Of a stretch of DNA of 64,000 nucleotides, positions 1 through 64,000 are shown in pieces (position 1 is the stretch's first letter; each line of letters starts with the position of its first letter). The DNA is from Pseudacidovorax sp. RU35E. GTDB lineage: Bacteria; Pseudomonadota; Gammaproteobacteria; Burkholderiales; Burkholderiaceae_C. The stretch lies in the NCBI RefSeq assembly GCF_900156165.1, contig NZ_FTMY01000001.1, positions 310,001-374,000 of the forward strand, in the 5' to 3' direction. The translations under genes were made by a program, and so were the position numbers. The notes beneath the pieces are model-generated. The model was not told where the DNA came from and did not search any database. It saw only the letters and a list, made by a program, of their open reading frames with translations.

Positions 1-221
1 TCGGGCGTCTCGTAGAAGGCCTTGGCTTTCTCGAAAGTCGCGAACTTGAGCAGCACCACGCGCTTGGGCTGCCAGGTGCCTTCGAGCGGCTCGACCTGCC
101 CGCCACGCACGCAGACCTCGGCACCATGCGCCTGCATGGCGGCGGAGGACCACTTCTTGTATTCCTCGTACTGCGTCGGGTTGGTGACTTCGACGTGGGC
201 GATGACGTAGCCGCTGGGCAT
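1..221 (-). CDS. DUF1330 family protein (partial)
   Basis: The N-terminal 73 or so residues are present; the C-terminus lies beyond the window start. The protein begins MPSGYVIAHVEVTNP and continues through YEEYKKWSSAAMQAHG, the usual shape of the small ferredoxin-like DUF1330 domain (about 95 aa), so some 20 residues are missing. The biochemical role of the family is unknown. It starts 14 nt after the hepT stop, on the same strand, so it probably belongs to the pyrG-kdsA transcription unit. In related Comamonadaceae a DUF1330 gene is recalled directly after kdsA and before eno; here two toxin-antitoxin genes separate it from kdsA. Confidence 0.8.
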   Translation of the reverse strand, partial: MPSGYVIAHVEVTNPTQYEEYKKWSSAAMQAHGAEVCVRGGQVEPLEGTWQPKRVVLLKFATFEKAKAFYETP

Positions 222-235
222 GTTGCAGGGGTCTT

Positions 236-664
236 TCAGTTCGAATCGGGGAATTGGCGTGACAGCAGCAGGCCGGCGAAGCGCAGCAGCCCGTCCAGCT
301 CGTGCCGGATGACAGCGACCACGATGGCCACATCCAGGCTCTGGTACTCGTGGACCGCGATGTTACGAAAGCCGACCATGCGACCGAGCACGGCCGCCAG
401 GTCGGCGTCGATAACGCCCTCTTGCTGCAGTGTTGCAAACACCTCGCGCGCACTGCCCGGCAACGCCCAGCCCTGGGCCGCGATCACCATGTTGCCCATG
501 TCGATCGCCAGTTCGCAGGCACGTTGCACGTTGAGGATGGCAGCGTCCTGACGAGAGAAGTCGGTCATGAAGTCTGCCGCTGCAGCCAGCTCTTCGCGGG
601 CGCGGCGCACACAGCGCTCGAGACGGGCGCTCTTCTGCGCCAGTGCGTCGGCCAGAGCTGTCAT
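236..664 (-). CDS. hepT: HepT-like ribonuclease toxin of MntA/HepT pair
   Basis: A 142-aa all-helical protein of the HepT/DUF86 family. It carries the family active-site pattern R-x4-H-x-Y as RNIAVHEY near residue 107; in characterised HepT proteins R and H form the RNase site and Y is the residue AMPylated by the antitoxin. The start is the ATG at 664, which overlaps the stop of the upstream nucleotidyltransferase by 4 nt (ATGA), the usual coupling in this toxin-antitoxin type. A reading frame open further upstream lies inside that gene and is not needed. The active-site residues are intact, so the toxin is probably functional, though this has not been tested. Confidence 0.88.
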   Translation of the reverse strand: MTALADALAQKSARLERCVRRAREELAAAADFMTDFSRQDAAILNVQRACELAIDMGNMVIAAQGWALPGSAREVFATLQQEGVIDADLAAVLGRMVGFRNIAVHEYQSLDVAIVVAVIRHELDGLLRFAGLLLSRQFPDSN

Positions 665-1080
665 GGACGCACTTCTCCGGCGCGAACGAGTCGATGGGCC
701 AGTTGTTTCACCATCGGCTGCCTCCATGCCTGCATGTGCTGGTACTCGCTGAGCACGAATGCGCAATAGCCCGTCAGCGCCACCGGGTCCAGGCTGAAGA
801 GGAGGCGGCCGGTCGCCAGAACCTGGTGCTGCATCACGGTGGACAGGCGTCGGAAGTCCAGCAGATCCACGTCTGCGCCAAACTGCGCTGCGATTTGTTC
901 AGCGGCTTCCCACCGCATCTCGGGGGACAAGGGGGCCGCCAGATCCACTGCGATGTCCAGATCGCTGTCGGGGCCGAAGCGCCCAGAAGCTGCGCTGCCG
1001 AAAAGCCAGGCAGCCCGCGCATGCGGCAGCGCAGCGCGCAGCGCGTCGACGATCCGGTCCTGGCTGGGCGGCAGGCTCAT
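661..1080 (-). CDS. mntA: MntA-like nucleotidyltransferase antitoxin
   Basis: A 139-aa minimal nucleotidyltransferase. The family signature GS-x10-D-x-D is visible as [15 protein letters not shown] near residues 28-42, with a further acidic residue in DVDLLDF near 71. Characterised MntA proteins neutralise HepT by transferring AMP to its tyrosine. The ATG overlaps the kdsA stop codon (ATGA, 4 nt) and the stop overlaps the hepT start in the same way. The pair is therefore translationally chained to an essential lipopolysaccharide gene rather than driven by an obvious promoter of its own. A housekeeping nucleotidyltransferase role is less likely given the adjacent hepT. Confidence 0.88.
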
Positions 1081-1934
1081 GCGCAGAAGCTGTCTTCCAG
1101 GAAGCCGTTTTTCTTGGTGATGCGGTCGAGTTCGACCAGCGTCTCGAGCAGCGCCTTCATGTGCTTGAGCGGCACGGCGTTGGGGCCGTCGGACAGCGCG
1201 TTCCTGGGGTCGGGGTGCGTCTCCATGAAGAGGCCTGCCACGCCCACGGCCACCGCCGCGCGCGAGAGCACGGGCACGAACTCGCGCTGGCCGCCCGAGC
1301 TGGTGCCCTGGCCGCCCGGCAGCTGCACCGAATGCGTGGCGTCGAACACCACCGGTGCGCCGGTCTCGCGCATGATCGCCAGGCCGCGCATGTCGCTGAC
1401 CAGGTTGTTGTAGCCGAAGCTCGCGCCGCGCTCGCAGGCGAGGAAGTTGTCTTCAGGCAGGCCCTTCTCGCGGGCGGCCGCGCGCGCCTTGTCGATCACG
1501 TTCTTCATGTCGTGCGGCGCGAGGAACTGGCCCTTCTTGATGTTCACCGGCTTGCCCGACTGGGCGGCGGCGCGGATGAAATCGGTCTGGCGGCACAGGA
1601 AGGCGGGCGTCTGCAGCACATCGACCACCTGGGCGGCCTCGGCGATGTCCTCTTCGGAATGCACGTCGGTCAGCACCGGCACGCCCAGTTCCTGCTTGAG
1701 CTTGGCCAGGATGGCCAGGCCCTTCTCGCGACCTGGGCCGCGAAAGCTGGTGCCCGAGGAGCGGTTGGCCTTGTCGAAGCTGCTCTTGAAGATGAAGGGA
1801 ATGCCCAGCGCGCTGGTGATTTCCTTCAGCTGGCCGGCCGTGTCCATCTGCAGTTGCTCGGACTCGACTACGCAGGGCCCTGCGATCAGGAAGAAGGGCT
1901 GCTGGAGCCCGACGTCGAAGCCACACAGTTTCAT
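1077..1934 (-). CDS. kdsA: 3-deoxy-8-phosphooctulonate synthase
   Basis: A 285-aa cytoplasmic aldolase that condenses phosphoenolpyruvate with arabinose 5-phosphate to Kdo-8-phosphate for the lipopolysaccharide inner core. Family motifs are intact: GPCVVES near residue 20, [12 protein letters not shown] near 51, [10 protein letters not shown] near 135 and [11 protein letters not shown] near 198. Full length for the family. The ATG is preceded by a GGAGCAAG ribosome-binding site. It lies 23 nt after the pyrG stop on the same strand, forming a pyrG-kdsA operon, and its stop overlaps the mntA start. Confidence 0.97.
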
Positions 1935-1957
1935 GCTTGCTCCTTGGCGCCGGCCGC

Positions 1958-3697
<1,740 letters not shown>

Positions 3698-3761
3698 TCA
3701 GTTCGGCCACTCCGCGTGACGCACGCCTCGGCCTGCCCGGCGCTCCCTCTACACTGCCGCC

Positions 3762-4988
3762 ATGCATCAAGACCTGGCGGGCAAGCACATCCTCCTGGGC
3801 CTCACCGGCGGTGTGGCCTGCTACAAGTCGGCCGAGCTGTGCCGGCTGTTCGTCAAGGCCGGCGCGACGGTGCAGGTGGTGATGACCGAAGCCGCCACGC
3901 AGTTCATCACGCCGGTGACCATGCAGGCGCTCTCCGGCCAGCCCGTGTACCTGTCGCAATGGGACGCGCGCCAGGCCAACAACATGCCCCACATCAACCT
4001 GGGCCGCGAGGCGGATGCCATCGTGCTGGCGCCGGCCAGCGCCGACTTCATCGCGCGGCTGGTGCAGGGGCGCTCCGACGAGCTGCTGAGCCTGCTGTGC
4101 CTGGCCCGTCCGCTGCAGCGCGTGCCGCTGCTCGTGGCGCCCGCCATGAACCGTGAGATGTGGGCCCATCCGGCCACCCAGCGCAACCTGCGCCAGTTGG
4201 CCGACGATGGCGCCCAGGTGTTGGGTGTGGGGCAGGGCTGGCAGGCCTGCGGCGAGACCGGCGACGGCCGCATGCTGGAGCCGGCTGAACTGCTCGAGGA
4301 GGTCGTGGCCCACTTCCAGCCCAAGGTGCTGCAGGGCGAGCATGTGGTGGTCACCGCCGGTCCCACCTTCGAGGCCATGGACCCGATCCGCGGCATCACC
4401 AACCATTCCTCCGGCAAGATGGGCTTCGCCATCGCCCGTGCGGCGCGCGAGGCCGGCGCCCGCGTCACGCTGGTGGCCGGTCCGGTGCACCTGCCCACGC
4501 CGCGCGGCGTGCAGCGCGTGGACGTGGCTTCGGCCCAGCAGATGCTGCAGGCCGTGCAGGCGGCCGTGGCCGATGCCTCGGTGTTCGTGGCCACCGCGGC
4601 GGTGGCCGACTGGCGTCCGTCCGATCCGCAGATGCACAAGATCAAGAAGGATGGCAGCGGCCAGACCCCAGTTCTGCGCTTCGTTGAGAACCCCGACATC
4701 CTCCACACCGTCGCGCAGGGCGAACGGGCCCGCGGGCGGCAACTGTTCTGCGTGGGCTTCGCAGCCGAGAGCGAGAACCTGCTCGAACATGCCAAGGCCA
4801 AGCGGCAGCGCAAGGGCATCCCGCTGCTGGTGGGCAACATCGGGCCGCTCACATTCGGCCAGGACGACAACAGCCTGCTCCTGGTCGATGAGCATGGCGC
4901 GCGTGAGCTGCCCCGAGCGTCCAAGCTGGAACTCGCCCGCGAACTTGCTTCCGAGATTGCGGCGCGGCTCCGGCCGTGGCGCAATTGA
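3762..4988 (+). CDS. coaBC: Bifunctional CoaBC: phosphopantothenoylcysteine decarboxylase / phosphopantothenate-cysteine ligase
   Basis: A 408-aa bifunctional coenzyme A biosynthesis enzyme (Dfp). The N-terminal flavoprotein half has [14 protein letters not shown] near residue 11, the NMPHINL histidine near residue 75, the APAMNREMW motif near 128 and the decarboxylase loop [11 protein letters not shown] near 161. The C-terminal CoaB half has [15 protein letters not shown] near 212 and TAAVADWRP near 280. Full length. Divergent from pyrG; two plus-strand genes follow (small membrane protein, dut), so it probably leads a coaBC-x-dut unit, an order also known elsewhere for coaBC and dut. Confidence 0.97.
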
Positions 4989-5007
4989 CGCTTTCGAACA
5001 TCGGCAA

Positions 5008-5460
5008 ATGAACGAGACCGACTGGAACACGCCCCGTAACGGCGACTTCGTGCGCTATGTCGAGCAACTGGCGGCCGAGTCGCTGCAGCGCGTGAATGCG
5101 CGCCCGCAAGGCCCTGGTGCCGCGCGCGGGGTGGAGCCGACGGGGCCCGCGTCTATACCTGTGGCTCGGGATGAGATGCCGACCCACCATGCGGCGCCCA
5201 GAGATGCGGCGGCCTATGTCGTCGCCGCCCTCATCGGGCTGCTCGTGTTGTGGGCCGTCGGCGTGCCGATCGCCGTGCTCGCTCTGCTGTCGGCACTGGC
5301 GGCCGGGCTGTTCAAGCGTTTCGCCTCGCGGAGCAGATGGACCCCCCATGCCCGCGATCGGCTGGCCGGCCTGCTGCGAAGCTTGCAGGACAACGCCCCA
5401 AGTTCCCCCGCCGGCGGCAGGTCCGCACGGCCCAACCCCCGAAGACAGTCCCCCCCATGA
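5008..5460 (+). CDS. Small membrane protein between coaBC and dut
   Basis: A predicted 150-aa protein with no family I recognise. The N-terminal third is hydrophilic. A single long hydrophobic stretch ([20 protein letters not shown] and onward, about residues 68-98) could form one or two membrane helices, followed by a basic proline-rich tail. It begins 19 nt after coaBC and its TGA overlaps the dut ATG (ATGA), which supports real, coupled translation. The function is unknown. Confidence 0.65.
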
Positions 5461-5906
5461 AGATCGACGTGCGCGTGCTCGACGCGCGAATGGCCCAGCA
5501 ACTGCCCGCCTATGCCACCCCCGGAAGCGCCGGTCTCGACCTGCGCGCCTGCCTGGCCGAGCCTCTCACCCTGGCCCCCGGCGCCTGCGAACTTATCGGC
5601 ACGGGGCTGGCCATCCACCTGGCCGACCCGGCCTACGCTGCCCTGATCCTGCCCCGCTCCGGCCTCGGCCACAAGCATGGCATCGTGCTGGGCAACCTGG
5701 TCGGCCTGATCGACAGCGACTACCAGGGCGAACTCAAGGTCAGCGCCTGGAACCGCAGCCAGACCGCGTTCGTGATCGAGCCGCTGGAGCGCCTGGCGCA
5801 GTTGGTCATCGTGCCTGTGGTGCAGGCCCGGTTCCGCGTTGTTGACAGCTTCGATGCGCATACGGAGCGCGGTGCCGGTGGTTACGGCTCGACCGGAAAG
5901 CTGTAA
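5457..5906 (+). CDS. dut: dUTP diphosphatase
   Basis: A 149-aa trimeric dUTPase that hydrolyses dUTP to dUMP and pyrophosphate, keeping uracil out of DNA. All five motifs are present: motif 1 [12 protein letters not shown] (residue 21 on), motif 2 LPRSGLG near 64, motif 3 [15 protein letters not shown] near 76 with the catalytic aspartate, motif 4 [10 protein letters not shown] near 112, and motif 5 [10 protein letters not shown] at the C-terminus. Typical length. The start overlaps the preceding gene's stop by 4 nt. Confidence 0.97.
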
Positions 5907-6069
5907 GCATCTCCCATAACTTGTTTCGGCTGTGAGCAAGGGTGCGTCGCAGAACCTTTGCACAGCCGGGGCCTCCAATACCCCAGGCGGGCGGTTTCGC
6001 GCGAAGCCGCATGGTGCGGCGGCGCAGTCGACCAGCCGAGGGCAGGCCCGCCTGTCGAGGACCCAGACC

Positions 6070-6588
6070 ATGATTCACAACAAGATTCGCTCCCTGGCCG
6101 TGCCGGCCGTCGCCCTGGCTGCCGCCGCGTTGCTGGCGGGCTGCGTGACCCCGGTGCCGGTCTACCAAACCCGCTATCCCTACCAACCTGCGGCTGCGCC
6201 GGTGTATCAGCCGGCACCGGCTTACAACCAGGCGGTCTACGTCGAGACCGGGATCGTTGCCAACATCGAGGTGATGCGCAGCGAGACGCCGCCGGTCGCC
6301 CCCTCGGGCGGCGGCGCAGTGGTCGGCGGCCTGCTGGGCGGCGTGCTGGGCAACCAGGTCGGCCATGGCACCGGCAGGGCGGCTGCGACCATGCTGGGCG
6401 TGGTCGGCGGCGCGCTGGCAGGTAACGCCGTGGAATCACGCAACGGCGCCGGCCGCGTCTATGAAAGCTACCGCGTCTCCGTGCAGATGAGCAATGGTGG
6501 CTATCGCAGCTTCGACGTGCCGAGTCCCGGTGACTTGCGCATCGGCGACCGCGTCAGGATCGACGGCGGTCAGATCTCACGTTACTGA
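6070..6588 (+). CDS. Glycine-zipper 2TM-domain lipoprotein
   Basis: A 172-aa predicted outer-membrane or periplasmic lipoprotein. The signal peptide runs to the lipobox LLAGC, with the acylated cysteine near residue 25. A Pro/Tyr-rich linker of PVYQ-type repeats follows, then a glycine zipper (GGGAVVGGLLGGVLGNQVG, near residues 80-98) and a second Gly/Ala stretch (MLGVVGGALAGN). This is the Rick_17kDa / SlyB-Pcp type layout. The C-terminus (YRSFDVPSPGDLRIGDRVRI) resembles the small beta domain of these proteins. Its exact role is unknown; relatives support envelope integrity. A strong terminator follows 16 nt downstream. Confidence 0.88.
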   Translation: MIHNKIRSLAVPAVALAAAALLAGCVTPVPVYQTRYPYQPAAAPVYQPAPAYNQAVYVETGIVANIEVMRSETPPVAPSGGGAVVGGLLGGVLGNQVGHGTGRAAATMLGVVGGALAGNAVESRNGAGRVYESYRVSVQMSNGGYRSFDVPSPGDLRIGDRVRIDGGQISRY

Positions 6589-6600
6589 CCTTCTAGCGAA

Positions 6601-6633
6601 AAAAGGCCGGCTCCGAGGAGCCGGCCTTTCTCT
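6601..6633. terminator. Intrinsic terminator, probably bidirectional
   Basis: A 10-bp perfect stem GGCCGGCTCC / GGAGCCGGCC (6605-6614 and 6617-6626) with a tiny loop is flanked by AAAAA on the left and TTTCTCTT on the right. It sits between the lipoprotein gene and the convergent slyD-like gene and could end transcripts from both sides. Confidence 0.85.
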
Positions 6634-6675
6634 TACTGTTTCGGGAGAAGTCGCAGGGTTGCCGCGACCGCGCAC

Positions 6676-7200
6676 TCAGTGCAGCGAGTCGCTCCCGGGT
6701 GCCATCGGCTCGAACCGGAAGAAGCCAGTGCCAGCCGTGCCGCGCCCAATTTCCTCTTCGGTCGCTTCGCGGACGGCGTTGACGGTCAGATCGAGCCGCA
6801 GCGCGATGCCGGCCAGAGGATGGTTGCCGTCGAGCACCAAGTGGTCTGGATAGATCTCGGCCACGGTATAGAGCACATTCTTCGGCATGTCCGGGTTGAC
6901 GCCCGCGGGCAGGGCGGTGCCGTCGAAGGTCATGCCCTCATCGACCTCCTTCGGGAACAGCGCGCGCGGCTCCAGGAAGAGCAGGTGTTCGTCGAAGTCG
7001 CCGAACGCCTGCTCGGGCTCCAGGTGGAGTTGCACACGGGCGCCGGGTCCGTGACCTTGGAGGGCCGTCTCGATTGCATCGAAGAGGTCTTCGCCGCCCA
7101 CCAGGAATTCGACGGGCTCGGTGAGCACGTCCAGGGTTTCGCCAAGGGTGTCCTTGAGGGTCCAGGTCAGGGCGACTACGCATTGGGGGGTGATTTCCAT
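6676..7200 (-). CDS. SlyD-type FKBP peptidyl-prolyl cis-trans isomerase
   Basis: A 174-aa cytoplasmic isomerase/chaperone. The split FKBP core shows VEFLVGGEDLFDAIETALQG near residue 30 and HLEPEQAFGDFDEHLLF near 60. The C-terminal part of the core, LDGNHPLAGIALRLDLTV near 124, is diagnostic of SlyD. The His/Cys-rich metal-binding tail of Escherichia coli SlyD is absent, so a role in nickel delivery is not supported. It diverges from the roxA-like gene, with only 17 bp between the two start codons. Confidence 0.9.
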   Translation of the reverse strand: MEITPQCVVALTWTLKDTLGETLDVLTEPVEFLVGGEDLFDAIETALQGHGPGARVQLHLEPEQAFGDFDEHLLFLEPRALFPKEVDEGMTFDGTALPAGVNPDMPKNVLYTVAEIYPDHLVLDGNHPLAGIALRLDLTVNAVREATEEEIGRGTAGTGFFRFEPMAPGSDSLH

Positions 7201-7217
7201 ATGAGAATTCTCCCACC

Positions 7218-8345
7218 ATGCCTCTCACACAACGATTGCCCCTGCTCGGAGGACTGAGCGCCGACACCTTCATGCGCCGCCACTGGCAGAAGAAACCCCT
7301 GCTGGTGCGCCAGGCTGTGCCGATGACTGCGCCTCCGGTGTCGCGCGCCCGCCTGTTCGATCTGGCCGGGGAGGAAGGCGTGGAATCCCGCCTCGTCACC
7401 CATGATGCCCGCCAGGGCTGGCGCCTGCGCCATGGCCCCTTCGTCCGGCGCAGCCTGCCGCCGCTGGGCCGTCCTGAATGGACGCTGCTTGTGCAGGGCG
7501 TGGACCTGCACGACGAAGCCGTGCATGCGCTGCTTCGCCCCTTCCGCTTCCTGCCCGAAGCCCGCCTCGACGACGTGATGATCAGCTACGCGAGCGATGG
7601 CGGCGGCGTCGGTCCGCATTTCGACAGCTACGACGTCTTCCTTCTGCAGGTCGCCGGCCGGCGCCGCTGGTCCTGGGGTCGCCAGAAAGATCTGGCGCTG
7701 CGCCCTGGGCTGCCGCTGAAGATCCTCGAGGATTTCGAGCCCGAGGAAACGCAGGTCCTCGAGCCCGGCGACATGCTCTATCTGCCGCCTCGCTACGCCC
7801 ATGACGGGGTGGCGGTGGGAGGCGACTGCATGACCTGCTCCATCGGCCTGCGCGCGCCGGCCCAGACCGAGCTGGCCGCCGACCTGCTGGCCCGGTTGGG
7901 CGACATCGTCTCTGACAACGATATGCCCGGTCGACGCTATGCCGACCCAGGACAGCCGGCATCGGAGTCGCCGGCAGCCATTCCCGAGGCCCTCCAGGCC
8001 TTTGCCCGCGACGCCGTGCAGAAGGCACTCGCCCAATCCACGCGCATCGATTGCGCCCTGGGCGAGGCCCTGACCGAGCCCAAGTCCCACGTCTGGTTCG
8101 ATCCCGGTGAATGGCCCGCGCATGTCGAAAGCGTCCAGCTCGACCGCCGCACCCGCATGCTCTACGACGCGCGCCATGTCTTCATCAACGGCGAGAGCCT
8201 GCTGGCCGGCGGCCGCGATGCCGTGCTGATGCGCCGGCTGGCCGACTGCCGCGAACTGGGTGCGCGCGAACTCGCCAAGGCCAGTGCCGAGGCGCTCGCC
8301 CTGCTGGGCGATTGGTGTGAAGCCGGGTGGGTGCATGCCCGATGA
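7218..8345 (+). CDS. Cupin-type 2-oxoglutarate oxygenase, RoxA/YcfD-like (ribosomal protein L16 arginine hydroxylase)
   Basis: A 375-aa JmjC/cupin-fold Fe(II)/2-oxoglutarate oxygenase. N-terminal HWQKKPLLVRQA (near residue 17) is characteristic of the YcfD/RoxA family. The metal triad is visible as H-x-D in GPHFDSYDVF near residue 132 and a distal histidine in PPRYAHDGVA near 192. The rest is the winged-helix and dimerisation region. Characterised homologues hydroxylate an arginine of ribosomal protein L16. Length matches the family. The start of the next gene overlaps its 3' end by 11 nt. Confidence 0.9.
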   Translation: MPLTQRLPLLGGLSADTFMRRHWQKKPLLVRQAVPMTAPPVSRARLFDLAGEEGVESRLVTHDARQGWRLRHGPFVRRSLPPLGRPEWTLLVQGVDLHDEAVHALLRPFRFLPEARLDDVMISYASDGGGVGPHFDSYDVFLLQVAGRRRWSWGRQKDLALRPGLPLKILEDFEPEETQVLEPGDMLYLPPRYAHDGVAVGGDCMTCSIGLRAPAQTELAADLLARLGDIVSDNDMPGRRYADPGQPASESPAAIPEALQAFARDAVQKALAQSTRIDCALGEALTEPKSHVWFDPGEWPAHVESVQLDRRTRMLYDARHVFINGESLLAGGRDAVLMRRLADCRELGARELAKASAEALALLGDWCEAGWVHAR

Positions 8346-8829
8346 CACCCCCCTGACCCCGGGGCCCTTCGATGGGCCCTCAGCTTTTGCCGAGCGATTG
8401 CGAGAGACGATACGCGTGGCGGGAGGGCGCGCCTGGCCCACGCTCTGGCTTTGCGATGCCGGGTTCACGGACTGGCCAATTGGCGAGGCCGGGGTCATCG
8501 ATGCACTGCAGGCATGGGCAGGCAGCGCACGCCGGCTGCGTCTGGTCATGCAGGATGATCGATTGCTGCGGGCGCGGCATCCGCGCTTCGTCGCCTGGCG
8601 CCAGCGCTGGGATCACATCATCGACTGCCGCCTGTGCGCAGCAAGCGATGCCGCCGATCTGCCCAGCGCCCTGTGGACCCCCGGCTGGACCGTCGAGCGC
8701 CACGACCCGGCGCGCAGCCGCGGAAGCAGCAGCGATTCCCCGGCGGCAGTGGCTTCCCTGCGCCAGCGACTGGATGACGTCTTCGCGCGGGGCAGGCCGG
8801 GCTTCCCGGCGTCGATCCTGGGGCTTTGA
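8335..8829 (+). CDS. Conserved-type hypothetical protein downstream of roxA
   Basis: A 164-aa soluble protein I cannot assign to a characterised family. It has no signal peptide or membrane segment. Visible blocks include WPTLWLCDAGFTDWPIGEA near residue 34, a basic core HPRFVAWRQRWDHIIDCR near 83, and a C-terminus ending RGRPGFPASILGL. A degenerate phospholipase-D-like or acyltransferase-linked domain is possible from overall feel only. Translational overlap with the oxygenase gene suggests co-expression. Confidence 0.7.
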   Translation: MPDDTPLTPGPFDGPSAFAERLRETIRVAGGRAWPTLWLCDAGFTDWPIGEAGVIDALQAWAGSARRLRLVMQDDRLLRARHPRFVAWRQRWDHIIDCRLCAASDAADLPSALWTPGWTVERHDPARSRGSSSDSPAAVASLRQRLDDVFARGRPGFPASILGL

Positions 8830-8903
8830 GCACGGGTGGGGCCGCAGCGGTGCATTGCGGCGACGCTGGGCGCACGCAAGAAGTGCTGGTCCTCCAACCC
8901 GGA

Positions 8904-8919
8904 TTGACAAAACAGTCAA
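8904..8919. promoter_or_regulatory. Inverted repeat TTGAC-N6-GTCAA upstream of the GGDEF-EAL gene
   Basis: A TTGAC / GTCAA inverted repeat sits in an A+T-rich patch of an otherwise G+C-rich 210-bp intergenic region, 121 bp before the start codon. The same bases give a TTGACA that could be a -35 element, but I see no convincing -10 at proper spacing. It may be an operator or part of a promoter; the evidence is weak. Confidence 0.2.
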
Positions 8920-9039
8920 CATTAAGTGCGACACAAGTTGTAGATTGTTGTTAAATGTTTCTCTGGTGCAGCCGAGTCGACCAAAAGTACCGATCATCTC
9001 CGCGCCATCCCGCCGCTCCCCAGTCCTTCAACCCCTCCG

Positions 9040-10527
9040 ATGAAAGTCGCCGCCTTCGATGAGGTTTCGCTCGGTCTGATTGGTGTGAGCCTCATGGCTG
9101 CACTGGTCGCCCTGCTCCTGATGATGCGCGAGCGCTGGAAATCCGCACGCATTTCGCATCAGCTGCAGGTGGTCTCAAGCGAAAAGCGCGCTCTGGAACG
9201 CGGAGACGCGCTGACGGGGCTGCTCAACCGCAAGGGCCTGGACATGGCGCTGGACGTCATGGCGTCCGCGGGTCCGCACGGTGTCGTGGTGGTCCTGCTG
9301 GACCATTACCGCCGCCTGCGGCAGGCGTTTGGGCAGGAATTCAGCGACTTCGTCATCAAGCTCGCGGCCCAGCGTCTGGGAAGCTGCTTGCCACCCGGCG
9401 CGACTGCGGCGCACCTGGAAGGCGGCGAATTCGCGCTGGCCATTCCTGGTGGCAAAAGCGACCTGCTTGAGGTGGCGGAACTGGCCTTCCAGCAACTCGC
9501 GCTGCCGGTGCAGTCGGCGAAGGGCCAGTTGATCCTGGCGGCCTCGATGGGCGTGGCCACGGCGGGCCTGCCCGAAGACCGTGGACGCCTGATCGAGTTC
9601 GCCTCCCTCGCGGCCGAACGGGCGGGGACGGGGCTCAACGGCGAGGGAAAGATCTGCGTCTACGACCCGGCATTCGCCGAAGAGGCGCGGGCGCAGGCCT
9701 TCTTCCTGAACGACCTCCGCGAGGCCATCGAGAACAAGCAGTTGCGCCTGCTGTTCCAGCCCAAGGTCGACGCCCAGTCGCTGCAGATCACTGCCGCCGA
9801 GGCGCTGTTGCGCTGGCAGCATCCCGTCCGCGGCAACGTCGCGCCGGGCGTGTTCGTGCCCATGGCCGAGGCGGCCGGTCTGATGGGCGTCCTCGGCCGC
9901 TGGGTGATCGAGGAGTCCTGCCGCGTGGCCGCCAATTGGCGGGCGATGGGCCTGCGCATGCGGGTGGCCGTCAATATTTCAGCGCTGCAGATGCAGGAGG
10001 AGGACCTCGTCGACCACATCGCGCAGTGCCTTGGCCGCTACGGCTTGCAGCCGAACCGCTTCACCTGCGAGATCACCGAATCCGTGGCCATGCAGCACAC
10101 AGCGACGGCGACGGCCACCTTCGAGCGCATGCGCTCGCTTGGGCTGCACGTCTCCATCGACGATTTCGGCACGGGCTATTCCAGCCTCGCGGCGCTGCGC
10201 CGACTGCCGGCGTCGGAGCTGAAGGTGGACCGCGCCTTCATCGCCGACCTCGAACACAGCGAGGATGCGCGCTCGATCGCCGCCTCGATCGTCAGCCTCG
10301 GCAAGGCACTCAACCTCAAGGTGGTGGCCGAGGGCGTCGAGACGCAGGGCCAGTGCGAACTGTTGATGATGATGGGCTGTGACGAGCTTCAGGGATTCCT
10401 GTTTTCCAAGCCCATCTCGGCCGACGAGATGACGGGCATGATCAAAGGCACAAGCCAGGACGATGGGCCCGAGTCCTTGCCCTTCAGCGAATCGCTGTTC
10501 ATGAACACCACGCTGTCCAACCTCTGA
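9040..10527 (+). CDS. GGDEF-EAL protein, probable c-di-GMP phosphodiesterase with degenerate GGDEF domain
   Basis: A 495-aa inner-membrane signalling protein. One transmembrane helix (about residues 11-29) and a short helical linker lead into a GGDEF domain (about 57-190) and an EAL domain (about 225-470). The GGDEF signature reads EGGEF (near residue 128) instead of G-G-D/E-E-F, so cyclase activity is unlikely. The EAL domain keeps EALLRW, the asparagine in VNISALQMQ, the glutamate in EITES, DDFGTGYSSL, KVDRAFI and AEGVET, consistent with an active phosphodiesterase. The degenerate domain may bind GTP as a regulator, as known for other hybrid proteins; that is inference. Confidence 0.9.
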   Translation: MKVAAFDEVSLGLIGVSLMAALVALLLMMRERWKSARISHQLQVVSSEKRALERGDALTGLLNRKGLDMALDVMASAGPHGVVVVLLDHYRRLRQAFGQEFSDFVIKLAAQRLGSCLPPGATAAHLEGGEFALAIPGGKSDLLEVAELAFQQLALPVQSAKGQLILAASMGVATAGLPEDRGRLIEFASLAAERAGTGLNGEGKICVYDPAFAEEARAQAFFLNDLREAIENKQLRLLFQPKVDAQSLQITAAEALLRWQHPVRGNVAPGVFVPMAEAAGLMGVLGRWVIEESCRVAANWRAMGLRMRVAVNISALQMQEEDLVDHIAQCLGRYGLQPNRFTCEITESVAMQHTATATATFERMRSLGLHVSIDDFGTGYSSLAALRRLPASELKVDRAFIADLEHSEDARSIAASIVSLGKALNLKVVAEGVETQGQCELLMMMGCDELQGFLFSKPISADEMTGMIKGTSQDDGPESLPFSESLFMNTTLSNL

Positions 10528-10600
10528 AGCAGTACCCGACGGCGGGAGTGGTGAGGCAGTTGCGCCGACGCAGGTGGGGCGACGGGGGTCGCGCCGGCGC

Positions 10601-11380
10601 TCAGGCGTCGAGCCAGGGCGAGCCTTCGGACGCGTCGGCGGCCAGCATTTCGTGCGCGGCAGCGCCCAGCGCTTGCGCCATCGCCTCGCGCACGATCTCC
10701 GGGCGGTTGTTCTGTTCCGACAGATGGGCGGCCACCACATGGCGCAGGCCGGCGTGGTTCACCGCACGGGCGATCTCCGCTGCGGCTGCATTGGACAGAT
10801 GACCGTAGTTGCCCCCGACGCGTCGCTTCAGGAAGGGCGGATAGCGGGACTGCGACAGCAGCTCCACGTCGTGGTTGAACTCCAGCAGCAGGGCGTCCAC
10901 GCCAGCCAGACGTGCCATCACGTGCGCGCTGGCATGTCCAAGGTCCGTGAGAACGGCCAGGGTGCGCGCGCCGTCGGTGCACCGGAGCTGTAGCGGCTCG
11001 CGGGCATCATGGGGCACGGTGAAGGGCTGGACCTGCAACTCACCCACCTCAATGGGCTCGCCGTCGCGCGCGAGGCGCAGGCGACCCGCATAGTCGGGTG
11101 CGGCCGTGGCAAGCCAGGTGCCTTCGCTCATCCAGACATCGATGCCGTTGCGCTGCGACAGGGCATGAGCACAGCCGATGTGGTCGCCGTGCTCATGGGT
11201 GACGAAGACGGCGTCGAGGTCAGATGCCTGCAGCCCCTCGCGCGCCAGCCGCCGATCGAGCTGGCGCAGGTTGAAGCCGCAGTCGATCAGCAGGCGAGAG
11301 GTGCGCAGCGCACCGCGGACCTCCACCAGCGTCCCATTGCCGGCGCTGCCGCTGCCGAGGCTGCGAAACCGCAGCGCCAC
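10601..11380 (-). CDS. MBL-fold metallo-hydrolase (YycJ-like)
   Basis: A 259-aa metallo-beta-lactamase-fold enzyme. It has the zinc motif T-H-x-H-x-D-H as THEHGDH near residue 61, LTDLGHAS near 147 as the next metal-binding block, and a further conserved GHLSN near 194. The N-terminus RFRSLGSGSAGNGTLVE is typical of the YycJ/phosphoribosyl cyclic phosphodiesterase-like subgroup. The substrate is unknown; nuclease or cyclic phosphodiesterase activity is plausible. It starts 2 nt after the bamC stop and is the last gene of the minus-strand run. Confidence 0.9.
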   Translation of the reverse strand: MALRFRSLGSGSAGNGTLVEVRGALRTSRLLIDCGFNLRQLDRRLAREGLQASDLDAVFVTHEHGDHIGCAHALSQRNGIDVWMSEGTWLATAAPDYAGRLRLARDGEPIEVGELQVQPFTVPHDAREPLQLRCTDGARTLAVLTDLGHASAHVMARLAGVDALLLEFNHDVELLSQSRYPPFLKRRVGGNYGHLSNAAAAEIARAVNHAGLRHVVAAHLSEQNNRPEIVREAMAQALGAAAHEMLAADASEGSPWLDA

Positions 11381-11382
11381 GC

Positions 11383-12471
11383 TTACTTCAGGTCGTCGGC
11401 CAGCACGCGCACGATGCGCTGGGCGTTATCCGACTTCTCGGGTGCGCCGGCCTCGTTCAGCACCGTCACCGTGCTCCTGTCGCCTTGCGACTGCACGCGG
11501 ATGCGGTATTTCATGGGCGCTTCGGTCTTGCTGTCGCGGCTGAAGAGCTTGCCGAACAGGCCCGCTTCCTTGCGGTCCGGGTTGGGCGTCACGTAGCGCA
11601 CGTAGTAGACGCCGGCCGAGCGGTCGCGGTCTTCCACGGTGAAGCCCGTGCGGTCGAGCGACAGGCCGACACGGCGCCACGCGCGGTCAAAGCCGTCGGC
11701 CACCTGCAGCACGGGCTGTCCATTGACGTTGCCGATGGTCGCGGCACGGGCCTGGGGTGCGGCGGCCACCGAGGCGGCAGCGGCGCGCGATTGCTCCTGG
11801 GTCACGCCCAGCTTGACCATCATGCGGCGCAGGAATTCGGTCTCGAGTTCCGGGTCCGCGGCGCGCGGCTGCCAGACGGTCTGGTCCTGCCGCTGATTGG
11901 TGTAGACCTCCTGCATGCCGCGATGGCTCACATAGATCTCGGTGCCCTTGGACGTGCGCTCCATGCGGGTGCGGAAGCGGTCGAGCTCGCCCGTCGAGTA
12001 GACCGAGTCGATCACCTTGCCCAGTACGGCACGAATTGGGTCCTGCGGCAGCTTGGCGCGGTTCTCGGCCCAATCGGTTTCCATGATGCCGAGGTTGCGC
12101 TGCTCGGTGGTCAACAGGAAGCCGTTTTCCATCCAGAAGTCGCGCACCGTGTCCCACAACTGTTCGGGCGGGCGGTCGACGACGATCCAACGCTCGTTGC
12201 CGGCGCGCTCCATGCGCACGTCACCGATCTTGTCGACTGCGGTGGGGATGCCGGGCGCATTGGCACGGCCGGCTTCATAGGCGTTGGCGGACACGACGCC
12301 GCCTGGAATGGCATAGCGGTTGTCCCGCGACAGCTGGGTGAGGTCGGGCGGGACCTCCAGCGTGGGGGCCTTGCCGGCGCTCTTGTAGTCGATCTTGTCG
12401 GACTCCAGAACGGAGCACGCGGCCAGACTGGTGGCCAGAGCCAGCACGGCGAATCGCAAAGGGGTGTTCAA
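11383..12471 (-). CDS. bamC: Outer membrane assembly lipoprotein BamC
   Basis: A 362-aa lipoprotein of the BAM complex that inserts beta-barrel proteins. The signal peptide ends in LAAC (cysteine near residue 18). It is followed by the unstructured BamC lasso region (SDKIDYKSAGKAPTLEVPPDL) that contacts BamD, and then two helix-grip domains. The chosen start is TTG at 12471, because no ATG or GTG gives a signal peptide and a GGAAGA ribosome-binding site precedes the TTG. It lies directly downstream of dapA, the same order as in many proteobacteria. Confidence 0.92.
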   Translation of the reverse strand: MNTPLRFAVLALATSLAACSVLESDKIDYKSAGKAPTLEVPPDLTQLSRDNRYAIPGGVVSANAYEAGRANAPGIPTAVDKIGDVRMERAGNERWIVVDRPPEQLWDTVRDFWMENGFLLTTEQRNLGIMETDWAENRAKLPQDPIRAVLGKVIDSVYSTGELDRFRTRMERTSKGTEIYVSHRGMQEVYTNQRQDQTVWQPRAADPELETEFLRRMMVKLGVTQEQSRAAAASVAAAPQARAATIGNVNGQPVLQVADGFDRAWRRVGLSLDRTGFTVEDRDRSAGVYYVRYVTPNPDRKEAGLFGKLFSRDSKTEAPMKYRIRVQSQGDRSTVTVLNEAGAPEKSDNAQRIVRVLADDLK

Positions 12472-12586
12472 GTCGTCTTCCTTCGGCGAAGAGAGGGGAA
12501 TCGGGCGGCGCGTCGGCGCGACGGCCGCCGCATGGGACAGATGGAGTGTCCGGGCGGCAAAAGGTTGCCGAATGTGGACGTTCGTG

Positions 12587-13477
12587 TCAGCCAGACACCA
12601 GGCCGCATTGGCGCAGGGCATCCTCGACAGCACCGTGCTGGGCGCTGGACAGCGGCGTCAGCGGCAGGCGCATCCCGGCACCGATGCGGCCCATGCGCTG
12701 CAGCGCCCACTTGACCGGGATGGGGTTGGGCTCGACGAAGAGCGCCCGGTGCAGCGGCATCAGCGAAAGCTGGATCTCCATCGCGCGACGCGCATCGCCG
12801 GCGATCGCGGCCACGCACAACTCGTGCATCTGACGGGGCGCGACGTTGGCGGTGACGCTGACATTGCCATGCCCACCGCAGAGCATCAGTGCCACCGCAG
12901 TCGGGTCGTCGCCGGAATAGATGGAGAAACCCTTGGGCGCCTCGCGGATCAGCCACTGGGCGCGCTCGATGTTGCCGGTGGCTTCCTTGATGCCGACGAT
13001 GCCGGGCACCTGGGCCAAGCGCAGCACCGTGTCGTGGGCCATATCGGCCACGGTACGGCCAGGCACGTTGTACAGCACCATCGGCAGGTCGCCGACGGAC
13101 TCGGCGATGGCACGGAAGTGCTGGTACTGGCCTTCCTGCGTGGGCTTGTTGTAGTAGGGCACCACCTGCAGCTGCGAATCGGCGCCCACGCCCTTGGCGT
13201 AGCGGGCCAGTTCGATGGCTTCGCGTGTGGAATTGGCTCCGCAGCCTGCCATCACCGGCACGCGGCCGGCGGCCTGCTCGACGGTGACGCGGATGATCTC
13301 GCAGTGCTCTTCGACGTCCACCGTGGGCGACTCGCCCGTGGTGCCGACCACGCCCAGGCAGTCGGTGCCCTCGGCGATGTGCCAGTCGATGAGCTTGCGA
13401 AGCGCGTCGTAGTCGACGCTACCGTCTTCATGCATCGGCGTGACGAGCGCGACGATGCTGCCAGTCAGTTGCTCCAA
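12587..13477 (-). CDS. dapA: 4-hydroxy-tetrahydrodipicolinate synthase
   Basis: A 296-aa enzyme condensing pyruvate with aspartate semialdehyde in lysine and meso-diaminopimelate synthesis. It shows GTTGESPTV near residue 46, the catalytic-triad tyrosine in VLYNVPGRT near 135 and the Schiff-base lysine in GIKEATGN near 164. The start is TTG at 13477 ([14 protein letters not shown]), giving the standard N-terminus. The frame stays open further upstream but encodes unrelated sequence. Part of the minus-strand run into bamC. Confidence 0.95.
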
Positions 13478-13514
13478 GGGACTCTCTTTGTCGGTGAACG
13501 CGGAACCGCGGATT

Positions 13515-14078
13515 CTAGCCAGCGACCTGGGAGGCACTGAGTCGATGCCGCGCAAGGGTTTCTTCGGGCCGGGGTCGGACGGCGGCGATTCGCTGCACGA
13601 AGCGCGCGGGCGCATCGAGAAAGCCGTCCTCATATGCCACCACGCGCAGCCCGGCGCTGGCGGTGATCAGCTCACCCGGCTGGAGCAGGAAGTCCGGCCG
13701 CGACGGCCGCCCGACCGTTTCGTTGCCGGCGGCGAAGGTCTCGTACAGCAGGACGCCTCCTGGTGCCACGGCCGCGACGATGCGCGGCAGCAGGGGGCGC
13801 CAGAGGTAGTTGGTGACCACCACCGCATCGAAGCGACGGCCTTCGAAGGGCCAGGCGCCGTCCTCGATGTCCGCCTGCACGATCTCGGCGCCGGCCAGAG
13901 CCAGCGGGGCCAGTGCGGCGATTGCGGTGGGGTCGCGGTCCACGCCCGTCAGCATGTGACGTCGGCCGTGGAGCCAGTACAGGTGACGCCCCGCGCCGCA
14001 TGCCACATCGAGCACATGGCCGCCATAGGGAATGAGATGGGCCCAGCGCTGGATCCAGGGCGAGGGTCCGCCCATCAT
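13515..14078 (-). CDS. Class I SAM-dependent methyltransferase
   Basis: A 187-aa Rossmann-fold methyltransferase. Motif I is [12 protein letters not shown] near residue 23, the acidic motif II falls in GVDRDPTAI near 44, and VQADIEDG near 68 and [12 protein letters not shown] near 86 follow. The size and motifs resemble TehB-like small-molecule methyltransferases, but the substrate cannot be told. Its ATG overlaps the stop of the 49-aa peptide gene upstream, and dapA begins 37 nt downstream. Confidence 0.85.
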
Positions 14079-14224
14079 CCGAAGCAGGTCCAGATCTGGT
14101 TCTCCAGCATCACCAGAAAGTCCGGCTGCGCGTAGAGCAGGAACACGCCCGCCAGAACCGCGGCGGCAAGGCCCCAGGCTGCCAACCGACGTCCGAGCGC
14201 CGAGGATTCGCGGACGGCCTTCAT
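14075..14224 (-). CDS. 49-aa single-span membrane peptide
   Basis: A short gene for a 49-residue peptide beginning MKAVRESSALGRRLAAWG. It has one hydrophobic helix (about residues 15-31), a short acidic patch and a C-terminal WTCFG. The start ATG overlaps the MFS transporter stop by 4 nt, and its own stop overlaps the methyltransferase start by 4 nt. Such double ATGA coupling is unlikely by chance and supports a real gene. No known family; a small partner of the transporter is one guess. Confidence 0.6.
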   Translation of the reverse strand: MKAVRESSALGRRLAAWGLAAAVLAGVFLLYAQPDFLVMLENQIWTCFG

Positions 14225-15435
14225 GCCGGCTGCGGGCTGCGCCGCGCGATGGCGCGCTCGTTGACCGGCAGATTCACCAGCGCCGCAAAGATGCCCAACG
14301 CGATGGCGATGTACCAGACGATGTCGTAGCTGCCCGTTCGGTCGTAGAGGTAGCCGCCCAGCCAGACGCCGAGGAAGGAGCCCACCTGATGGCTGAGGAA
14401 CACGAAGCCGCCCAGCATCGACAGGTGGGCCACGCCAAAGATCTGCGCAATGATGGCGTTGGTGGCCGGCACGGTGGACAGCCACAGCGCGCCGATCACG
14501 GCCGAGAACACATACACCGACACCGGTGTCAGCGGTACCAGCAGGAAGACGGCGATCGCCACGGCCCGGCCCAGGTAGATGAAGGCCAGGATCTTGCGCT
14601 TGGCGAAGCGCTGGCCGAGCACGCCGGCGGTATAGGTGCCGAAGACATTGAACAGGCCGATCAGGGCCAGGGCGTAGCTCGCCACCTGTGGCGCCAGGCC
14701 ATGGTCCTTCAGGTAGCTGGGCATGTGCACGCCGATGAACACCACCTGGAAGCCACAGACGAAATAGCCGGCCATCAGCAGCACGAAGCTGGGGTACTTG
14801 AAGGCCTCGGCCACGGCCTGGGCGATGGTCTGCTCGCGCCGGCCTGCGCCGGTGGTGTGGGCCGGCTCACGCAGCAGGAAGGCGAGCGGCACGATGACGA
14901 GGGCCAGCACCGCCAATGCGAGCAACGCGTTCTTCCAGCCCAGTTGAAGGATCAGCTGGCCCTCGACCGGCACCATGAAGAACTGGCCGAAGGAGCCGGC
15001 CGCCGCCGTCACGCCCATGGCCCAGGAGCGCTTTTCGGCCGGCAGCTGGCGGCCGATCACGCCATAGATCACGGCGTAGGTGGTGCCTGCCTGTGCCGTG
15101 CCGATCAGCACGCCGGCCGTCAGCGCGAAGACCAGCGGCGTCGGCGACAGGGCCATGCCCGCCAACCCGGCGGCGTAGCAGGCCGCGCCGATCAGCAGCA
15201 CGCGGAAAGCGCCCAGCTTGTCGGCCAGCATGCCCGCGAACACACCCGCCACACCCCAGGCCAGGTTCTGGATGGCGATGGCCAGCGAGAAGGTCTGGCG
15301 TGTCCAGCCCTGGTCCTGCGTGATGGGCTGCAGCCAGAGGCCGAAGCCGTGGCGTATGCCCATGGACAGGGTCACGACCAGCGCGCCGCAGATCAGCACC
15401 TGGCGCATCGAGAGGTTGTTGGTGGAGGAGGACAT
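14221..15435 (-). CDS. MFS transporter
   Basis: A 404-aa inner-membrane protein with about 12 hydrophobic helices, of the major facilitator superfamily. It begins with a cytoplasmic stretch and helix 1 QVLICGALVVTLSMGIRHGFG, with GMLADKLGAFRV (loop 2-3 signature, near residue 66). The pattern resembles the oxalate/formate antiporter-like (OFA) or monocarboxylate group, so an organic-acid substrate is plausible but unproven. First gene of the minus-strand run that continues to dapA-bamC. Confidence 0.9.
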   Translation of the reverse strand: MSSSTNNLSMRQVLICGALVVTLSMGIRHGFGLWLQPITQDQGWTRQTFSLAIAIQNLAWGVAGVFAGMLADKLGAFRVLLIGAACYAAGLAGMALSPTPLVFALTAGVLIGTAQAGTTYAVIYGVIGRQLPAEKRSWAMGVTAAAGSFGQFFMVPVEGQLILQLGWKNALLALAVLALVIVPLAFLLREPAHTTGAGRREQTIAQAVAEAFKYPSFVLLMAGYFVCGFQVVFIGVHMPSYLKDHGLAPQVASYALALIGLFNVFGTYTAGVLGQRFAKRKILAFIYLGRAVAIAVFLLVPLTPVSVYVFSAVIGALWLSTVPATNAIIAQIFGVAHLSMLGGFVFLSHQVGSFLGVWLGGYLYDRTGSYDIVWYIAIALGIFAALVNLPVNERAIARRSPQPA

Positions 15436-15569
15436 GGAAGCGGATGTCTCGTGCTGGATGTTGTGGCGGTGGTGTTCCGCGGACGGGCGCCGCGGATTGT
15501 CCCCGGTTCGCCGGTTCCTCGCAGCGCAGTGGCTAGCATCGGGGGCAAGAAGAGATCAGGGAGAACGAC

Positions 15570-16160
15570 ATGGCACAGCCGGCACCAGCGCCGCGCATGG
15601 ACGAGGCCGCCTATCTGGCGTGGGAAGAGACACAGCCTTGCCGCCACGAGTTTGTGCAGGGGCGCGTGTACGCCGTACGCGAGCCCGATGCGCTGGACGG
15701 CCCGCAGGCGTGCGAAGTGCGCTCCCGGGTGGTGGCCACCCTCGGAGGCGCCCTGCGGGCCCACCTGCGCGGTTTGCCCTGCAGAGTGCATGAGGGGCAC
15801 GTGCGGCTCAGCCTGCCTCGCACGGCTGCCCACCTCTACCCGGATCTGGTGGTGGACGGCCCGGTCCCATCGCGCTTGCCGGGATCCCGAAGCGCCGGTC
15901 CTCAGCCCTTGATGGTCGCCGAGGTGCTTTCGCCATCGACGGGCAGCGTCTACCCAGGCGTCCGGTTCGCCCATTACCGAACCCTCGATTCGCTGAGGGA
16001 CTATGTCCTGCTCGATCCGTGCCAGCGCCGTGCAGACGTGTGCCGCAGGGACGTCGACGGTCTATGGACGGTCCATACCTTCGAGTCGGGAGACCAGTTG
16101 GAACTGGCAAGCCTGGAGTGGCGCATGCCCGTTGCGCAGGTGTTTGCGGGCTTGCCGTGA
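15570..16160 (+). CDS. Uma2 family (PD-(D/E)XK nuclease-fold) protein
   Basis: A 196-aa Uma2/DUF820 protein. It shows the N-terminal block MDEAAYLAWEETQP, the conserved CRHEFVQGRVYAV (near residue 24), YPDLVVDG near 90 with the metal-binding aspartate, and MVAEVLSPST near 115 with the E. A downstream YRTLDSLRDYVLLDP completes the family pattern. These are restriction-endonuclease-like proteins whose biological role is unknown; many are singletons, as here. The start follows a clear GGGAGAA ribosome-binding site. Confidence 0.9.
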   Translation: MAQPAPAPRMDEAAYLAWEETQPCRHEFVQGRVYAVREPDALDGPQACEVRSRVVATLGGALRAHLRGLPCRVHEGHVRLSLPRTAAHLYPDLVVDGPVPSRLPGSRSAGPQPLMVAEVLSPSTGSVYPGVRFAHYRTLDSLRDYVLLDPCQRRADVCRRDVDGLWTVHTFESGDQLELASLEWRMPVAQVFAGLP

Positions 16161-16227
16161 ACCCAGGACCCCCGTGGGCTGGATGGATATCCAGTCCACT
16201 GGCGGTGCGTGACTACAATCCGCCGCC

Positions 16228-18204
16228 ATGGCAACCCCCAGCAAGACGCCTTCCGGCTACTCGGAAGGTTCCATTCGCGTCCTCAAGGGCCTGGAGCCCG
16301 TCAAGCAGCGGCCGGGCATGTACACCCGTACCGACAACCCGCTGCACATCATCCAGGAAGTGATCGACAACGCCGCCGACGAGGCGTTGGCAGGCTTCGG
16401 CAAGAAGATCAAGCTCACGCTGCACACCGACGGCTCGGTGAGCGTCGAGGACGATGGCCGAGGCATTCCCTTCGGCCTGCATCCCGAGGAAAAGGCCCCG
16501 GTCATCGAACTGGTCTACACCCGGCTGCACGCCGGCGGCAAGTTCGACAAGGGCCAGGGCGGCGCGTACAGCTTCTCGGGCGGCCTGCACGGCGTGGGCG
16601 TGTCGGTGACCAATGCGCTGTCGACGCGGCTCGAGGTCGTCTCGCACCGCGAGGGCCAGGTGGCCCGTCTCGTCTTCGCCGCCGGTGACGTGGTGGAGCC
16701 GCTGCAACTGCGCGCGCAAGGCAGCGGCGATCGCAAGCAAGGCACCACAGTCCGCGCCTGGCCCGACGCCAAGTACTTCGAATCGGCCGCCTTCCCCATG
16801 GGCGAGCTCACGCACCTGCTGCGCAGCAAGGCCGTGCTGATGCCCGGCGTGACGGTGAGCCTGACGGTCGAGAAGAGCGGTGAGACGCAGCAGTGGCTGT
16901 ACAAGGGCGGTCTGCGCGACTACCTCATGCAGACACTCACCGCCGACCCGGTGATCCCGCTCTTCGAGGGCGCCGGCCATGCCGACAAGAACACCGAGAC
17001 CTTCGCCGAAGGCGAGGGCGCCGAATGGTGCGTGGCCTTCACCGAAGACGGCCAGCCGGTGCGCGAGAGCTACGTCAACCTGATCCCCACCAGCGCCGGC
17101 GGGACGCACGAAAGTGGCCTGCGCGACGGTCTCTTCAATGCTGTCAAGAGCTTCATCGAGCTGCATTCGCTGCTGCCCAAGGGTGTCAAGCTGCTGCCCG
17201 AGGACGTCTTCGCCCGCGCCAGCTATGTACTGTCGGCCAAGGTGCTCGACCCGCAGTTCCAGGGCCAGATCAAGGAGCGGCTCAATTCGCGCGATGCGGT
17301 GCGCCTCGTCTCCAGCTTCGTGCGGCCGGCGCTGGAGCTCTGGCTCAACCAGCACGTCGATTACGGCAGGAAGCTGGCCGAACTCGCCATCAAGGCCGCG
17401 CAGACGCGCCAGCGCGCCGGCCAGAAGGTCGAGAAGCGCAAGGGCTCCGGCGTTGCCGTGCTGCCGGGCAAGCTCACCGACTGCGAAAGCCGCGACATCG
17501 GCCACAACGAACTCTTCCTGGTCGAGGGCGACTCCGCCGGCGGCAGCGCCAAGATGGGCCGCGACAAGGAATGCCAGGCCATCCTGCCCCTGCGTGGCAA
17601 GGTGCTCAACACCTGGGAAGTGGAACGCGACCGCCTGTTCGCCAACAACGAGATCCACGACATCTCGGTGGCCATCGGCGTCGATCCGCATGGCCCCAAT
17701 GACACGCCCGACCTGTCGGGCCTGCGCTACGGCAAGGTCTGCATCCTGTCGGATGCGGACGTGGATGGCTCCCACATCCAGGTGCTGCTGCTCACGCTCT
17801 TCTTCCGCCACTTTCCCAAGCTGATCGAGGCGGGCCACGTGTACGTGGCGCGGCCGCCGCTGTTCCGCGTCGATGCACCGGCCCGCGGCAAGAAGCCGGC
17901 CGCCAAGTTCTATGCGCTGGACGAGGCCGAGCTCACCGCCATCCTCGACAAGCTGCGCAAGGACGGCGTGGCCGAGGGCAAGTGGAGCATCAGCCGCTTC
18001 AAGGGTCTGGGCGAGATGAGCGCCGAGCAGCTGTGGGAAACCACGCTGAACCCCGACACCCGCCGCCTGCTGCAGGTGCGCCTGGGCCGGCTGGACTTCA
18101 CCCGCACGCAAGGCGAGATCACCAAGCTCATGGGCAAGGGCGAGGCCGCCGCCCGCCGCGAGCTGATGGAACTTCGCGCGGACGACGTCGAGATCGACGT
18201 ATGA
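16228..18204 (+). CDS. parE: DNA topoisomerase IV subunit B
   Basis: A 658-aa ATPase subunit of topoisomerase IV, which decatenates daughter chromosomes. The GHKL fold shows EVIDNAADEALAG near residue 47 and EDDGRGIPFG near 74. The TOPRIM domain shows LVEGDSAGGSAKMGRD near 432 and SDADVDGSHI near 508. The spacing and length fit ParE rather than GyrB. It is followed immediately by a lytic transglycosylase gene and then parC on the same strand. Confidence 0.96.
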   Translation: MATPSKTPSGYSEGSIRVLKGLEPVKQRPGMYTRTDNPLHIIQEVIDNAADEALAGFGKKIKLTLHTDGSVSVEDDGRGIPFGLHPEEKAPVIELVYTRLHAGGKFDKGQGGAYSFSGGLHGVGVSVTNALSTRLEVVSHREGQVARLVFAAGDVVEPLQLRAQGSGDRKQGTTVRAWPDAKYFESAAFPMGELTHLLRSKAVLMPGVTVSLTVEKSGETQQWLYKGGLRDYLMQTLTADPVIPLFEGAGHADKNTETFAEGEGAEWCVAFTEDGQPVRESYVNLIPTSAGGTHESGLRDGLFNAVKSFIELHSLLPKGVKLLPEDVFARASYVLSAKVLDPQFQGQIKERLNSRDAVRLVSSFVRPALELWLNQHVDYGRKLAELAIKAAQTRQRAGQKVEKRKGSGVAVLPGKLTDCESRDIGHNELFLVEGDSAGGSAKMGRDKECQAILPLRGKVLNTWEVERDRLFANNEIHDISVAIGVDPHGPNDTPDLSGLRYGKVCILSDADVDGSHIQVLLLTLFFRHFPKLIEAGHVYVARPPLFRVDAPARGKKPAAKFYALDEAELTAILDKLRKDGVAEGKWSISRFKGLGEMSAEQLWETTLNPDTRRLLQVRLGRLDFTRTQGEITKLMGKGEAAARRELMELRADDVEIDV

Positions 18205-19250
18205 ACGCGCACGCTGTCGCCGCAGGGTGGTCAAGGCTCGTCTCGCTGCCGCGCAGGGGCCGGGCCAGCGGCCGTGGGCGCTCCATCGCGTTGATGGCGC
18301 TTTTCGTGACCGCCTCCGCGCAGGCGGCCCTCTACGGCTACACCGACGAGCGCGGCGTCGCGCACTTCTCGGCCGAGAAGCTCGACGCGCGCTACCAGCT
18401 GGTGCTGCGCGACGACACGGCCGGCAGATTCGGGGCCGAGGATGCGGTGCCGGCCGAGGCGGCGCAGGCGCTGCAGCAGTTGCTGGCCAGCCGCACCGGC
18501 GCTGCAGCGGCTCGCTCGGTCTACGGCTACCTCGATGAGCAGGGCCAGCCGCACTTCGCCGACAGCCGCCAGGACGAGCGCTACGAGCTGATCGTGCGCG
18601 ACGGCGAGGTCATCAACAGCCGCTGGAACCCCATCGACCGGCGCAAGCCGCTGCCGCCTGTCGTGGCCAGCGGCGAGCCCCCGCGCAAGGGCCTGCTGGC
18701 GCTGGTCGAGAAGCCGCCGCTCTCGCCCGCTGCCAAGACCGCGCTGCGCGACGCCGCCCGCAAGCATGGCCTGGACGAATCGCTGCTGCATGCGCTGATG
18801 GCCGCCGAATCCGGCTTCGACATCGACGCCGTCTCGCCCAAGGGGGCGGTCGGCCTGATGCAACTCATGCCAGCCACGGCCGAGCGCTACGGCGTGCGCG
18901 CCGATGCCAAGCAGACCGTGGCCCACAAGCTGACCGACCCGCGCATCAACATCGCCGCCGGCAGCCGCTACTTCAGCGACCTGCTCAAGATGTTCGACGG
19001 CAGCATGGAACTGGCCTTGGCCGCCTACAACGCGGGCGAAGGGGCGGTTCAACGCGCCGGCCGCCGCATTCCCGACTACCGTGAGACGCAGAACTACGTG
19101 AAGACCGTGATGCAGCTCTATGCGCACCTCAAGCCCGCGGCCGTCTCGCGCCTGCTCACGGCCAGCACGAGCCGCGGTGCCAAGCCCGCCTCGCGCGTGC
19201 GCATGGAGATCGCGCCGCCTTCGGCCGAGCGCGACTCTGGCGCCGAATAG
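18201..19250 (+). CDS. Lytic transglycosylase with two DUF4124-like repeats
   Basis: A 349-aa exported murein hydrolase. The N-terminus has an arginine-rich stretch, then a hydrophobic signal segment (IALMALFVTASAQA, near residues 29-42). Two similar blocks follow: YGYTDERGVAHFSAEKLDAR (about 45-64) and YGYLDEQGQPHFADSRQDER (about 109-128), each DUF4124-like. The SLT domain (about 185-300) carries the catalytic glutamate in LMAAESGFDIDAVS, then GLMQLMPATAERYGV and ALAAYNAGEGAV. Its ATG overlaps the parE stop by 4 nt. Coupling of a wall enzyme to topoisomerase IV genes may be an accident of operon layout. Confidence 0.92.
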   Translation: MNAHAVAAGWSRLVSLPRRGRASGRGRSIALMALFVTASAQAALYGYTDERGVAHFSAEKLDARYQLVLRDDTAGRFGAEDAVPAEAAQALQQLLASRTGAAAARSVYGYLDEQGQPHFADSRQDERYELIVRDGEVINSRWNPIDRRKPLPPVVASGEPPRKGLLALVEKPPLSPAAKTALRDAARKHGLDESLLHALMAAESGFDIDAVSPKGAVGLMQLMPATAERYGVRADAKQTVAHKLTDPRINIAAGSRYFSDLLKMFDGSMELALAAYNAGEGAVQRAGRRIPDYRETQNYVKTVMQLYAHLKPAAVSRLLTASTSRGAKPASRVRMEIAPPSAERDSGAE

Positions 19251-19408
19251 ACCCCGAGCGTCACACCCGCAGCGACACCGGCCAGCGCCGCACGCGCTGG
19301 ACCACCTCCAGTGGATCGGCGCCGCGCTTCGCACCCTTGCACTGACCCCTTGAAGACCGACGGCCGCCCGATGCTGCCGCCCGCCAGAACCCGACTTTCC
19401 GCACGACG

Positions 19409-21790
19409 ATGGACGAAGACACCCAAGCCCCCCAGGCCCTGGCCGAGCCCGAGGACCCGAACAGCCTGACCCTGGCCGACTACGCCCAGACCGCCTACCT
19501 CGAATACGCGCTGAGCGTGGTCAAGGGCCGCGCGCTGCCCGACGTGTGCGACGGCCAGAAGCCGGTGCAGCGCCGCATCCTGTACTCGATGTCGCGCATG
19601 GGCCTGGGCTTTGGTGGTGCCAACGGCACCGTCGGCGCCAAGCCGGTGAAGAGTGCGCGCGTGGTCGGCGACGTGCTCGGCCGCTTCCATCCGCACGGCG
19701 ACCAGGCGGCCTATGACGCGCTGGTGCGCATGGCGCAGGACTTCGCCCAGCGCTATCCGCTGATCGACGGGCAGGGCAACTTCGGCAGCCGCGACGGCGA
19801 CGGCGCTGCGGCCATGCGCTACACCGAGGCCCGGCTGGCGCGCATCACCTCGCTGCTGCTCGACGAGATCGATGAGGGCACGGTGGACTTCGTGCCCAAC
19901 TATGACGGCTCCACCGACGAGCCGCGCCAGCTGCCCGCCCGCCTGCCTTTCGTGCTGCTCAATGGCGCCAGCGGCATCGCCGTGGGCCTGGCCACCGAGA
20001 TCCCCAGCCACAACCTGCGCGAGGTGGCCGACGCCTGTGTCGCCATGATCAAGGCCGGCGGACAACTGAGCGACGAGGAGCTGTTCGCCCTGGTGCCCGG
20101 CCCCGACTACCCGGGCGGCGCGCAGATCATCAGCAGCGCGGCCGACATCGCCGATGCTTACCGCACCGGCCGCGGCTCGCTCAAGGTGCGCGCCCGCTGG
20201 AAGATCGAGGAACTGGCCCGAGGTCAGTGGCAGGTGGTGGTCACCGAGCTGCCGCCGGGCGTGAGCAACCAGAAGGTGCTCGAAGAGATCGAGGAGCTGA
20301 CCAACCCCAAGGTCAAGGCCGGCAAGAAGGCGCTCACCACCGAGCAGCAGCAGGTCAAGGCCGCGCTGCTGGCGGTGCTCGACGCCGTGCGCGACGAGTC
20401 CAGCAAGGACGCGCCGGTGCGCCTGGTGTTCGAGCCCAAGACCTCGCGCATTCCGCAGGAGGAGTTCATCGCCACGCTGCTGGCGCAGACCTCGCTGGAG
20501 ACCTCGGCGTCCATCAACCTCACGCAGGTGGGCCTGGACGGCAAGCCGACGCAGAAGTCGCTGCGGCAGATGCTGGAAGAGTGGATCGCCTTCCGCGCCC
20601 GCACGGTCGAGCGGCGCTCGCGCTTCCGGCTCGACAAGGTGCTGGACCGCATCCACATCCTCGAAGGCCGGCAGCTGGTGCTGCTCAACATCGACGAGGT
20701 GATCGCCATCATCCGCGCGGCGGAAGACCCGAAGGCCGCGCTCATCGCCCGCTTCAATCTCAGCGACCGGCAGGCCGAGGACATCCTCGAGATCCGCCTG
20801 CGCCAGCTGGCCCGGCTGGAAGCCATCAAGATCGAGCAGGAGCTGGCCAAGCTGCGCGACGAGCAGAAGAAGCTCGAAGAGATCCTGGGCAGCCCGGCCG
20901 CGCTGCGCCGCCTGCTGGTCAAGGAGATCGAGCATGACGCCAAGACCTTCGAGGACCCGCGCCGCACGCTGATCCAGGCCGACAAGCGCGCCGTGGCCGA
21001 GGTCAAGGTGCTGGACGAGCCGGTGACGGTGATCGTGTCGCAGAAGGGCTGGGTGCGCACGCAGAAGGGCTGGAACCCCAATAAATCGGAAGGACGGGCC
21101 GACTACGCCTTCAAGGCCGGCGACAGCCTCTACGGCGCCTTCGAATGCCGCACGGTCGACACGCTGCTGGTCTTCGGCACCGCCAAGGGCGGCTCCGTGC
21201 GCGTCTATACCGTGCCGGTGGCCAGCCTGCCCGGCGGGCGCGGCGACGGGCAGCCCGTCACCACAATGATCGAGCTGGAGGCCGGCACGCAGGTGGCGCA
21301 TTTCTTCGCCGGGCCGCCGGCTGCGCAGCTGCTGCTGTCGAGCACGGGTGGCTTCGGCTTCATGGCTGCCATCGAGCACATGATGTCGCGCCACCGCAGC
21401 GGCAAGGCCTTCATGGACGTGGCCGAGGGCGACCAGCTCTGTCGCCCCAGCGTGGTGGGCGGCGCGGCCGGCACCGAGCCGCTGCCTGCTGCCACGCACG
21501 TGTGCTGCGTGGCGAGCGACCGCCAGATCCTGACCTTCGACATCGCCGAGCTCAAGCTGCTGCCCAAGGGCGGCCGTGGCCTCACGCTGATGGATCTCGC
21601 GCCCAAGGCCCGGCTGGCGGGTGCGGCGGCCTACACCCGCAGCATTCGCATCGAGGGCGATTTCCGCGGCAAGCGGCGCGACGAGCAGCTGGACATCCGC
21701 ACGCTCAACAACGCGGGCGGCACGCGCGGGCGCAAGGGCAAGCCGGGTTCGTTCACCTTCACGCCCGACTGGGTCCAGAGGGTGCTGTGA
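19409..21790 (+). CDS. parC: DNA topoisomerase IV subunit A
   Basis: A 793-aa cleavage-ligation subunit of topoisomerase IV. The winged-helix region is followed by the active-site tyrosine in [10 protein letters not shown] near residue 137, then the tower, coiled coil and C-terminal beta-propeller blades. The quinolone-determining region reads [19 protein letters not shown] (near residue 92), with Gln and Asp at the positions of E. coli ParC Ser80 and Glu84. The segment between parC and the transglycosylase gene (158 bp) shows no clear promoter. Its stop overlaps the start of a 63-aa gene. Confidence 0.97.
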
Positions 21791-21981
21791 TGGGTGGCAT
21801 CGACTTCAGCACCCTGGGCCTCGTGCTGGGCGCCGCCACCGGCGTGCTCAGCTTCTGGCTGGGCCGAAAGCTCAGCGCGCGGCGGCGGCAGCGCAAGTGG
21901 GAGAAGGAAGAAGCAGCGCGCCGAGCGACGGAGACGCGGCAGCAGCGCCGGGCCCGGGAACGTCGGGACGGGAGTCGCTGA
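21790..21981 (+). CDS. 63-aa membrane-anchored basic peptide
   Basis: It begins [18 protein letters not shown] with one membrane helix (about residues 8-25), then a very basic coiled tail rich in Arg, Lys and Glu. The ATG overlaps the parC stop (TGATG), which suggests coupled translation. The 3' half lies antisense to the end of the GT2 gene, so one of the two coding ends may be mis-called. Function unknown. Confidence 0.5.
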   Translation: MGGIDFSTLGLVLGAATGVLSFWLGRKLSARRRQRKWEKEEAARRATETRQQRRARERRDGSR

Positions 21982-22642
21982 GGCTGCGGGCCATCGCGAG
22001 CAGGGTGTCGCCGAAGCCTCCGCGCGCACGCGCCTGCGGCCGGGCACTGGTCCACACGCGGGGCGTCGCGCTCCAGGCGATGCGGGCGCCGCTGCGCTCC
22101 AGTGCGTTCACCAGCGCCACGTCCTCGCTGCAGCGCAAGGGCGCAAAGCCGCCGGCCCGGCGGTAGGCCCTGGCGCTTACGCCCATGTTGGCACCGTGGA
22201 TGTGCCGATGGCCGTCGGCATCGCAGTAGTGGTCGTCGAAATGCGCCTGCAATGGGCCGGCCAGGCTGCCATGGGCCGACCAGTCGTCCACCGCCACGCT
22301 GCCGCACACGGCATCGGCCTGCAGGGCGAGCTGCGCGGCGAGCCAGTGGGCGTCGACGCGCGTGTCGGCGTCGGTGAAGGCCAGCCAACGCGCACCCGCC
22401 GCCAGCAGCCACTCGGCGCCCGCGGCACGGGCCGCACCGACGTTCTGCGCCGCAATGGGCAGGGTCCAGGCGCCAGCTTCGCGCGCCAGGCGAGCGGTGC
22501 CATCCGCGCAGGCGTCCAGCACCACCACGACGCGCACGGCCTCGCCTTGCAACTCCACATCGGCCGCCGCCGCCTTCACAGCCGAGAGCGTGGCGGCGAT
22601 GTGCGCCTCCTCGTCGTGCGCGGGGATGACCACGCCGATCAA
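21872..22642 (-). CDS. Glycosyltransferase family 2
   Basis: A 256-aa GT-A fold glycosyltransferase. It begins LIGVVIPAHDEEAHIAATL, shows LDACADGTARLAR near residue 43, the D-x-D-type metal site FTDADTRVD near 90 and a C-terminal ED pair in LRCSEDVALVNALE. The chosen start is the TTG at 22642, which gives the canonical N-terminus and overlaps the methyltransferase stop (TTGA). The last 30 residues are alanine-rich and lie antisense to a small gene. Fourth and last gene of a coupled cluster with acyl-CoA dehydrogenase-like, PIG-L and methyltransferase genes. Confidence 0.85.
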   Translation of the reverse strand: MIGVVIPAHDEEAHIAATLSAVKAAAADVELQGEAVRVVVVLDACADGTARLAREAGAWTLPIAAQNVGAARAAGAEWLLAAGARWLAFTDADTRVDAHWLAAQLALQADAVCGSVAVDDWSAHGSLAGPLQAHFDDHYCDADGHRHIHGANMGVSARAYRRAGGFAPLRCSEDVALVNALERSGARIAWSATPRVWTSARPQARARGGFGDTLLAMARSLSDSRPDVPGPGAAAASPSLGALLLPSPTCAAAAAR

Positions 22643-23286
22643 CGCACGCCCTCCTGCTGCGCGACGGACCGATGGTCGCGCTGCCACACATGCAGCAGGA
22701 AATCGTCTTCTTCATGGCGCACGACCTGGTACAGCCCCAGCCCTTCGAGCACCCGGTGCACTTCGGCGGTGGACGTGCAACGGCCTTCGAAGTCGGGCCG
22801 CCAGTCGCAGGCGACGAGCACGCCGTCTGCGGCCAGTGTGGCGGCGCAGCAGTGCGCCACGCGGGCGACATCGATGCGCGAAAGGAAGTAACCCACCTCG
22901 CTGAGGACGATCAGGTCGAAGCGCTCGGCCTGCGGCCATTCCTGTGGAATGACGCGCTGGGCCACCTGGACGTGGTCGTGGTGCGCCAGGCGGGCGCGTG
23001 CGGTCTCCACGGCGCGTGGGTGGAAGTCGCTGCACATCAGCATGTCGCAGCGCGCCGCCAGGGCGTCGCTCAGTTCCGCCGCGCCGCAGCCGGGTTCGAA
23101 GGCCCGGCGAAAGCGCGGGCGGGGCAGGGCGGCCAGCAACACATCGCGCTTGCGACGCTCGTACCACCGGGTTCGCAGGCCGTAGGGGTCGTCGTCCTGG
23201 GCGTAGATGCCGTCGAAGTAGCGCTCGCCGCCGCCCTCGCGGTCAGGAGATGGGGCTGCAGCAAGGGAGGCCATCATGTCTTTCAC
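22639..23286 (-). CDS. NodS-like SAM-dependent methyltransferase
   Basis: A 215-aa class I methyltransferase. The N-terminal YFDGIYAQDDDPYGLRTRWY block (near residue 23) is characteristic of the NodS/PF05401 type, which N-methylates a chitooligosaccharide amine in rhizobia. Motif I is FEPGCGAAELSDAL near 63 and LIVLSEVGYFL near 126 follows. GTG at 23286 overlaps the PIG-L stop (GTGA); an ATG pair 9 and 12 nt further in is the alternative start. Following a deacetylase, an amino-sugar N-methylation is a reasonable inference, not proven. Confidence 0.85.
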   Translation of the reverse strand: MKDMMASLAAAPSPDREGGGERYFDGIYAQDDDPYGLRTRWYERRKRDVLLAALPRPRFRRAFEPGCGAAELSDALAARCDMLMCSDFHPRAVETARARLAHHDHVQVAQRVIPQEWPQAERFDLIVLSEVGYFLSRIDVARVAHCCAATLAADGVLVACDWRPDFEGRCTSTAEVHRVLEGLGLYQVVRHEEDDFLLHVWQRDHRSVAQQEGVR

Positions 23287-24068
23287 TCGGGCAGGAAAAA
23301 CGTTTCGAACGGGCGGGCGGCGCGCGCCACGGTGGTGGCGCGCAACACCGGCTCCGCGCCTGTGCTCGGGTCAGGGGCCAGCTGGCTCGCGAAGGCGTCA
23401 ATGGCGACCTGCTTGCGCCGTGCAATGGCCGCGGGCAGGGGCAACCGGCGTGCGCGGTGCCACGGCATCCGCGCATCACCGGGCCGGGCCCAGTGCCAGG
23501 CCCATACCGGCGCTTCGATGCAGCGCGCGCCGGCGGTGCGGGCGGCGTGAGCGGCGGCGCGGCCCGTGGCCTCGTGGTCCGGATGGCCGTCGAGCTGCCA
23601 GGTGGTGGCCACCGTGTCTCCAGGTCGCAGCAGGTCACAGAGCTGGCGTGCGAGTTCTGTCTCCATGGCCGTCAGTCCGCCATCGGGCAGACCCAGCCGC
23701 ACCAGGTTCTGCGCCTGCACGCCGAGGGACTTGAAGGCGGCGAGCGTCTCCCGGGGGCGTTCCGCGGCCAGCCGCTCGGGGGGCCACAGCCGGGAGGCCG
23801 GGTGGCTGGCGCAGCCGTCCGTGACGGCCACCAGCGCCACTGGAAGGCCAATCTGCGTCGCGAGCGCCAGAAGACCGCCAGCCGCCAATATCTCGTCATC
23901 CGGGTGTGGTGCGACCACCACGACGCGGGCGCCCGCAGGCGCCAGGTCGCTCATGTGGGCCGCAGGGACGGCCGCCAGGCGATGGCAGCGTGCCCATTGC
24001 GATTCGGTGGTGCCATCGCCCGGGCCGATGTGGCGTGCCGCAGCCGGGTCGGCCATCGTTGCAGCCAT
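23283..24068 (-). CDS. PIG-L family deacetylase
   Basis: A LmbE/PIG-L fold zinc-dependent deacetylase of about 260 aa. The signature PHPDDE lies near residue 52, followed by TDGCASHP and the distal zinc ligand pattern DGHPDHEATGRAA near 160. The family removes N-acetyl groups from sugars such as GlcNAc-inositol. The start at 24068 makes a TGATG junction with the upstream gene; a start at 24083 is equally open. It is embedded between an acyl-CoA dehydrogenase-like gene and a NodS-like methyltransferase. Confidence 0.88.
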   Translation of the reverse strand: MAATMADPAAARHIGPGDGTTESQWARCHRLAAVPAAHMSDLAPAGARVVVVAPHPDDEILAAGGLLALATQIGLPVALVAVTDGCASHPASRLWPPERLAAERPRETLAAFKSLGVQAQNLVRLGLPDGGLTAMETELARQLCDLLRPGDTVATTWQLDGHPDHEATGRAAAHAARTAGARCIEAPVWAWHWARPGDARMPWHRARRLPLPAAIARRKQVAIDAFASQLAPDPSTGAEPVLRATTVARAARPFETFFLPE

Positions 24069-25123
24069 CACAGCGCGCACCATCCACCGAAGGCGGTTGG
24101 CGTGTCGTCGTCGGACATCAGCGCCAGGGTGCCCAGGCCCGCTTCATCGCGTTCCGCATGGCTCTGCCGCACGAAGATGGGCAGGTCCGCCATCAGACGG
24201 GCCAGCTTGGCATCCGTGCACAGGGGCCCCGCGCCCAGGGCGCGGCCCGCGTGGCGCAAGACCTCGCCCGCCACGTGCTCCACCGCCAGACGAACGCGCA
24301 GGGCCGTGGCCTGGGCGTCGTCGGCAGGGTGCGTGTCGATCCAAGAGGCACTTTCCCGCAGCAGCGCCGCGCAGGCGCACAGCAGGGATTCGGCGGCACC
24401 CAGATGCGCCTGCTGGTGGCCATTGGGCTTGCCCTTGCGCAAGTGCCGGCGCATGCGTGTCGCCACCGCAGCCGCTGCGCCCCACCAACAGGCCGCGATC
24501 CCCGCCCCGCCATGCCAAAAGCCGGGTCGGTTCACGTAGTCGCCGGGAGCCCCCACTGCCGTGGCCATCACGCCGTCGAAGTCGACCTGCGCCGTGTCCG
24601 TCGGGCCCATGCCGACCGCGTGCCAGTTGGGGTTGCCGATGGTCACGCCGGGCGCATGCATCTCCACCGCCGCGAGGCCCGGCTGCCCATCTGCGTACCA
24701 GCCGCTCACCAGCGCATGTGTGACCTGCCGGGCGCCGGAGCACCACGCCTTGGCGCCGTGCAGCCGCAACTGCCCGTCGTCGGCAGGTTCGAAACGAAGG
24801 CGCGCATTTGGCGGTTCCGCGCACCAGGTGCCCCAAAGGCTGCCCTCGGGCCGGGCGGGGCCGTGGAGCTCTTCAAGGATGGCCAGGGCGTCGGTGTGGC
24901 CCTCGTACAGCTTCGCCAGACTGAGGTCGTGGCCGGCCACCGCCGCGAGCCACTGCCAGCGCAGCAACGTGCTGCCGTGCCCGGGCAGAGGAAGACGGTC
25001 CAACCCGGCGAGTGCGAGGTCGTCAAGCGTCAACGCTGTCGTGGCCGACTCTGCGGCCAGCCGGTCGAGCACGCGCGCGGGGGGCTGCGCGATGGACAGC
25101 GAGGAATAGGAAGCATCGCTCAT
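24068..25123 (-). CDS. Acyl-CoA dehydrogenase-like flavoprotein
   Basis: A 351-aa protein of acyl-CoA dehydrogenase shape, shorter than the usual 380-400. The beta-barrel middle shows LWGTWCAEPPNARLRFEPA and LRLHGAKAWCSGARQVTHAL (near residue 130), followed by a four-helix C-terminal domain. The usual C-terminal YGG-x-GY block with the nearby catalytic glutamate is not recognisable, so ordinary beta-oxidation is doubtful. Start ATG at 25123 (MSDASYSSLS). First gene of a four-gene cluster whose partners act on sugars, so its acyl substrate may be non-standard. Confidence 0.85.
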   Translation of the reverse strand: MSDASYSSLSIAQPPARVLDRLAAESATTALTLDDLALAGLDRLPLPGHGSTLLRWQWLAAVAGHDLSLAKLYEGHTDALAILEELHGPARPEGSLWGTWCAEPPNARLRFEPADDGQLRLHGAKAWCSGARQVTHALVSGWYADGQPGLAAVEMHAPGVTIGNPNWHAVGMGPTDTAQVDFDGVMATAVGAPGDYVNRPGFWHGGAGIAACWWGAAAAVATRMRRHLRKGKPNGHQQAHLGAAESLLCACAALLRESASWIDTHPADDAQATALRVRLAVEHVAGEVLRHAGRALGAGPLCTDAKLARLMADLPIFVRQSHAERDEAGLGTLALMSDDDTPTAFGGWCAL

Positions 25124-25322
25124 CGGCCGTAACCGTACGTAAGGCGCGACGAGGGGCAGGTCGGTGCCAGCGTGCGTTTGCGGTCGGTGCGGGTGCGGCG
25201 ACGGTGTAGGCGCGAAGGCGGTGCCGGCATTCGCAGCGCGCTCGCCGTGGCCCCGTGGCCGACCCCGCACAATGACGGGCTGCGGTCCTTTCCGCCACCT
25301 GCATTCCCCTGGAGACTTTTGC

Positions 25323-26216
25323 ATGAATTCCCTTCGTCTCGGCATGATCGGCATCGGCCTGATGGGCCACGGCATTGCCAGCAACCTCGTGAAGCATGGT
25401 CACCAACTCACCGTGCTGGAACACCCGGGCAACCAGCCGCTCGACGCCCTGACGGCAGCCGGCGCCCGGACGGCGGCGACCCCGGCCGCGCTGGTGGCCG
25501 AGGCCGACTACGTCATCCTCTGTGTCACGGGCTCGCCCCAGGTCGAGGCGGTGCTGGTGGGCGACGGCGGCCTGCTCAAGAGCATCCGGCCGGGCACGGT
25601 CATCATCGATTGCTCGACCTCCATCCCCGATTCGACCCTGCGCATGGCCAACGCCGTGCAGCAGGCCGGCGGCCGCTTCCTGGACGCGCCGATGACGCGC
25701 ACGCCCAAGGAGGCCGCTGAAGGCCGACTCAATCTGCTGGTGGGTGGCGACGCCGCACTGTTCGACGAATGTCGGCCGCTGCTGGCCTGCTTCGCCGAGA
25801 ACATCACCCACGCCGGTGGCGTCGGCGCCGGCCACGGCATGAAGCTGCTGCACAACTACGTGTCCCTGGGCTCGGTGGCACTCATCGCCGAGGCCGCCGC
25901 CTGCGCGCGCCGTGCGGGCGTGTCGGCCGACGTCTTCGTCGAAGTGCTCGCCAAGGGCGGGGGCGGGGGCGTGGCGCTGGAGCGGCTCAAGCCCTTCATC
26001 CTGAACAACGACGCCAGCGGCCTGCGCTTTGCCATGTCCAACGCGCAGAAGGACCTGGGCTACTACACGCAGATGGCCGACGGCTTCGACGCCGCGCAAC
26101 GCATCGCGGAGGCGGTCTACGGCACCTACGCTGGCGCGGTCGAGCAGGGCGGGGTGCAACGCCTGGTGCCTGAACTTGTGGCGCTGCTGGCCGAGGTCGG
26201 AGACAAGTCGCGCTGA
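25323..26216 (+). CDS. NAD(P)-dependent beta-hydroxyacid dehydrogenase
   Basis: A 297-aa enzyme of the 3-hydroxyisobutyrate dehydrogenase family. The N-terminal nucleotide-binding motif is GMIGIGLMGHGIASNL (residue 7 on). The substrate-binding motif DAPMTRTPKEAAEGRL is near residue 121, where the family consensus is DAPVSGG; the altered TRTP suggests a different substrate. The catalytic-lysine helix is GAGHGMKLLHNY near 170. Which hydroxyacid it uses cannot be told. It is divergent from the acyl-CoA dehydrogenase-like gene, with a 199-bp gap that must hold both promoters. Confidence 0.9.
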   Translation: MNSLRLGMIGIGLMGHGIASNLVKHGHQLTVLEHPGNQPLDALTAAGARTAATPAALVAEADYVILCVTGSPQVEAVLVGDGGLLKSIRPGTVIIDCSTSIPDSTLRMANAVQQAGGRFLDAPMTRTPKEAAEGRLNLLVGGDAALFDECRPLLACFAENITHAGGVGAGHGMKLLHNYVSLGSVALIAEAAACARRAGVSADVFVEVLAKGGGGGVALERLKPFILNNDASGLRFAMSNAQKDLGYYTQMADGFDAAQRIAEAVYGTYAGAVEQGGVQRLVPELVALLAEVGDKSR

Positions 26217-26322
26217 GCACGTCGCACACACGTCGAAAACGGCTCCAAACCGCTATATACTGCGAGGCTCTTCGGAACTGCAGCTGGCGCTTGCCGCCTC
26301 CCTGTACCGAAGGTCTCCAAGC

Positions 26323-26396
26323 GGCGCGATAGCAAAGCGGTTATGCCCCGGATTGCAAATCCGGTCAGTCCGGTTCGACTCCGGATCGCGCCTCCA
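26323..26396 (+). tRNA. tRNA-Cys (GCA)
   Basis: A complete cloverleaf. The acceptor GGCGCGA pairs with TCGCGCC, the anticodon stem is CCGGAT / ATCCGG around TTGCAAA, and the T arm is TCCGG-TTCGACT-CCGGA. The anticodon is GCA and the 3' CCA is encoded. It lies 43 bp before tRNA-Leu, so the two are probably cotranscribed. Confidence 0.97.
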
Positions 26397-26439
26397 CCCC
26401 ACACCCTCGTCGACGCTCCTGCTATCGTCGGTCCACGTC

Positions 26440-26530
26440 GCCCGGATGGTGAAATTGGTAGACACAGCGGACTTAAAATCCGTCGCCGTTGAAAGACGGC
26501 ATACCGGTTCGACCCCGGTTCCGGGCACCA
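26440..26530 (+). tRNA. tRNA-Leu (TAA)
   Basis: A class II tRNA with acceptor GCCCGGA / TCCGGGC and a D arm containing AAATTGGTAGACAC. The anticodon stem is GCGGACT-TAA-AATCCGT, giving anticodon TAA. A long variable arm (CGCCGTTGAAAGACGGC) and T loop TTCGACC follow, with an encoded CCA. The next protein gene starts 26 bp downstream. Confidence 0.97.
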
Positions 26531-26556
26531 CCTTCACACAGAACAGGGAGCTGCTC

Positions 26557-27198
26557 ATGCCTCGCTACAACGCTCCATTCGAAATCCATGTGCACGGCGA
26601 TGTGCCGCTGCGCGCGGACGTCACCTACGCCCAGATCCAGGAAGCGCTGAAGCCGCTGTGGACCTACGCCGGCGCCAAGTCGCTGGCCGACGGTGCCACC
26701 AGCGCCTACGAAGAAGAGCCCGGCATCCGCTTCGAAGCCAAGGACCGTGTGCTCCAGCTGTGCTGGACCATCACCGGCGACGAAGACTTCCGCCAGGCCC
26801 TCGACGAGATGTGCATGGCGCTGAACGACCTGACCGAGCAGGGCGCCGCCATCGAGGTGAGCTTCTACGACACCGAGTTCGACGAAGAGGAAGACGGCGA
26901 CCCCGAGGCCGACTCCCGCGACGACTTCGTCATGCTCTTCGTGGGCCCCAACCCCGCCGCCATCATGCAGGTCCAGCGCGACCTGCTCGTGGAAGACGTG
27001 GTGCACCTCATGGAGCGCCACTTCGACGGCGCCGAACTCGGCGGCGTCGTGGGCGAGATAGACAAGCTCTTCAGCGACCGTTTCGACGCACTGGTCAATT
27101 CGCTCGAAATTGGCCGGCCCCCGCGCGGTGGCGGCAGCAGCGGCGGACCGGGTGCCGGTGGGCACGGCAGCGGTCGCCGACCGCGGCACCTGCACTGA
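26557..27198 (+). CDS. DUF6806-like conserved protein
   Basis: A 213-aa soluble acidic protein beginning MPRYNAPFEIHVHGDVPLRA. It has an acidic run DTEFDEEEDGDPEADSRDD near residue 108, VMLFVGPNPAAIMQVQRDLL near 127, and a Gly/Ser/Arg-rich tail of about 25 residues. It matches my recollection of a Burkholderiales-restricted family of unknown function (DUF6806); I could not check this. A GGGAG ribosome-binding site precedes the ATG. It follows the tRNA-Cys/tRNA-Leu pair and could share their transcript. Confidence 0.8.
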   Translation: MPRYNAPFEIHVHGDVPLRADVTYAQIQEALKPLWTYAGAKSLADGATSAYEEEPGIRFEAKDRVLQLCWTITGDEDFRQALDEMCMALNDLTEQGAAIEVSFYDTEFDEEEDGDPEADSRDDFVMLFVGPNPAAIMQVQRDLLVEDVVHLMERHFDGAELGGVVGEIDKLFSDRFDALVNSLEIGRPPRGGGSSGGPGAGGHGSGRRPRHLH

Positions 27199-27221
27199 AC
27201 GGTCGGCGCCCAGCGCGCCGA

Positions 27222-28007
27222 TCAGGGCGCGCGCAGCGCAGGCGGAATTTCATAGCGGCCATTGCGGGCCTTGAGCGTCACGGTGCTATAGCTCGGCGGC
27301 TCCGCGAGCTCCTGACAGTCGCCGGCCGCATCCAGCACCATGTTGCGTACCAGCGTGATGCGCCTCACCGTCAATTCCGCCCAGGCGTCCGATGAACGAG
27401 CGGCAGGCGGGCGCACGCCGAACTGGCTGCGCATCTCCTCGAAGCGCCCATGGCAGCTCAGGTCCCAGCGACCGGAGTCGCGCCGCAGCACCAGTTCATC
27501 CAGCACCGGCCTGATCGTCTTGCGGTCGTAGGCGAACAGCCGCAGCGTCTCGGCAAAGTAGGGCTTGGCAGGGTCCTGGCCACGGTAGAGCACCCGCAAG
27601 CCGAAGGCATGCACCCCGTCCGAGAGCCGGTACCTCCCGGTGTCCACATGCAGTTCCTGCACGCGCAGGTCGGCGTCCTCTATCAGCAGTTCTGGCATCA
27701 ACAGCCGCGCGGCGATCTGGTCGCGCTCGGTGTTTCCGTTGTCGGGCCGCTGCACCACCACCAGCTCGACATCGAAGGTGCGCGCGCCGCGGTCTGTCAC
27801 CGCGTGTTGCAGTGGCAACACAACGATGGTTTTTCCGACGAATGTGGACCAACTTTTGCAATCGCTGAGCGTGGCGTCGCTGGCGCGGTGGGGATGGGTC
27901 TGCGCAAGCATCCGTTCTGCCAAACCGCTGTCACACGCCGCTGTTGCGATACCACTTGCCAAGCTCAGTGTCATCAACAGAAACAGTGTCAAGAATGATT
28001 GCACCAT
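27222..28007 (-). CDS. Exported hypothetical protein downstream of murI
   Basis: A 261-aa protein with a clear N-terminal signal peptide (SFLTLFLLMTLSLASG, cleavage after about ATAA near residue 24). The mature part has several cysteines (near 25, 49, 183 and 236) that could pair in the periplasm. No family recognised. It begins only 6 nt after murI, so it is probably the third gene of a fumarase-murI-x operon. A homing role in the envelope is possible but unsupported. Confidence 0.75.
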   Translation of the reverse strand: MVQSFLTLFLLMTLSLASGIATAACDSGLAERMLAQTHPHRASDATLSDCKSWSTFVGKTIVVLPLQHAVTDRGARTFDVELVVVQRPDNGNTERDQIAARLLMPELLIEDADLRVQELHVDTGRYRLSDGVHAFGLRVLYRGQDPAKPYFAETLRLFAYDRKTIRPVLDELVLRRDSGRWDLSCHGRFEEMRSQFGVRPPAARSSDAWAELTVRRITLVRNMVLDAAGDCQELAEPPSYSTVTLKARNGRYEIPPALRAP

Positions 28008-28013
28008 CTCGTA

Positions 28014-28859
28014 TCATGCCGCGCCAGAGTGGCGCATCGGCGCACCTTGTAGGTGTGGTTGCCTCACCAATTGAGGGATAAGAAGCCAGCGATCGGCCGC
28101 CCGATGCAGATTTCCACCGTCTCCGCTGCTCAGCAGTGTCAATCCGCCGCCGGTGTCCTCCGGCTGGTCGAGCTTCGCCTCGGCGAGGAGGCGGGCGGTC
28201 TGCTTTGCCACGGGCTCCCCGGTTTCGACGAAGCGCACGCCGCCGCCGGCAGCCGCCGTGAGATGGACCTGGGCAAACGGGTAGTGCGTACAGCCCAGCA
28301 CCACCACATCGACTTGGCCGACGTGGTCGCCCAGCGGGCCGACCTCCTGGATGTAGCGTTGGCACAACGCTCGAACGCTTTCTGTGTCGGCCTGCTCGAT
28401 GGCATCGGCCAGGCCGTCGCAAGCCACCGTGCGCACAGTGTGGGCAGCGCCAGCCAGTCGCTCGACCAACACGCCGAACTTGCGACTGGCCAGCGTGCCG
28501 CGGGTGGCGAGCACCGCCACGTGCCCGGTGCGCGTCAGGGCCAGTGCGGGCTTGAGGGCCGGCTCCACCCCCACGATGGGCATGCCGGGCCACGCCTCGC
28601 GCAGCAGGTGGATGGCCGCCGCGGTGGCCGTGTTGCAGGCAACCACCAGCGCCTTGACGCCGTGTTCTCGCACCAGCAACTCGGCGACCTGCAGCGTCCG
28701 GTCGACCACGAAGGCGTCGCCGCGCTCGCCGTAGGGCGCATGCGCCGTGTCCGCGTAGTAGATGAAGCGCTCGCCCGGCAGGCGCGACCGCAGCGCGGCC
28801 AGTACGCTCAGGCCGCCCACGCCGCTGTCGAACACGCCCACCGGCGCGCTGCGCTCCAT
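28014..28859 (-). CDS. murI: Glutamate racemase
   Basis: A 281-aa cytoplasmic enzyme producing D-glutamate for peptidoglycan. Motifs: VFDSGVGGLSVLAAL near residue 9, YYADTAHAPYG near 34, the first catalytic cysteine in VVACNTATAAA near 73, and the second in VVLGCTHYPF near 187. Full length. It starts 3 nt after the fumarase stop codon on the same strand. Confidence 0.96.
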   Translation of the reverse strand: MERSAPVGVFDSGVGGLSVLAALRSRLPGERFIYYADTAHAPYGERGDAFVVDRTLQVAELLVREHGVKALVVACNTATAAAIHLLREAWPGMPIVGVEPALKPALALTRTGHVAVLATRGTLASRKFGVLVERLAGAAHTVRTVACDGLADAIEQADTESVRALCQRYIQEVGPLGDHVGQVDVVVLGCTHYPFAQVHLTAAAGGGVRFVETGEPVAKQTARLLAEAKLDQPEDTGGGLTLLSSGDGGNLHRAADRWLLIPQLVRQPHLQGAPMRHSGAA

Positions 28860-28862
28860 CGC

Positions 28863-30416
28863 TCAGGCCGAAGCCAGTTCGATGCCCTTGAACTCGCCCG
28901 TGGCGATGCGCTTGCTCCACTCGGCCGGGCCGGTGATGTGTGCGCTGGTGCCGCCGGCGTCCACGGCCACCGTGACGGGCATGTCGACCACGTCGAACTC
29001 GTAGATGGCTTCCATGCCCAGGTCTTCGAAGCCCACCACCTTGGCCTGCTTGATCGCCTTGCTCACCAGGTAGGCAGCGCCGCCCACGGCCATCAGGTAC
29101 GCGCTCTTGTGCTTCTTGATGGCCTCGATGGCGACCGGGCCGCGCTCGGCCTTGCCGATCATGGCGATCAGGCCCGTCTTGGCCAGCATCATGTCGGTGA
29201 AGCCGTCCATGCGGGTAGCGGTCGTCGGACCAGCGGGGCCCACGGCCTCGTCACCCACCGGATCGACCGGGCCCACGTAGTAGATGACGCGGTTGGTGAA
29301 GTCCACCGGCAGCTTCTCGCCCTTGGCCAGCATGTTCTGGATGCGCTTGTGCGCGGCGTCGCGGCCGGTGAGCATCTTGCCGTTCAGCAGCAGCGTGTCG
29401 CCCGGCTTCCAGCTGGCGACGACCTCGGGCGTGAGGGTGTTCAGGTCGACGCGCTTGCTCTTGTTGTAGTCGGGCGCCCAGTCGATCTTGGGCCACAGGT
29501 CCAGCGATGGCGCCTCGATGAACGAGGGGCCGGAGCCGTCCAGCACGAAGTGCGCATGGCGCGTGGCTGCACAGTTGGGAATCATCGCCACCGGCTTGCT
29601 GGCCGCGTGCGTCGGGTACATCTTGATCTTGACGTCCAGCACCGTGGCCAGGCCGCCCAGGCCCTGCGCGCCAATGCCCAGGGCGTTGACCTTCTGGTAG
29701 AGCTCCAGGCGCAGTTCTTCGACCTGCGTCAGTGCCTCGCCGCGGGCCGACCTGGCCTGCAGCTCGTGCATGTCGAGGCTGTCCATCAGGCTCTCCTTGG
29801 CCATCAGCACGGCCTTTTCGGCGGTGCCGCCGATGCCGATGCCCAGCATGCCCGGCGGGCACCAGCCGGCGCCCATGGTCGGCACCGTCTTGAGCACCCA
29901 GTCGACCACGCTGTCGCCCGGGTTGAGCATGACCATCTTGCTCTTGTTCTCGCTGCCCCCGCCCTTGGCCGCCACCGTCACGTCGACGGTGCTGCCGGGC
30001 ACGATCTCCGTGAAGATCACGGCGGGCGTGTTGTCTTTGGTGTTCTTGCGGGCGAACTGCGGGTCGGCGACAACCGATGCGCGCAGCATGTTGTCGGGGT
30101 GGTTGTAGCCCTGGCGCACGCCTTCGTTGATGGCGTCGTCGAGGCTGCCGGTGCCGAAGCCTTCCCAGCGCACGTCCATGCCAACCTTCAGGAAGACGTT
30201 GACGATGCCCGTGTCCTGGCAGATGGGCCGGTGGCCGGTGGCGCTCATCTTGCTGTTGGTGAGGATCTGCGCCATCGCATCCTTGGCGGCGGGGCTCTGC
30301 TCGCGCTCGTAGGCCTTGGCCAGGTGGGCGATGTAGTCGGCGGGGTGGTAGTAGCTGATGTACTGCAGCGCCGCTGCGATGGACTCGACAAGGTCGGACT
30401 TGGAGATCGTGGACAT
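28863..30416 (-). CDS. fumA: Class I fumarate hydratase
   Basis: A 517-aa iron-sulfur fumarase converting fumarate and malate in the TCA cycle. The fused alpha and beta regions of class I enzymes are present in one chain. Cluster cysteines are likely those in CQDTGIVNVFLKVG near residue 66, WCPPGMLGIGIGG near 192 and PNCAATRHAHF near 282. The beta part shows GPTTATRMDGF near 406. Whether to call it fumA or fumB is a convention only. It is divergent from the polysaccharide locus start. Confidence 0.95.
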   Translation of the reverse strand: MSTISKSDLVESIAAALQYISYYHPADYIAHLAKAYEREQSPAAKDAMAQILTNSKMSATGHRPICQDTGIVNVFLKVGMDVRWEGFGTGSLDDAINEGVRQGYNHPDNMLRASVVADPQFARKNTKDNTPAVIFTEIVPGSTVDVTVAAKGGGSENKSKMVMLNPGDSVVDWVLKTVPTMGAGWCPPGMLGIGIGGTAEKAVLMAKESLMDSLDMHELQARSARGEALTQVEELRLELYQKVNALGIGAQGLGGLATVLDVKIKMYPTHAASKPVAMIPNCAATRHAHFVLDGSGPSFIEAPSLDLWPKIDWAPDYNKSKRVDLNTLTPEVVASWKPGDTLLLNGKMLTGRDAAHKRIQNMLAKGEKLPVDFTNRVIYYVGPVDPVGDEAVGPAGPTTATRMDGFTDMMLAKTGLIAMIGKAERGPVAIEAIKKHKSAYLMAVGGAAYLVSKAIKQAKVVGFEDLGMEAIYEFDVVDMPVTVAVDAGGTSAHITGPAEWSKRIATGEFKGIELASA

Positions 30417-30661
30417 GGAAGCGTGTCGTTGTGGATCGGGGGAGCCGCGGATTATCTGCGCCCCAAGGCAGCGCGCCGGACCTGCGCAAGGGGACGGGGC
30501 ATGCGGCGTATGCCTACATGCTGCAGTGCGTCAAGTGAGGAGACTCCTCAAAAATTTGTTAAGAGACTGTTAAACGCAGTCTCGTATGATGCGGGTTTAC
30601 GCCTAGCCCTAGGCGGAGTACAGCCCGGACAAGCCAACAATTTCACACAAATTGCCCGACC
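30417..30661 (+). promoter_or_regulatory. Leader region of the polysaccharide locus
   Basis: A 245-bp divergent intergenic region. It contains two direct TGTTAA copies (30557-30562 and 30568-30573, approximate) and a TATGAT at 30585-30590 that could be a -10 element without a good -35. A perfect hairpin CGCCTAG-CC-CTAGGCG follows at 30600-30615. The hairpin would lie in the 5' leader of the sugar transferase mRNA. I found no JUMPstart/ops element. Promoter assignment is weak. Confidence 0.3.
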
Positions 30662-31351
30662 ATGAAGCCTCCCTATAACGAACTGAGCCTAGGCGCCGGT
30701 TTCAGCCATCCGCACGCCGTCCCGACGCAAGGGACTGTGTCTCGCTTCTTCAAGCGCGCGATGGACATCGTGGGGGCGCTGATCTTCTTCGCGCTCCTCG
30801 GGTGGCTCTTCATGATCATCTGGGCACTGGTCCTCATGACCACGGGCGGCCCCGCCATCTACAAACACCCCCGCATGGGCCGGGGCGGTCGCGAGTTCAA
30901 GTGCCTCAAATTCCGCTCGATGGTCACCAACTCCGAAGAGGTGCTGCGCCACCTGCTGGAGACCGACCCCGCCGCTCGCGCGGAGTGGGAAGCCACCTTC
31001 AAGCTCAAGAACGACCCGCGCATCACCCGCTTCGGTCGCTTCATCCGCAAGACCAGCCTGGACGAACTGCCCCAGTTCTGGAACGTGCTGATGGGCGACA
31101 TGAGCCTGGTCGGCCCGCGCCCCGTGGTGCGCAAGGAACTGGAGCAATACTACGGCCTGTATGCCCCCCTGTATGGCAGTGTGCGTCCGGGCATCACCGG
31201 ACCCTGGCAGGTTGGTGGGCGTTCCGATCTGAGTTACGGTGAGCGAGTCGCTCTGGACGTGAGCTATGTACACACCCGCAGCGCTTTTGGTGATATTTGC
31301 TTGCTATTAAAGACGGTGAGTGTATTTGTGAAACACAAAGGCTCCTACTAA
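30662..31351 (+). CDS. Initiating undecaprenyl-phosphate sugar-phosphate transferase
   Basis: A 229-aa bacterial sugar transferase (polyprenol phosphate phosphoglycosyl transferase, WbaP/WcaJ C-terminal domain type). After a short N-terminus there is a membrane-penetrating helix (GALIFFALLGWLFMIIWALV, about 38-57). The catalytic core follows: KCLKFRSMV near 81, KTSLDELPQFWNVLMGDMSLVGPRP near 123 and PGITGPWQVGGRSDLSY near 162. It attaches the first sugar phosphate to undecaprenyl phosphate. The extra N-terminal membrane domain of long WbaP proteins is absent. Base composition matches the chromosome, unlike the A+T-rich genes that follow. Confidence 0.93.
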   Translation: MKPPYNELSLGAGFSHPHAVPTQGTVSRFFKRAMDIVGALIFFALLGWLFMIIWALVLMTTGGPAIYKHPRMGRGGREFKCLKFRSMVTNSEEVLRHLLETDPAARAEWEATFKLKNDPRITRFGRFIRKTSLDELPQFWNVLMGDMSLVGPRPVVRKELEQYYGLYAPLYGSVRPGITGPWQVGGRSDLSYGERVALDVSYVHTRSAFGDICLLLKTVSVFVKHKGSY

Positions 31352-31407
31352 CTTCGCACCTCAGTTTATTTATTTAATAAAATAAATATTAGCTCGTGGT
31401 CAACAGC

Positions 31408-31437
31408 AAATGCCGCAAACGCGGCATTTGTTGTTTA
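31408..31437 (+). terminator. Strong intrinsic terminator after the initiating transferase
   Basis: A 10-bp perfect stem CAAATGCCGC / GCGGCATTTG (31408-31417, 31422-31431) with loop AAAC is followed by TTGTTT. It lies between the sugar transferase and the A+T-rich polysaccharide genes. Expression of the latter needs either read-through, antitermination or a promoter in the short stretch before 31461. Confidence 0.75.
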
Positions 31438-31460
31438 AAAAACGTATTATCTAAAAATTT

Positions 31461-32459
31461 ATGATGTTCCAAATAAAAAAGATTCTTAGAATTTTTAAGA
31501 TCGAAACTAAGAATCTAATTAAGATTAGAAATATACAATGTGGCAAGGTCACATTATCGTATGACTCATCTCCTCCATATTACATTAAGGAATGGTACAA
31601 CTACTGTTTACGCCTACTCACCGAGGCAGCACGTGCATCAGAAGCGTCATTCAATATAGTTTTAGGGGAACATCAGCCTAGAATAAAAAACGGACGGCCA
31701 ACATATCGAATTGCTCTTCAAATTGAACATACGTTGGTTAGGGAAGGAGGGCGCGACAGCGAGGGAGCAGAGGCTGGCTCTATACGAATTGATGACTCAA
31801 CGGCAGAAACATATCTTGTTCGACTAGTAAATTTAGGCGCGCTTGAAGCAGCGGACATCATCCTAGATTACAGCCGAGCGAATTTAATAAACGTCAAGCA
31901 TTCCCCTGCCTACGTTACGCTAACAAAAAAACACTTTTATTTCGTACCGCTAATAAATGATGACGCTTCACGAGCAATAGCAGATAGGACGCATCAGTGC
32001 ATAACCATGTTCGGCAATCCTGATATTGGCCGCCGAAAAAAAATACTCGAAGAACTCGCGAAAGTCGTTCCAGTAAAAAACATAAACGGAATTTATCGGG
32101 GCGTCGCGAAAGTCTATCAGTCAACTAAAACAATAATAAATATTCATCAGACTGAGCATCACTGCAATGCTGAAGAGCTACGTATTGTACCGGCCGCCCT
32201 CAATGGTGCCATCGTTATTGCTGAACGCTCGCCGTTGACGGAAAAGATATTTACCCGTCACTTTGCTATCTGGGCGTCGATTGAGAACATCCCAAAAGTA
32301 ACCGCCGAAGTTGTTAAAAATTATCCTGAATTCTATCAAAAAATGTTCAGCGAAAAATTTATGAATCGTGTTAGAAGACTAAGTATAAGAAATAGTTTGG
32401 CGGCTAAGAAAATAATAAATCAATTAGAAAAAAAATCCGTAGATCAGCGAATTATCTGA
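31461..32459 (+). CDS. Probable glycosyltransferase-like protein of the polysaccharide locus
   Basis: A 332-aa cytoplasmic protein, A+T-rich and rich in Ile/Lys codons compared with the chromosome. No family is recognised with confidence. The C-terminal part (NIHQTEHHCNAEELRIVPAA near residue 231, then NGAIVIAERSPLTEKIF) resembles the donor-binding end of GT-B glycosyltransferases, where an E-x7-E-like pattern lies in a similar place. It starts 24 nt after the intrinsic terminator and ends 1 nt before the next gene. Its role in repeat-unit assembly is inferred from location. Confidence 0.7.
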   Translation: MMFQIKKILRIFKIETKNLIKIRNIQCGKVTLSYDSSPPYYIKEWYNYCLRLLTEAARASEASFNIVLGEHQPRIKNGRPTYRIALQIEHTLVREGGRDSEGAEAGSIRIDDSTAETYLVRLVNLGALEAADIILDYSRANLINVKHSPAYVTLTKKHFYFVPLINDDASRAIADRTHQCITMFGNPDIGRRKKILEELAKVVPVKNINGIYRGVAKVYQSTKTIINIHQTEHHCNAEELRIVPAALNGAIVIAERSPLTEKIFTRHFAIWASIENIPKVTAEVVKNYPEFYQKMFSEKFMNRVRRLSIRNSLAAKKIINQLEKKSVDQRII

Positions 32460-32460
32460 C

Positions 32461-33168
32461 ATGGCAGTAGACTCAATTCCTCTGGTTCTGACTGGTACTA
32501 TAACCCCACGCTCCATTCTGACCGCTTACGCGAATCCAACTCAAAGAAGGAACGAATACCTACTTGCGCTTAGATACTACTCCGAACATGCTCAAGTGTA
32601 TTTTGTTGAAAACTCCGGCTACCAACTTAATGAAGACGCTGATTTCACTAGCATTCCTAATTGCAAATTAATAGAGCTGGCGCCGAGCGATGAATTTGAC
32701 AAAGGAAAAGGCTTTCAAGAATTTTTAATGCTGGATAATTGGATCGATCAGTTCGGACAAAATCATAAAGGATTTATAAAAATTACTGGTCGTTATTTGG
32801 TGCAAAACATCAATAAAATAATTCATGATATTCAATTTGGCAAAAAGAACAAGATAATTATAGAGCGACTTGCTTCAAACCTTGGCGTTGCACTTACAGA
32901 TGTTTTTTACATTGCTACGGAACAATATAACGAACATTTGAAAGGATGTTATAAAGAGGCAAACGACAAGCTCGGTGTATATATCGAGCACGTAGTAGGA
33001 ATAAAAATTCGTGATTTGTTAAATGTAGAGGTTTTTCCAAACCTCCCGAAGAAAGCGGGTATAAGCGGCTCGACCGGTCAACCGTTACCCGAAGGAATGA
33101 AAAAAGCAATACAAAGGGTGATAAGAAATAGCCTTTATCCGTTGCAACCGCGTTACAGATTAATTTGA
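32461..33168 (+). CDS. Putative sugar-transferase-like protein, unassigned
   Basis: A 235-aa protein of the A+T-rich block, starting 1 nt after the previous gene. The N-terminus PLVLTGTITPRS and RRNEYLLALRYYSEHAQVYFVENSGY (near residue 29), with GFIKITGRYLVQNI near 98, look like a small GT-A-like nucleotide-sugar enzyme. I cannot see a sure D-x-D. Basic C-terminus. Function inferred only from position between the initiating transferase and the flippase. Confidence 0.65.
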   Translation: MAVDSIPLVLTGTITPRSILTAYANPTQRRNEYLLALRYYSEHAQVYFVENSGYQLNEDADFTSIPNCKLIELAPSDEFDKGKGFQEFLMLDNWIDQFGQNHKGFIKITGRYLVQNINKIIHDIQFGKKNKIIIERLASNLGVALTDVFYIATEQYNEHLKGCYKEANDKLGVYIEHVVGIKIRDLLNVEVFPNLPKKAGISGSTGQPLPEGMKKAIQRVIRNSLYPLQPRYRLI

Positions 33169-33197
33169 GGCTATAGAAATATTAGCAGGCTCTCGCC

Positions 33198-34691
33198 ATG
33201 AAAAAATTGATAAAACGTAATCTGATTGCAAACTACGCGGGTCAGATGTGGGTCGCATTCATCGGCTTGGCGTTCATTCCTACTTACATAAAAATACTCG
33301 GCATTGAAGCATATGGGATAATCGGAATTTTTTCGGTTATTCAAGCTTGGATGTTTATGCTGGACATGGGCATGACGCCAACACTAGGGCGAGAGATGGC
33401 TAGCATTCAGAATAATCCTGCTAGCAGGCAAGGCGTCCGAGATTTACTTCGAACCATCGAAATCCTTGCCGTTGTGCTATCGGTGGGCGTAATAATTTTG
33501 CTAGCGCTATCTGCCTCATGGATATCCGCAGTATGGCTCAAGCCGGCTCAAATTTCCAAAGGGACGATAGTCCACTCGTTTCAAATAATGGGCATAGTTG
33601 TCGCTTTAAGATTTCTTGAAGGTCTTTATCGAAGTTCATTAGTAGGTCTGCAGCGCCAAGTCCTGTTTAATACCGTTAGCGCGGCAACGGCGACTCTCCG
33701 AGCCGTGGGCGCCGTTGTTGCCTTAAAGTACATATCCCCGACCCTAGAAATGTTCTTTATTTGGCAAGCTATCATCTCCCTGTTGTCAACCCTTGTGCTG
33801 GCGGCATGCAGTTATGTTTATCTGCCCAAGGCGCCTCTCAAAGCCAAATTCAGCGTGCCTTCTTTAAAACGAGTAAAAAATTTTGCGATAGGGATGATTG
33901 GTGTGAATATCATGACATCAATTTTCACTCAGTCAGACAAGGTATTCGTCTCTAATCAAATAGAGCTAAAAAGTGTTGGCTATTATATGCTTGCAACAAC
34001 TCTGTCAGGTTCGTTGTTTATGCTTGTAGGACCAATTACACAAGCATATTATCCTAATTTTTGCAGGCTGCACTCAGAAGGGAATGAAAAGGCGCTGATT
34101 AATAGTTTCCGAGGTGGTTCCAATTTGGTTGCAATAATAGTTGGATCTGCAGCGTCAATATTGTCAATTTTTGGATCGTACATAGTGCTAATATGGACCG
34201 ACGACGTCGCGATGGCTCAAGCTTCTGGCGCCATCCTGACGCTACTAGCAATAGGAAACTTAGTTAATGCAATTACCTGGACTCCGTTGCAGCTTCAGTT
34301 AGCTCACGGCTGGACTACCTTAGCTTCTCGCAGCATGGCAGTTAGCCTTATGCTTGGCGCTCCCTTGTACTTTTTACTTTCAAATGGCTACGGCGCGATT
34401 GGTGTTGCGAGTACGTGGGTCTTTATAAACATTCTTTATCTCGCATTTGTGACATCTCAAATGTTTAAAAAAATCGCTCGCGGTATCCGCTTTCAATGGA
34501 TGGTCTCAGACACAACGTATCCGATATTGGCGGCGTTCATCACGTCTTATTTATGCGCTAAGCTATATCCAAGTGAAGTAGAGAAATCAATGCAGATTAT
34601 ATTTATTTTCGCTTGCGGCGCAACTGTACTTTTGGTCGCTTCTGCTCCAACAATGCTAAGAGTAAAAAATAAATTCATTAGTCAAAATTAA
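33198..34691 (+). CDS. Wzx-type oligosaccharide flippase
   Basis: A 497-aa polytopic inner-membrane protein of the polysaccharide transport (MOP) superfamily. About 12-14 hydrophobic helices are evident. The N-terminus KRNLIANYAGQMWVAFIGLA and the block ILGIEAYGIIGIFSVIQAW (near residue 34) are typical of Wzx/RfbX proteins. It would flip undecaprenyl-linked repeat units to the periplasm. A+T-rich coding like its neighbours. A polymerase-like gene follows after 50 bp. Confidence 0.9.
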   Translation: MKKLIKRNLIANYAGQMWVAFIGLAFIPTYIKILGIEAYGIIGIFSVIQAWMFMLDMGMTPTLGREMASIQNNPASRQGVRDLLRTIEILAVVLSVGVIILLALSASWISAVWLKPAQISKGTIVHSFQIMGIVVALRFLEGLYRSSLVGLQRQVLFNTVSAATATLRAVGAVVALKYISPTLEMFFIWQAIISLLSTLVLAACSYVYLPKAPLKAKFSVPSLKRVKNFAIGMIGVNIMTSIFTQSDKVFVSNQIELKSVGYYMLATTLSGSLFMLVGPITQAYYPNFCRLHSEGNEKALINSFRGGSNLVAIIVGSAASILSIFGSYIVLIWTDDVAMAQASGAILTLLAIGNLVNAITWTPLQLQLAHGWTTLASRSMAVSLMLGAPLYFLLSNGYGAIGVASTWVFINILYLAFVTSQMFKKIARGIRFQWMVSDTTYPILAAFITSYLCAKLYPSEVEKSMQIIFIFACGATVLLVASAPTMLRVKNKFISQN

Positions 34692-34741
34692 ATTATTTTA
34701 AATGAAAATTTAATAAAATCATAAACTGTCGAAAAATAATA

Positions 34742-35998
34742 ATGGAATCAATACAAAAAAAAGGGAAGTTCGTCTTGATTCTGATGGCACTGATTTACCT
34801 TTTTGATCAGCGAATCGGTGACTGGAGTGCGGTCAATGCGGCAGGATTTATTGCATTCTGCATTGCGCTATTTTTTCTAAAAGCCACTTCCGAAAGGACT
34901 GGTAAAGTAAAAAAGAACTGGATTTATTTGCTATTGGCAATAATAGCCTACAGTTCGACTGCATATTTGTTGAATGATCAGTGCTCCGTTGAACTAAAGG
35001 GCGCTTTGTCTTTAACCCTGCTATGTATCGCATTCTACATATTGGGAGACGGTAATTTCGGGGAATTTGTACGGTCACGTTTTTTTTCGAATTTTGTAAT
35101 GCTATTGGCCTCGAGCTTCGTAATCCTAAATTACGTTGGAATCACTCCTTTTAGGTCTGATAGGAATTCCGGCCTCTTCTTCGAAGCGTCACATTTGGCG
35201 ATATACCTTCTTCCATTTTTGGCCTATAGACATCTTAAGTCTAAAAAAGATTTAATAACTTGGATGACTACATTAATCATGTTGGTTTTCTCATCCTCGA
35301 CTACTCTGATTGTAGGTTTGCTAATTATATTTGTGATAAAATTTATTAAGCGATACAATCGTCGGCTTATCATCGCGAGCAGTGCGGCCGCGTTAATAGT
35401 CGGGGCACTTATCGGAATTTTATTGAGCGGTGCTATTGATGCGCCTGAGTTGCGAGCCCGAGTCATTAACTTATTTATTGGGGGCGACGCATCAGCCGCG
35501 GACCACGAAAATTTAAGCTCATTAGTTTGGTTAAACGGTTGGTCGCAGATGACCGAAACCCTCCGTTTAACTAACGGAATAGGTCTGGGTTTCAACCAAA
35601 TGGGCTGTGGAAACTTCATGTACGTCGGTAAATACACCGCCCTCATATCAGATGCAATTCTCGGTATTATTTTGAACGCCGAAGACGGTTCTTTTATGTC
35701 CTCTAAGCTCGTTTCAGAATTAGGGTTTCTTGGATTTTTAATAATTGCATTTCTGCTAATCAAGGCCTGGCGTGCGCTGTTCAAATTCATACGGGTGGAG
35801 GCTGGAATGAGACAGCCTGATACGTACGATGTTTTAATAAGAGCTTCAGGTGCAATTTGTCTTATAGGCCTACTTTTTGTGCGCGCACCTGGCTCGTATT
35901 TTTCCCTGCCGGTCTATGCCGCTATGTCGATGCTTTTTTCTAATCAATTGATTAGATCTAACCGTATTCGAAAAAACTCTGAATCGAGTCCAACGTGA
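34742..35998 (+). CDS. Wzy-like polysaccharide polymerase
   Basis: A 418-aa polytopic inner-membrane protein with about 10-12 helices. A larger periplasmic stretch (about residues 230-320) lies between helices, the general shape of O-antigen ligase/polymerase proteins. Sequence motifs are weak, as is normal for Wzy, so the call rests on topology and its position next to wzx and glycosyltransferase genes. Its TGA overlaps the ATG of the GT2 gene by 4 nt. Confidence 0.8.
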   Translation: MESIQKKGKFVLILMALIYLFDQRIGDWSAVNAAGFIAFCIALFFLKATSERTGKVKKNWIYLLLAIIAYSSTAYLLNDQCSVELKGALSLTLLCIAFYILGDGNFGEFVRSRFFSNFVMLLASSFVILNYVGITPFRSDRNSGLFFEASHLAIYLLPFLAYRHLKSKKDLITWMTTLIMLVFSSSTTLIVGLLIIFVIKFIKRYNRRLIIASSAAALIVGALIGILLSGAIDAPELRARVINLFIGGDASAADHENLSSLVWLNGWSQMTETLRLTNGIGLGFNQMGCGNFMYVGKYTALISDAILGIILNAEDGSFMSSKLVSELGFLGFLIIAFLLIKAWRALFKFIRVEAGMRQPDTYDVLIRASGAICLIGLLFVRAPGSYFSLPVYAAMSMLFSNQLIRSNRIRKNSESSPT

Positions 35999-36753
35999 AT
36001 TTGACGAAAGAATTGCCATTAATTTCGGTCATTATAAGTGTCTTAAATGATTTAAAGAATTTAAAAGAGACACTTTTGCACCTGTCGGAGATTGAGTATA
36101 AAAATCTTGAAATCGTAGTCGTAGATTGCGTTTCTACCGACGGCACCCGTGCATTTCTGGATGCTTATGCCGACAAAAGGCTTCGATATATATCCGAACG
36201 TGATAATGGGATATATGATGCTTGGAATAAAGGCGTGCGTTTTGCTAAGGGCGACTATCTGGCATTTTTGGGTGCAGGGGATTATTACAATAGGAGTGGA
36301 CTACAGAAACTAGTGCAGTGCGCGACCGAACATCCGACTGCAGAACTCATCACCGGAAAAGTGCTTGTTCACAATGGGGTGAAAATTATTAAAGAAAGAG
36401 GGAGCGCTTGGAGTTGGCGCAAGTTTCGGAACAACATGAATATTGCGCATCCCGGAGCCCTCCACTCTAGAGGGCTCTTTGAGCGGGTGGGAAGCTTTGA
36501 TGTGTCGTTTCGGATCGCAGGGGACTATCAGCTGCTTCTCAGGGCCGGCGAGACGTTAAGAACCGCATATTTGAATGAGCCTGTGGCGCTCATGTTATCG
36601 GGTGGAATCAGCCACGGTGGGCGAGACGCAATATTTGAGGCTCATCGCGCGAAGGTCTCCACGGATTCCGTGGCGAGGCTCAATGCCAATTTGACCACAG
36701 CTTGGATGTTATTTAAATTTTATATAAAACAAGCACTGCGCCAGAAATTATAG
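35995..36753 (+). CDS. Glycosyltransferase family 2 (WcaA-like)
   Basis: A 252-aa GT-A enzyme. It shows LISVIISVLNDLKNLKETL (residue 9 on), VVDCVSTDGTRAFLDAY near 41, the region ERDNGIYDAWNKGVRFAKGD near 65, and LAFLGAGDYYN near 86, where a metal-binding D-x-D would normally lie; here it reads GAGD. Membership of the family is clear but the sugar is unknown. The start overlaps the polymerase stop (ATGA). Confidence 0.88.
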   Translation: MNLTKELPLISVIISVLNDLKNLKETLLHLSEIEYKNLEIVVVDCVSTDGTRAFLDAYADKRLRYISERDNGIYDAWNKGVRFAKGDYLAFLGAGDYYNRSGLQKLVQCATEHPTAELITGKVLVHNGVKIIKERGSAWSWRKFRNNMNIAHPGALHSRGLFERVGSFDVSFRIAGDYQLLLRAGETLRTAYLNEPVALMLSGGISHGGRDAIFEAHRAKVSTDSVARLNANLTTAWMLFKFYIKQALRQKL

Positions 36754-36783
36754 GATCGCCCCTGGAAATTTTAAATTTTGATT

Positions 36784-37902
36784 ATGTTTGCCCAAAAAAA
36801 ACATCGCTCGTTTGGAAATATCTCTCAAGTTTGCGTGGTAGGAATGTTTCCCCCGCCACTGAACGGGATGTCAGCCGTAACGTCAATGATTCATTCTTTG
36901 TTGGTTGCATACGGATCAGAGAATGTGGAAACTATTGACTGTTCCCCTAAAGTCTACCGACTGAGAACACCGGTCGCTCGCGCGCGAAAATTCATTAGAA
37001 TAATAGGTTTGCTATATAAATTTCATCTCTGGTGTATTAGCCGGGAAGGTGGAAAAATATATCTTTCTGTTTCTGGTCGTCTTGGGCAGATTTACGACCT
37101 CTTATTCGTATGCATTGCTAGGTTTCACGGAAAAAATGTATATCTCCATCATCATGGCTACCTATATATTGAAAGAAAAAATTTTCTAGCTAGCATTTTA
37201 TTCAAGGTTGCCGGAAAAAGCGCTATTCACATAGCAGCTTGCGAAAAAATGGCGCTTGAACTAGCCAACATGTATTCAATAATTTCGAACACCAGAGTGA
37301 TATCAGGTGTAATTTGCTTGCCGGAGGTTGAGAAAGTACCGTCGGTACGAGCGAAGCTCAGGACGGTGGGTTTCCTAAGCAATATTTCTGCGGAAAAGGG
37401 GATATTTGAGTTCATAGATTCGGCCATTGTTTTGTCCAAGGTATTCCCGGAGTTAAATTTTATCATTGCTGGTCAATTTCAAGACGCTTCTTCAGAGCGG
37501 GCAGTTACAAATTTCATCCAGCAAGTGAAATCAGCACATTATGTGGGCCCTGTTTACGGTAACGACAAGACAGGCATGCTCGACTCCATAGACTGCTTGC
37601 TTTTCCCTACCCATACTGAATCAGAAGGCCTCGTCATTCATGAGGCACACAGCAGATGCGTTCCCGTTATAGCAAGATCCACAGGATGTATTGCGTCATT
37701 TAACGAAAAGGGTTTGAATTTGACTGCATCCGATGCAACAGACTTTGTCGAGCAAGCCGTCGCTATCATTTCTAAATGGATTAGCGTAAGTGAAGATTTC
37801 TTAAAGCTATCGGCTAAGGTATATCATAACCATTTAGAATTTCGTAAGAAAAACGATAAGGCCGTCAGAGAAATTGTTAAAGAAATTGCAATCGAGCGAT
37901 GA
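36784..37902 (+). CDS. Glycosyltransferase family 4
   Basis: A 372-aa GT-B enzyme. N-terminal MFPPPLNGMSAVTSMIHSLL (near residue 22) is the acceptor-side glycine loop. The C-terminal half has VGFLSNISAEKGIFEFIDSA near 198 and the donor-site block LLFPTHTESEGLVIHEAHS near 278, with the E-x7-E pattern. ATG at 36784 is used; a TTG at 36778, 11 nt after a GGA, is also possible. The acceptor and donor sugars are unknown. Confidence 0.88.
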   Translation: MFAQKKHRSFGNISQVCVVGMFPPPLNGMSAVTSMIHSLLVAYGSENVETIDCSPKVYRLRTPVARARKFIRIIGLLYKFHLWCISREGGKIYLSVSGRLGQIYDLLFVCIARFHGKNVYLHHHGYLYIERKNFLASILFKVAGKSAIHIAACEKMALELANMYSIISNTRVISGVICLPEVEKVPSVRAKLRTVGFLSNISAEKGIFEFIDSAIVLSKVFPELNFIIAGQFQDASSERAVTNFIQQVKSAHYVGPVYGNDKTGMLDSIDCLLFPTHTESEGLVIHEAHSRCVPVIARSTGCIASFNEKGLNLTASDATDFVEQAVAIISKWISVSEDFLKLSAKVYHNHLEFRKKNDKAVREIVKEIAIER

Positions 37903-37950
37903 AGTTCCTAAAGCAATATTGATTAAATCGTCGCTGCTCATTATTTTATC

Positions 37951-39159
37951 ATGATCCTATTTTTGTCGCCATTTTTCGCGCCTGAACCAATTTCTACCGG
38001 AAAATATAATGCTTCTTTAGTAGAAGGCTTAGTCTTAGCGGGTGAAAAGGTCACAGTGGTATGCGGGTATCCAACTTATCCAGATTGGCGGCCACGTAAA
38101 TGCAACGATGGTGATACTACGTATTCTGTCGTTCGTGGCGGTCTCGCAGTAAGATATCCAAAGTCTCCAATATTGCGCCGAATTATTTTGGAGAGTTGGT
38201 TTTTCATTTTTATCGCAATAACTATTTTAAAATTTAAGAAAAATGTTGATCGAGTGATTTGCGTTTTACCTCCCAGTCTTTATATACTGCCAATTTTATG
38301 GAAATTCTCAAAAAAAATTCCTGTCATTGGTGTGGTTCATGATCTTCAAGGTATACATGCTGAAGCCAGCCCCTCAGGTTTTAGGCGGTTTGTCGCCACG
38401 ACGGTAAAGGTCGTCGAGAGGGCTTTGTTTCGCCGATTGGATAAGCTCATATTCCTTTCTGAGTCAATGAGAAATGTCGCTATTAAAGAATATGGCGTTG
38501 ACGGAGATAAAGCAGAAGTATGCTACCCCTTTGTAACAATGTCAAATTGTAAGGGGGAATCGAATTTTTTTGAAGATTACTCAAATGGCGATGAAAATGT
38601 TGCTCATGTTGTTTATTCGGGCGCATTGGGTGAAAAGCAGAATCCGGCGCAATTGTTTTCTTTCTTTCTGAATTTGGCAGAAAACGATGAAGGCATCCAT
38701 TGTCATATTTTTTCTTCTGGGCCCGAGATTGAAAAGATGAAAATTGCCTTAGATCTCAAAGGTGGTTCCTCCAGGATGCATTTGCACGATCTTGTTGCCG
38801 AGGATAAATTGCAGAGCCTATATCTGTCATCAACGATCCAAATAATACCTCAGAGAGTTGGCACTGGTGATGGTTCTCTCCCGTCTAAGCTACCTAATTT
38901 AATTGCTGCAAAATGCCGAATTTTGGCCATATGCGATGATGATTCAGAGTTGGCTACCTTGGTCGGTAAATATAATCATGGGCATGTCTGTTCCGGTTGG
39001 CAATTGCAGATGTTTTCTGCAAAGGTTTATGAAGTTTTAAAATTGAGAAATTGTGATCTAGCACCGTCCGCTAGTGTTGGTGAACAGGCCCGTAGTTCGG
39101 ATGCTGAGGGAGTTCAGTACATTTTTTCTAGACAGCGTACGATAGACGCCCTACTGTAA
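37951..39159 (+). CDS. Glycosyltransferase family 4, WcaI-like
   Basis: A 402-aa GT-B enzyme. The N-terminus LFLSPFFAPEPISTGKYN, then VVCGYPTYPDWRPRKC near residue 36, matches the WcaI/WbuB-like pattern. A mid-region helix (ESWFFIFIAITILKF, about 81-95) may sit on the membrane. The C-terminal half has VYSGALGEKQNPAQL near 227 and RVGTGDGSLPSKLPNLIA near 306. WcaI in colanic acid synthesis is thought to transfer fucose, which would suit gmd/fcl in this locus; that is inference. An insertion-sequence pile starts 196 bp downstream. Confidence 0.87.
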   Translation: MILFLSPFFAPEPISTGKYNASLVEGLVLAGEKVTVVCGYPTYPDWRPRKCNDGDTTYSVVRGGLAVRYPKSPILRRIILESWFFIFIAITILKFKKNVDRVICVLPPSLYILPILWKFSKKIPVIGVVHDLQGIHAEASPSGFRRFVATTVKVVERALFRRLDKLIFLSESMRNVAIKEYGVDGDKAEVCYPFVTMSNCKGESNFFEDYSNGDENVAHVVYSGALGEKQNPAQLFSFFLNLAENDEGIHCHIFSSGPEIEKMKIALDLKGGSSRMHLHDLVAEDKLQSLYLSSTIQIIPQRVGTGDGSLPSKLPNLIAAKCRILAICDDDSELATLVGKYNHGHVCSGWQLQMFSAKVYEVLKLRNCDLAPSASVGEQARSSDAEGVQYIFSRQRTIDALL

Positions 39160-39355
39160 TGAGGTTAAAAAATTTGGCGTACAAGCTCGCGTAAGAAATA
39201 GTTAAAGATAGCTGCGAGTGAGTTGCCGTTGAAGTTGTAGGCTTCGGCGGATTTAACCTGAAGTGCGATAGCTGCGAGAAACTACAGCCAACATGTTCCG
39301 AGCATGTCGACCAAGAGATATCACAAACTGCAGTCTGAGGATCGCATGATGCTAG
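39160..39355. other. Intergenic stretch between the last glycosyltransferase and the IS pile
   Basis: A 196-bp A+T-rich to mixed sequence with no supportable gene or terminator. Two GATAGCTGCGAG copies (about 39207-39218 and 39270-39281) form a short direct repeat. It ends at a CTAG tetranucleotide where the first insertion-sequence remnant begins. Confidence 0.5.
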
Positions 39356-40073
39356 CAATTCGGCCCTGCAAAACCCCTCCCTCCCGCAAGAATGCCGGCC
39401 TTCTTGCGCGTTACGGTGCACCGAATCCCCAGGAATCGTTGTACAGGCAGCTGATTTCTAAGCGGTTTGCATGGCTGAGCGTAGCGACACGCCCGACTTC
39501 TTTCGCCCCCGTCTGGCCGAAATGATCAACCTTCGCATCCGCTGGCGGTGCTGGTGAGCCGGCTGCCCTGGGCGCAGATCGAAGCGGCTCTGGCGCCTTA
39601 CTTCGCACGTCGCGCACGCGCCGGCCGGCTGCTCGAATAAGACGATCTCTTCGGCCCTCACTGCAGCTTGCCGGCGCCGGTGTCGCCGCGGCAGGGCGCC
39701 CGCGCCTTCCCATCCGCCTGATGGCCAGCCTGTTGTACCTGAAGCATGCCTACACGCTCAGCGACGAGGAACTGGTCGAGCGATGGGCCGAGAACGTGCA
39801 ATGGCAGTTCTTCAGCGGCATGACCTACTACGAGCCGCGCCCGCCCTGCAATGCCACGCAGATCGGACGCTTTCGCGCCGCCATCGGCGAGGCCGGCAGG
39901 AGTTCCTCAAGGCCACCATCGACACGGCCGTGTCCGCCAAGGCGATCGGTCCCGCCGAGTTCGAGTGGGTGATCGTGGACATCACGGTGCAGGAGAAGGC
40001 CATCGCGCACCCGGTGGATTCGCGCCTGTTGGAGATCGCGCGCCACAAGGTGGTGGCCGCAGCCCGGCGTGCG
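39356..40073 (+). mobile_element. IS5-like element remnant, left copy (element C-left)
   Basis: The 5' part of an IS5-like element. The left terminal repeat is CGGCCCTGCAAAACC (from 39361), the complement of the end of the right copy at 48180-48194. The element is cut off at 40073, inside its transposase gene. A CTAG tetranucleotide lies at 39352-39355 on this side and at 48196-48199 on the far side. The exact outer boundary is uncertain by a few bases. Confidence 0.75.
39471..40073 (+). pseudogene. IS5-like transposase, broken (left copy)
   Basis: The N-terminal half of an IS5/DUF772-type transposase. It begins MAERSDTPDFFRPRLAEMIN and later reads SLLYLKHAYTLSDEELVERW. Compared with the inverted copy at 47168-48083 it has lost 1 nt near 39529, has a TAA stop (gaataagac) near 39637, and has lost 4 nt near 39898. 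It ends abruptly after HKVVAAARRA. It cannot encode a working enzyme. Confidence 0.9.
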
Positions 40074-40081
40074 TGTATTGA
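40074..40081 (+). other. 8-bp remnant matching the IS3-family left end
   Basis: The 8 bases TGTATTGA between the broken IS5-like gene and the next element are identical to the first 8 bases of the IS3-family element at 45711. They could be what is left after a deletion that stopped exactly at the end of the adjacent element. An 8-base match by chance is possible. Confidence 0.35.
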
Positions 40082-40289
40082 GTCTGCCTTGAACAATCCC
40101 GTTCTCAGCCGCAGGCAGGTCGGTTGTTGAGCGAATGGGCGATCAGCGCGGCGATGACCTTCTGCACCGAAAGCCCGATGCGGGCGCAATAAAGCCGCAG
40201 GGCGGCCAGGATCAGGCGCAGGTTGTGCCCGGCGCCGCACATCACCGCGTGCAGCGCATCTCCCAGCGCGCCCTTGAGCGGGTTGCGAG

Positions 40290-40294
40290 CCAGG
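40290..40294 (+). repeat. CCAGG target duplication of the IS21-family element (left; right copy 44398-44402)
   Basis: CCAGG immediately precedes TGCGTATTTCGG at 40295 and immediately follows CCGAAATACGCA at 44397. It occurs once when the element is removed, restoring the element B reading frame. Confidence 0.85.
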
Positions 40295-40360
40295 TGCGTA
40301 TTTCGGCGATCGTGACCGCTGATTTCGGGATCGTGACCGGCGCGAGGCTGTAGAGGCGGG
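40295..40360. repeat. Subterminal repeats of the IS21 left end
   Basis: Two direct copies of the core TTTCGG-G/C-ATCGTGACCG appear at about 40301-40317 and 40322-40338. The right end (about 44328-44397) has three complementary copies. These are probable transposase-binding sites. Confidence 0.7.
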
Positions 40361-40968
40361 TTGCGCGGGGTCAGTGTAGTTTTGGGGCTTACTGGGTCTG
40401 TTCGGGGCCTCCCTTGTCGTTGGGCTGAGCGCTGCCCGCAGCGCGGCGCAGCGAGTCGCCCCTGAGGCTGAGGCGGTGCTCCTTGGCCAGCAGTCGGTCC
40501 AGGATGGCATCGGCCATGGTCGGGTCGCCCAGCCAGGCATGCCAGTGCTCCACCGGCAATTGCGTGGTCAGGATCGTGGCGCGAGCGGCGGTGCCGGCAC
40601 GGTCGTCAATGACCTCCAGCAGGTCGGCCCGGCTTGCCGGCTCCAGCGGGGCCAGGGCCCAGTCATCGAGCACCAGCACCTCGGTGCGCGCCAGATTCGC
40701 CAGCCACGCCGCAAAGCCACCCTTGCCGTGCAGGATGCGCAGTTCCTCGGCCAGGCGCGGCACCCGCAGGTACAGCGCCGAGTGCCCCCGCCGGCAGGCC
40801 TGCTGCGCCAGCGCGCACGCCAGCCAGCTCTTGCCCGAGCCCGTCGGGCCAATGATGGACACCGTCATGCCCTGCTCGACCCAGCGCGACAGCGCCAGCT
40901 GCGTGAAGGCGTTGCGCTCCAGGCCCCGGCCGGTGCCAGCCTGAACGTCCTCGATGCAGGCTTGCGGG

Positions 40969-40974
40969 TACTTC
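40969..40974 (+). repeat. TACTTC target duplication of element A (left; right copy 42473-42478)
   Basis: TACTTC lies directly outside both terminal repeats of element A. One copy completes the istB codons for Lys-Tyr. Confidence 0.85.
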
Positions 40975-42472
40975 GTCCGCCCTGAACAACTCGCAAGTCC
41001 CTGATGAACCTGTAGATTCCTTACTTTCGCTGGTGCGCAATTTGCAAGGTAATAGGGTGTAGAGCGCCATTTCCCTGCAATTTCTGACGAGGTTTGTGCA
41101 TGAGACCCAAGCCAGCAGCGCCCGAGAGCGAAGACCTGTTCCGCTCTCGCCTGGACCAGCAGATCAACATGCGCCACGCGCTCGTGCGCCTGGCCGGCCT
41201 GATCGACTGGGCCGAGATCGAGCGCACCTTCACCGAGCCTTTCACGTCCGCGCGAGGGCGGCCGGCCCTGGCGCCGCGCCTGATCGCGGGCTTGCTCTAC
41301 CTGCAGCACACCTTTGATGCCTCCGATGAAGCTGTGGTCAGCACCTGGGTCGAGAATCCGTATTGGCAGTACTTCTGCGGCGAGGTGTTCCTGCAGACCG
41401 AAGCGCCCATCGATCCGAGCAGCCTCACGCGCTGGAGGAAGCGCATCGGCGAGCAAGGCGTGGAGACCCTGTTGATGGCAACCATCGAAGCAGCCCGGCG
41501 CGGTGGCGTCGTAAAGGCGTCCAGTGTGGATCGAGTCATCGTCGACACCACTGTCATGCCCAAGGCGATCGCGCACCCCACCGACAGCGCTCTGCTGGAG
41601 AAGAGCCGGCAGCACTTGGTGAAGGTGGCCGAAGAACATGGCCTGAGCCTGCGCCAGAACTACAACCGCATCGCACCACGACTGGCCACCCAGATCGGAC
41701 GCTACGCCCATGCCAAGCAATTCAAGCGCATGCGCCGTACGGGTCGTACCCTGCGCTCGCGTGTCGGCCGGGTGCAGCGCGAGGTGGCGCGTCGGCTCGG
41801 TGAATTGCCCGAGAAGGCGCAGGCCAAGGTGAAGGACCTGCTGGCTCGCACCGGCCGCATCCTCACGCAGCGCACCAAAGACAAGAACAAGCTCTACGCC
41901 TTGCACGCCCCCGAGGTCGAATGCATCTCCAAAGGCAAGGCCCGAACGCCCTACGAGTTCGGTGTGAAGGTGAGCATCGCGACGACCTTGAAGGAGGGGC
42001 TGGTCGTTGGAATGCGCAGCATGCCGGGCAATCCATACGACGGTCACACGCTGGCCGAGACACTGGAGCAGGTGAGCATCCTGGCCGAGCGCAAGCCGAT
42101 CATCGCCATCGTGGACAAGGGCTATCAGGGCGTGGAGATCGAAGGAGTCCGGATCCTGCGCTCGGGCCAGAAGCGAGGTGTCACACGGACCTTGAAGGCA
42201 ATGATCCATCGGCGCAGTGCCATCGAACCGGCGATCGGTCACATGAAGACGGATGGGCGCTTGGGCCGAAACCCGCTCAAGGGAGCGCTTGGCGATGCGC
42301 TGCACGCGGTGATGTGCGGCGCCGGGCACAACCTGCGCCTGATCCTGGCCGCGCTGCGGCTTTATTGCGCCCGCATCGGGCTTTCGGTGCAGAAGGTCAT
42401 CGCTGCGCTGATTGCCCATTCGCTCAACAACCGACCTGCCTGCGGCTGAGAACGGGATTGTTCAGGGCGGAC
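40975..42472 (+). mobile_element. IS5-like element A, apparently intact
   Basis: A 1498-bp element with 15-bp perfect inverted ends GTCCGCCCTGAACAA / TTGTTCAGGGCGGAC, a 6-bp TACTTC duplication and one full transposase gene. It is inserted in istB of the IS21 element. Intact ends, an intact gene and a perfect duplication make it the youngest visible insertion in the stack together with the IS3-family element. Confidence 0.92.
41100..42449 (+). CDS. IS5-family transposase (element A)
   Basis: A 449-aa DDE transposase with an N-terminal DUF772 domain (LRS-rich region through SSLTRWRKRIGEQG, about residues 10-120). DDE residues lie in RVIVDTTVMPKAIAHPTDSA near 141, AIVDKGYQGVEIEG near 335, and the RRSAIEPAIGHMKTDGRLGR block near 363 with the glutamate. 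ATG at 41100 follows an ACGAGG ribosome-binding site; an upstream TTG in frame adds 2 residues. Full length and unbroken, so probably active. Confidence 0.92.
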   Translation: MRPKPAAPESEDLFRSRLDQQINMRHALVRLAGLIDWAEIERTFTEPFTSARGRPALAPRLIAGLLYLQHTFDASDEAVVSTWVENPYWQYFCGEVFLQTEAPIDPSSLTRWRKRIGEQGVETLLMATIEAARRGGVVKASSVDRVIVDTTVMPKAIAHPTDSALLEKSRQHLVKVAEEHGLSLRQNYNRIAPRLATQIGRYAHAKQFKRMRRTGRTLRSRVGRVQREVARRLGELPEKAQAKVKDLLARTGRILTQRTKDKNKLYALHAPEVECISKGKARTPYEFGVKVSIATTLKEGLVVGMRSMPGNPYDGHTLAETLEQVSILAERKPIIAIVDKGYQGVEIEGVRILRSGQKRGVTRTLKAMIHRRSAIEPAIGHMKTDGRLGRNPLKGALGDALHAVMCGAGHNLRLILAALRLYCARIGLSVQKVIAALIAHSLNNRPACG

Positions 42473-42688
42473 TACTTCAGTCGGGCGCGTTTGAGCAGGG
42501 CCGCCAGGCGCTTGTCGTGGCGGTGATGCAGCTCCCGGTCCACCAGCAGCGCCAGGCGCTCCTCGAAGCCCAGGCCCGCGCAGGCGCTGTTGGTGAGCTG
42601 CTCCTGCAGACCTGCGGCCATGCCGGCCAGGCGCAGTTCGCTCAGGCGTTGCAGCGTGTCGTTGATCAACATGTCGACCGCCCCCTGC

Positions 42689-44230
42689 TCAGTGGTAGTA
42701 GCCGGGGCCACGGACGTTGTCGTGGGCGGGGCTGACCCAGGCGGCGTCTGCTGGTGCGTCAGTGCCGGCGCTGGACACCCGGTCCGTCCCGCGCGCCAGG
42801 ATGTCGCGCACGTGGCGGTAGTAGACAGCGTCGATCTCGATGGCCTTGGCGCACGCGGCCTCCAGACGCGTCGGACCGTAGCGCTTGGCCAGGCTCAGCA
42901 GCCCCAGGCAGCCGCGGTAGCCGTGCTCGGGGTGGCGGTGGCGCTCGAGCATCGTGGTCACGAAGCGGCCAGTGCTCGCGCCGATGCTGGCGCCCCAGTG
43001 GATCAGCCGCTGAGGCGTCCAGTCCTTGTGGGCGCGGTGGGCCGCGGGCATGTGGTCGTCGCGCGTGGTGAAGCCGCCGCGCCGGTCGCTGCGGGCATGC
43101 ACGGCCACGCGCTCGCCGCGATGCATCAGCTCGACCAGGGCATCGCCGATGCGGGCCTCCAGCTTCGTGCCCACCAGCGCGTGCGGCACGCTGTAGCGAT
43201 GGCCCTCGACCTCGACGTGGTAGTCGATGTGCACCGTCACCGCCTTCCAGCGCGCCCAGGTCCATGGCTGCGTGGGCAGCGGCCGCAGCGCCGGGGCGTC
43301 GATGGCGGCGAACAGGCTCGCGCGCGTGGCGTCGAGCTTCTGCATGCGACGGCCGTTGAGCAGCGCCAGCAACTCGCTGACGGCCAGGTCGGCGGCCCGC
43401 ACGTCTGCCAGGCGCTGGTGGCGCAGCCGCGCCAGGATCCAGCGCTCGACCACCTGCACGGCCGATTCCACCTTGGCCTTGTCCTGCGGACTGTAGGGGC
43501 GTGCCGGCAGGATCGACACGTCGTGGTGGCGCGCGAAGTCCAGCACGGTGTCGTTGGCGCGCGGCTCGTAGCGGTCGGGCTCGGCGATCAGCGCACGGGC
43601 GTTGTCGGGCACGATCATCTGCGGCACGCCGCCAATGAAGCGTAGCGCCCGGCCGATGGCGCCCAGCCACGAGCGCATCGACTGGTCCGCCGTCACGCAG
43701 GCGAAGGTATAGCTGGACGCCCCCAGGGCCGCCACGAACACCTGGCCGCGAGCGCCGTCGGCCAGTGCCAGGGTGGGCCCCGCGTAGTCCACGAACAGCT
43801 TCTCGCCGGCGCGGTGCTGCTGGCGCATGGAGCGCTTGAGCGTCCTGGCGTAGCGCTTGTAGTGCTCGCAGAACTGGGTGAAGCCCCAGGTGCGCTCGCC
43901 GGGGTGGGCGGCGCGGTATTCCTCCCACAGCAGCGTCAGCGTCACGCCCTTGCGGCGCAGTTCGACGTGCACGCGGGCGAAGTCGGGCTGGGCCACGCGG
44001 CGCTGCTCGGCCGAGGTGCCGAACAACCGCCGTTCCAGCTCGGCCTGGCCCAGCGGCTCGACGGCCTCCCAGCGGTTCAGGCCCGCAGCGCCGGCCAGCG
44101 CCACGTACTTCGTCACCACGCCCTTGGAGACCGACAGGCTCCGGGCGATTGCTTCATGCGACAGGCCGCCGTGCAGCTTCAGTCGCAATACATCCTTGAT
44201 CATGCGTATGTCCATCGTTGGCGGTGCCAT
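42689..44230 (-). CDS. istA: IS21-family transposase IstA
   Basis: A 513-aa transposase. An N-terminal helix-turn-helix (MIKDVLRLKLHGGLSHEAIA with SLSVSKGVVTKYV) is followed by the integrase core. D-D-E residues lie in KLFVDYAGPTLAL near 143, MIVPDNARALI near 208 and SPQDKAKVESAV near 244. A C-terminal beta-barrel and tail follow. Unbroken. Its 3' end overlaps the istB start by 23 nt. ATG at 44230 is used; MDIRMIKD at 44215 is an alternative start. Confidence 0.92.
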   Translation of the reverse strand: MAPPTMDIRMIKDVLRLKLHGGLSHEAIARSLSVSKGVVTKYVALAGAAGLNRWEAVEPLGQAELERRLFGTSAEQRRVAQPDFARVHVELRRKGVTLTLLWEEYRAAHPGERTWGFTQFCEHYKRYARTLKRSMRQQHRAGEKLFVDYAGPTLALADGARGQVFVAALGASSYTFACVTADQSMRSWLGAIGRALRFIGGVPQMIVPDNARALIAEPDRYEPRANDTVLDFARHHDVSILPARPYSPQDKAKVESAVQVVERWILARLRHQRLADVRAADLAVSELLALLNGRRMQKLDATRASLFAAIDAPALRPLPTQPWTWARWKAVTVHIDYHVEVEGHRYSVPHALVGTKLEARIGDALVELMHRGERVAVHARSDRRGGFTTRDDHMPAAHRAHKDWTPQRLIHWGASIGASTGRFVTTMLERHRHPEHGYRGCLGLLSLAKRYGPTRLEAACAKAIEIDAVYYRHVRDILARGTDRVSSAGTDAPADAAWVSPAHDNVRGPGYYH

Positions 44231-45738
44231 CGGCGCTCCGGCTAAAGGCCGGCAGCCTATGGCCCCGCGGGTCAGTCATACGCAACCCTTTCATTCCCTT
44301 CAGACCTCGCCGGTCACGGCACCGGTCCACTCGGTCACGATCCCGAAATCGCCGGTCACGATCCCGGAACGGGCGGTCACGATCGCCGAAATACGCACCA
44401 GGCGCCCGTCCATCTTCATGTGCCCGATGGCCGGCTCGATGGCGCTTCTTCGCTTGATCATGGCCTTGAGGGTTTTGCTCAGGCCCCGCCTCTGGCCGAG
44501 CGCAGGATGCGCACGCCCTCGATCTGCATGCCCTGATAGCCCTTGTCCACAATCGCGGTCGCCGGCGGCCTGTCCGTGCCGGTCAGGATGCCCACCTGCT
44601 CCAGCGTCTCGGCCAGCGTATGGCCGTCGTACGGATTGCCCGGCATGGAGCGCATGCCCACCACCAAGCCCTCTTTCAACGTGGTGGCGATGCTCACCTT
44701 CACGCCGAACTCGTAAGGGGTTCGGGCTTTGCCCTTGCTGATGCACTCCACTTCGGGGGCGTGCAGGGCGTACAGCTTGTTCTTGTCCTTCGTGCGCTGG
44801 GTCAGGATGCGACCGGTGCGCTGCAGCAGATCCTGAACCCGGGCTCTGGCTGCCTCTGGCAACTCGTGCAGTTGGCGCTGCACCTCGCGATGCACGCGGC
44901 CCACGCGGGTGCGCAGCGTGCGCACGGCCTTTCTCATGCGCTTGAACTGCTTGGCGTGCGCGTAGCGCCCAATCTGCGCGGCCAGGCGCGGCGCCACGCG
45001 CTTGTAGTTCTGGCGCAGCCGCAGGCCGTTGTCCTCGGCGGCCCTGACCAGGTGCTGGCGGCTCCTGTCGAGCAGCCGGCTGTCGGTGGGATGGGCAATG
45101 GCCTTGGGCATCACCGTGGTGTCCACGATGACCTGCTGCACGCTGGCCTTCTGGATCACGCCACCACGCCGGGCGGCGTCGATGCTGGCGGCCAGCAACG
45201 CTTCCACACCTTCTTCTCCGACATGCTGGCGCCAGCGCGTGAGGCTGGACGGATCGATGGGCGCCTCGGTCTGCAGGTAGGTCTCGCCACAGAAGAACTG
45301 CCAGTACGGGTTTTCGATCCAGGTGTTGACCACGGCTTCGTCGGAAGCATCGAAGGTGTGCTGCAGGTACAGCAGCCCGGCGACCAGGCGCGCCGACAAA
45401 GCGGGACGGCCGCGCCCGGAGGTGAACGAGATCGCGAACGTGCGCTCGATCTCGGCCCAGTCGATCAGTGCCGCCAGCTTGACCAGCGCGTGCTTCATGT
45501 TGATCTGCTCGTCCAGCCTTGGACGGAACAGCTCGGCCGTTTGCGGCTGCGAAGGCTTCGGGCCCATCGGAAATCCTCGGTGGAAATTGCAAGAAAACAG
45601 GTTCTGCTGAGCCTATACCTTGCAAATCCCGCGCCCACCCAGCCGCAAAACTTCGCGCAAGATCAACGGCTTACGGGTTGTTCAGGGCGGACTAACGATG
45701 CCTGCAGCAGTGTATTGACCCAGCGAAACCTGCTCAGG

Positions 45739-46560
45739 TCATGCCGCTAATGCAAACGCTTCAGCAGGGGTCCTCATGTTCAGCGCCTGGTGCGGGCGCC
45801 GGTGGTTGTAGAAATGGATCCAGTCGCCGATCACACGGCTGGCGTGTTGCAGCGATTCGAATCGATGTCGATGCACGCACTGCTCCTTGAGCGTACGGAT
45901 CACCCGCTCGACCAGCCCGTTCTGCTCGGGGCTGTGCGGCGTGATGAACTCCTGGCGCAACCCGTAGCTCCTGACCAGCGCCGTGAAGCTGCGGCTGGTG
46001 AACACCAGGCCGTTGTCCGAGCGCAGCAGCAACGGTGTCGGCACCCGGCCCAGCGTGCCGAACCGCGCGATCAGCGCCTGCTCCAGCGCCGACTCCGCCG
46101 TCTTCGATCTCCCGCTGCGCGATAGATGCCAGCCCAGCAACTCCCGGCTGTGGCAGTCGATCACCAGCGCCATCGTCGTCCAGCCATCACGCCCCGCCCA
46201 CACCCCGCACATGTCGGTCGACCAGCGTTCGTTCGGCGCTTTTGCCACCGAAGGCAACGATTGAATCCTTGGGCGAAAGCCTACCGGTCGTTTGCGCACC
46301 TGCCAGCCCTTGAGCTGGAAGATGCGCTGCACAGTGTTCTTGTTGAATCCGAGCAGGTGCGCCACCGTGCGGTAGCCGAATGAGGGGTTCTCCTCGATCA
46401 TGGCCTTGACCGGCATGACCAAATGCTCCTGCAGCTTCGGTGCTGCCTTCACCGGCTTGTAATACACGCTGCGGCGCGGCACGCCAAACCAACGGCACAG
46501 CTTGCTGATCGAGACGATGATGCCTTCGGCCTGCAGTCCCTGGCGGATCGTCTCGATCAC
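45739..46560 (-). CDS. IS3-family transposase OrfB
   Basis: A 273-aa integrase-core protein. An N-terminal HTH-like region (ISKLCRWFGVPRRSVYY) is followed by the DDE core: D in RWSTDMCGVW near 112, D in LLRSDNGLVF near 177, and E in HSPEQNGLVERVIRTLKEQ near 207. The C-terminus HFYNHRRPHQALNMRTP is typical of the family. A GTG at 46560 overlaps the orfA stop, but the main product is probably an OrfAB fusion made by -1 frameshifting. Confidence 0.92.
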   Translation of the reverse strand: MIETIRQGLQAEGIIVSISKLCRWFGVPRRSVYYKPVKAAPKLQEHLVMPVKAMIEENPSFGYRTVAHLLGFNKNTVQRIFQLKGWQVRKRPVGFRPRIQSLPSVAKAPNERWSTDMCGVWAGRDGWTTMALVIDCHSRELLGWHLSRSGRSKTAESALEQALIARFGTLGRVPTPLLLRSDNGLVFTSRSFTALVRSYGLRQEFITPHSPEQNGLVERVIRTLKEQCVHRHRFESLQHASRVIGDWIHFYNHRRPHQALNMRTPAEAFALAA

Positions 46561-46871
46561 TTCTCGTCCTCGCCCAGCAGGGACTGCAATTTTTTTCGGG
46601 CACGCAACTCCAGCATCGCCTCGCCATAGGCCTCCTGCAGGTCCTTGAGCTGGCGCTCGTACTGCTCACGCACATCCTGCGGGTTCGCCTTCAGGGCGTT
46701 CTCCATGCCCTTGCGACCATCCTCCACCCAGCCCTCGATCTCCGAGGGCGGCAGGTCGTAGGCACGGCTCGCCTCCGACACGCTCGTCTTGCCCTGGATG
46801 ATCTCCAGTACCAACGCCGTCTTGCGCTTGGCCGTCCAGCGCTTGATCTCTTCTTCCATCAACGTACTCAC
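46557..46871 (-). CDS. IS3-family transposase OrfA
   Basis: A 104-aa helix-turn-helix protein (KRKTALVLEIIQGKTSVSEASRAYDLPPSEIEGWV, read across residues 16-50) with a leucine-zipper-like C-terminus. Near its end the codons CGA AAA AAA form the slippery heptamer A-AAA-AAA (about 46589-46595). A -1 slip there enters the orfB frame without meeting a stop, so the OrfAB transframe protein is predicted. Confidence 0.9.
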   Translation of the reverse strand: MSTLMEEEIKRWTAKRKTALVLEIIQGKTSVSEASRAYDLPPSEIEGWVEDGRKGMENALKANPQDVREQYERQLKDLQEAYGEAMLELRARKKLQSLLGEDEK

Positions 46872-46928
46872 GGTGTCTTCCTTTCAAAGATAACACCTGA
46901 GCAGGTTTTCACTGGGTCGATACAGCAG

Positions 46929-47167
46929 TTCACTTCTGTTGACCATGCCACTCAGCCTGGCACCCCATCCGCCTTGATGCTGGCAGGTGACGCTGTTTCC
47001 TCGCGGAAGCCAGCGGGGCCCGAGGGCCAGGTACGTTGTCCCCGTGGCTTCACACGCCACCGTTACCAGCAGCGCATGCACAGGTAGGCTACGGCCGACG
47101 GAACGGCCGGTCTCGTCACCAGCCTTGTGAGCGGGCGAGACAATGATGTGTGCGACTTCACGTCGCA
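46929..47167. other. Orphan fragment between the IS3 element and the right IS5-like remnant
   Basis: About 239 bp matching neither neighbour. The minus strand is open in the frame that continues from the broken transposase (includes SPAHKAGDETGRSVGRSLPV), but no family is recognised. It joins the IS5-like remnant exactly inside the codons after ECISK. It is probably debris of another mobile element. Confidence 0.5.
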
Positions 47168-48083
47168 CCTTGCTGATGCACTCCACTTCGGGCGCGTGCA
47201 GGGCATAGAGCTTGTCCTTGTCCTTGGGGCGCTGGCGGCGGATGCGCTCGGCGCGCTGCACCAGCGTTTGCAGATTCGACAGGGCGACTGCGGCCATTTC
47301 GCTGCTGACCTGCCCGATCTTGCGCTGCACCTCGCGCAGCACGATGCCCAGGATCGTGCGCTGGCGCTTGAGCACCTTGCGCAGGCGCTTGAACTGCCGG
47401 GCGTGGGCATAGCCGCCAGCACGCCGGCGCAGTGTCTTGGCTTCTTTGACGAAGGTCTGCTTCAGGGCGATGCCCGCACGCCTGGCCGCGGCCACCACCT
47501 TGTGGCGCGCGATCTCCAGCAGGCGCGAATCCACCGGGTGGGCGATGGCCTTCTCCTGCACCGTGGTGTCCACGATCACCCGCTCGAATTCGGCGGGCCG
47601 GATCGCCTTGGAGGACACGGCCGTGTCGATGGTGGCCTTGAGCAGTTCCTCCACGCCGGCCTCGCCGATGGCGGCGCGAAAGCGGCCGATCTGGGTGGCA
47701 TCGCAGGGCAGGCGCGGCTCGTAGTAGGTCATGCCGCTGAAGAACTGCCACACGACGTTCTCGGCCCAGCGCTGGACCAGCTCCTCGTCGCTGAGCTTGA
47801 AAGCGTGCTTCAGCTACAGCAGGCTGGCCATCAGGCGGATGCGAAGGCGCGGGCGCCCTGCGGCGGCGACACCGGTGCCGGCGAGTTGCAGCGAGGGGCC
47901 GAAGAGATCGTCTTGTTCGAGCAGCCGGCCGGCGCGTGCGCGGCGTGCGAAGTAAGGCGCCAGTGCCGCTTCGATCTGCGCCCAGGGCAGCCGGCTGGCC
48001 AGCACCGCCAGCGGGTGGCGAAGGTCGATCATCTCGGCCAGGCGTGGGCGGAAGAAGTCGGGCGTGTGGCTGCGCTCGGTCAT
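47168..48083 (-). pseudogene. IS5-like transposase, broken (right copy)
   Basis: It starts MTERSHTPDFFRPRLAEMID at 48083, with a TAG nonsense codon after RLMASLL at 47814, where the left copy has a tyrosine codon. The frame then continues LKHAFKLSDEELV, VIVDTTVQEKAIAHPVDSR and KLYALHAPEVECISK before truncation. The C-terminal DDE portion is missing, so it is inactive. Confidence 0.9.
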
Positions 48084-48196
48084 GCAAATCCCTCAGAAAT
48101 CAGCTGGCTGTACAACGATTCCTGGGGGATTCGGTGCACCGCACGGCGCCAGGAATCCAGTGTTCATGCGGGGTGGCGAGGTTTTGCAGGGCCGAC
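47168..48196 (-). mobile_element. IS5-like element remnant, right copy (element C-right)
   Basis: An inverted copy of the element at 39356-40073. The outer end GGTTTTGCAGGGCCGAC (48180-48196) complements the left copy's terminal repeat. The inner end is truncated at 47168 by the orphan fragment. Together with the left copy it brackets the whole IS pile. Confidence 0.8.
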
Positions 48197-48223
48197 TAGG
48201 TATTCACGCATTCTACTGAGTGT

Positions 48224-49282
48224 TCATTCAGAAACCGATATATTTTTTTTCTTGGTTTTTCTATTGAAAAAAACATTATTGTTTTGAATTATTTTTTTTA
48301 TTTCGATGGATGGTTTTTCGATAACGTACCAACTTGCAGCTGCAAAAGGAACTGTCAATAGAAAAACTATGAGCATCGAGAGGTAGAGATTGATGGTTGG
48401 AAAATGCCAGAGAATAATTTTATTTATGGGCCAAGCATATAGATATATACCGTAAGATAAATCTGGAAGCCTATTAAAACCAAGCAATCTTTTGCCGTTA
48501 TGGGCGTAGTAAATAATTAAATATCCCCAAAGCGTAACAACCGCTGGCTCCGCTAGGGGGGCTACAGGCAAAATTAGCAACAAAAAAATCAAGCAGATGC
48601 AGGCGTAAACTTTTGTCCATTTTATTGCATCTTTATATATATAAAAACAGCCGCCAGCTGTGAACGCCATTCCGCAGCGAAAATAGAGATCGAATGGAAT
48701 ATCGGAGATTGATAGTCGGTTTAGAACATGTACTGTGGTACATCCTAAAAATACTGCGGGCCACACAAACCTCCTCGAGTAAATGCCCATAATCCCAGTG
48801 GCTAAAACTAGAAGGTAGCACTTGAATTCGTAGGGGATCGACCACAATGAGCCGTTTAATACGGCATAAGGCGTGCCCTGAAAAGTTGCAGGCGTTCCCG
48901 CCAAGCGCAGTTTAAGAAGCGATAAAAGGAACTCGGCCCAGTTTATACTTTTTAAGTATCCGGCAGTGCTGTAAATTGGCCCTATCACGAAAACGCAGAA
49001 AATGCATGAAATAATAAATCCAGGGTAGATTCGCAAAATCCGGCTTGTTAAAAATGTCACTAGAATTGGCTTATTAGACCAACTCTTGAAAATTAAATAG
49101 CCACTCAGAACAAAGAAGCTGTCAACTGCCAACTCACCTGCGGAAATAGTCCCAAAAACATTTGTCAATAATTCCTGACTCCGGTCGCCAGTTTTTAATT
49201 CGGCGGCGTGCGCCACAATAACTAAAGTAGCGAAAAAAAATCTCAATAAATTGAAATTGTTTTTCTGATCATGATTTATCAT
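48224..49282 (-). CDS. Acyltransferase 3 family membrane protein
   Basis: A 352-aa polytopic inner-membrane acyltransferase (OafA/NolL/WcaF-type family 3). The N-terminus NNFNLLRFFFATLVIVAHAA carries the conserved arginine and histidine (near residues 14-25). GELAVDSFFVLSGYLIF follows near 49 and FLTSRILRIYPGFII near 77. About 10 helices. It probably O-acetylates the polysaccharide. A+T-rich like the glycosyltransferase block, so it likely belonged to the same acquired cluster before the IS pile separated them; its strand is opposite. Confidence 0.9.
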   Translation of the reverse strand: MINHDQKNNFNLLRFFFATLVIVAHAAELKTGDRSQELLTNVFGTISAGELAVDSFFVLSGYLIFKSWSNKPILVTFLTSRILRIYPGFIISCIFCVFVIGPIYSTAGYLKSINWAEFLLSLLKLRLAGTPATFQGTPYAVLNGSLWSIPYEFKCYLLVLATGIMGIYSRRFVWPAVFLGCTTVHVLNRLSISDIPFDLYFRCGMAFTAGGCFYIYKDAIKWTKVYACICLIFLLLILPVAPLAEPAVVTLWGYLIIYYAHNGKRLLGFNRLPDLSYGIYLYAWPINKIILWHFPTINLYLSMLIVFLLTVPFAAASWYVIEKPSIEIKKIIQNNNVFFNRKTKKKNISVSE

Positions 49283-49303
49283 AAGTGACTATGCAATAGT
49301 GGC

Positions 49304-50632
49304 TTACGGTATCGTCGCAGTAATTCGATTCGCAAGCGCTTCCGCTTGTGCCGCGTCGCGCGCCTCCACCATCACCCGCAGCAGCGGTTCGGTGCCGCTG
49401 GCGCGGATCAGCACGCGGCCTTCGTCGCCGAGTTCGGCTTCCACGCGGGCGCTTTCCTCGGCCAGGGCGCGGTTGGCCTTCCAGTCCTGCCCCGGCGCCA
49501 AGCGGACGTTGACCAGGCTCTGCGGGAAGAGCTGGACATCGGCCAGCAACTCGGCCATGCCCTGGCCCCGGCGCACGACGGCCTGCAGCACCTGCAGCGC
49601 ACTCACCAGCCCGTCGCCCGTGGTGTGGCGGTCCAGCGCCAGCAGGTGGCCGGAGCCTTCGCCGCCCAGCAGCCAGCCGCGGCGCTCCAGTTCCTCCAGC
49701 ACGTAGCGGTCGCCCACCTTGGCCCGCACGAAGCCGATGCCAGCCTTGCGCAGCGCCACTTCCACCGCCTTGTTGGTCATCAGTGTGCCGACCACGCCTT
49801 CGACCGGCAGGCCGCGCGCGACGCGGTCCATGGCCATCAGGTAGAGCAGTTCGTCGCCGTTGAAGAGCCGGCCCGAGGCATCGACCATCTGCAGCCGGTC
49901 GGCGTCGCCGTCGAGGGCGATGCCGTAGTCGGCGCCCTGGGCCTTCACCTCCGCCACCAGCGCGCCAGGATGCGTCGCGCCGACGCCCTTGTTGATGTTC
50001 AGGCCGTCGGGCCGCACGCCGATGCTGGCCACGTCCGCGCCGAGCTCATGGAACACGTTGGGCGCCACCTGGTAGGCCGCGCCATGCGCCGCGTCCACCA
50101 CCAGCCGCAGGCCGCGCAGGCTGAGGTCCGTGGGGAAGGTGCTCTTGCAGAACTCGATGTAGCGGCCGGCCGCATCGGCCAGGCGCCGCGCGCGGCCGAG
50201 GCCGGCGGAATCGACCCACACCGGCGCCTCGGCCAGCGCCGCCTCGACGTCGGCCTCCCAGTCGTCGCTGAGCTTGGTGCCCTGCGCGCTGAAGAACTTG
50301 ATGCCGTTGTCGGGGTAGGCGTTGTGGCTGGCGCTGATGACCACGCCCAGGCTGGCGCGCTGCGCGCGGGTGAGGTAGGCCACGCCCGGCGTGGGCAGCG
50401 GGCCGAGCAGCAGCACGTCCACGCCGGCGGAATTGAAGCCGGACTCCATGGCGGACTCCAGCATGTAGCCGGAGATGCGCGTGTCCTTGCCGATGAGCAC
50501 GGTGGGCCGGGCCTCACTGCGCTTGAGCACGCGGCCCACGGCATGCGCGAGGCGCAGCACGAAGTCGGGGGTGATGGGCGGCTGGCCCACGGTGCCACGG
50601 ATGCCGTCCGTGCCGAAGTATTGTCGGGTCAT
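49304..50632 (-). CDS. glmM: Phosphoglucosamine mutase
   Basis: A 442-aa alpha-D-phosphohexomutase converting glucosamine-6-phosphate to glucosamine-1-phosphate for UDP-GlcNAc. It shows [12 protein letters not shown] (residue 5 on), the phosphoserine loop [18 protein letters not shown] near 98, the metal loop [13 protein letters not shown] near 239, the sugar-binding GGEGSGHLL near 324 and the phosphate-binding [14 protein letters not shown] near 409. Start ATG at 50632. Composition is that of the chromosome. Usually linked to folP and ftsH in relatives; here it sits between polysaccharide genes. Confidence 0.95.
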
Positions 50633-50923
50633 CAAACAACGGTGTGTGAAGAAACCTCTGATTGTCGCAAACGGGTGCTGCTAAGCTTCACACTTTTCTA
50701 CTTTGAACAACGGACAGTCTCGTAGAGCCCTCTCATGTGGCAAGCGAAGCACCCTAGTTACCCTCATGCGAAGCCCTTCAGGTCTAGTTCAGCAATCGCA
50801 TACGGACACCGCCGTGGCATGTAACATCCGCAATTGCTGCTGCACTTCGGGGCCTTCATGTTTATAGGTAGATTTATAAGTGCCAAAAAATTAGTTAGTT
50901 AATAAATTGTCAAAATTTAAAAT
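50633..50923. promoter_or_regulatory. Divergent intergenic region glmM / gmd
   Basis: A 291-bp region with a composition step: the glmM side is mixed, and the last 70 bp before gmd are strongly A+T-rich (TTAGTTAGTTAATAAATTG). It must contain the promoters of both genes. I could not assign boxes with confidence, and no gene is supportable within it. Confidence 0.3.
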
Positions 50924-52042
50924 ATGAAAAAAGCTCTAATAACCGGTATTACAGGTCAAGACGGTTCGTATCTTGCAGAGTTTCTCCTTGAAAAAGGCTA
51001 CGAAGTTCATGGCATCAAGCGGCGTGCGTCCCAGTTCAATACACAGCGGATCGATCATCTTTACGAAGACCCGCATGTAGAACATCAACGCCTCAAGTTG
51101 CATTATGGTGATCTCACCGACAGTTCAAACTTGACGCGCATCCTGCAGCAAATTCAGCCAGACGAAGTTTATAACTTGGGTGCCCAATCGCACGTGGCAG
51201 TCAGCTTTGAGTCGCCGGAGTACACCGCAGACGTCGATGGCATGGGCACTCTCCGACTGCTAGAGGCCATCCGATTCCTTGGCCTTGAAAAGAAGACACG
51301 CTTTTACCAGGCCAGTACCTCTGAACTTTACGGCTTGGTTCAGGAGATTCCCCAGAAGGAAACTACGCCATTTTATCCGCGCAGCCCGTATGCGGTGGCG
51401 AAGCTGTACGCCTATTGGATTACGGTGAATTACCGTGAGGCCTATGGCATGTACGCATGCAACGGCGTCCTTTTCAACCATGAGTCGCCGCGACGGGGTG
51501 AAACCTTCGTAACGCGCAAAATCACACGTGGTCTCGCCAACATCGCTCAAGGGCTGGAGCAGTGCCTCTACATGGGCAACATGGACGCGCTTCGCGACTG
51601 GGGTCACGCCAAGGACTATGTCCGCATGCAGTGGATGATGCTCCAGCAGGACAAGCCCGAAGATTTTGTCATCGCGACTGGGGTGCAATATTCCGTTCGC
51701 CAATTCATCCTATGGTCGGCTGCGGAACTGGGGGTCTCACTGCGCTTTGAGGGGACCGGGGTGGAGGAGCGGGGTATTGTCGAGAAGATTGAAGGTGACC
51801 ATGCACCGGCCTTGAAGGTGGGGCAAACCATCGTCGCCATCGACCCACGCTACTTCCGGCCCTCTGAGGTGGAAACTTTGTTGGGCGATCCGACCAAAGC
51901 CAAGGACAAGTTGGGTTGGGTGCCGGAGATCACCGTGCAGGAAATGTGTGCCGAGATGGTCGCTGCGGACTTGGCAACCGCCAAGCGCGACGCGATGTTG
52001 AAGCGTGAGGGTTACAAGGTTTCTACTTCTGTAGAAAACTGA
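50924..52042 (+). CDS. gmd: GDP-mannose 4,6-dehydratase
   Basis: A 372-aa short-chain dehydratase making GDP-4-keto-6-deoxymannose. It shows [20 protein letters not shown] (residue 8 on), [13 protein letters not shown] near 65, the active-site S/T and Y-x3-K in [10 protein letters not shown] and [15 protein letters not shown] (near 130-160), and [19 protein letters not shown] near 188. Full length. It is convergent with fcl, sharing a bidirectional terminator. Confidence 0.97.
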
Positions 52043-52057
52043 GCTGATCGCTTGTAA

Positions 52058-52088
52058 ATAAAAAAGGCGCTTTTAGCGCCTTTTTTTC
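52058..52088. terminator. Bidirectional intrinsic terminator between gmd and fcl
   Basis: AAAAAAGGCGC-TTTTA-GCGCCTTTTTTT: a 5-bp G+C stem extended by A/T pairs, with a T run on each strand. It lies between the two convergent stop codons (52042 and 52087) and can serve both. Confidence 0.85.
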
Positions 52089-53070
52089 AAGCCGTCCGCA
52101 AACTTTGATTGGACAAAAAGTCCTTGTAGGCAAGGCGCAGTCCGTCCGTCAGCGACACGCTCGCTTCCCAGCCCAGCTTTTCCAGACGCGAAACGTCCAT
52201 TAGCTTGCGCGGCGTGCCGTCGGGCTTCGAGGGGTCTGTCAGGATCTCGCCGTTATAGCCAACCGTCTGTGCCACCAGTTTGGCGACGTCCAAAATGGAT
52301 ACGTCCTCGCCGCAGCCCACATTGATGTGGCTTTGCATCGGCTTGGTGTGCTGGCGATAGGTCTCTGCGTCTAGGTTCATGACGTGGACCGTCGCGGCAG
52401 CCATGTCGTCCACATACAGGAACTCGCGCTTGGGCGTTCCCGTTCCCCAGATGGTGACGCTCGGCGCATTGTTGAGCTTCGCTTCATGAAAACGGCGGAT
52501 CAGGGCCGGCAGCACGTGGCTGTTTTCGGGGTGGTAGTTGTCGCCCGGGCCGTACAGGTTGGTGGGCATCACGCTTCGGTAATCAATGCCATGGCTCTCG
52601 CCGTACTGGCGGTTGTAGCTCTCGGTCAGTTTGATGCCGGCAATCTTGGCAATGGCGTAGGGCTCGTTGGTGGACTCCAGCGTGCCGGTCAGCAGCGCGT
52701 CTTCGCTCATCGGCTGGGGGGCCATGCGCGGGTAGATGCAGCTGCTCCCCAGGAAGATGAGCTTCTTGACGCCTGCGGCGAACGCCTGATGGATGACGTT
52801 GGCTTCCATCATCAGGTTCTCGTAGATGAACTCTGCGGGAAAGGTGTTGTTGGCGTGGATGCCGCCGACCTTGGCCGCCGCGAGGTACACCTCGGCGATG
52901 CCTTCGGCCTGGAAGAAGTCCCGGACCGCCGCCTGGTTCGTGAGGTCAAGCTGCGCATGGGTTCTCATCACGATGTCGGCCTCGCCGGCGGCATGCAGAT
53001 GCCGAACGATGGCGCTACCCACCATGCCGCGATGGCCGGCGACATAGATGCGCTTGGAAGAAGTGGTCAT
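52087..53070 (-). CDS. fcl: GDP-L-fucose synthase
   Basis: A 327-aa epimerase/reductase that finishes GDP-L-fucose from the gmd product. It shows [19 protein letters not shown] (residue 6 on), [19 protein letters not shown] near 67, the active-site serine in [11 protein letters not shown] near 109, Y-x3-K in [13 protein letters not shown] near 139, and [20 protein letters not shown] near 168. The start at 53070 follows a GGAGAG-like ribosome-binding site; the frame is open 57 nt further upstream. Convergent with gmd rather than co-oriented. Confidence 0.96.
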
Positions 53071-53838
53071 GGAAGAGAGGGGTTGGCCCGAGAGGGCACT
53101 TCGTGGATCGCGTTCACGCTCGACCAAGGGCGAAGGTGAACAACTGTGGCCCGGATGGCACTTCGTATTCTACGAAGCGGCAATGGGTCTTATCGGTGGC
53201 AACGGGCCCAAGGCTGCCGCAGGGAGACTGTCAAATTGAGGCGGGGTTCGCTGCCGTTGCGCCGTAGCCGCCTGCGGCGAGCCCATTCCAGTTGTTCACC
53301 GAACGGCTCGACAGTCCGCAGCCTCTTCGATAGATGCGTGAGCGCCTTCAAGCCCACCTGCGGTCGGCGTTTTTATTTGGGCAGATGGCCGAGGCTCAGC
53401 TACCCGTCGGCACCTGAGCTTCCACCCGATGCACAAACGCTTTCCGTAGCTGCAGGCGCCCATCTCCCTGCACCTAACGCGCCAGTATCGGAAGGATCAG
53501 CGCGCCTCCGCATCCCAAGCGCGTGGCGCCGGCTGCACGTGGTAGGCGTAGGTCACGACCACCGGGCGCGGTGGACCGCTTGGTGCCCCGCCTCGGGCGA
53601 CCAGCCGAAGATGCGGACAAGCGTGCGGTGGGCGGCGCGGCGTTACTCGTGGCGGTCTTGCGTGTGATGAAGAAGTTCTGGCCCTCGGCCGTTAGGGTGG
53701 AGCGCGTGGCGGTAGCTGCCGGCGCGCGTCGGCCGTGTTGGCGTTCGGTGGCCTGCGTGGGGCGCACTGTGCGGAGGGTGGGTGCGGTGGCACCGACGGT
53801 GCAGCGACACCGGCTAGGGCGGCGGTCATGGGCAGACC
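53071..53838. other. 768-bp stretch without a supportable gene
   Basis: Open frames exist on both strands (for example 53146-53667 plus and 53474-54772 minus), but all have the Arg/Pro/Ala-rich composition of frame shadows and no recognisable domain. A GGTCGGCGTTTTTATTT patch near 53372 is weakly terminator-like. The minus strand near 53540 reads VVVTYAYHVQPAPRAWDAEA before a stop, which might be a decayed gene end. Confidence 0.5.
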
Positions 53839-54633
53839 TCAGGGCGCCGCCACTTCCACAACTTCCTGCAAGGGCGCCCAGGTCTTCTGGGCGGCCTTGA
53901 CGTAATAGGCGCCTTCCAGCGGCTCGCTGCCGTAGAAGAACTCGCCAGCCACCGACCTGAGCTTGTCGCGCACTTCTGCAGACGGTCGGCCGCTGGCCAC
54001 CAGGAAGTCGTGCACAGGCACGCACCACCGACCCGCGGTGTACTGCCACTGGTTCCAGGCGAAGCCCGGGTCTGGCGGGTTGGGTGGGGCGGCGGCCGGC
54101 GCCTGGCCGGACTGGGCGATCAGCTCCAGCACCCAGGCTTTCTCCACCTTGCGGCCTGGGCACTTCTTGGTGGTCTGCGGATCGTCGCGATGAAAAAGCA
54201 CGGTGTCCGCCGTAGGCGTCAATTGCAGCCAGTCCATCAAGGCCGAGGCCGCCGCGGCGGCGGTCTTCCAGCAGGCAAGCCCGCGTCCGGAGAGAGGGTC
54301 TTCCACGTCGTAATTGCCGAGGACTTCGATGCCGATGGCAAGGCGATTGAAGCTGACGGCATGCACACCCGGCTTGCGCAGGTCGCTCATGCCGAAGATT
54401 TCGTCCTCGTCGATGAACAGGTGGGGGCCGGCGCTCCACCCTTTGTCTTCCGCATAGAAGTGCTGCAGGTTGTGGATGTGCTGAACCAGCAAGCCCTTGG
54501 GGCGGTCGGCCAAGCTGGGCGAGCCGGTGTGGTGAAGGGTGATGGCCTTGCACCAGGCCGGCCGTTCCAGCGTGTGCAGGTACTGCGCAAAGGAATTCGT
54601 GCTCCAGACTTTGCCAACGTTCTCGTAGCCCAT
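53839..54633 (-). CDS. N-acetylmuramoyl-L-alanine amidase, phage-type (PGRP fold)
   Basis: A 264-aa amidase_2/PGRP domain protein without a signal peptide, cutting the lactyl amide bond of peptidoglycan. Zinc ligands: ITLHHTGSP near residue 32, HRDDPQTTKKCPGRKV near 148; the GWSAGPHLFIDEDEIFGM strand near 66 is typical. The C-terminal 80 residues (after a Pro-rich linker) form a separate small domain, perhaps wall binding. Lack of a signal sequence suits a prophage endolysin, but no other phage genes are seen nearby. Confidence 0.88.
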   Translation of the reverse strand: MGYENVGKVWSTNSFAQYLHTLERPAWCKAITLHHTGSPSLADRPKGLLVQHIHNLQHFYAEDKGWSAGPHLFIDEDEIFGMSDLRKPGVHAVSFNRLAIGIEVLGNYDVEDPLSGRGLACWKTAAAAASALMDWLQLTPTADTVLFHRDDPQTTKKCPGRKVEKAWVLELIAQSGQAPAAAPPNPPDPGFAWNQWQYTAGRWCVPVHDFLVASGRPSAEVRDKLRSVAGEFFYGSEPLEGAYYVKAAQKTWAPLQEVVEVAAP

Positions 54634-54931
54634 GTTGCCCTCCTGTCGATGAATATGAACGCGCCTTCGGCCGCAAGGCCGCGCCGGCGAACGCTCGGGA
54701 GAGCGTCATGGCGCGTGCGATGCTTGACTGGGGATGCGCGGCGATTCTGGACAGTGGGTTGGGCGATTTCATCCGCCATATGCGGTATGTCGCAGCAGGG
54801 CAGCAGGCGGATGATGAAAGGTTGGCCCGCGGGGCGACGGATCTGCCGGCCGCATGCAGTAAAAAACCCGCGCCGGCTTTCGCTCGGGCGGGTTTGTCTT
54901 TGCCGCAGACCGTTTGCGGCGCGACAGGCGC
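54634..54931. other. Intergenic region between amidase and yqhA-like gene
   Basis: 298 bp. It holds the amidase promoter region (not assignable) and a terminator at 54863-54894. No gene is supportable. Confidence 0.5.
54863..54897 (-). terminator. Intrinsic terminator of the yqhA-like gene
   Basis: AACCCGC (54865-54871) pairs with GCGGGTT (54888-54894) around a G+C-rich loop. Read on the minus strand it is followed by a T run (AAAAAA on the plus strand at 54861-54866). It lies 35 bp past the stop codon at 54932. Confidence 0.75.
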
Positions 54932-55570
54932 TCAGTGCCCGCCGTTCTTCTTGCTATGCGACGCCGCGCTGCTCATCAGCTTGTCGGTGTACGCAATCGC
55001 CATCGCCGAAAGCAGGAAGGCGACGTGGATCACCGTCTGCGCGATCAGCACCTTCTCGGTGTAGTTGTCAGCGTTGATGAAGGTCTTGAGCAGGTGGATC
55101 GAGCTGATGCCGATGATCGACATCGCCAGCTTGACCTTGAGCACCGAGGCGTTGACGTGGCTCAGCCATTCGGGCTGGTCGCGATGGCCTTCGAGGTTCA
55201 TGCGGCTCACGAAGGTTTCATAGCCGCCCACGATCACCATGATGAGCAGGTTGCTGATCATCACCACGTCGATCAGCGCCAGCACCACCAGCATGATCAC
55301 CGTCTCGTTGAGCGTGGTGATGGGCGCGGTGGTCTTGTAGCCGATGCTGGTGATCAGGGCCTGCAGCGCGTTCTGGTTGCCGAAGGCAGCCTCCACCAGG
55401 TGCAGCAGCTCGACCAGGAAGTGCACCACGTACACCGCCTGCGCCACGATCAGGCCCAGGTACAGGGGCAATTGCAGCCAGCGGCTGGCAAAGATCAGGT
55501 TGGGCAGGGGGCGCAGGGGAGAGGTGCGCTTGACGGGCGCGGGCGGGGTGGGGTCGTTGAGGTCGGCCAT
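54932..55570 (-). CDS. YqhA family (UPF0114/TIGR00645) membrane protein
   Basis: A 212-aa inner-membrane protein with four hydrophobic helices (about residues 33-52, 90-115, 145-162, 178-196). The segments [18 protein letters not shown] near 27, [20 protein letters not shown] near 98 and [18 protein letters not shown] near 145 fit the family. Function unknown. The head-to-head acs gene starts 193 bp away. Confidence 0.92.
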
Positions 55571-55763
55571 GATGAAAAAATGAGCAGCAGCGCCGGAAGC
55601 GACGCGCTGCGAGAGGGAGCGGGATTCTAAGAACTCCCTGACTGCGGGCTGAGTTGACAGGGTTCGCTAGAGTCAGAGCCTCGTAAGACGCCCGCATGAC
55701 AGTACGCCGCGTTCCCCCTTCGGCATTCAAGACCGGGCCCACCGGCCCTCAGGAGACAAGACC

Positions 55764-57767
<2,004 letters not shown>

Positions 57768-57939
57768 GGGCGCTGCCAGAGGGGCTGCGTTCTGGCGTGT
57801 GCTGGAGCAGCCTCACTAATTGTTTCCAACATCCTGCGCGGGTGATGCGGATTGACAACGGTCGCCTGTCCGCCTCGGCAACAATCCGAGCCTTCGTCCT
57901 TGCGTTCTGGCAAGACATATTCACAGGCTCCAACGCTTC

Positions 57940-58944
57940 ATGATCCTCGTCACTGGCGGCGCCGGTTTCATCGGCTCGCACACCTGCGTCGCACTGGCCG
58001 CGGCCAACCGGCCCTTCCTCGTCCTCGACAACTTCGACAACAGTCGCCCCGACGTACTCACGCGGGTCGGCCAGATCATCGGCCGCGAGGTGCCTTTCGT
58101 CGAAGGCGACATCCGTGACGAGGCCCTGGTGCGCAAGGTGCTCAAGGAGCATGGCATCACGGCCGTGATCCACTTCGCTGCACTCAAGGCGGTGGGCGAA
58201 TCGATGGCCCAACCGCTGCGCTACTACGACAACAACGTGGCCGGCACGGTCACGCTGCTGCAGGCGATGAAGGAAGTCGGCGTCCGGCAGATGGTGTTCT
58301 CATCGTCTGCCACGGTGTACGGCGACCCTGACACCGTCCCGGTGCGCGAGGATTTCCCCTTCCGGCCCGCCAATGTCTACGGCCACACCAAGGCCATGAT
58401 GGAGCAGATGCTGGCCGACCTGTGCGCGGCCGAGCCCGAATGGCGCGTGGCGCGGCTGCGCTACTTCAACCCTGTAGGTGCCCACGAAAGCGGCCTGATC
58501 GGGGAGGACCCGCAGGGCATCCCCAACAACCTGATGCCCTATGTGGCGCAGGTGGCGGTGGGACAGCGTGCAGAGCTCAATGTCTTTGGCAACGACTACC
58601 CCACGCCCGACGGCACGGGCGTGCGCGACTACATCCATGTGATGGACTTGGCCGAAGGCCACGTGGCCGCGCTCGATTACCTGGACCGCCAGCCCGGCCT
58701 GCTGACCGTCAACCTGGGCACGGGGCGGCCTGCTTCGGTGCTCGATCTGGTCCATGCCTTCGAGCGGGCCTGCGGCAAGCCGATCCCCTTCAAGATGGCG
58801 CCGCGCCGTGCGGGCGATGTGGCCGAGTACTGGGCCGATCCTGCGCTCGCACGACAATTGCTCGGGTGGCAGACCCGTCGCGACATCGACGCCATGTGCG
58901 CCGACGTCTGGCGTTGGCAGAGCGGGCGCAAAGCTGCCCACTGA
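57940..58944 (+). CDS. galE: UDP-glucose 4-epimerase
   Basis: A 334-aa extended SDR enzyme interconverting UDP-glucose and UDP-galactose. N-terminal MILVTGGAGFIGSHTCVAL, then VIHFAALKAVGES near 75, the serine in FSSSATVYGDP near 120, Y-x3-K in YGHTKAMMEQML near 147, and YFNPVGAHESGLIGEDP near 173. Full length. It is followed after 45 bp by manC on the same strand, so the pair may supply nucleotide sugars to the polysaccharide locus. Confidence 0.95.
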   Translation: MILVTGGAGFIGSHTCVALAAANRPFLVLDNFDNSRPDVLTRVGQIIGREVPFVEGDIRDEALVRKVLKEHGITAVIHFAALKAVGESMAQPLRYYDNNVAGTVTLLQAMKEVGVRQMVFSSSATVYGDPDTVPVREDFPFRPANVYGHTKAMMEQMLADLCAAEPEWRVARLRYFNPVGAHESGLIGEDPQGIPNNLMPYVAQVAVGQRAELNVFGNDYPTPDGTGVRDYIHVMDLAEGHVAALDYLDRQPGLLTVNLGTGRPASVLDLVHAFERACGKPIPFKMAPRRAGDVAEYWADPALARQLLGWQTRRDIDAMCADVWRWQSGRKAAH

Positions 58945-58989
58945 CCCACCCAACAACAAGACCTCTTTTCCTTTTTTGCTTTGACCACC

Positions 58990-60417
58990 ATGATCCCAGT
59001 CATCCTCTCCGGCGGCTCCGGCACGCGTCTCTGGCCTCTGTCGCGCGCGGGCTACCCGAAGCAGTTCCTGGGGCTCACTGAAGAGCAGACGCTGTTCCAA
59101 CTGACGGTCGCACGTCTGGCGGGCCTGAACGGCAGCCAGCCGATCCGGCCGCTGGTGGTGTGCAACGAAGGCCACCGCTTCATCGTGGCCGAGCAGTTGC
59201 GCGAGAAGGGCCTGACGGCGCAGGCCATCGTGCTGGAACCCGTGGCCCGCAACACGGCGCCGGCCATCGCTGCCGCCGCAGTCGCCGCCATGGCCGACGG
59301 GCAGGACCCGGTGCTGCTGGTGCTGGCCGCCGACCACGCCATTCCCGACACCGCCGCCTTCCACGAAACCGTGCGCGCCGGCCTGGCCGCCGCCGACGCG
59401 GGCAAGCTCGTCACCTTCGGCATCGTGCCGACGGCGCCCGAGACCGGCTACGGCTACATCAGCGTGGCCAACCGCATGGATGCCGCCGCGCCGGTGGCGC
59501 CCATGGCCGTGCAGGCCTTCGTCGAGAAGCCCGACCTGCAGACCGCGCAGGGCTACCTCGAAGGCGGCCGCCACCTGTGGAACAGCGGCATGTTCCTGTT
59601 CAAGGCCTCGGCCTATCTGCAGGAGCTGGAGCGCTTTGCGCCCGCCATCGCCAAGGCGGCGCGCGAGGCTGTTGCCAAGGGCAAGAAGGACCTGGACTTC
59701 GTGCGACTGGACTCCGAGGCCTTCTCCGCCTCGCCCGAGGATTCCATCGACTATGCCGTGATGGAGAAGACCGACAAGGCCGTCGTCGTGCCGCTGCGCG
59801 CCGGCTGGAGCGACGTGGGCGCCTGGAACGCCGTGTGGGAAGTCAGCGCCAAGGACGCGCAGGGCAACGCCTTCCGCGGCGACGTGGTGGCGCACGAGGT
59901 GCGCAACAGCCATGTGCATGCCGAACACCGACTGGTGTCGGTGCTGGGCATCCAGGACGTGGTGGTCGTCGAGACGGCCGACGCCGTGCTGGTCGCCAGC
60001 AAGTCCAAGGTGCAGGACGTCAAGAAGATCGTCGAGAAGCTCAAGGCCGACGGCCGCTCCGAGGCGTCCGCCCACCGCAAGGTGTACCGGCCCTGGGGCG
60101 CCTACGACTCCATCGACCACGGCGATCGCTACCAGGTCAAGTGCATCACGGTGAATCCTGGTGAGAAGCTGTCGGTGCAGATGCATCACCACCGCGCCGA
60201 GCACTGGATCGTGGTGTCGGGCACGGCCAAGGTGCAGATCGGGGACAAGGAGATCCTGCTCTCCGAGAACCAGTCCACCTACATCCCGCTGGGCGTGATC
60301 CACGCGCTCGAGAACCCCGGCAAGATTCCGCTGGAACTGATCGAAGTGCAGTCGGGCGCCTACCTGGGCGAGGACGACATCGTCCGCTTCTCCGACCGCT
60401 ACGGCCGCGTCGGCTGA
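58990..60417 (+). CDS. manC: Mannose-1-phosphate guanylyltransferase / mannose-6-phosphate isomerase
   Basis: A 475-aa type II bifunctional enzyme. The N-terminal guanylyltransferase has [20 protein letters not shown] (residue 6 on), [16 protein letters not shown] near 177, and [14 protein letters not shown] near 196. The C-terminal cupin isomerase has [20 protein letters not shown] near 397 and [16 protein letters not shown] near 428. ATG at 58990 is used; a TTG at 58981 is in frame. It makes GDP-mannose, the substrate of gmd. No phosphomannomutase gene is in the window. Confidence 0.95.
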
Positions 60418-60589
60418 AGCCAGCCTTGGGCCGGTGACGCGGTGGTCGCGTCGCCGATGGTCCGCTGTCTGCGCTTGGCAGCGAAGTGCCGGTCTGGCCC
60501 CACAGGGGTCGTCGCCACGCGCCGACAACGCCGCTCGCCGCCCTCACGGTACAAGACGGGGTTTTCCAAACTCATCGAGAGGAAGCCCC

Positions 60590-61147
60590 ATGGGTCTGCG
60601 CTCCATCGTCCTGTTCGTCATCGCCCTCGTCATCGCGGCCCTTGCTGCGCTGAACTGGGGCACGCTGTCTGCGCCCACGGTCATGTCCCTGGGCGTGACC
60701 ACGGTGACGGCCCCGCTCGGTCTCGTGATGCTGGGGCTGACTGTGTTGCTGGCTGCCTTCTTTCTGGCCTACGTGCTGTGGCTGCAGGGCACCGTGCTGG
60801 TGGATGCCCGCCGCCACACCAAGGAACTGCAGGCCCAGCGCGAACTGGCCGACAAGGCCGAGGCCAGCCGCTTCACCGAACTGCGCAACTTTCTGGAAAG
60901 CCAGGAGAACACGCACATGGCCCGCAACGGTGAGCGCCATGCCGCCGTGCTGGCCCGCATCGAGCAGCTGGAAGCCACGCTGCGTCAGCGCGCCGAACAG
61001 GCCGACAACACGCTCGCCGCGCACATTGGCCAGCTGGAAGACCGGCTGGACCGTCGTGCCGCCGTGGGCACGGCCGGCGCGCCTGTCGCCGTGACGCCGC
61101 TCGGTGCCGCGCCCGCGGCGCCGGTCAGCTACGAATCACGCCTCTGA
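60590..61147 (+). CDS. LapA-like membrane protein with coiled tail
   Basis: A 185-aa inner-membrane protein with two N-terminal helices (about residues 4-22 and 42-64), the LapA-domain layout of lipopolysaccharide assembly protein A. A long charged coiled-coil (about 70-155) and an Ala/Pro tail follow. Start ATG at 60590 after GAGAGGAAG. It resembles LapA by topology rather than by sure motifs. Confidence 0.75.
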   Translation: MGLRSIVLFVIALVIAALAALNWGTLSAPTVMSLGVTTVTAPLGLVMLGLTVLLAAFFLAYVLWLQGTVLVDARRHTKELQAQRELADKAEASRFTELRNFLESQENTHMARNGERHAAVLARIEQLEATLRQRAEQADNTLAAHIGQLEDRLDRRAAVGTAGAPVAVTPLGAAPAAPVSYESRL

Positions 61148-61281
61148 GCCCGGGTGCGACGGCGGCGCCGGTGAGGCGCTGCCGCGTGCGTCCGCGTGGG
61201 CGACAGGGCCCGGCGCTTGCGGCCGGTACAGTGCGCGTCTTCTTGCCTTGAAACGAGACAGCCCCTGAAAGGATCGCGCGC

Positions 61282-62202
61282 ATGACCACCACTCCTACCC
61301 TCGACTTCCACGGCCGCGTGGCCATCGTGACCGGCGCCGGCGGTGGCCTGGGCCGCCAGCATGCGCTGGCGCTGGCGCGTCGCGGCGCCAAGGTCTTGAT
61401 CAACGACCTGGGCGGTGCGGTGGACGGGCAGGGTGGCTCCGCCACCGCCGCGGAGCGGGTGGCCCAGGAGATCCGCGACATGGGCGGCGACGCGCTGGCC
61501 AATGGCGCTTCGGTGACCGACTTCGCGGCCGTGCAGGCGATGGTGCAGCAGGCGGCGGACGCCTGGGGCCGGGTCGACGTGCTGGTCAACAACGCCGGCA
61601 TCCTGCGCGACAAGAGCTTCGCCAAGATGGAGCTGGACGACTTCCGCCTCGTGGTGGACGTGCACCTGATGGGCGCCGTGCACTGCACCAAGGCCGTGTG
61701 GTCGATCATGAATGCCCAGAAGTACGGCCGCATCGTGATGACGAGCTCGTCGTCGGGTCTGTACGGCAATTTCGGCCAGAGCAACTACGGCGCCGCAAAG
61801 ATGGCCCTGGTCGGCCTGATGCAGACGCTCAGCCTGGAAGGCGCCAAGAACAACATCCACGTCAATTGCCTGGCGCCGACGGCCGCCACGCGCATGACCG
61901 AGGGACTCATGCCCCAGGAGGTGCTGGATGCCCTCAAGCCCGAGGCCGTGGTGCCGGCCATGCTGGTGCTGGCCCACGAATCGGCACCCACCCGCACGGT
62001 GCTGTGCGCCGGCGCCGGCACCTTCGAGGCCGCGCACATCACGCTCACGCAAGGCGTGCATCTGGGCCTGGGCGAAGTGGTGCCGGAGCAACTGGCCGCG
62101 CGGTTGGCCGAAGTGACCGACCGCAATGGCGAGCAGGTGCCGCAAAGCGGCTCCGCCCAGGGCACCAACGAGGTCAGCCAAGCGATGGCCGCCCACCGCT
62201 GA
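61282..62202 (+). CDS. SDR family oxidoreductase
   Basis: A 306-aa short-chain dehydrogenase of the type found in the hydratase-dehydrogenase part of peroxisomal MFE-2. It shows VAIVTGAGGGLGRQHALALA (residue 13 on), LVNNAGILRDKSFAKM near 101, the catalytic serine in VMTSSSSGLYGNFG near 151, and Y-x3-K in SNYGAAKMALVG near 167. The substrate is probably a 3-hydroxyacyl-CoA or steroid-like compound; not determinable here. Confidence 0.92.
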   Translation: MTTTPTLDFHGRVAIVTGAGGGLGRQHALALARRGAKVLINDLGGAVDGQGGSATAAERVAQEIRDMGGDALANGASVTDFAAVQAMVQQAADAWGRVDVLVNNAGILRDKSFAKMELDDFRLVVDVHLMGAVHCTKAVWSIMNAQKYGRIVMTSSSSGLYGNFGQSNYGAAKMALVGLMQTLSLEGAKNNIHVNCLAPTAATRMTEGLMPQEVLDALKPEAVVPAMLVLAHESAPTRTVLCAGAGTFEAAHITLTQGVHLGLGEVVPEQLAARLAEVTDRNGEQVPQSGSAQGTNEVSQAMAAHR

Positions 62203-62292
62203 GGGGCGCGCTCTTCAAGACCGTTCGCGCGAAGCCTGTCGAAGCACCGCACTCCGGCTTCGAGTTGGCGCAGCCAGGACGGTCAGGCGAGA

Positions 62293-64000
62293 TCACCTGT
62301 TCGGCGTGAGCGCGGGCGCGCCGACGGCTGGCGCGTTGATGGCCGGCTGTGCGGGCTGCGGCAGATGCGCCTCCTGCCAGCCCGAGCGCCATGCCCATAC
62401 CGTGGCCGCCCCCACCACCAGCAGCACGCCCAGACCCACCAGCCAGCCGCTGCTGCGGTCGGCATACGGGTCCTTCAGCACCCGCTTGGCGCCATGTGGC
62501 AACTTGGCCATCCTCGAAAGCGATCCGCCCAGGCGCACGCTCACCTTCATGCGGCCGTTGATGGCCCAGCCACTCGCATCCAGGATAGGCCCCAGGCTGC
62601 GCTGGCGCAGCTTGATCCAGGCGATCAGCATGCTGGGCCCCGAGATGGCCACCACCATGCCCACCAGCGCGATGGGGATCCACGGCCCCAGATCCACGAA
62701 TTTGGTGAACATGGCCACCAGCACTGCACTGATGCTGCCCATGGCCACGCCGAGCGCCGCCACAGTGCCCACATCGATGCGGCCTGGCAGCTTGGGCGAT
62801 GCTGCAGGTTGGCCGGCGGTGGCGGGCGGCACGGCCTTGTCGGCGGTGGCCACCGTGGTCGCCACGCTGCTCAGGCTGGCCTGGGCGGTGGCTTCGCTGG
62901 CTGCGGCCCGCTTGGCCACCTGCTCCTCGACCAGGCGGATGAACTTCTTGTAGGGCGCGACGAAGGCCTGCGCCACGCTGGTCGGGTTCTCGATCATCTG
63001 GGTGATGGTCGCGTCCCAGTCGCGGCCTTCGCGGTCGTAGAACACGCCATTGCGGCCCACGAACAGGAAGTCGGTGTCGCCGGCCGTGAAGGCGGCCACG
63101 ATGGTCATCTTGTCCTTGCCGCGCGTGCATTCGCAGTAGGCGAGGCAGGTCTTGGCCAGCCCGGCGAGCATGGCGTGCTTCTTGGCATCTGCCACGCGCA
63201 CCACCAGGTCGCAGCTGCGGCCGTCCAGGTACAGGCGGCCCGCCTGGAAGATGGCGCCGCGCCGGGCATAGAAGTCCTCGAAGGAGACGAAGTTGCGCAG
63301 CAGCCGGTAGAGGTCGCGCTTGAAGCGCAGCAGCCGCTCCAGGTCGACCAGGCGCTTGTTGTGCGCCTCTTCGGCCTCGTCCCGCGCCAGCAGGTCCAGC
63401 ACCGCGGCCTCCGCGGCCAGCCAGGCCTGCAGGCGCTCGGGCGGGGTGTCGGCTGCATTGCCCAACCGGGTCGGCGGGCGGCTCGCGAGCCAGCGGCGGC
63501 AGGCGGCAAGCCGTTCACGAAGAAGGGCCCATTGGCCCTCGTCGATCGCCTCGAGCGCAGTGCCTAGCAGGGGCGCGACCGCGCGCTCGCGCAGCTTGGC
63601 CAGCGCATCGGCCCAAGCTGGATTGACGCGGCCGGCCATCGGCAACGTCCGGCCGGGTGCGACCGGCGCCAGGGGCAGGGCGGCCAGCGCGGGCGAGTGC
63701 GTGTCGATGGCGCTGCCTGCCAGCACGTCGTAGGCCGCGGCGGCGGGGTTGAGCGCCGGCACCGCCTGCGGGTCGAAGGCCGCCACATTGCAGCGGGCAA
63801 AGAAATCGTCGACCTTGGCCTCGACCGCATCGAGGGCGGCTGCGGCGGCCAGCGTTGCTTCGCCGAGCGGCATGGTGGCGTCGTCGCTCACGGCCTTGGC
63901 CTGCCAGTCCATCAGGGCGTGGGCCTGCGCGAAGAAGGCCTCTGCCTGTGCACGCTGGATGCCCTTCGTGCCGCTGCGGTCCATCACGCCGTCCTGGGTC
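62293..64000 (-). CDS. Large membrane-anchored hypothetical protein (5' end open)
   Basis: At least 568 codons. The frame stays open to the window edge, with a GTG-ATG at 63987-63982, so the true start may lie outside. The first 350 residues are soluble and helical, with RLVDLERLLRFKRDLYRLLR and a Cys cluster CLAYCECTRGKDK. Two central helices follow (VAALGVAMGSISAVLVAMF; WIPIALVGMVVAISGP), then a soluble piece and a last helix (GWLVGLGVLLVVGAATVWAW). No domain recognised; it has a feel of conserved Burkholderiales membrane proteins. Confidence 0.75.
   Translation of the reverse strand, partial: TQDGVMDRSGTKGIQRAQAEAFFAQAHALMDWQAKAVSDDATMPLGEATLAAAAALDAVEAKVDDFFARCNVAAFDPQAVPALNPAAAAYDVLAGSAIDTHSPALAALPLAPVAPGRTLPMAGRVNPAWADALAKLRERAVAPLLGTALEAIDEGQWALLRERLAACRRWLASRPPTRLGNAADTPPERLQAWLAAEAAVLDLLARDEAEEAHNKRLVDLERLLRFKRDLYRLLRNFVSFEDFYARRGAIFQAGRLYLDGRSCDLVVRVADAKKHAMLAGLAKTCLAYCECTRGKDKMTIVAAFTAGDTDFLFVGRNGVFYDREGRDWDATITQMIENPTSVAQAFVAPYKKFIRLVEEQVAKRAAASEATAQASLSSVATTVATADKAVPPATAGQPAASPKLPGRIDVGTVAALGVAMGSISAVLVAMFTKFVDLGPWIPIALVGMVVAISGPSMLIAWIKLRQRSLGPILDASGWAINGRMKVSVRLGGSLSRMAKLPHGAKRVLKDPYADRSSGWLVGLGVLLVVGAATVWAWRSGWQEAHLPQPAQPAINAPAVGAPALTPNR

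Follow-up and report, generated by a model that had tools for sequence, protein, structure and literature searches.

Four overlapping genes on the minus strand of the window (the whole stretch of 64,000 nucleotides that was analysed), running from 25123 down to 21872, form a cassette that we propose, at a probability of roughly 0.5, to specify a single route to a small, nitrogen-modified amino-sugar glycoside that would help cells survive stress (drying, osmotic, oxidative). The enzymes would probably attach, de-acetylate, methylate and oxidise an amino sugar. Apparently the cassette is a conserved small-molecule pathway that is undescribed, and among the titles and abstract openings found on the block, its neighbourhood, P. 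syringae locus tags, N-oxygenases and Acinetobacter drying, none described the four-gene block. The four open reading frames and three overlapping junctions of the original prediction are all present in the sequence (Table 1). The reading frame of the glycosyltransferase (GT2) extends further, to 22687; we adopted the TTG start, a position at which Met stands in 7 and Val or Leu in 5 of the 17 relatives aligned.

Table 1. Genes and junctions of the cassette, in the order of transcription of the genes, with positions in the window.
Feature	Position	Strand	Remarks
ACD-like (acyl-CoA-dehydrogenase-like) flavoprotein, 351 aa, first gene	24068..25123	(-)	acyl-CoA-dehydrogenase fold without catalytic Glu; most similar to group D flavin monooxygenases
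PIG-L (LmbE-like) de-N-acetylase, 261 aa from the ATG in TGATG	23283..24068	(-)	HPDDE and DGHPDHE motifs intact
NodS-like class I SAM methyltransferase (MT), 215 aa, GTG start	22639..23286	(-)	
GT-A-type glycosyltransferase, GT2-like, 256 aa from TTG	21872..22642	(-)	DxD and ED motifs intact
TGATG junction, ACD-like stop/PIG-L start	24066..24070	(-)	
GTGA junction, PIG-L stop/MT start	23283..23286	(-)	
TTGA junction, MT stop/GT2 start	22639..22642	(-)	

The four-gene block recurs far beyond chance. Its loss in other genomes had been named beforehand as a possible refutation, and the block is kept: all four genes lie within about 10 kb in 12 of 13 Burkholderiaceae relatives and in 59 of the 80 best-scoring loci of a GTDB scan, and all four are found in 10/13 plasmid loci. 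The scan loci (46 Pseudomonas, 34 non-Pseudomonas, some of them short) are the best-scoring 80, and the counts therefore describe close relatives. At least 494 stretches encoding the ACD-like protein were confirmed when a collection of species-level genomes was scanned, and the block recurs in Pseudomonadota, Actinomycetota and Cyanobacteriota. Where a locus is without the GT2 gene, this gene was located elsewhere in the genome in 12 of 13 cases (11 distinct genomes), and the displaced gene adjoins katE in 4/11 stretches. PIG-L is missing from 8/80 scan loci and seven of these eight genomes have no family PIG-L anywhere at E<=1e-20, so the PIG-L step may be replaced or dispensable. The ACD-like gene stands alone at one scan locus and on one plasmid. 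A Deinococcus match was rejected as a relative and dropped from all counts, since its stretch has acyl-CoA dehydrogenases but neither PIG-L nor the cassette, and a Cupriavidus PIG-L beside a catalase, with 27-40% identity over short stretches to family members, was not counted.

Within this range the distribution is patchy, as the cassette was found in 14/150 family genomes and 7/369 class genomes (own genome counted in both), and plasmid carriage is seen in 62 records. Such a pattern, together with relatives among natural-product N-oxygenases, would suit a specialised metabolite, a signal or antibiotic, with the genes carried alongside accessory stress islands and plasmids. We consider this improbable, as there is no transporter or regulator within the cassette, those that recur nearby (ABC ATPases, LysR regulators, hybrid kinases) lie at varying distances, and the neighbours are often stress genes.

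The family calls agree with the original prediction, three of them through matches above the Pfam cut-offs (PIG-L, NodS and Glycos_transf_2), which also supports its reading of the cassette as sugar-nitrogen chemistry by a glycosyltransferase, a deacetylase and a NodS-type N-methyltransferase. The deacetylase matched Pfam PIG-L with 93.5 bits and its zinc motifs (HPDDE and distal HxDH) are complete, with H60, D62, D63, E64, H167, D169 and H170 invariant in 20 rows. Its nearest solved relatives are TT1542 and diacetylchitobiose deacetylases, followed by Dbv21, MshB and BshB, and the best NCBIfam models were BshB1 (57.3 bits, cut-off 182.5) and BshB2 (47.4 bits, cut-off 195.25). The methyltransferase has 4isc (E 1.3e-68) and NodS 3ofj (E 4e-23) as structural relatives. 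It scored 43.9 bits against Pfam NodS (cut-off 24) and 65.3 bits against the NCBIfam NodS equivalog (cut-off 300); on these sequence scores it is a relative of NodS, not a member. Likewise, the GT2 was rejected as a member of TIGR04283 (arsenosugar/MftF-like glycosyltransferases; 49.2 vs 182 bits, the NCBIfam equivalog cut-off). Foldseek aligned its model to diverse GT2 enzymes at a TM of about 0.55, which points to no donor or acceptor. The PIG-L enzyme, the NodS-like methyltransferase and the GT-A transferase fit a GlcNAc-type route.

A GT2 and a deacetylase would also be compatible with decoration of a surface glycolipid, LPS or exopolysaccharide, and at a distance of 5.5 kb in the window begins a cluster of exopolysaccharide type (Bac_transf, flippase-like, GT4-type). 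The GT2 is nevertheless modelled as a single GT-A-like domain with no added helical region, and among the 12 family-searched recurrent neighbour clusters there was no flippase, ligase, LPS gene or lipid enzyme, which makes surface decoration quite improbable. The original prediction of a single unit of sugar-nitrogen families stood, its glycolipid product found no support, and its dehydrogenase-like member is refined here to a monooxygenase-like protein.

This first protein had been described as being without the usual C-terminal catalytic block of acyl-CoA dehydrogenases. Its only Pfam match is Acyl-CoA_dh_M, below the cut-off (27.4 vs 33.3 bits), with no match to Acyl-CoA_dh_1/2, and it was absent from the 32 and 24 Acyl-CoA_dh_1/2 matches in its own genome (E<=1e-10 and 1e-5, respectively). 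However, a C-terminal helical bundle is present in the AlphaFold model, and a truncated acyl-CoA dehydrogenase was therefore rejected. The active site was compared at the two positions that we take to hold the catalytic Glu (MCAD-type, C-terminal; LCAD/IVD-type, before Arg), and in the alignment 14/14 family rows have Glu at neither. As a control, 18 dehydrogenase rows from the own genome were used, of which four in the wrong frame were dropped and three monooxygenase-type or unclear ones set aside; the 11 usable rows had Glu at the first position in four, at the second in five and at neither in two, so absence of Glu also occurs among dehydrogenases.

Overall, the ACD-like protein resembles flavin monooxygenases most, rather than a truncated dehydrogenase. 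DszC/TdsC ranked top in both the profile search and the fold search with the model, and the invariant C-terminal His and the CSG motif of the family align with DszC/SfnB-type flavin monooxygenases, presumably at DszC His391 and Ser163, the C-terminal His and the Ser at the flavin. In contrast, the position of DszC His92 is an invariant Lys in the ACD-like family, and the substrates of DszC, TdsC, SfnB and MsuC, which as a group gave the best sequence and fold matches, are sulfur compounds. In KijD3, DnmZ and ORF36 (group D) the acyl-CoA-dehydrogenase fold is put to work on a sugar amine. The ACD-like family shares this fold, is shorter and about 20% identical to them; they ranked 11th-12th, 6th and 15th among the 23 entries of the profile list, where the ordinary dehydrogenase 2dvl stands above KijD3, and 5th, 9th and 32nd in the fold list. 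KijD3-type amino-sugar N-oxygenases act on dTDP-sugars, and the title of structure 4kcf shows one dTDP-sugar. The fold search returned the ACAD fold with the helical C-terminal bundle at TMq up to 0.77. This fold is common to true acyl-CoA dehydrogenases, which reach roughly the same TM-scores as the monooxygenases, and is therefore not diagnostic for a group D monooxygenase.

From these families we infer the donor, the acceptor, the step order and the N-oxidation, and from the neighbouring genes the protective role. The GT2 would move GlcNAc from UDP-GlcNAc onto a small acceptor, possibly trehalose, glucose or a polyol, and the PIG-L enzyme would strip the acetyl group. The freed amine may then be N-methylated by the NodS-like enzyme and the same nitrogen oxidised by the ACD-like flavoprotein, acting as a two-component monooxygenase with a general flavin reductase; there is no flavin reductase gene inside the cassette. 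A glycosyltransferase followed by a PIG-L deacetylase is shared with mycothiol and bacillithiol synthesis (MshA/MshB, BshA/BshB), where the first two steps give a small GlcN glycoside, the amine of which is then modified, and the products are protective. MshA and BshA are GT4 enzymes, whereas the cassette enzyme is a GT2 and the predicted fate of the amine is methylation and oxidation. A bacillithiol pathway was rejected, as the own genome has 0 matches to a BshC-type cysteine ligase at E<=0.001 (the control matched in 3/14 genomes). The other likeness is to the Nod factor, where the GT2 NodC, the deacetylase NodB and NodS, which methylates the free glucosamine amine, have counterparts in the cassette. 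Here, however, the GT2 is small, PIG-L replaces NodB, and the NodA acyltransferase is absent from the cassette.

In many relatives the neighbours are trehalose, catalase and drying-tolerance genes, which suggests that the product aids survival of drying or osmotic stress. In 26/46 Pseudomonas loci the cassette lies just downstream of glgX, a gene of the treYZ operon (treY and treZ identity was confirmed), while glgE is found in two more of these loci and HDO in nine others. The order is otsA-cassette-otsB in Comamonas, glgE is near in Cupriavidus, and an Acinetobacter plasmid has HDO (a DtpC homologue), katE and otsAB nearby. Altogether, a trehalose, katE or dtpC-like gene is nearby in 37/46 Pseudomonas, 6/13 Burkholderiaceae, 5/13 plasmid and 1/34 other scan loci. 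As controls, stretches at spaced coordinates were chosen by hand, 20 from ten of the 13 Burkholderiaceae relatives and another 20 from four genomes of Pseudomonas, and gave 0/20 and 3/20, respectively; one of the three overlaps the cassette region and is not independent, leaving 2/19 by chance (tre genes; katE). No trehalose, katE or HDO gene is nearby at 33/34 non-Pseudomonas scan loci, at 7/13 Burkholderiaceae loci or in our own window. The putative link lies outside the window and was therefore missed by the original prediction.

Co-occurrence was analysed in the 150 family genomes (14 carriers, 136 non-carriers) by tests that ignore kinship. The otsA gene (E<=1e-30) is present in 14/14 carriers and 44/136 non-carriers (p=6e-7), or in 11/14 and 19/136 over the curated cut-off (p=9e-7), treY in 11/14 and 10/136 (p=7e-9), and katE also co-occurs with the cassette (p=6e-6). 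A T6SS control showed no co-occurrence (p=0.23). Since the cassette lies near different trehalose routes and all carriers have otsA, the acceptor may be trehalose itself or a maltosaccharide, and the product a methylated amino-sugar derivative of trehalose. This is a tentative possibility, because most Variovorax and Paraburkholderia loci are away from trehalose genes, treY is missing from three of the carriers, and shared regulation would yield identical neighbourhoods. If our proposal of an amino-sugar glycoside for stress survival holds, many Pseudomonas and Burkholderiales would have, besides trehalose, a second protectant against stress with an unusual chemistry.

The DtpC-KatE operon of Acinetobacter has a desiccation (drying) phenotype, and its authors propose a protective small molecule (PMC13232832), in a main text that has 0 mentions of acyl-CoA, deacetylase, glycosyl or methyltransferase. 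In 11 related Acinetobacter plasmids a DtpC homologue adjoins the cassette with katE a few kb off, whereas in three A. baumannii records a distance of about 0.85-1.1 Mb separates the DtpC-KatE locus from the cassette. The cassette is a candidate source of the small molecule missing in DtpC drying tolerance. A more specific product, which we regard as unlikely, is an undescribed protectant class of N-methyl, N-oxygenated (hydroxylamine/nitrone) glucosamine glycosides, which would serve drying cells both as compatible solutes and as scavengers of radicals, and which DtpC-type diiron oxidases would process further in some lineages; this would then be the molecule proposed by the DtpC authors. In PMC8982409 a treY/Z deletion spans PSPTO_3125-3130, and judging from the P. 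viridiflava locus the cassette presumably follows these genes in that strain.

The four minus-strand genes of the cassette encode an acyl-CoA-dehydrogenase-fold flavoprotein (ACD-like), a PIG-L de-N-acetylase, a NodS-like methyltransferase and a GT2 glycosyltransferase. All four have coding-like G+C by codon position, and their junctions overlap, in gene order by TGATG, GTGA and TTGA. The TTG start of GT2 is supported by its relatives, since the aligned position is Met in 7, Val in 4 and Leu in 1 of 17. GT2, the methyltransferase and PIG-L passed their Pfam family cut-offs, and the ACD-like protein did not reach its own; the NCBIfam equivalog cut-offs were reached by none of the cassette proteins, all falling far short. 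The GT2 tail shared with a short head-on ORF is of low complexity and for the most part has no equivalent in the relatives aligned with it. The exopolysaccharide-type cluster of the window also holds three proteins without a Pfam match at E<=1e-5.

Coordinates of the cassette and other features (window positions, or locus handle and position for related loci)
Feature	Position	Strand	Remark
ACD-like	24068-25123	-	ORF, first of four
PIG-L	23283-24068	-	ORF, second
NodS-like methyltransferase	22639-23286	-	ORF, third
GT2	21872-22642	-	ORF, fourth
63-codon ORF	21790-21981	+	TGATG overlap with stop of topoisomerase IV subunit A gene; head-on into GT2 3' end, 110 bp shared
3-hydroxyisobutyrate-dehydrogenase-like protein	25323-26216	+	divergent from cassette; DUF6806 protein past it
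Exopolysaccharide-type cluster	30662-39159	+	bacterial sugar transferase, flippase-like protein, two group 1/4 glycosyltransferases
120-aa protein, cluster 65	L056:9480-9842		Pseudomonas; cluster found at 18 loci
249-aa ORF, cluster 68	L051:14445-15194		Pseudomonas
GT2 match in two pieces	L110:12230-12872		Pandoraea plasmid pPV15
katE and displaced GT2	L214:5849-8642
Complete cassette	L226:7992-10870		A. baumannii record

The ACD-like protein was matched in 14 of 150 sampled family genomes, own genome counted, and at 12 of the 13 other Burkholderiaceae loci all four genes lay within the fetched stretch, with two gene orders among them; at the remaining locus, L017, GT2 is missing. A run of the ACD alignment against genome_contigs confirmed at least 494 stretches, of which the best 80 by score, some of them short, were analyzed, so that the counts apply to close relatives, mainly Pseudomonas and Burkholderiales. 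The cassette is complete in 59 of these 80, of which 52 follow the window's order and 7 show one of three other arrangements; GT2 is missing from 12 and PIG-L from 8, and one has the ACD-like gene alone. Among 62 plasmid records with an ACD-like match 14 loci were examined, and Deinococcus L119 was rejected as not a relative, leaving 13, whose gene content was scored by searches with several family members. Ten were complete, including loci of Acinetobacter, Comamonas, Kitasatospora, Embleya, Sulfitobacter, Komagataeibacter and Nostoc; L111 and L227 are without PIG-L and L117 has the ACD-like gene only. GT2 is on the strand opposite to the rest in L116 and L229, and 14 of 16 annotated same-strand junctions (six plasmid loci) overlap by 1-13 bases. 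On the Pandoraea plasmid GT2 is absent from an incomplete gene table and may be interrupted.

GT2 was found elsewhere in the genome (E<=5e-92) for 12 of 13 genome handles searched, corresponding to 11 distinct genomes as G071 and G516 are one; one such copy (L201) has an internal stop. The sole exception was a Janthinobacterium with the ACD-like gene alone (L094), where a genome search for GT2 found none. In 4 of 11 stretches katE adjoins the displaced GT2: it immediately precedes GT2 in L214, L215 and L216, whereas in L221 it lies on the opposite strand; one of the former three genomes is of the window's own genus, by computed kinship. A PIG-L family member elsewhere (E<=1e-20) was found in only 1 of 8 genomes without a local one, and in some Pseudomonas (L052, L056, L057, L106) a second PIG-L occupies the usual place of GT2.

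A profile of 14 ACD-like relatives searched against the PDB placed TdsC and DszC on top, followed by ColB1, DnmZ and MsuC, with ordinary dehydrogenases lower down, mixed with KijD3 (11th and 12th of 23) and the ORF36 nitrososynthase (15th). The AlphaFold model is a complete fold (pLDDT 83.6, pTM 0.84) and its top Foldseek matches were DszC, KijD3, TdsC and DnmZ; genuine acyl-CoA dehydrogenases reached about the same TM-scores as the top monooxygenases, and therefore the fold alone is not decisive; single residues are more telling. In acyl-CoA dehydrogenases the catalytic Glu is at one of two positions. Dehydrogenases of the own genome, used as a control (11 usable rows), have it at the first position in 4, at the second in 5 and at neither in 2, and the ACD-like family at neither in 14 of 14 rows, with Ser/Thr at the first and Gly/Ala at the second. 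An invariant His after that Ser/Thr aligns with the His of an SfnB/DszC-like protein of the own genome (L183, SHNP), which aligns in turn with the HDP of DszC, TdsC and MsuC. The family retains the CSG motif of DszC and has an invariant Lys where DszC has His92; in DszC these residues are catalytic. With moderate confidence we predict a flavin monooxygenase, and the likeness to DnmZ, KijD3 and ORF36, together with the partner genes, suggests that its substrate may be a sugar amine.

The zinc motifs of PIG-L are intact, and its nearest solved relatives are TT1542 and the diacetylchitobiose deacetylases, followed by Dbv21/teicoplanin-type enzymes, MshB and BshB. The methyltransferase is very close to PDB entry 4isc (E 1.3e-68), presumably a Pseudomonas syringae structural-genomics entry, with NodS 3ofj next (E 4e-23). 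GT2 consists of one GT-A-type domain, in which DxD and ED motifs are present, and neither the PDB profile search nor the fold search named its donor or acceptor.

The cassette often has stress-related neighbours. Just upstream of it, 26 of 46 Pseudomonas scan loci have glgX, mostly with a small uncharacterised ORF between, and malQ, treY and treZ are farther upstream of glgX (treY and treZ identified in L048); glgE occurs in 2 further loci and a haem-oxygenase-like diiron enzyme (HDO) within 10 kb in 9 others. Since kinship makes such loci non-independent, the evidence within Pseudomonas is weaker than these counts make it look. Trehalose genes or katE are present at 6 of 13 Burkholderiaceae loci and only 1 of 34 non-Pseudomonas scan loci; a search of the window for trehalose, katE and HDO markers found none. 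Control stretches were marker-positive in 0 of 20 from Burkholderiaceae and 3 of 20 from Pseudomonas genomes, one of the three overlapping a case locus. The Comamonas genes run otsA, ACD-like, PIG-L, methyltransferase, GT2, otsB, an Acinetobacter ursingii plasmid has katE, HDO, cassette and otsAB inside about 13 kb, and a Cupriavidus locus has glgE and a catalase nearby; the Kitasatospora neighbours are spore photoproduct lyase, ppk2 and a ferritin-like gene. That the trehalose route differs by lineage (treYZ, otsAB, glgE) speaks for a real link. The 120-aa protein, whose gene in many Pseudomonas separates glgX from the cassette, had no match in Pfam or NCBIfam. Nor had the 249-aa ORF recurring downstream in some Pseudomonas, which may be a spurious frame of an overlapping SDR-matching gene.

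Across the same 150 genomes the 14 carriers were compared with the 136 others by Fisher tests that ignore phylogeny. Enriched in carriers were otsA (E<=1e-30, 14/14 vs 44/136, p=6e-7; over the curated cut-off, 11/14 vs 19/136, p=9e-7), treY (11/14 vs 10/136, p=7e-9) and long-type catalase (11/14 vs 24/136, p=6e-6); a T6SS control gene gave 6/14 vs 37/136 (p=0.23).

PMC13232832 reports that the HDO DtpC is co-transcribed with katE and that it and KatE redundantly protect A. baumannii cells that have been dried; the authors of that paper suggest that a small molecule gives protection. In three A. baumannii records the gene immediately before katE, placed as in the published dtpC-katE order, encodes a protein with 54% identity to the HDO of the A. 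ursingii plasmid; the cassette is far from dtpC-katE in all three. On 11 related Acinetobacter plasmids about 0.84 kb separates the HDO from the matched part of the ACD-like gene that follows it, which is one inherited arrangement rather than eleven.

Taken together, we put the probability that the cassette encodes one stress-linked small-molecule pathway at about 80%. In a fuller scheme, to which we give even odds, GlcNAc would be transferred to a small acceptor, de-acetylated, N-methylated and finally N-oxidized by the flavoenzyme, and the product would stay inside the cell and protect it against water or oxidative stress. Steps one and two would resemble how mycothiol and bacillithiol work, the third Nod factor methylation and the last the amino-sugar N-oxygenases; by the tests made, the cassette belongs to none of these pathways. 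The original prediction was of an undescribed pathway, and searches of the open-access literature turned up no description of the four-gene block. Neither PMC8084333 nor PMC6599016 gave any trace of it when their main texts were searched for terms, and in PMC8982409 a deletion covers PSPTO_3125-3130 and extends no further. The enzymes are of known kinds, and their combination and stress linkage appear to be new. An A. baumannii record catalogued as a plasmid (L226) also carries a complete cassette, with a predicted aminoglycoside phosphotransferase gene about 4.5 kb beyond it.
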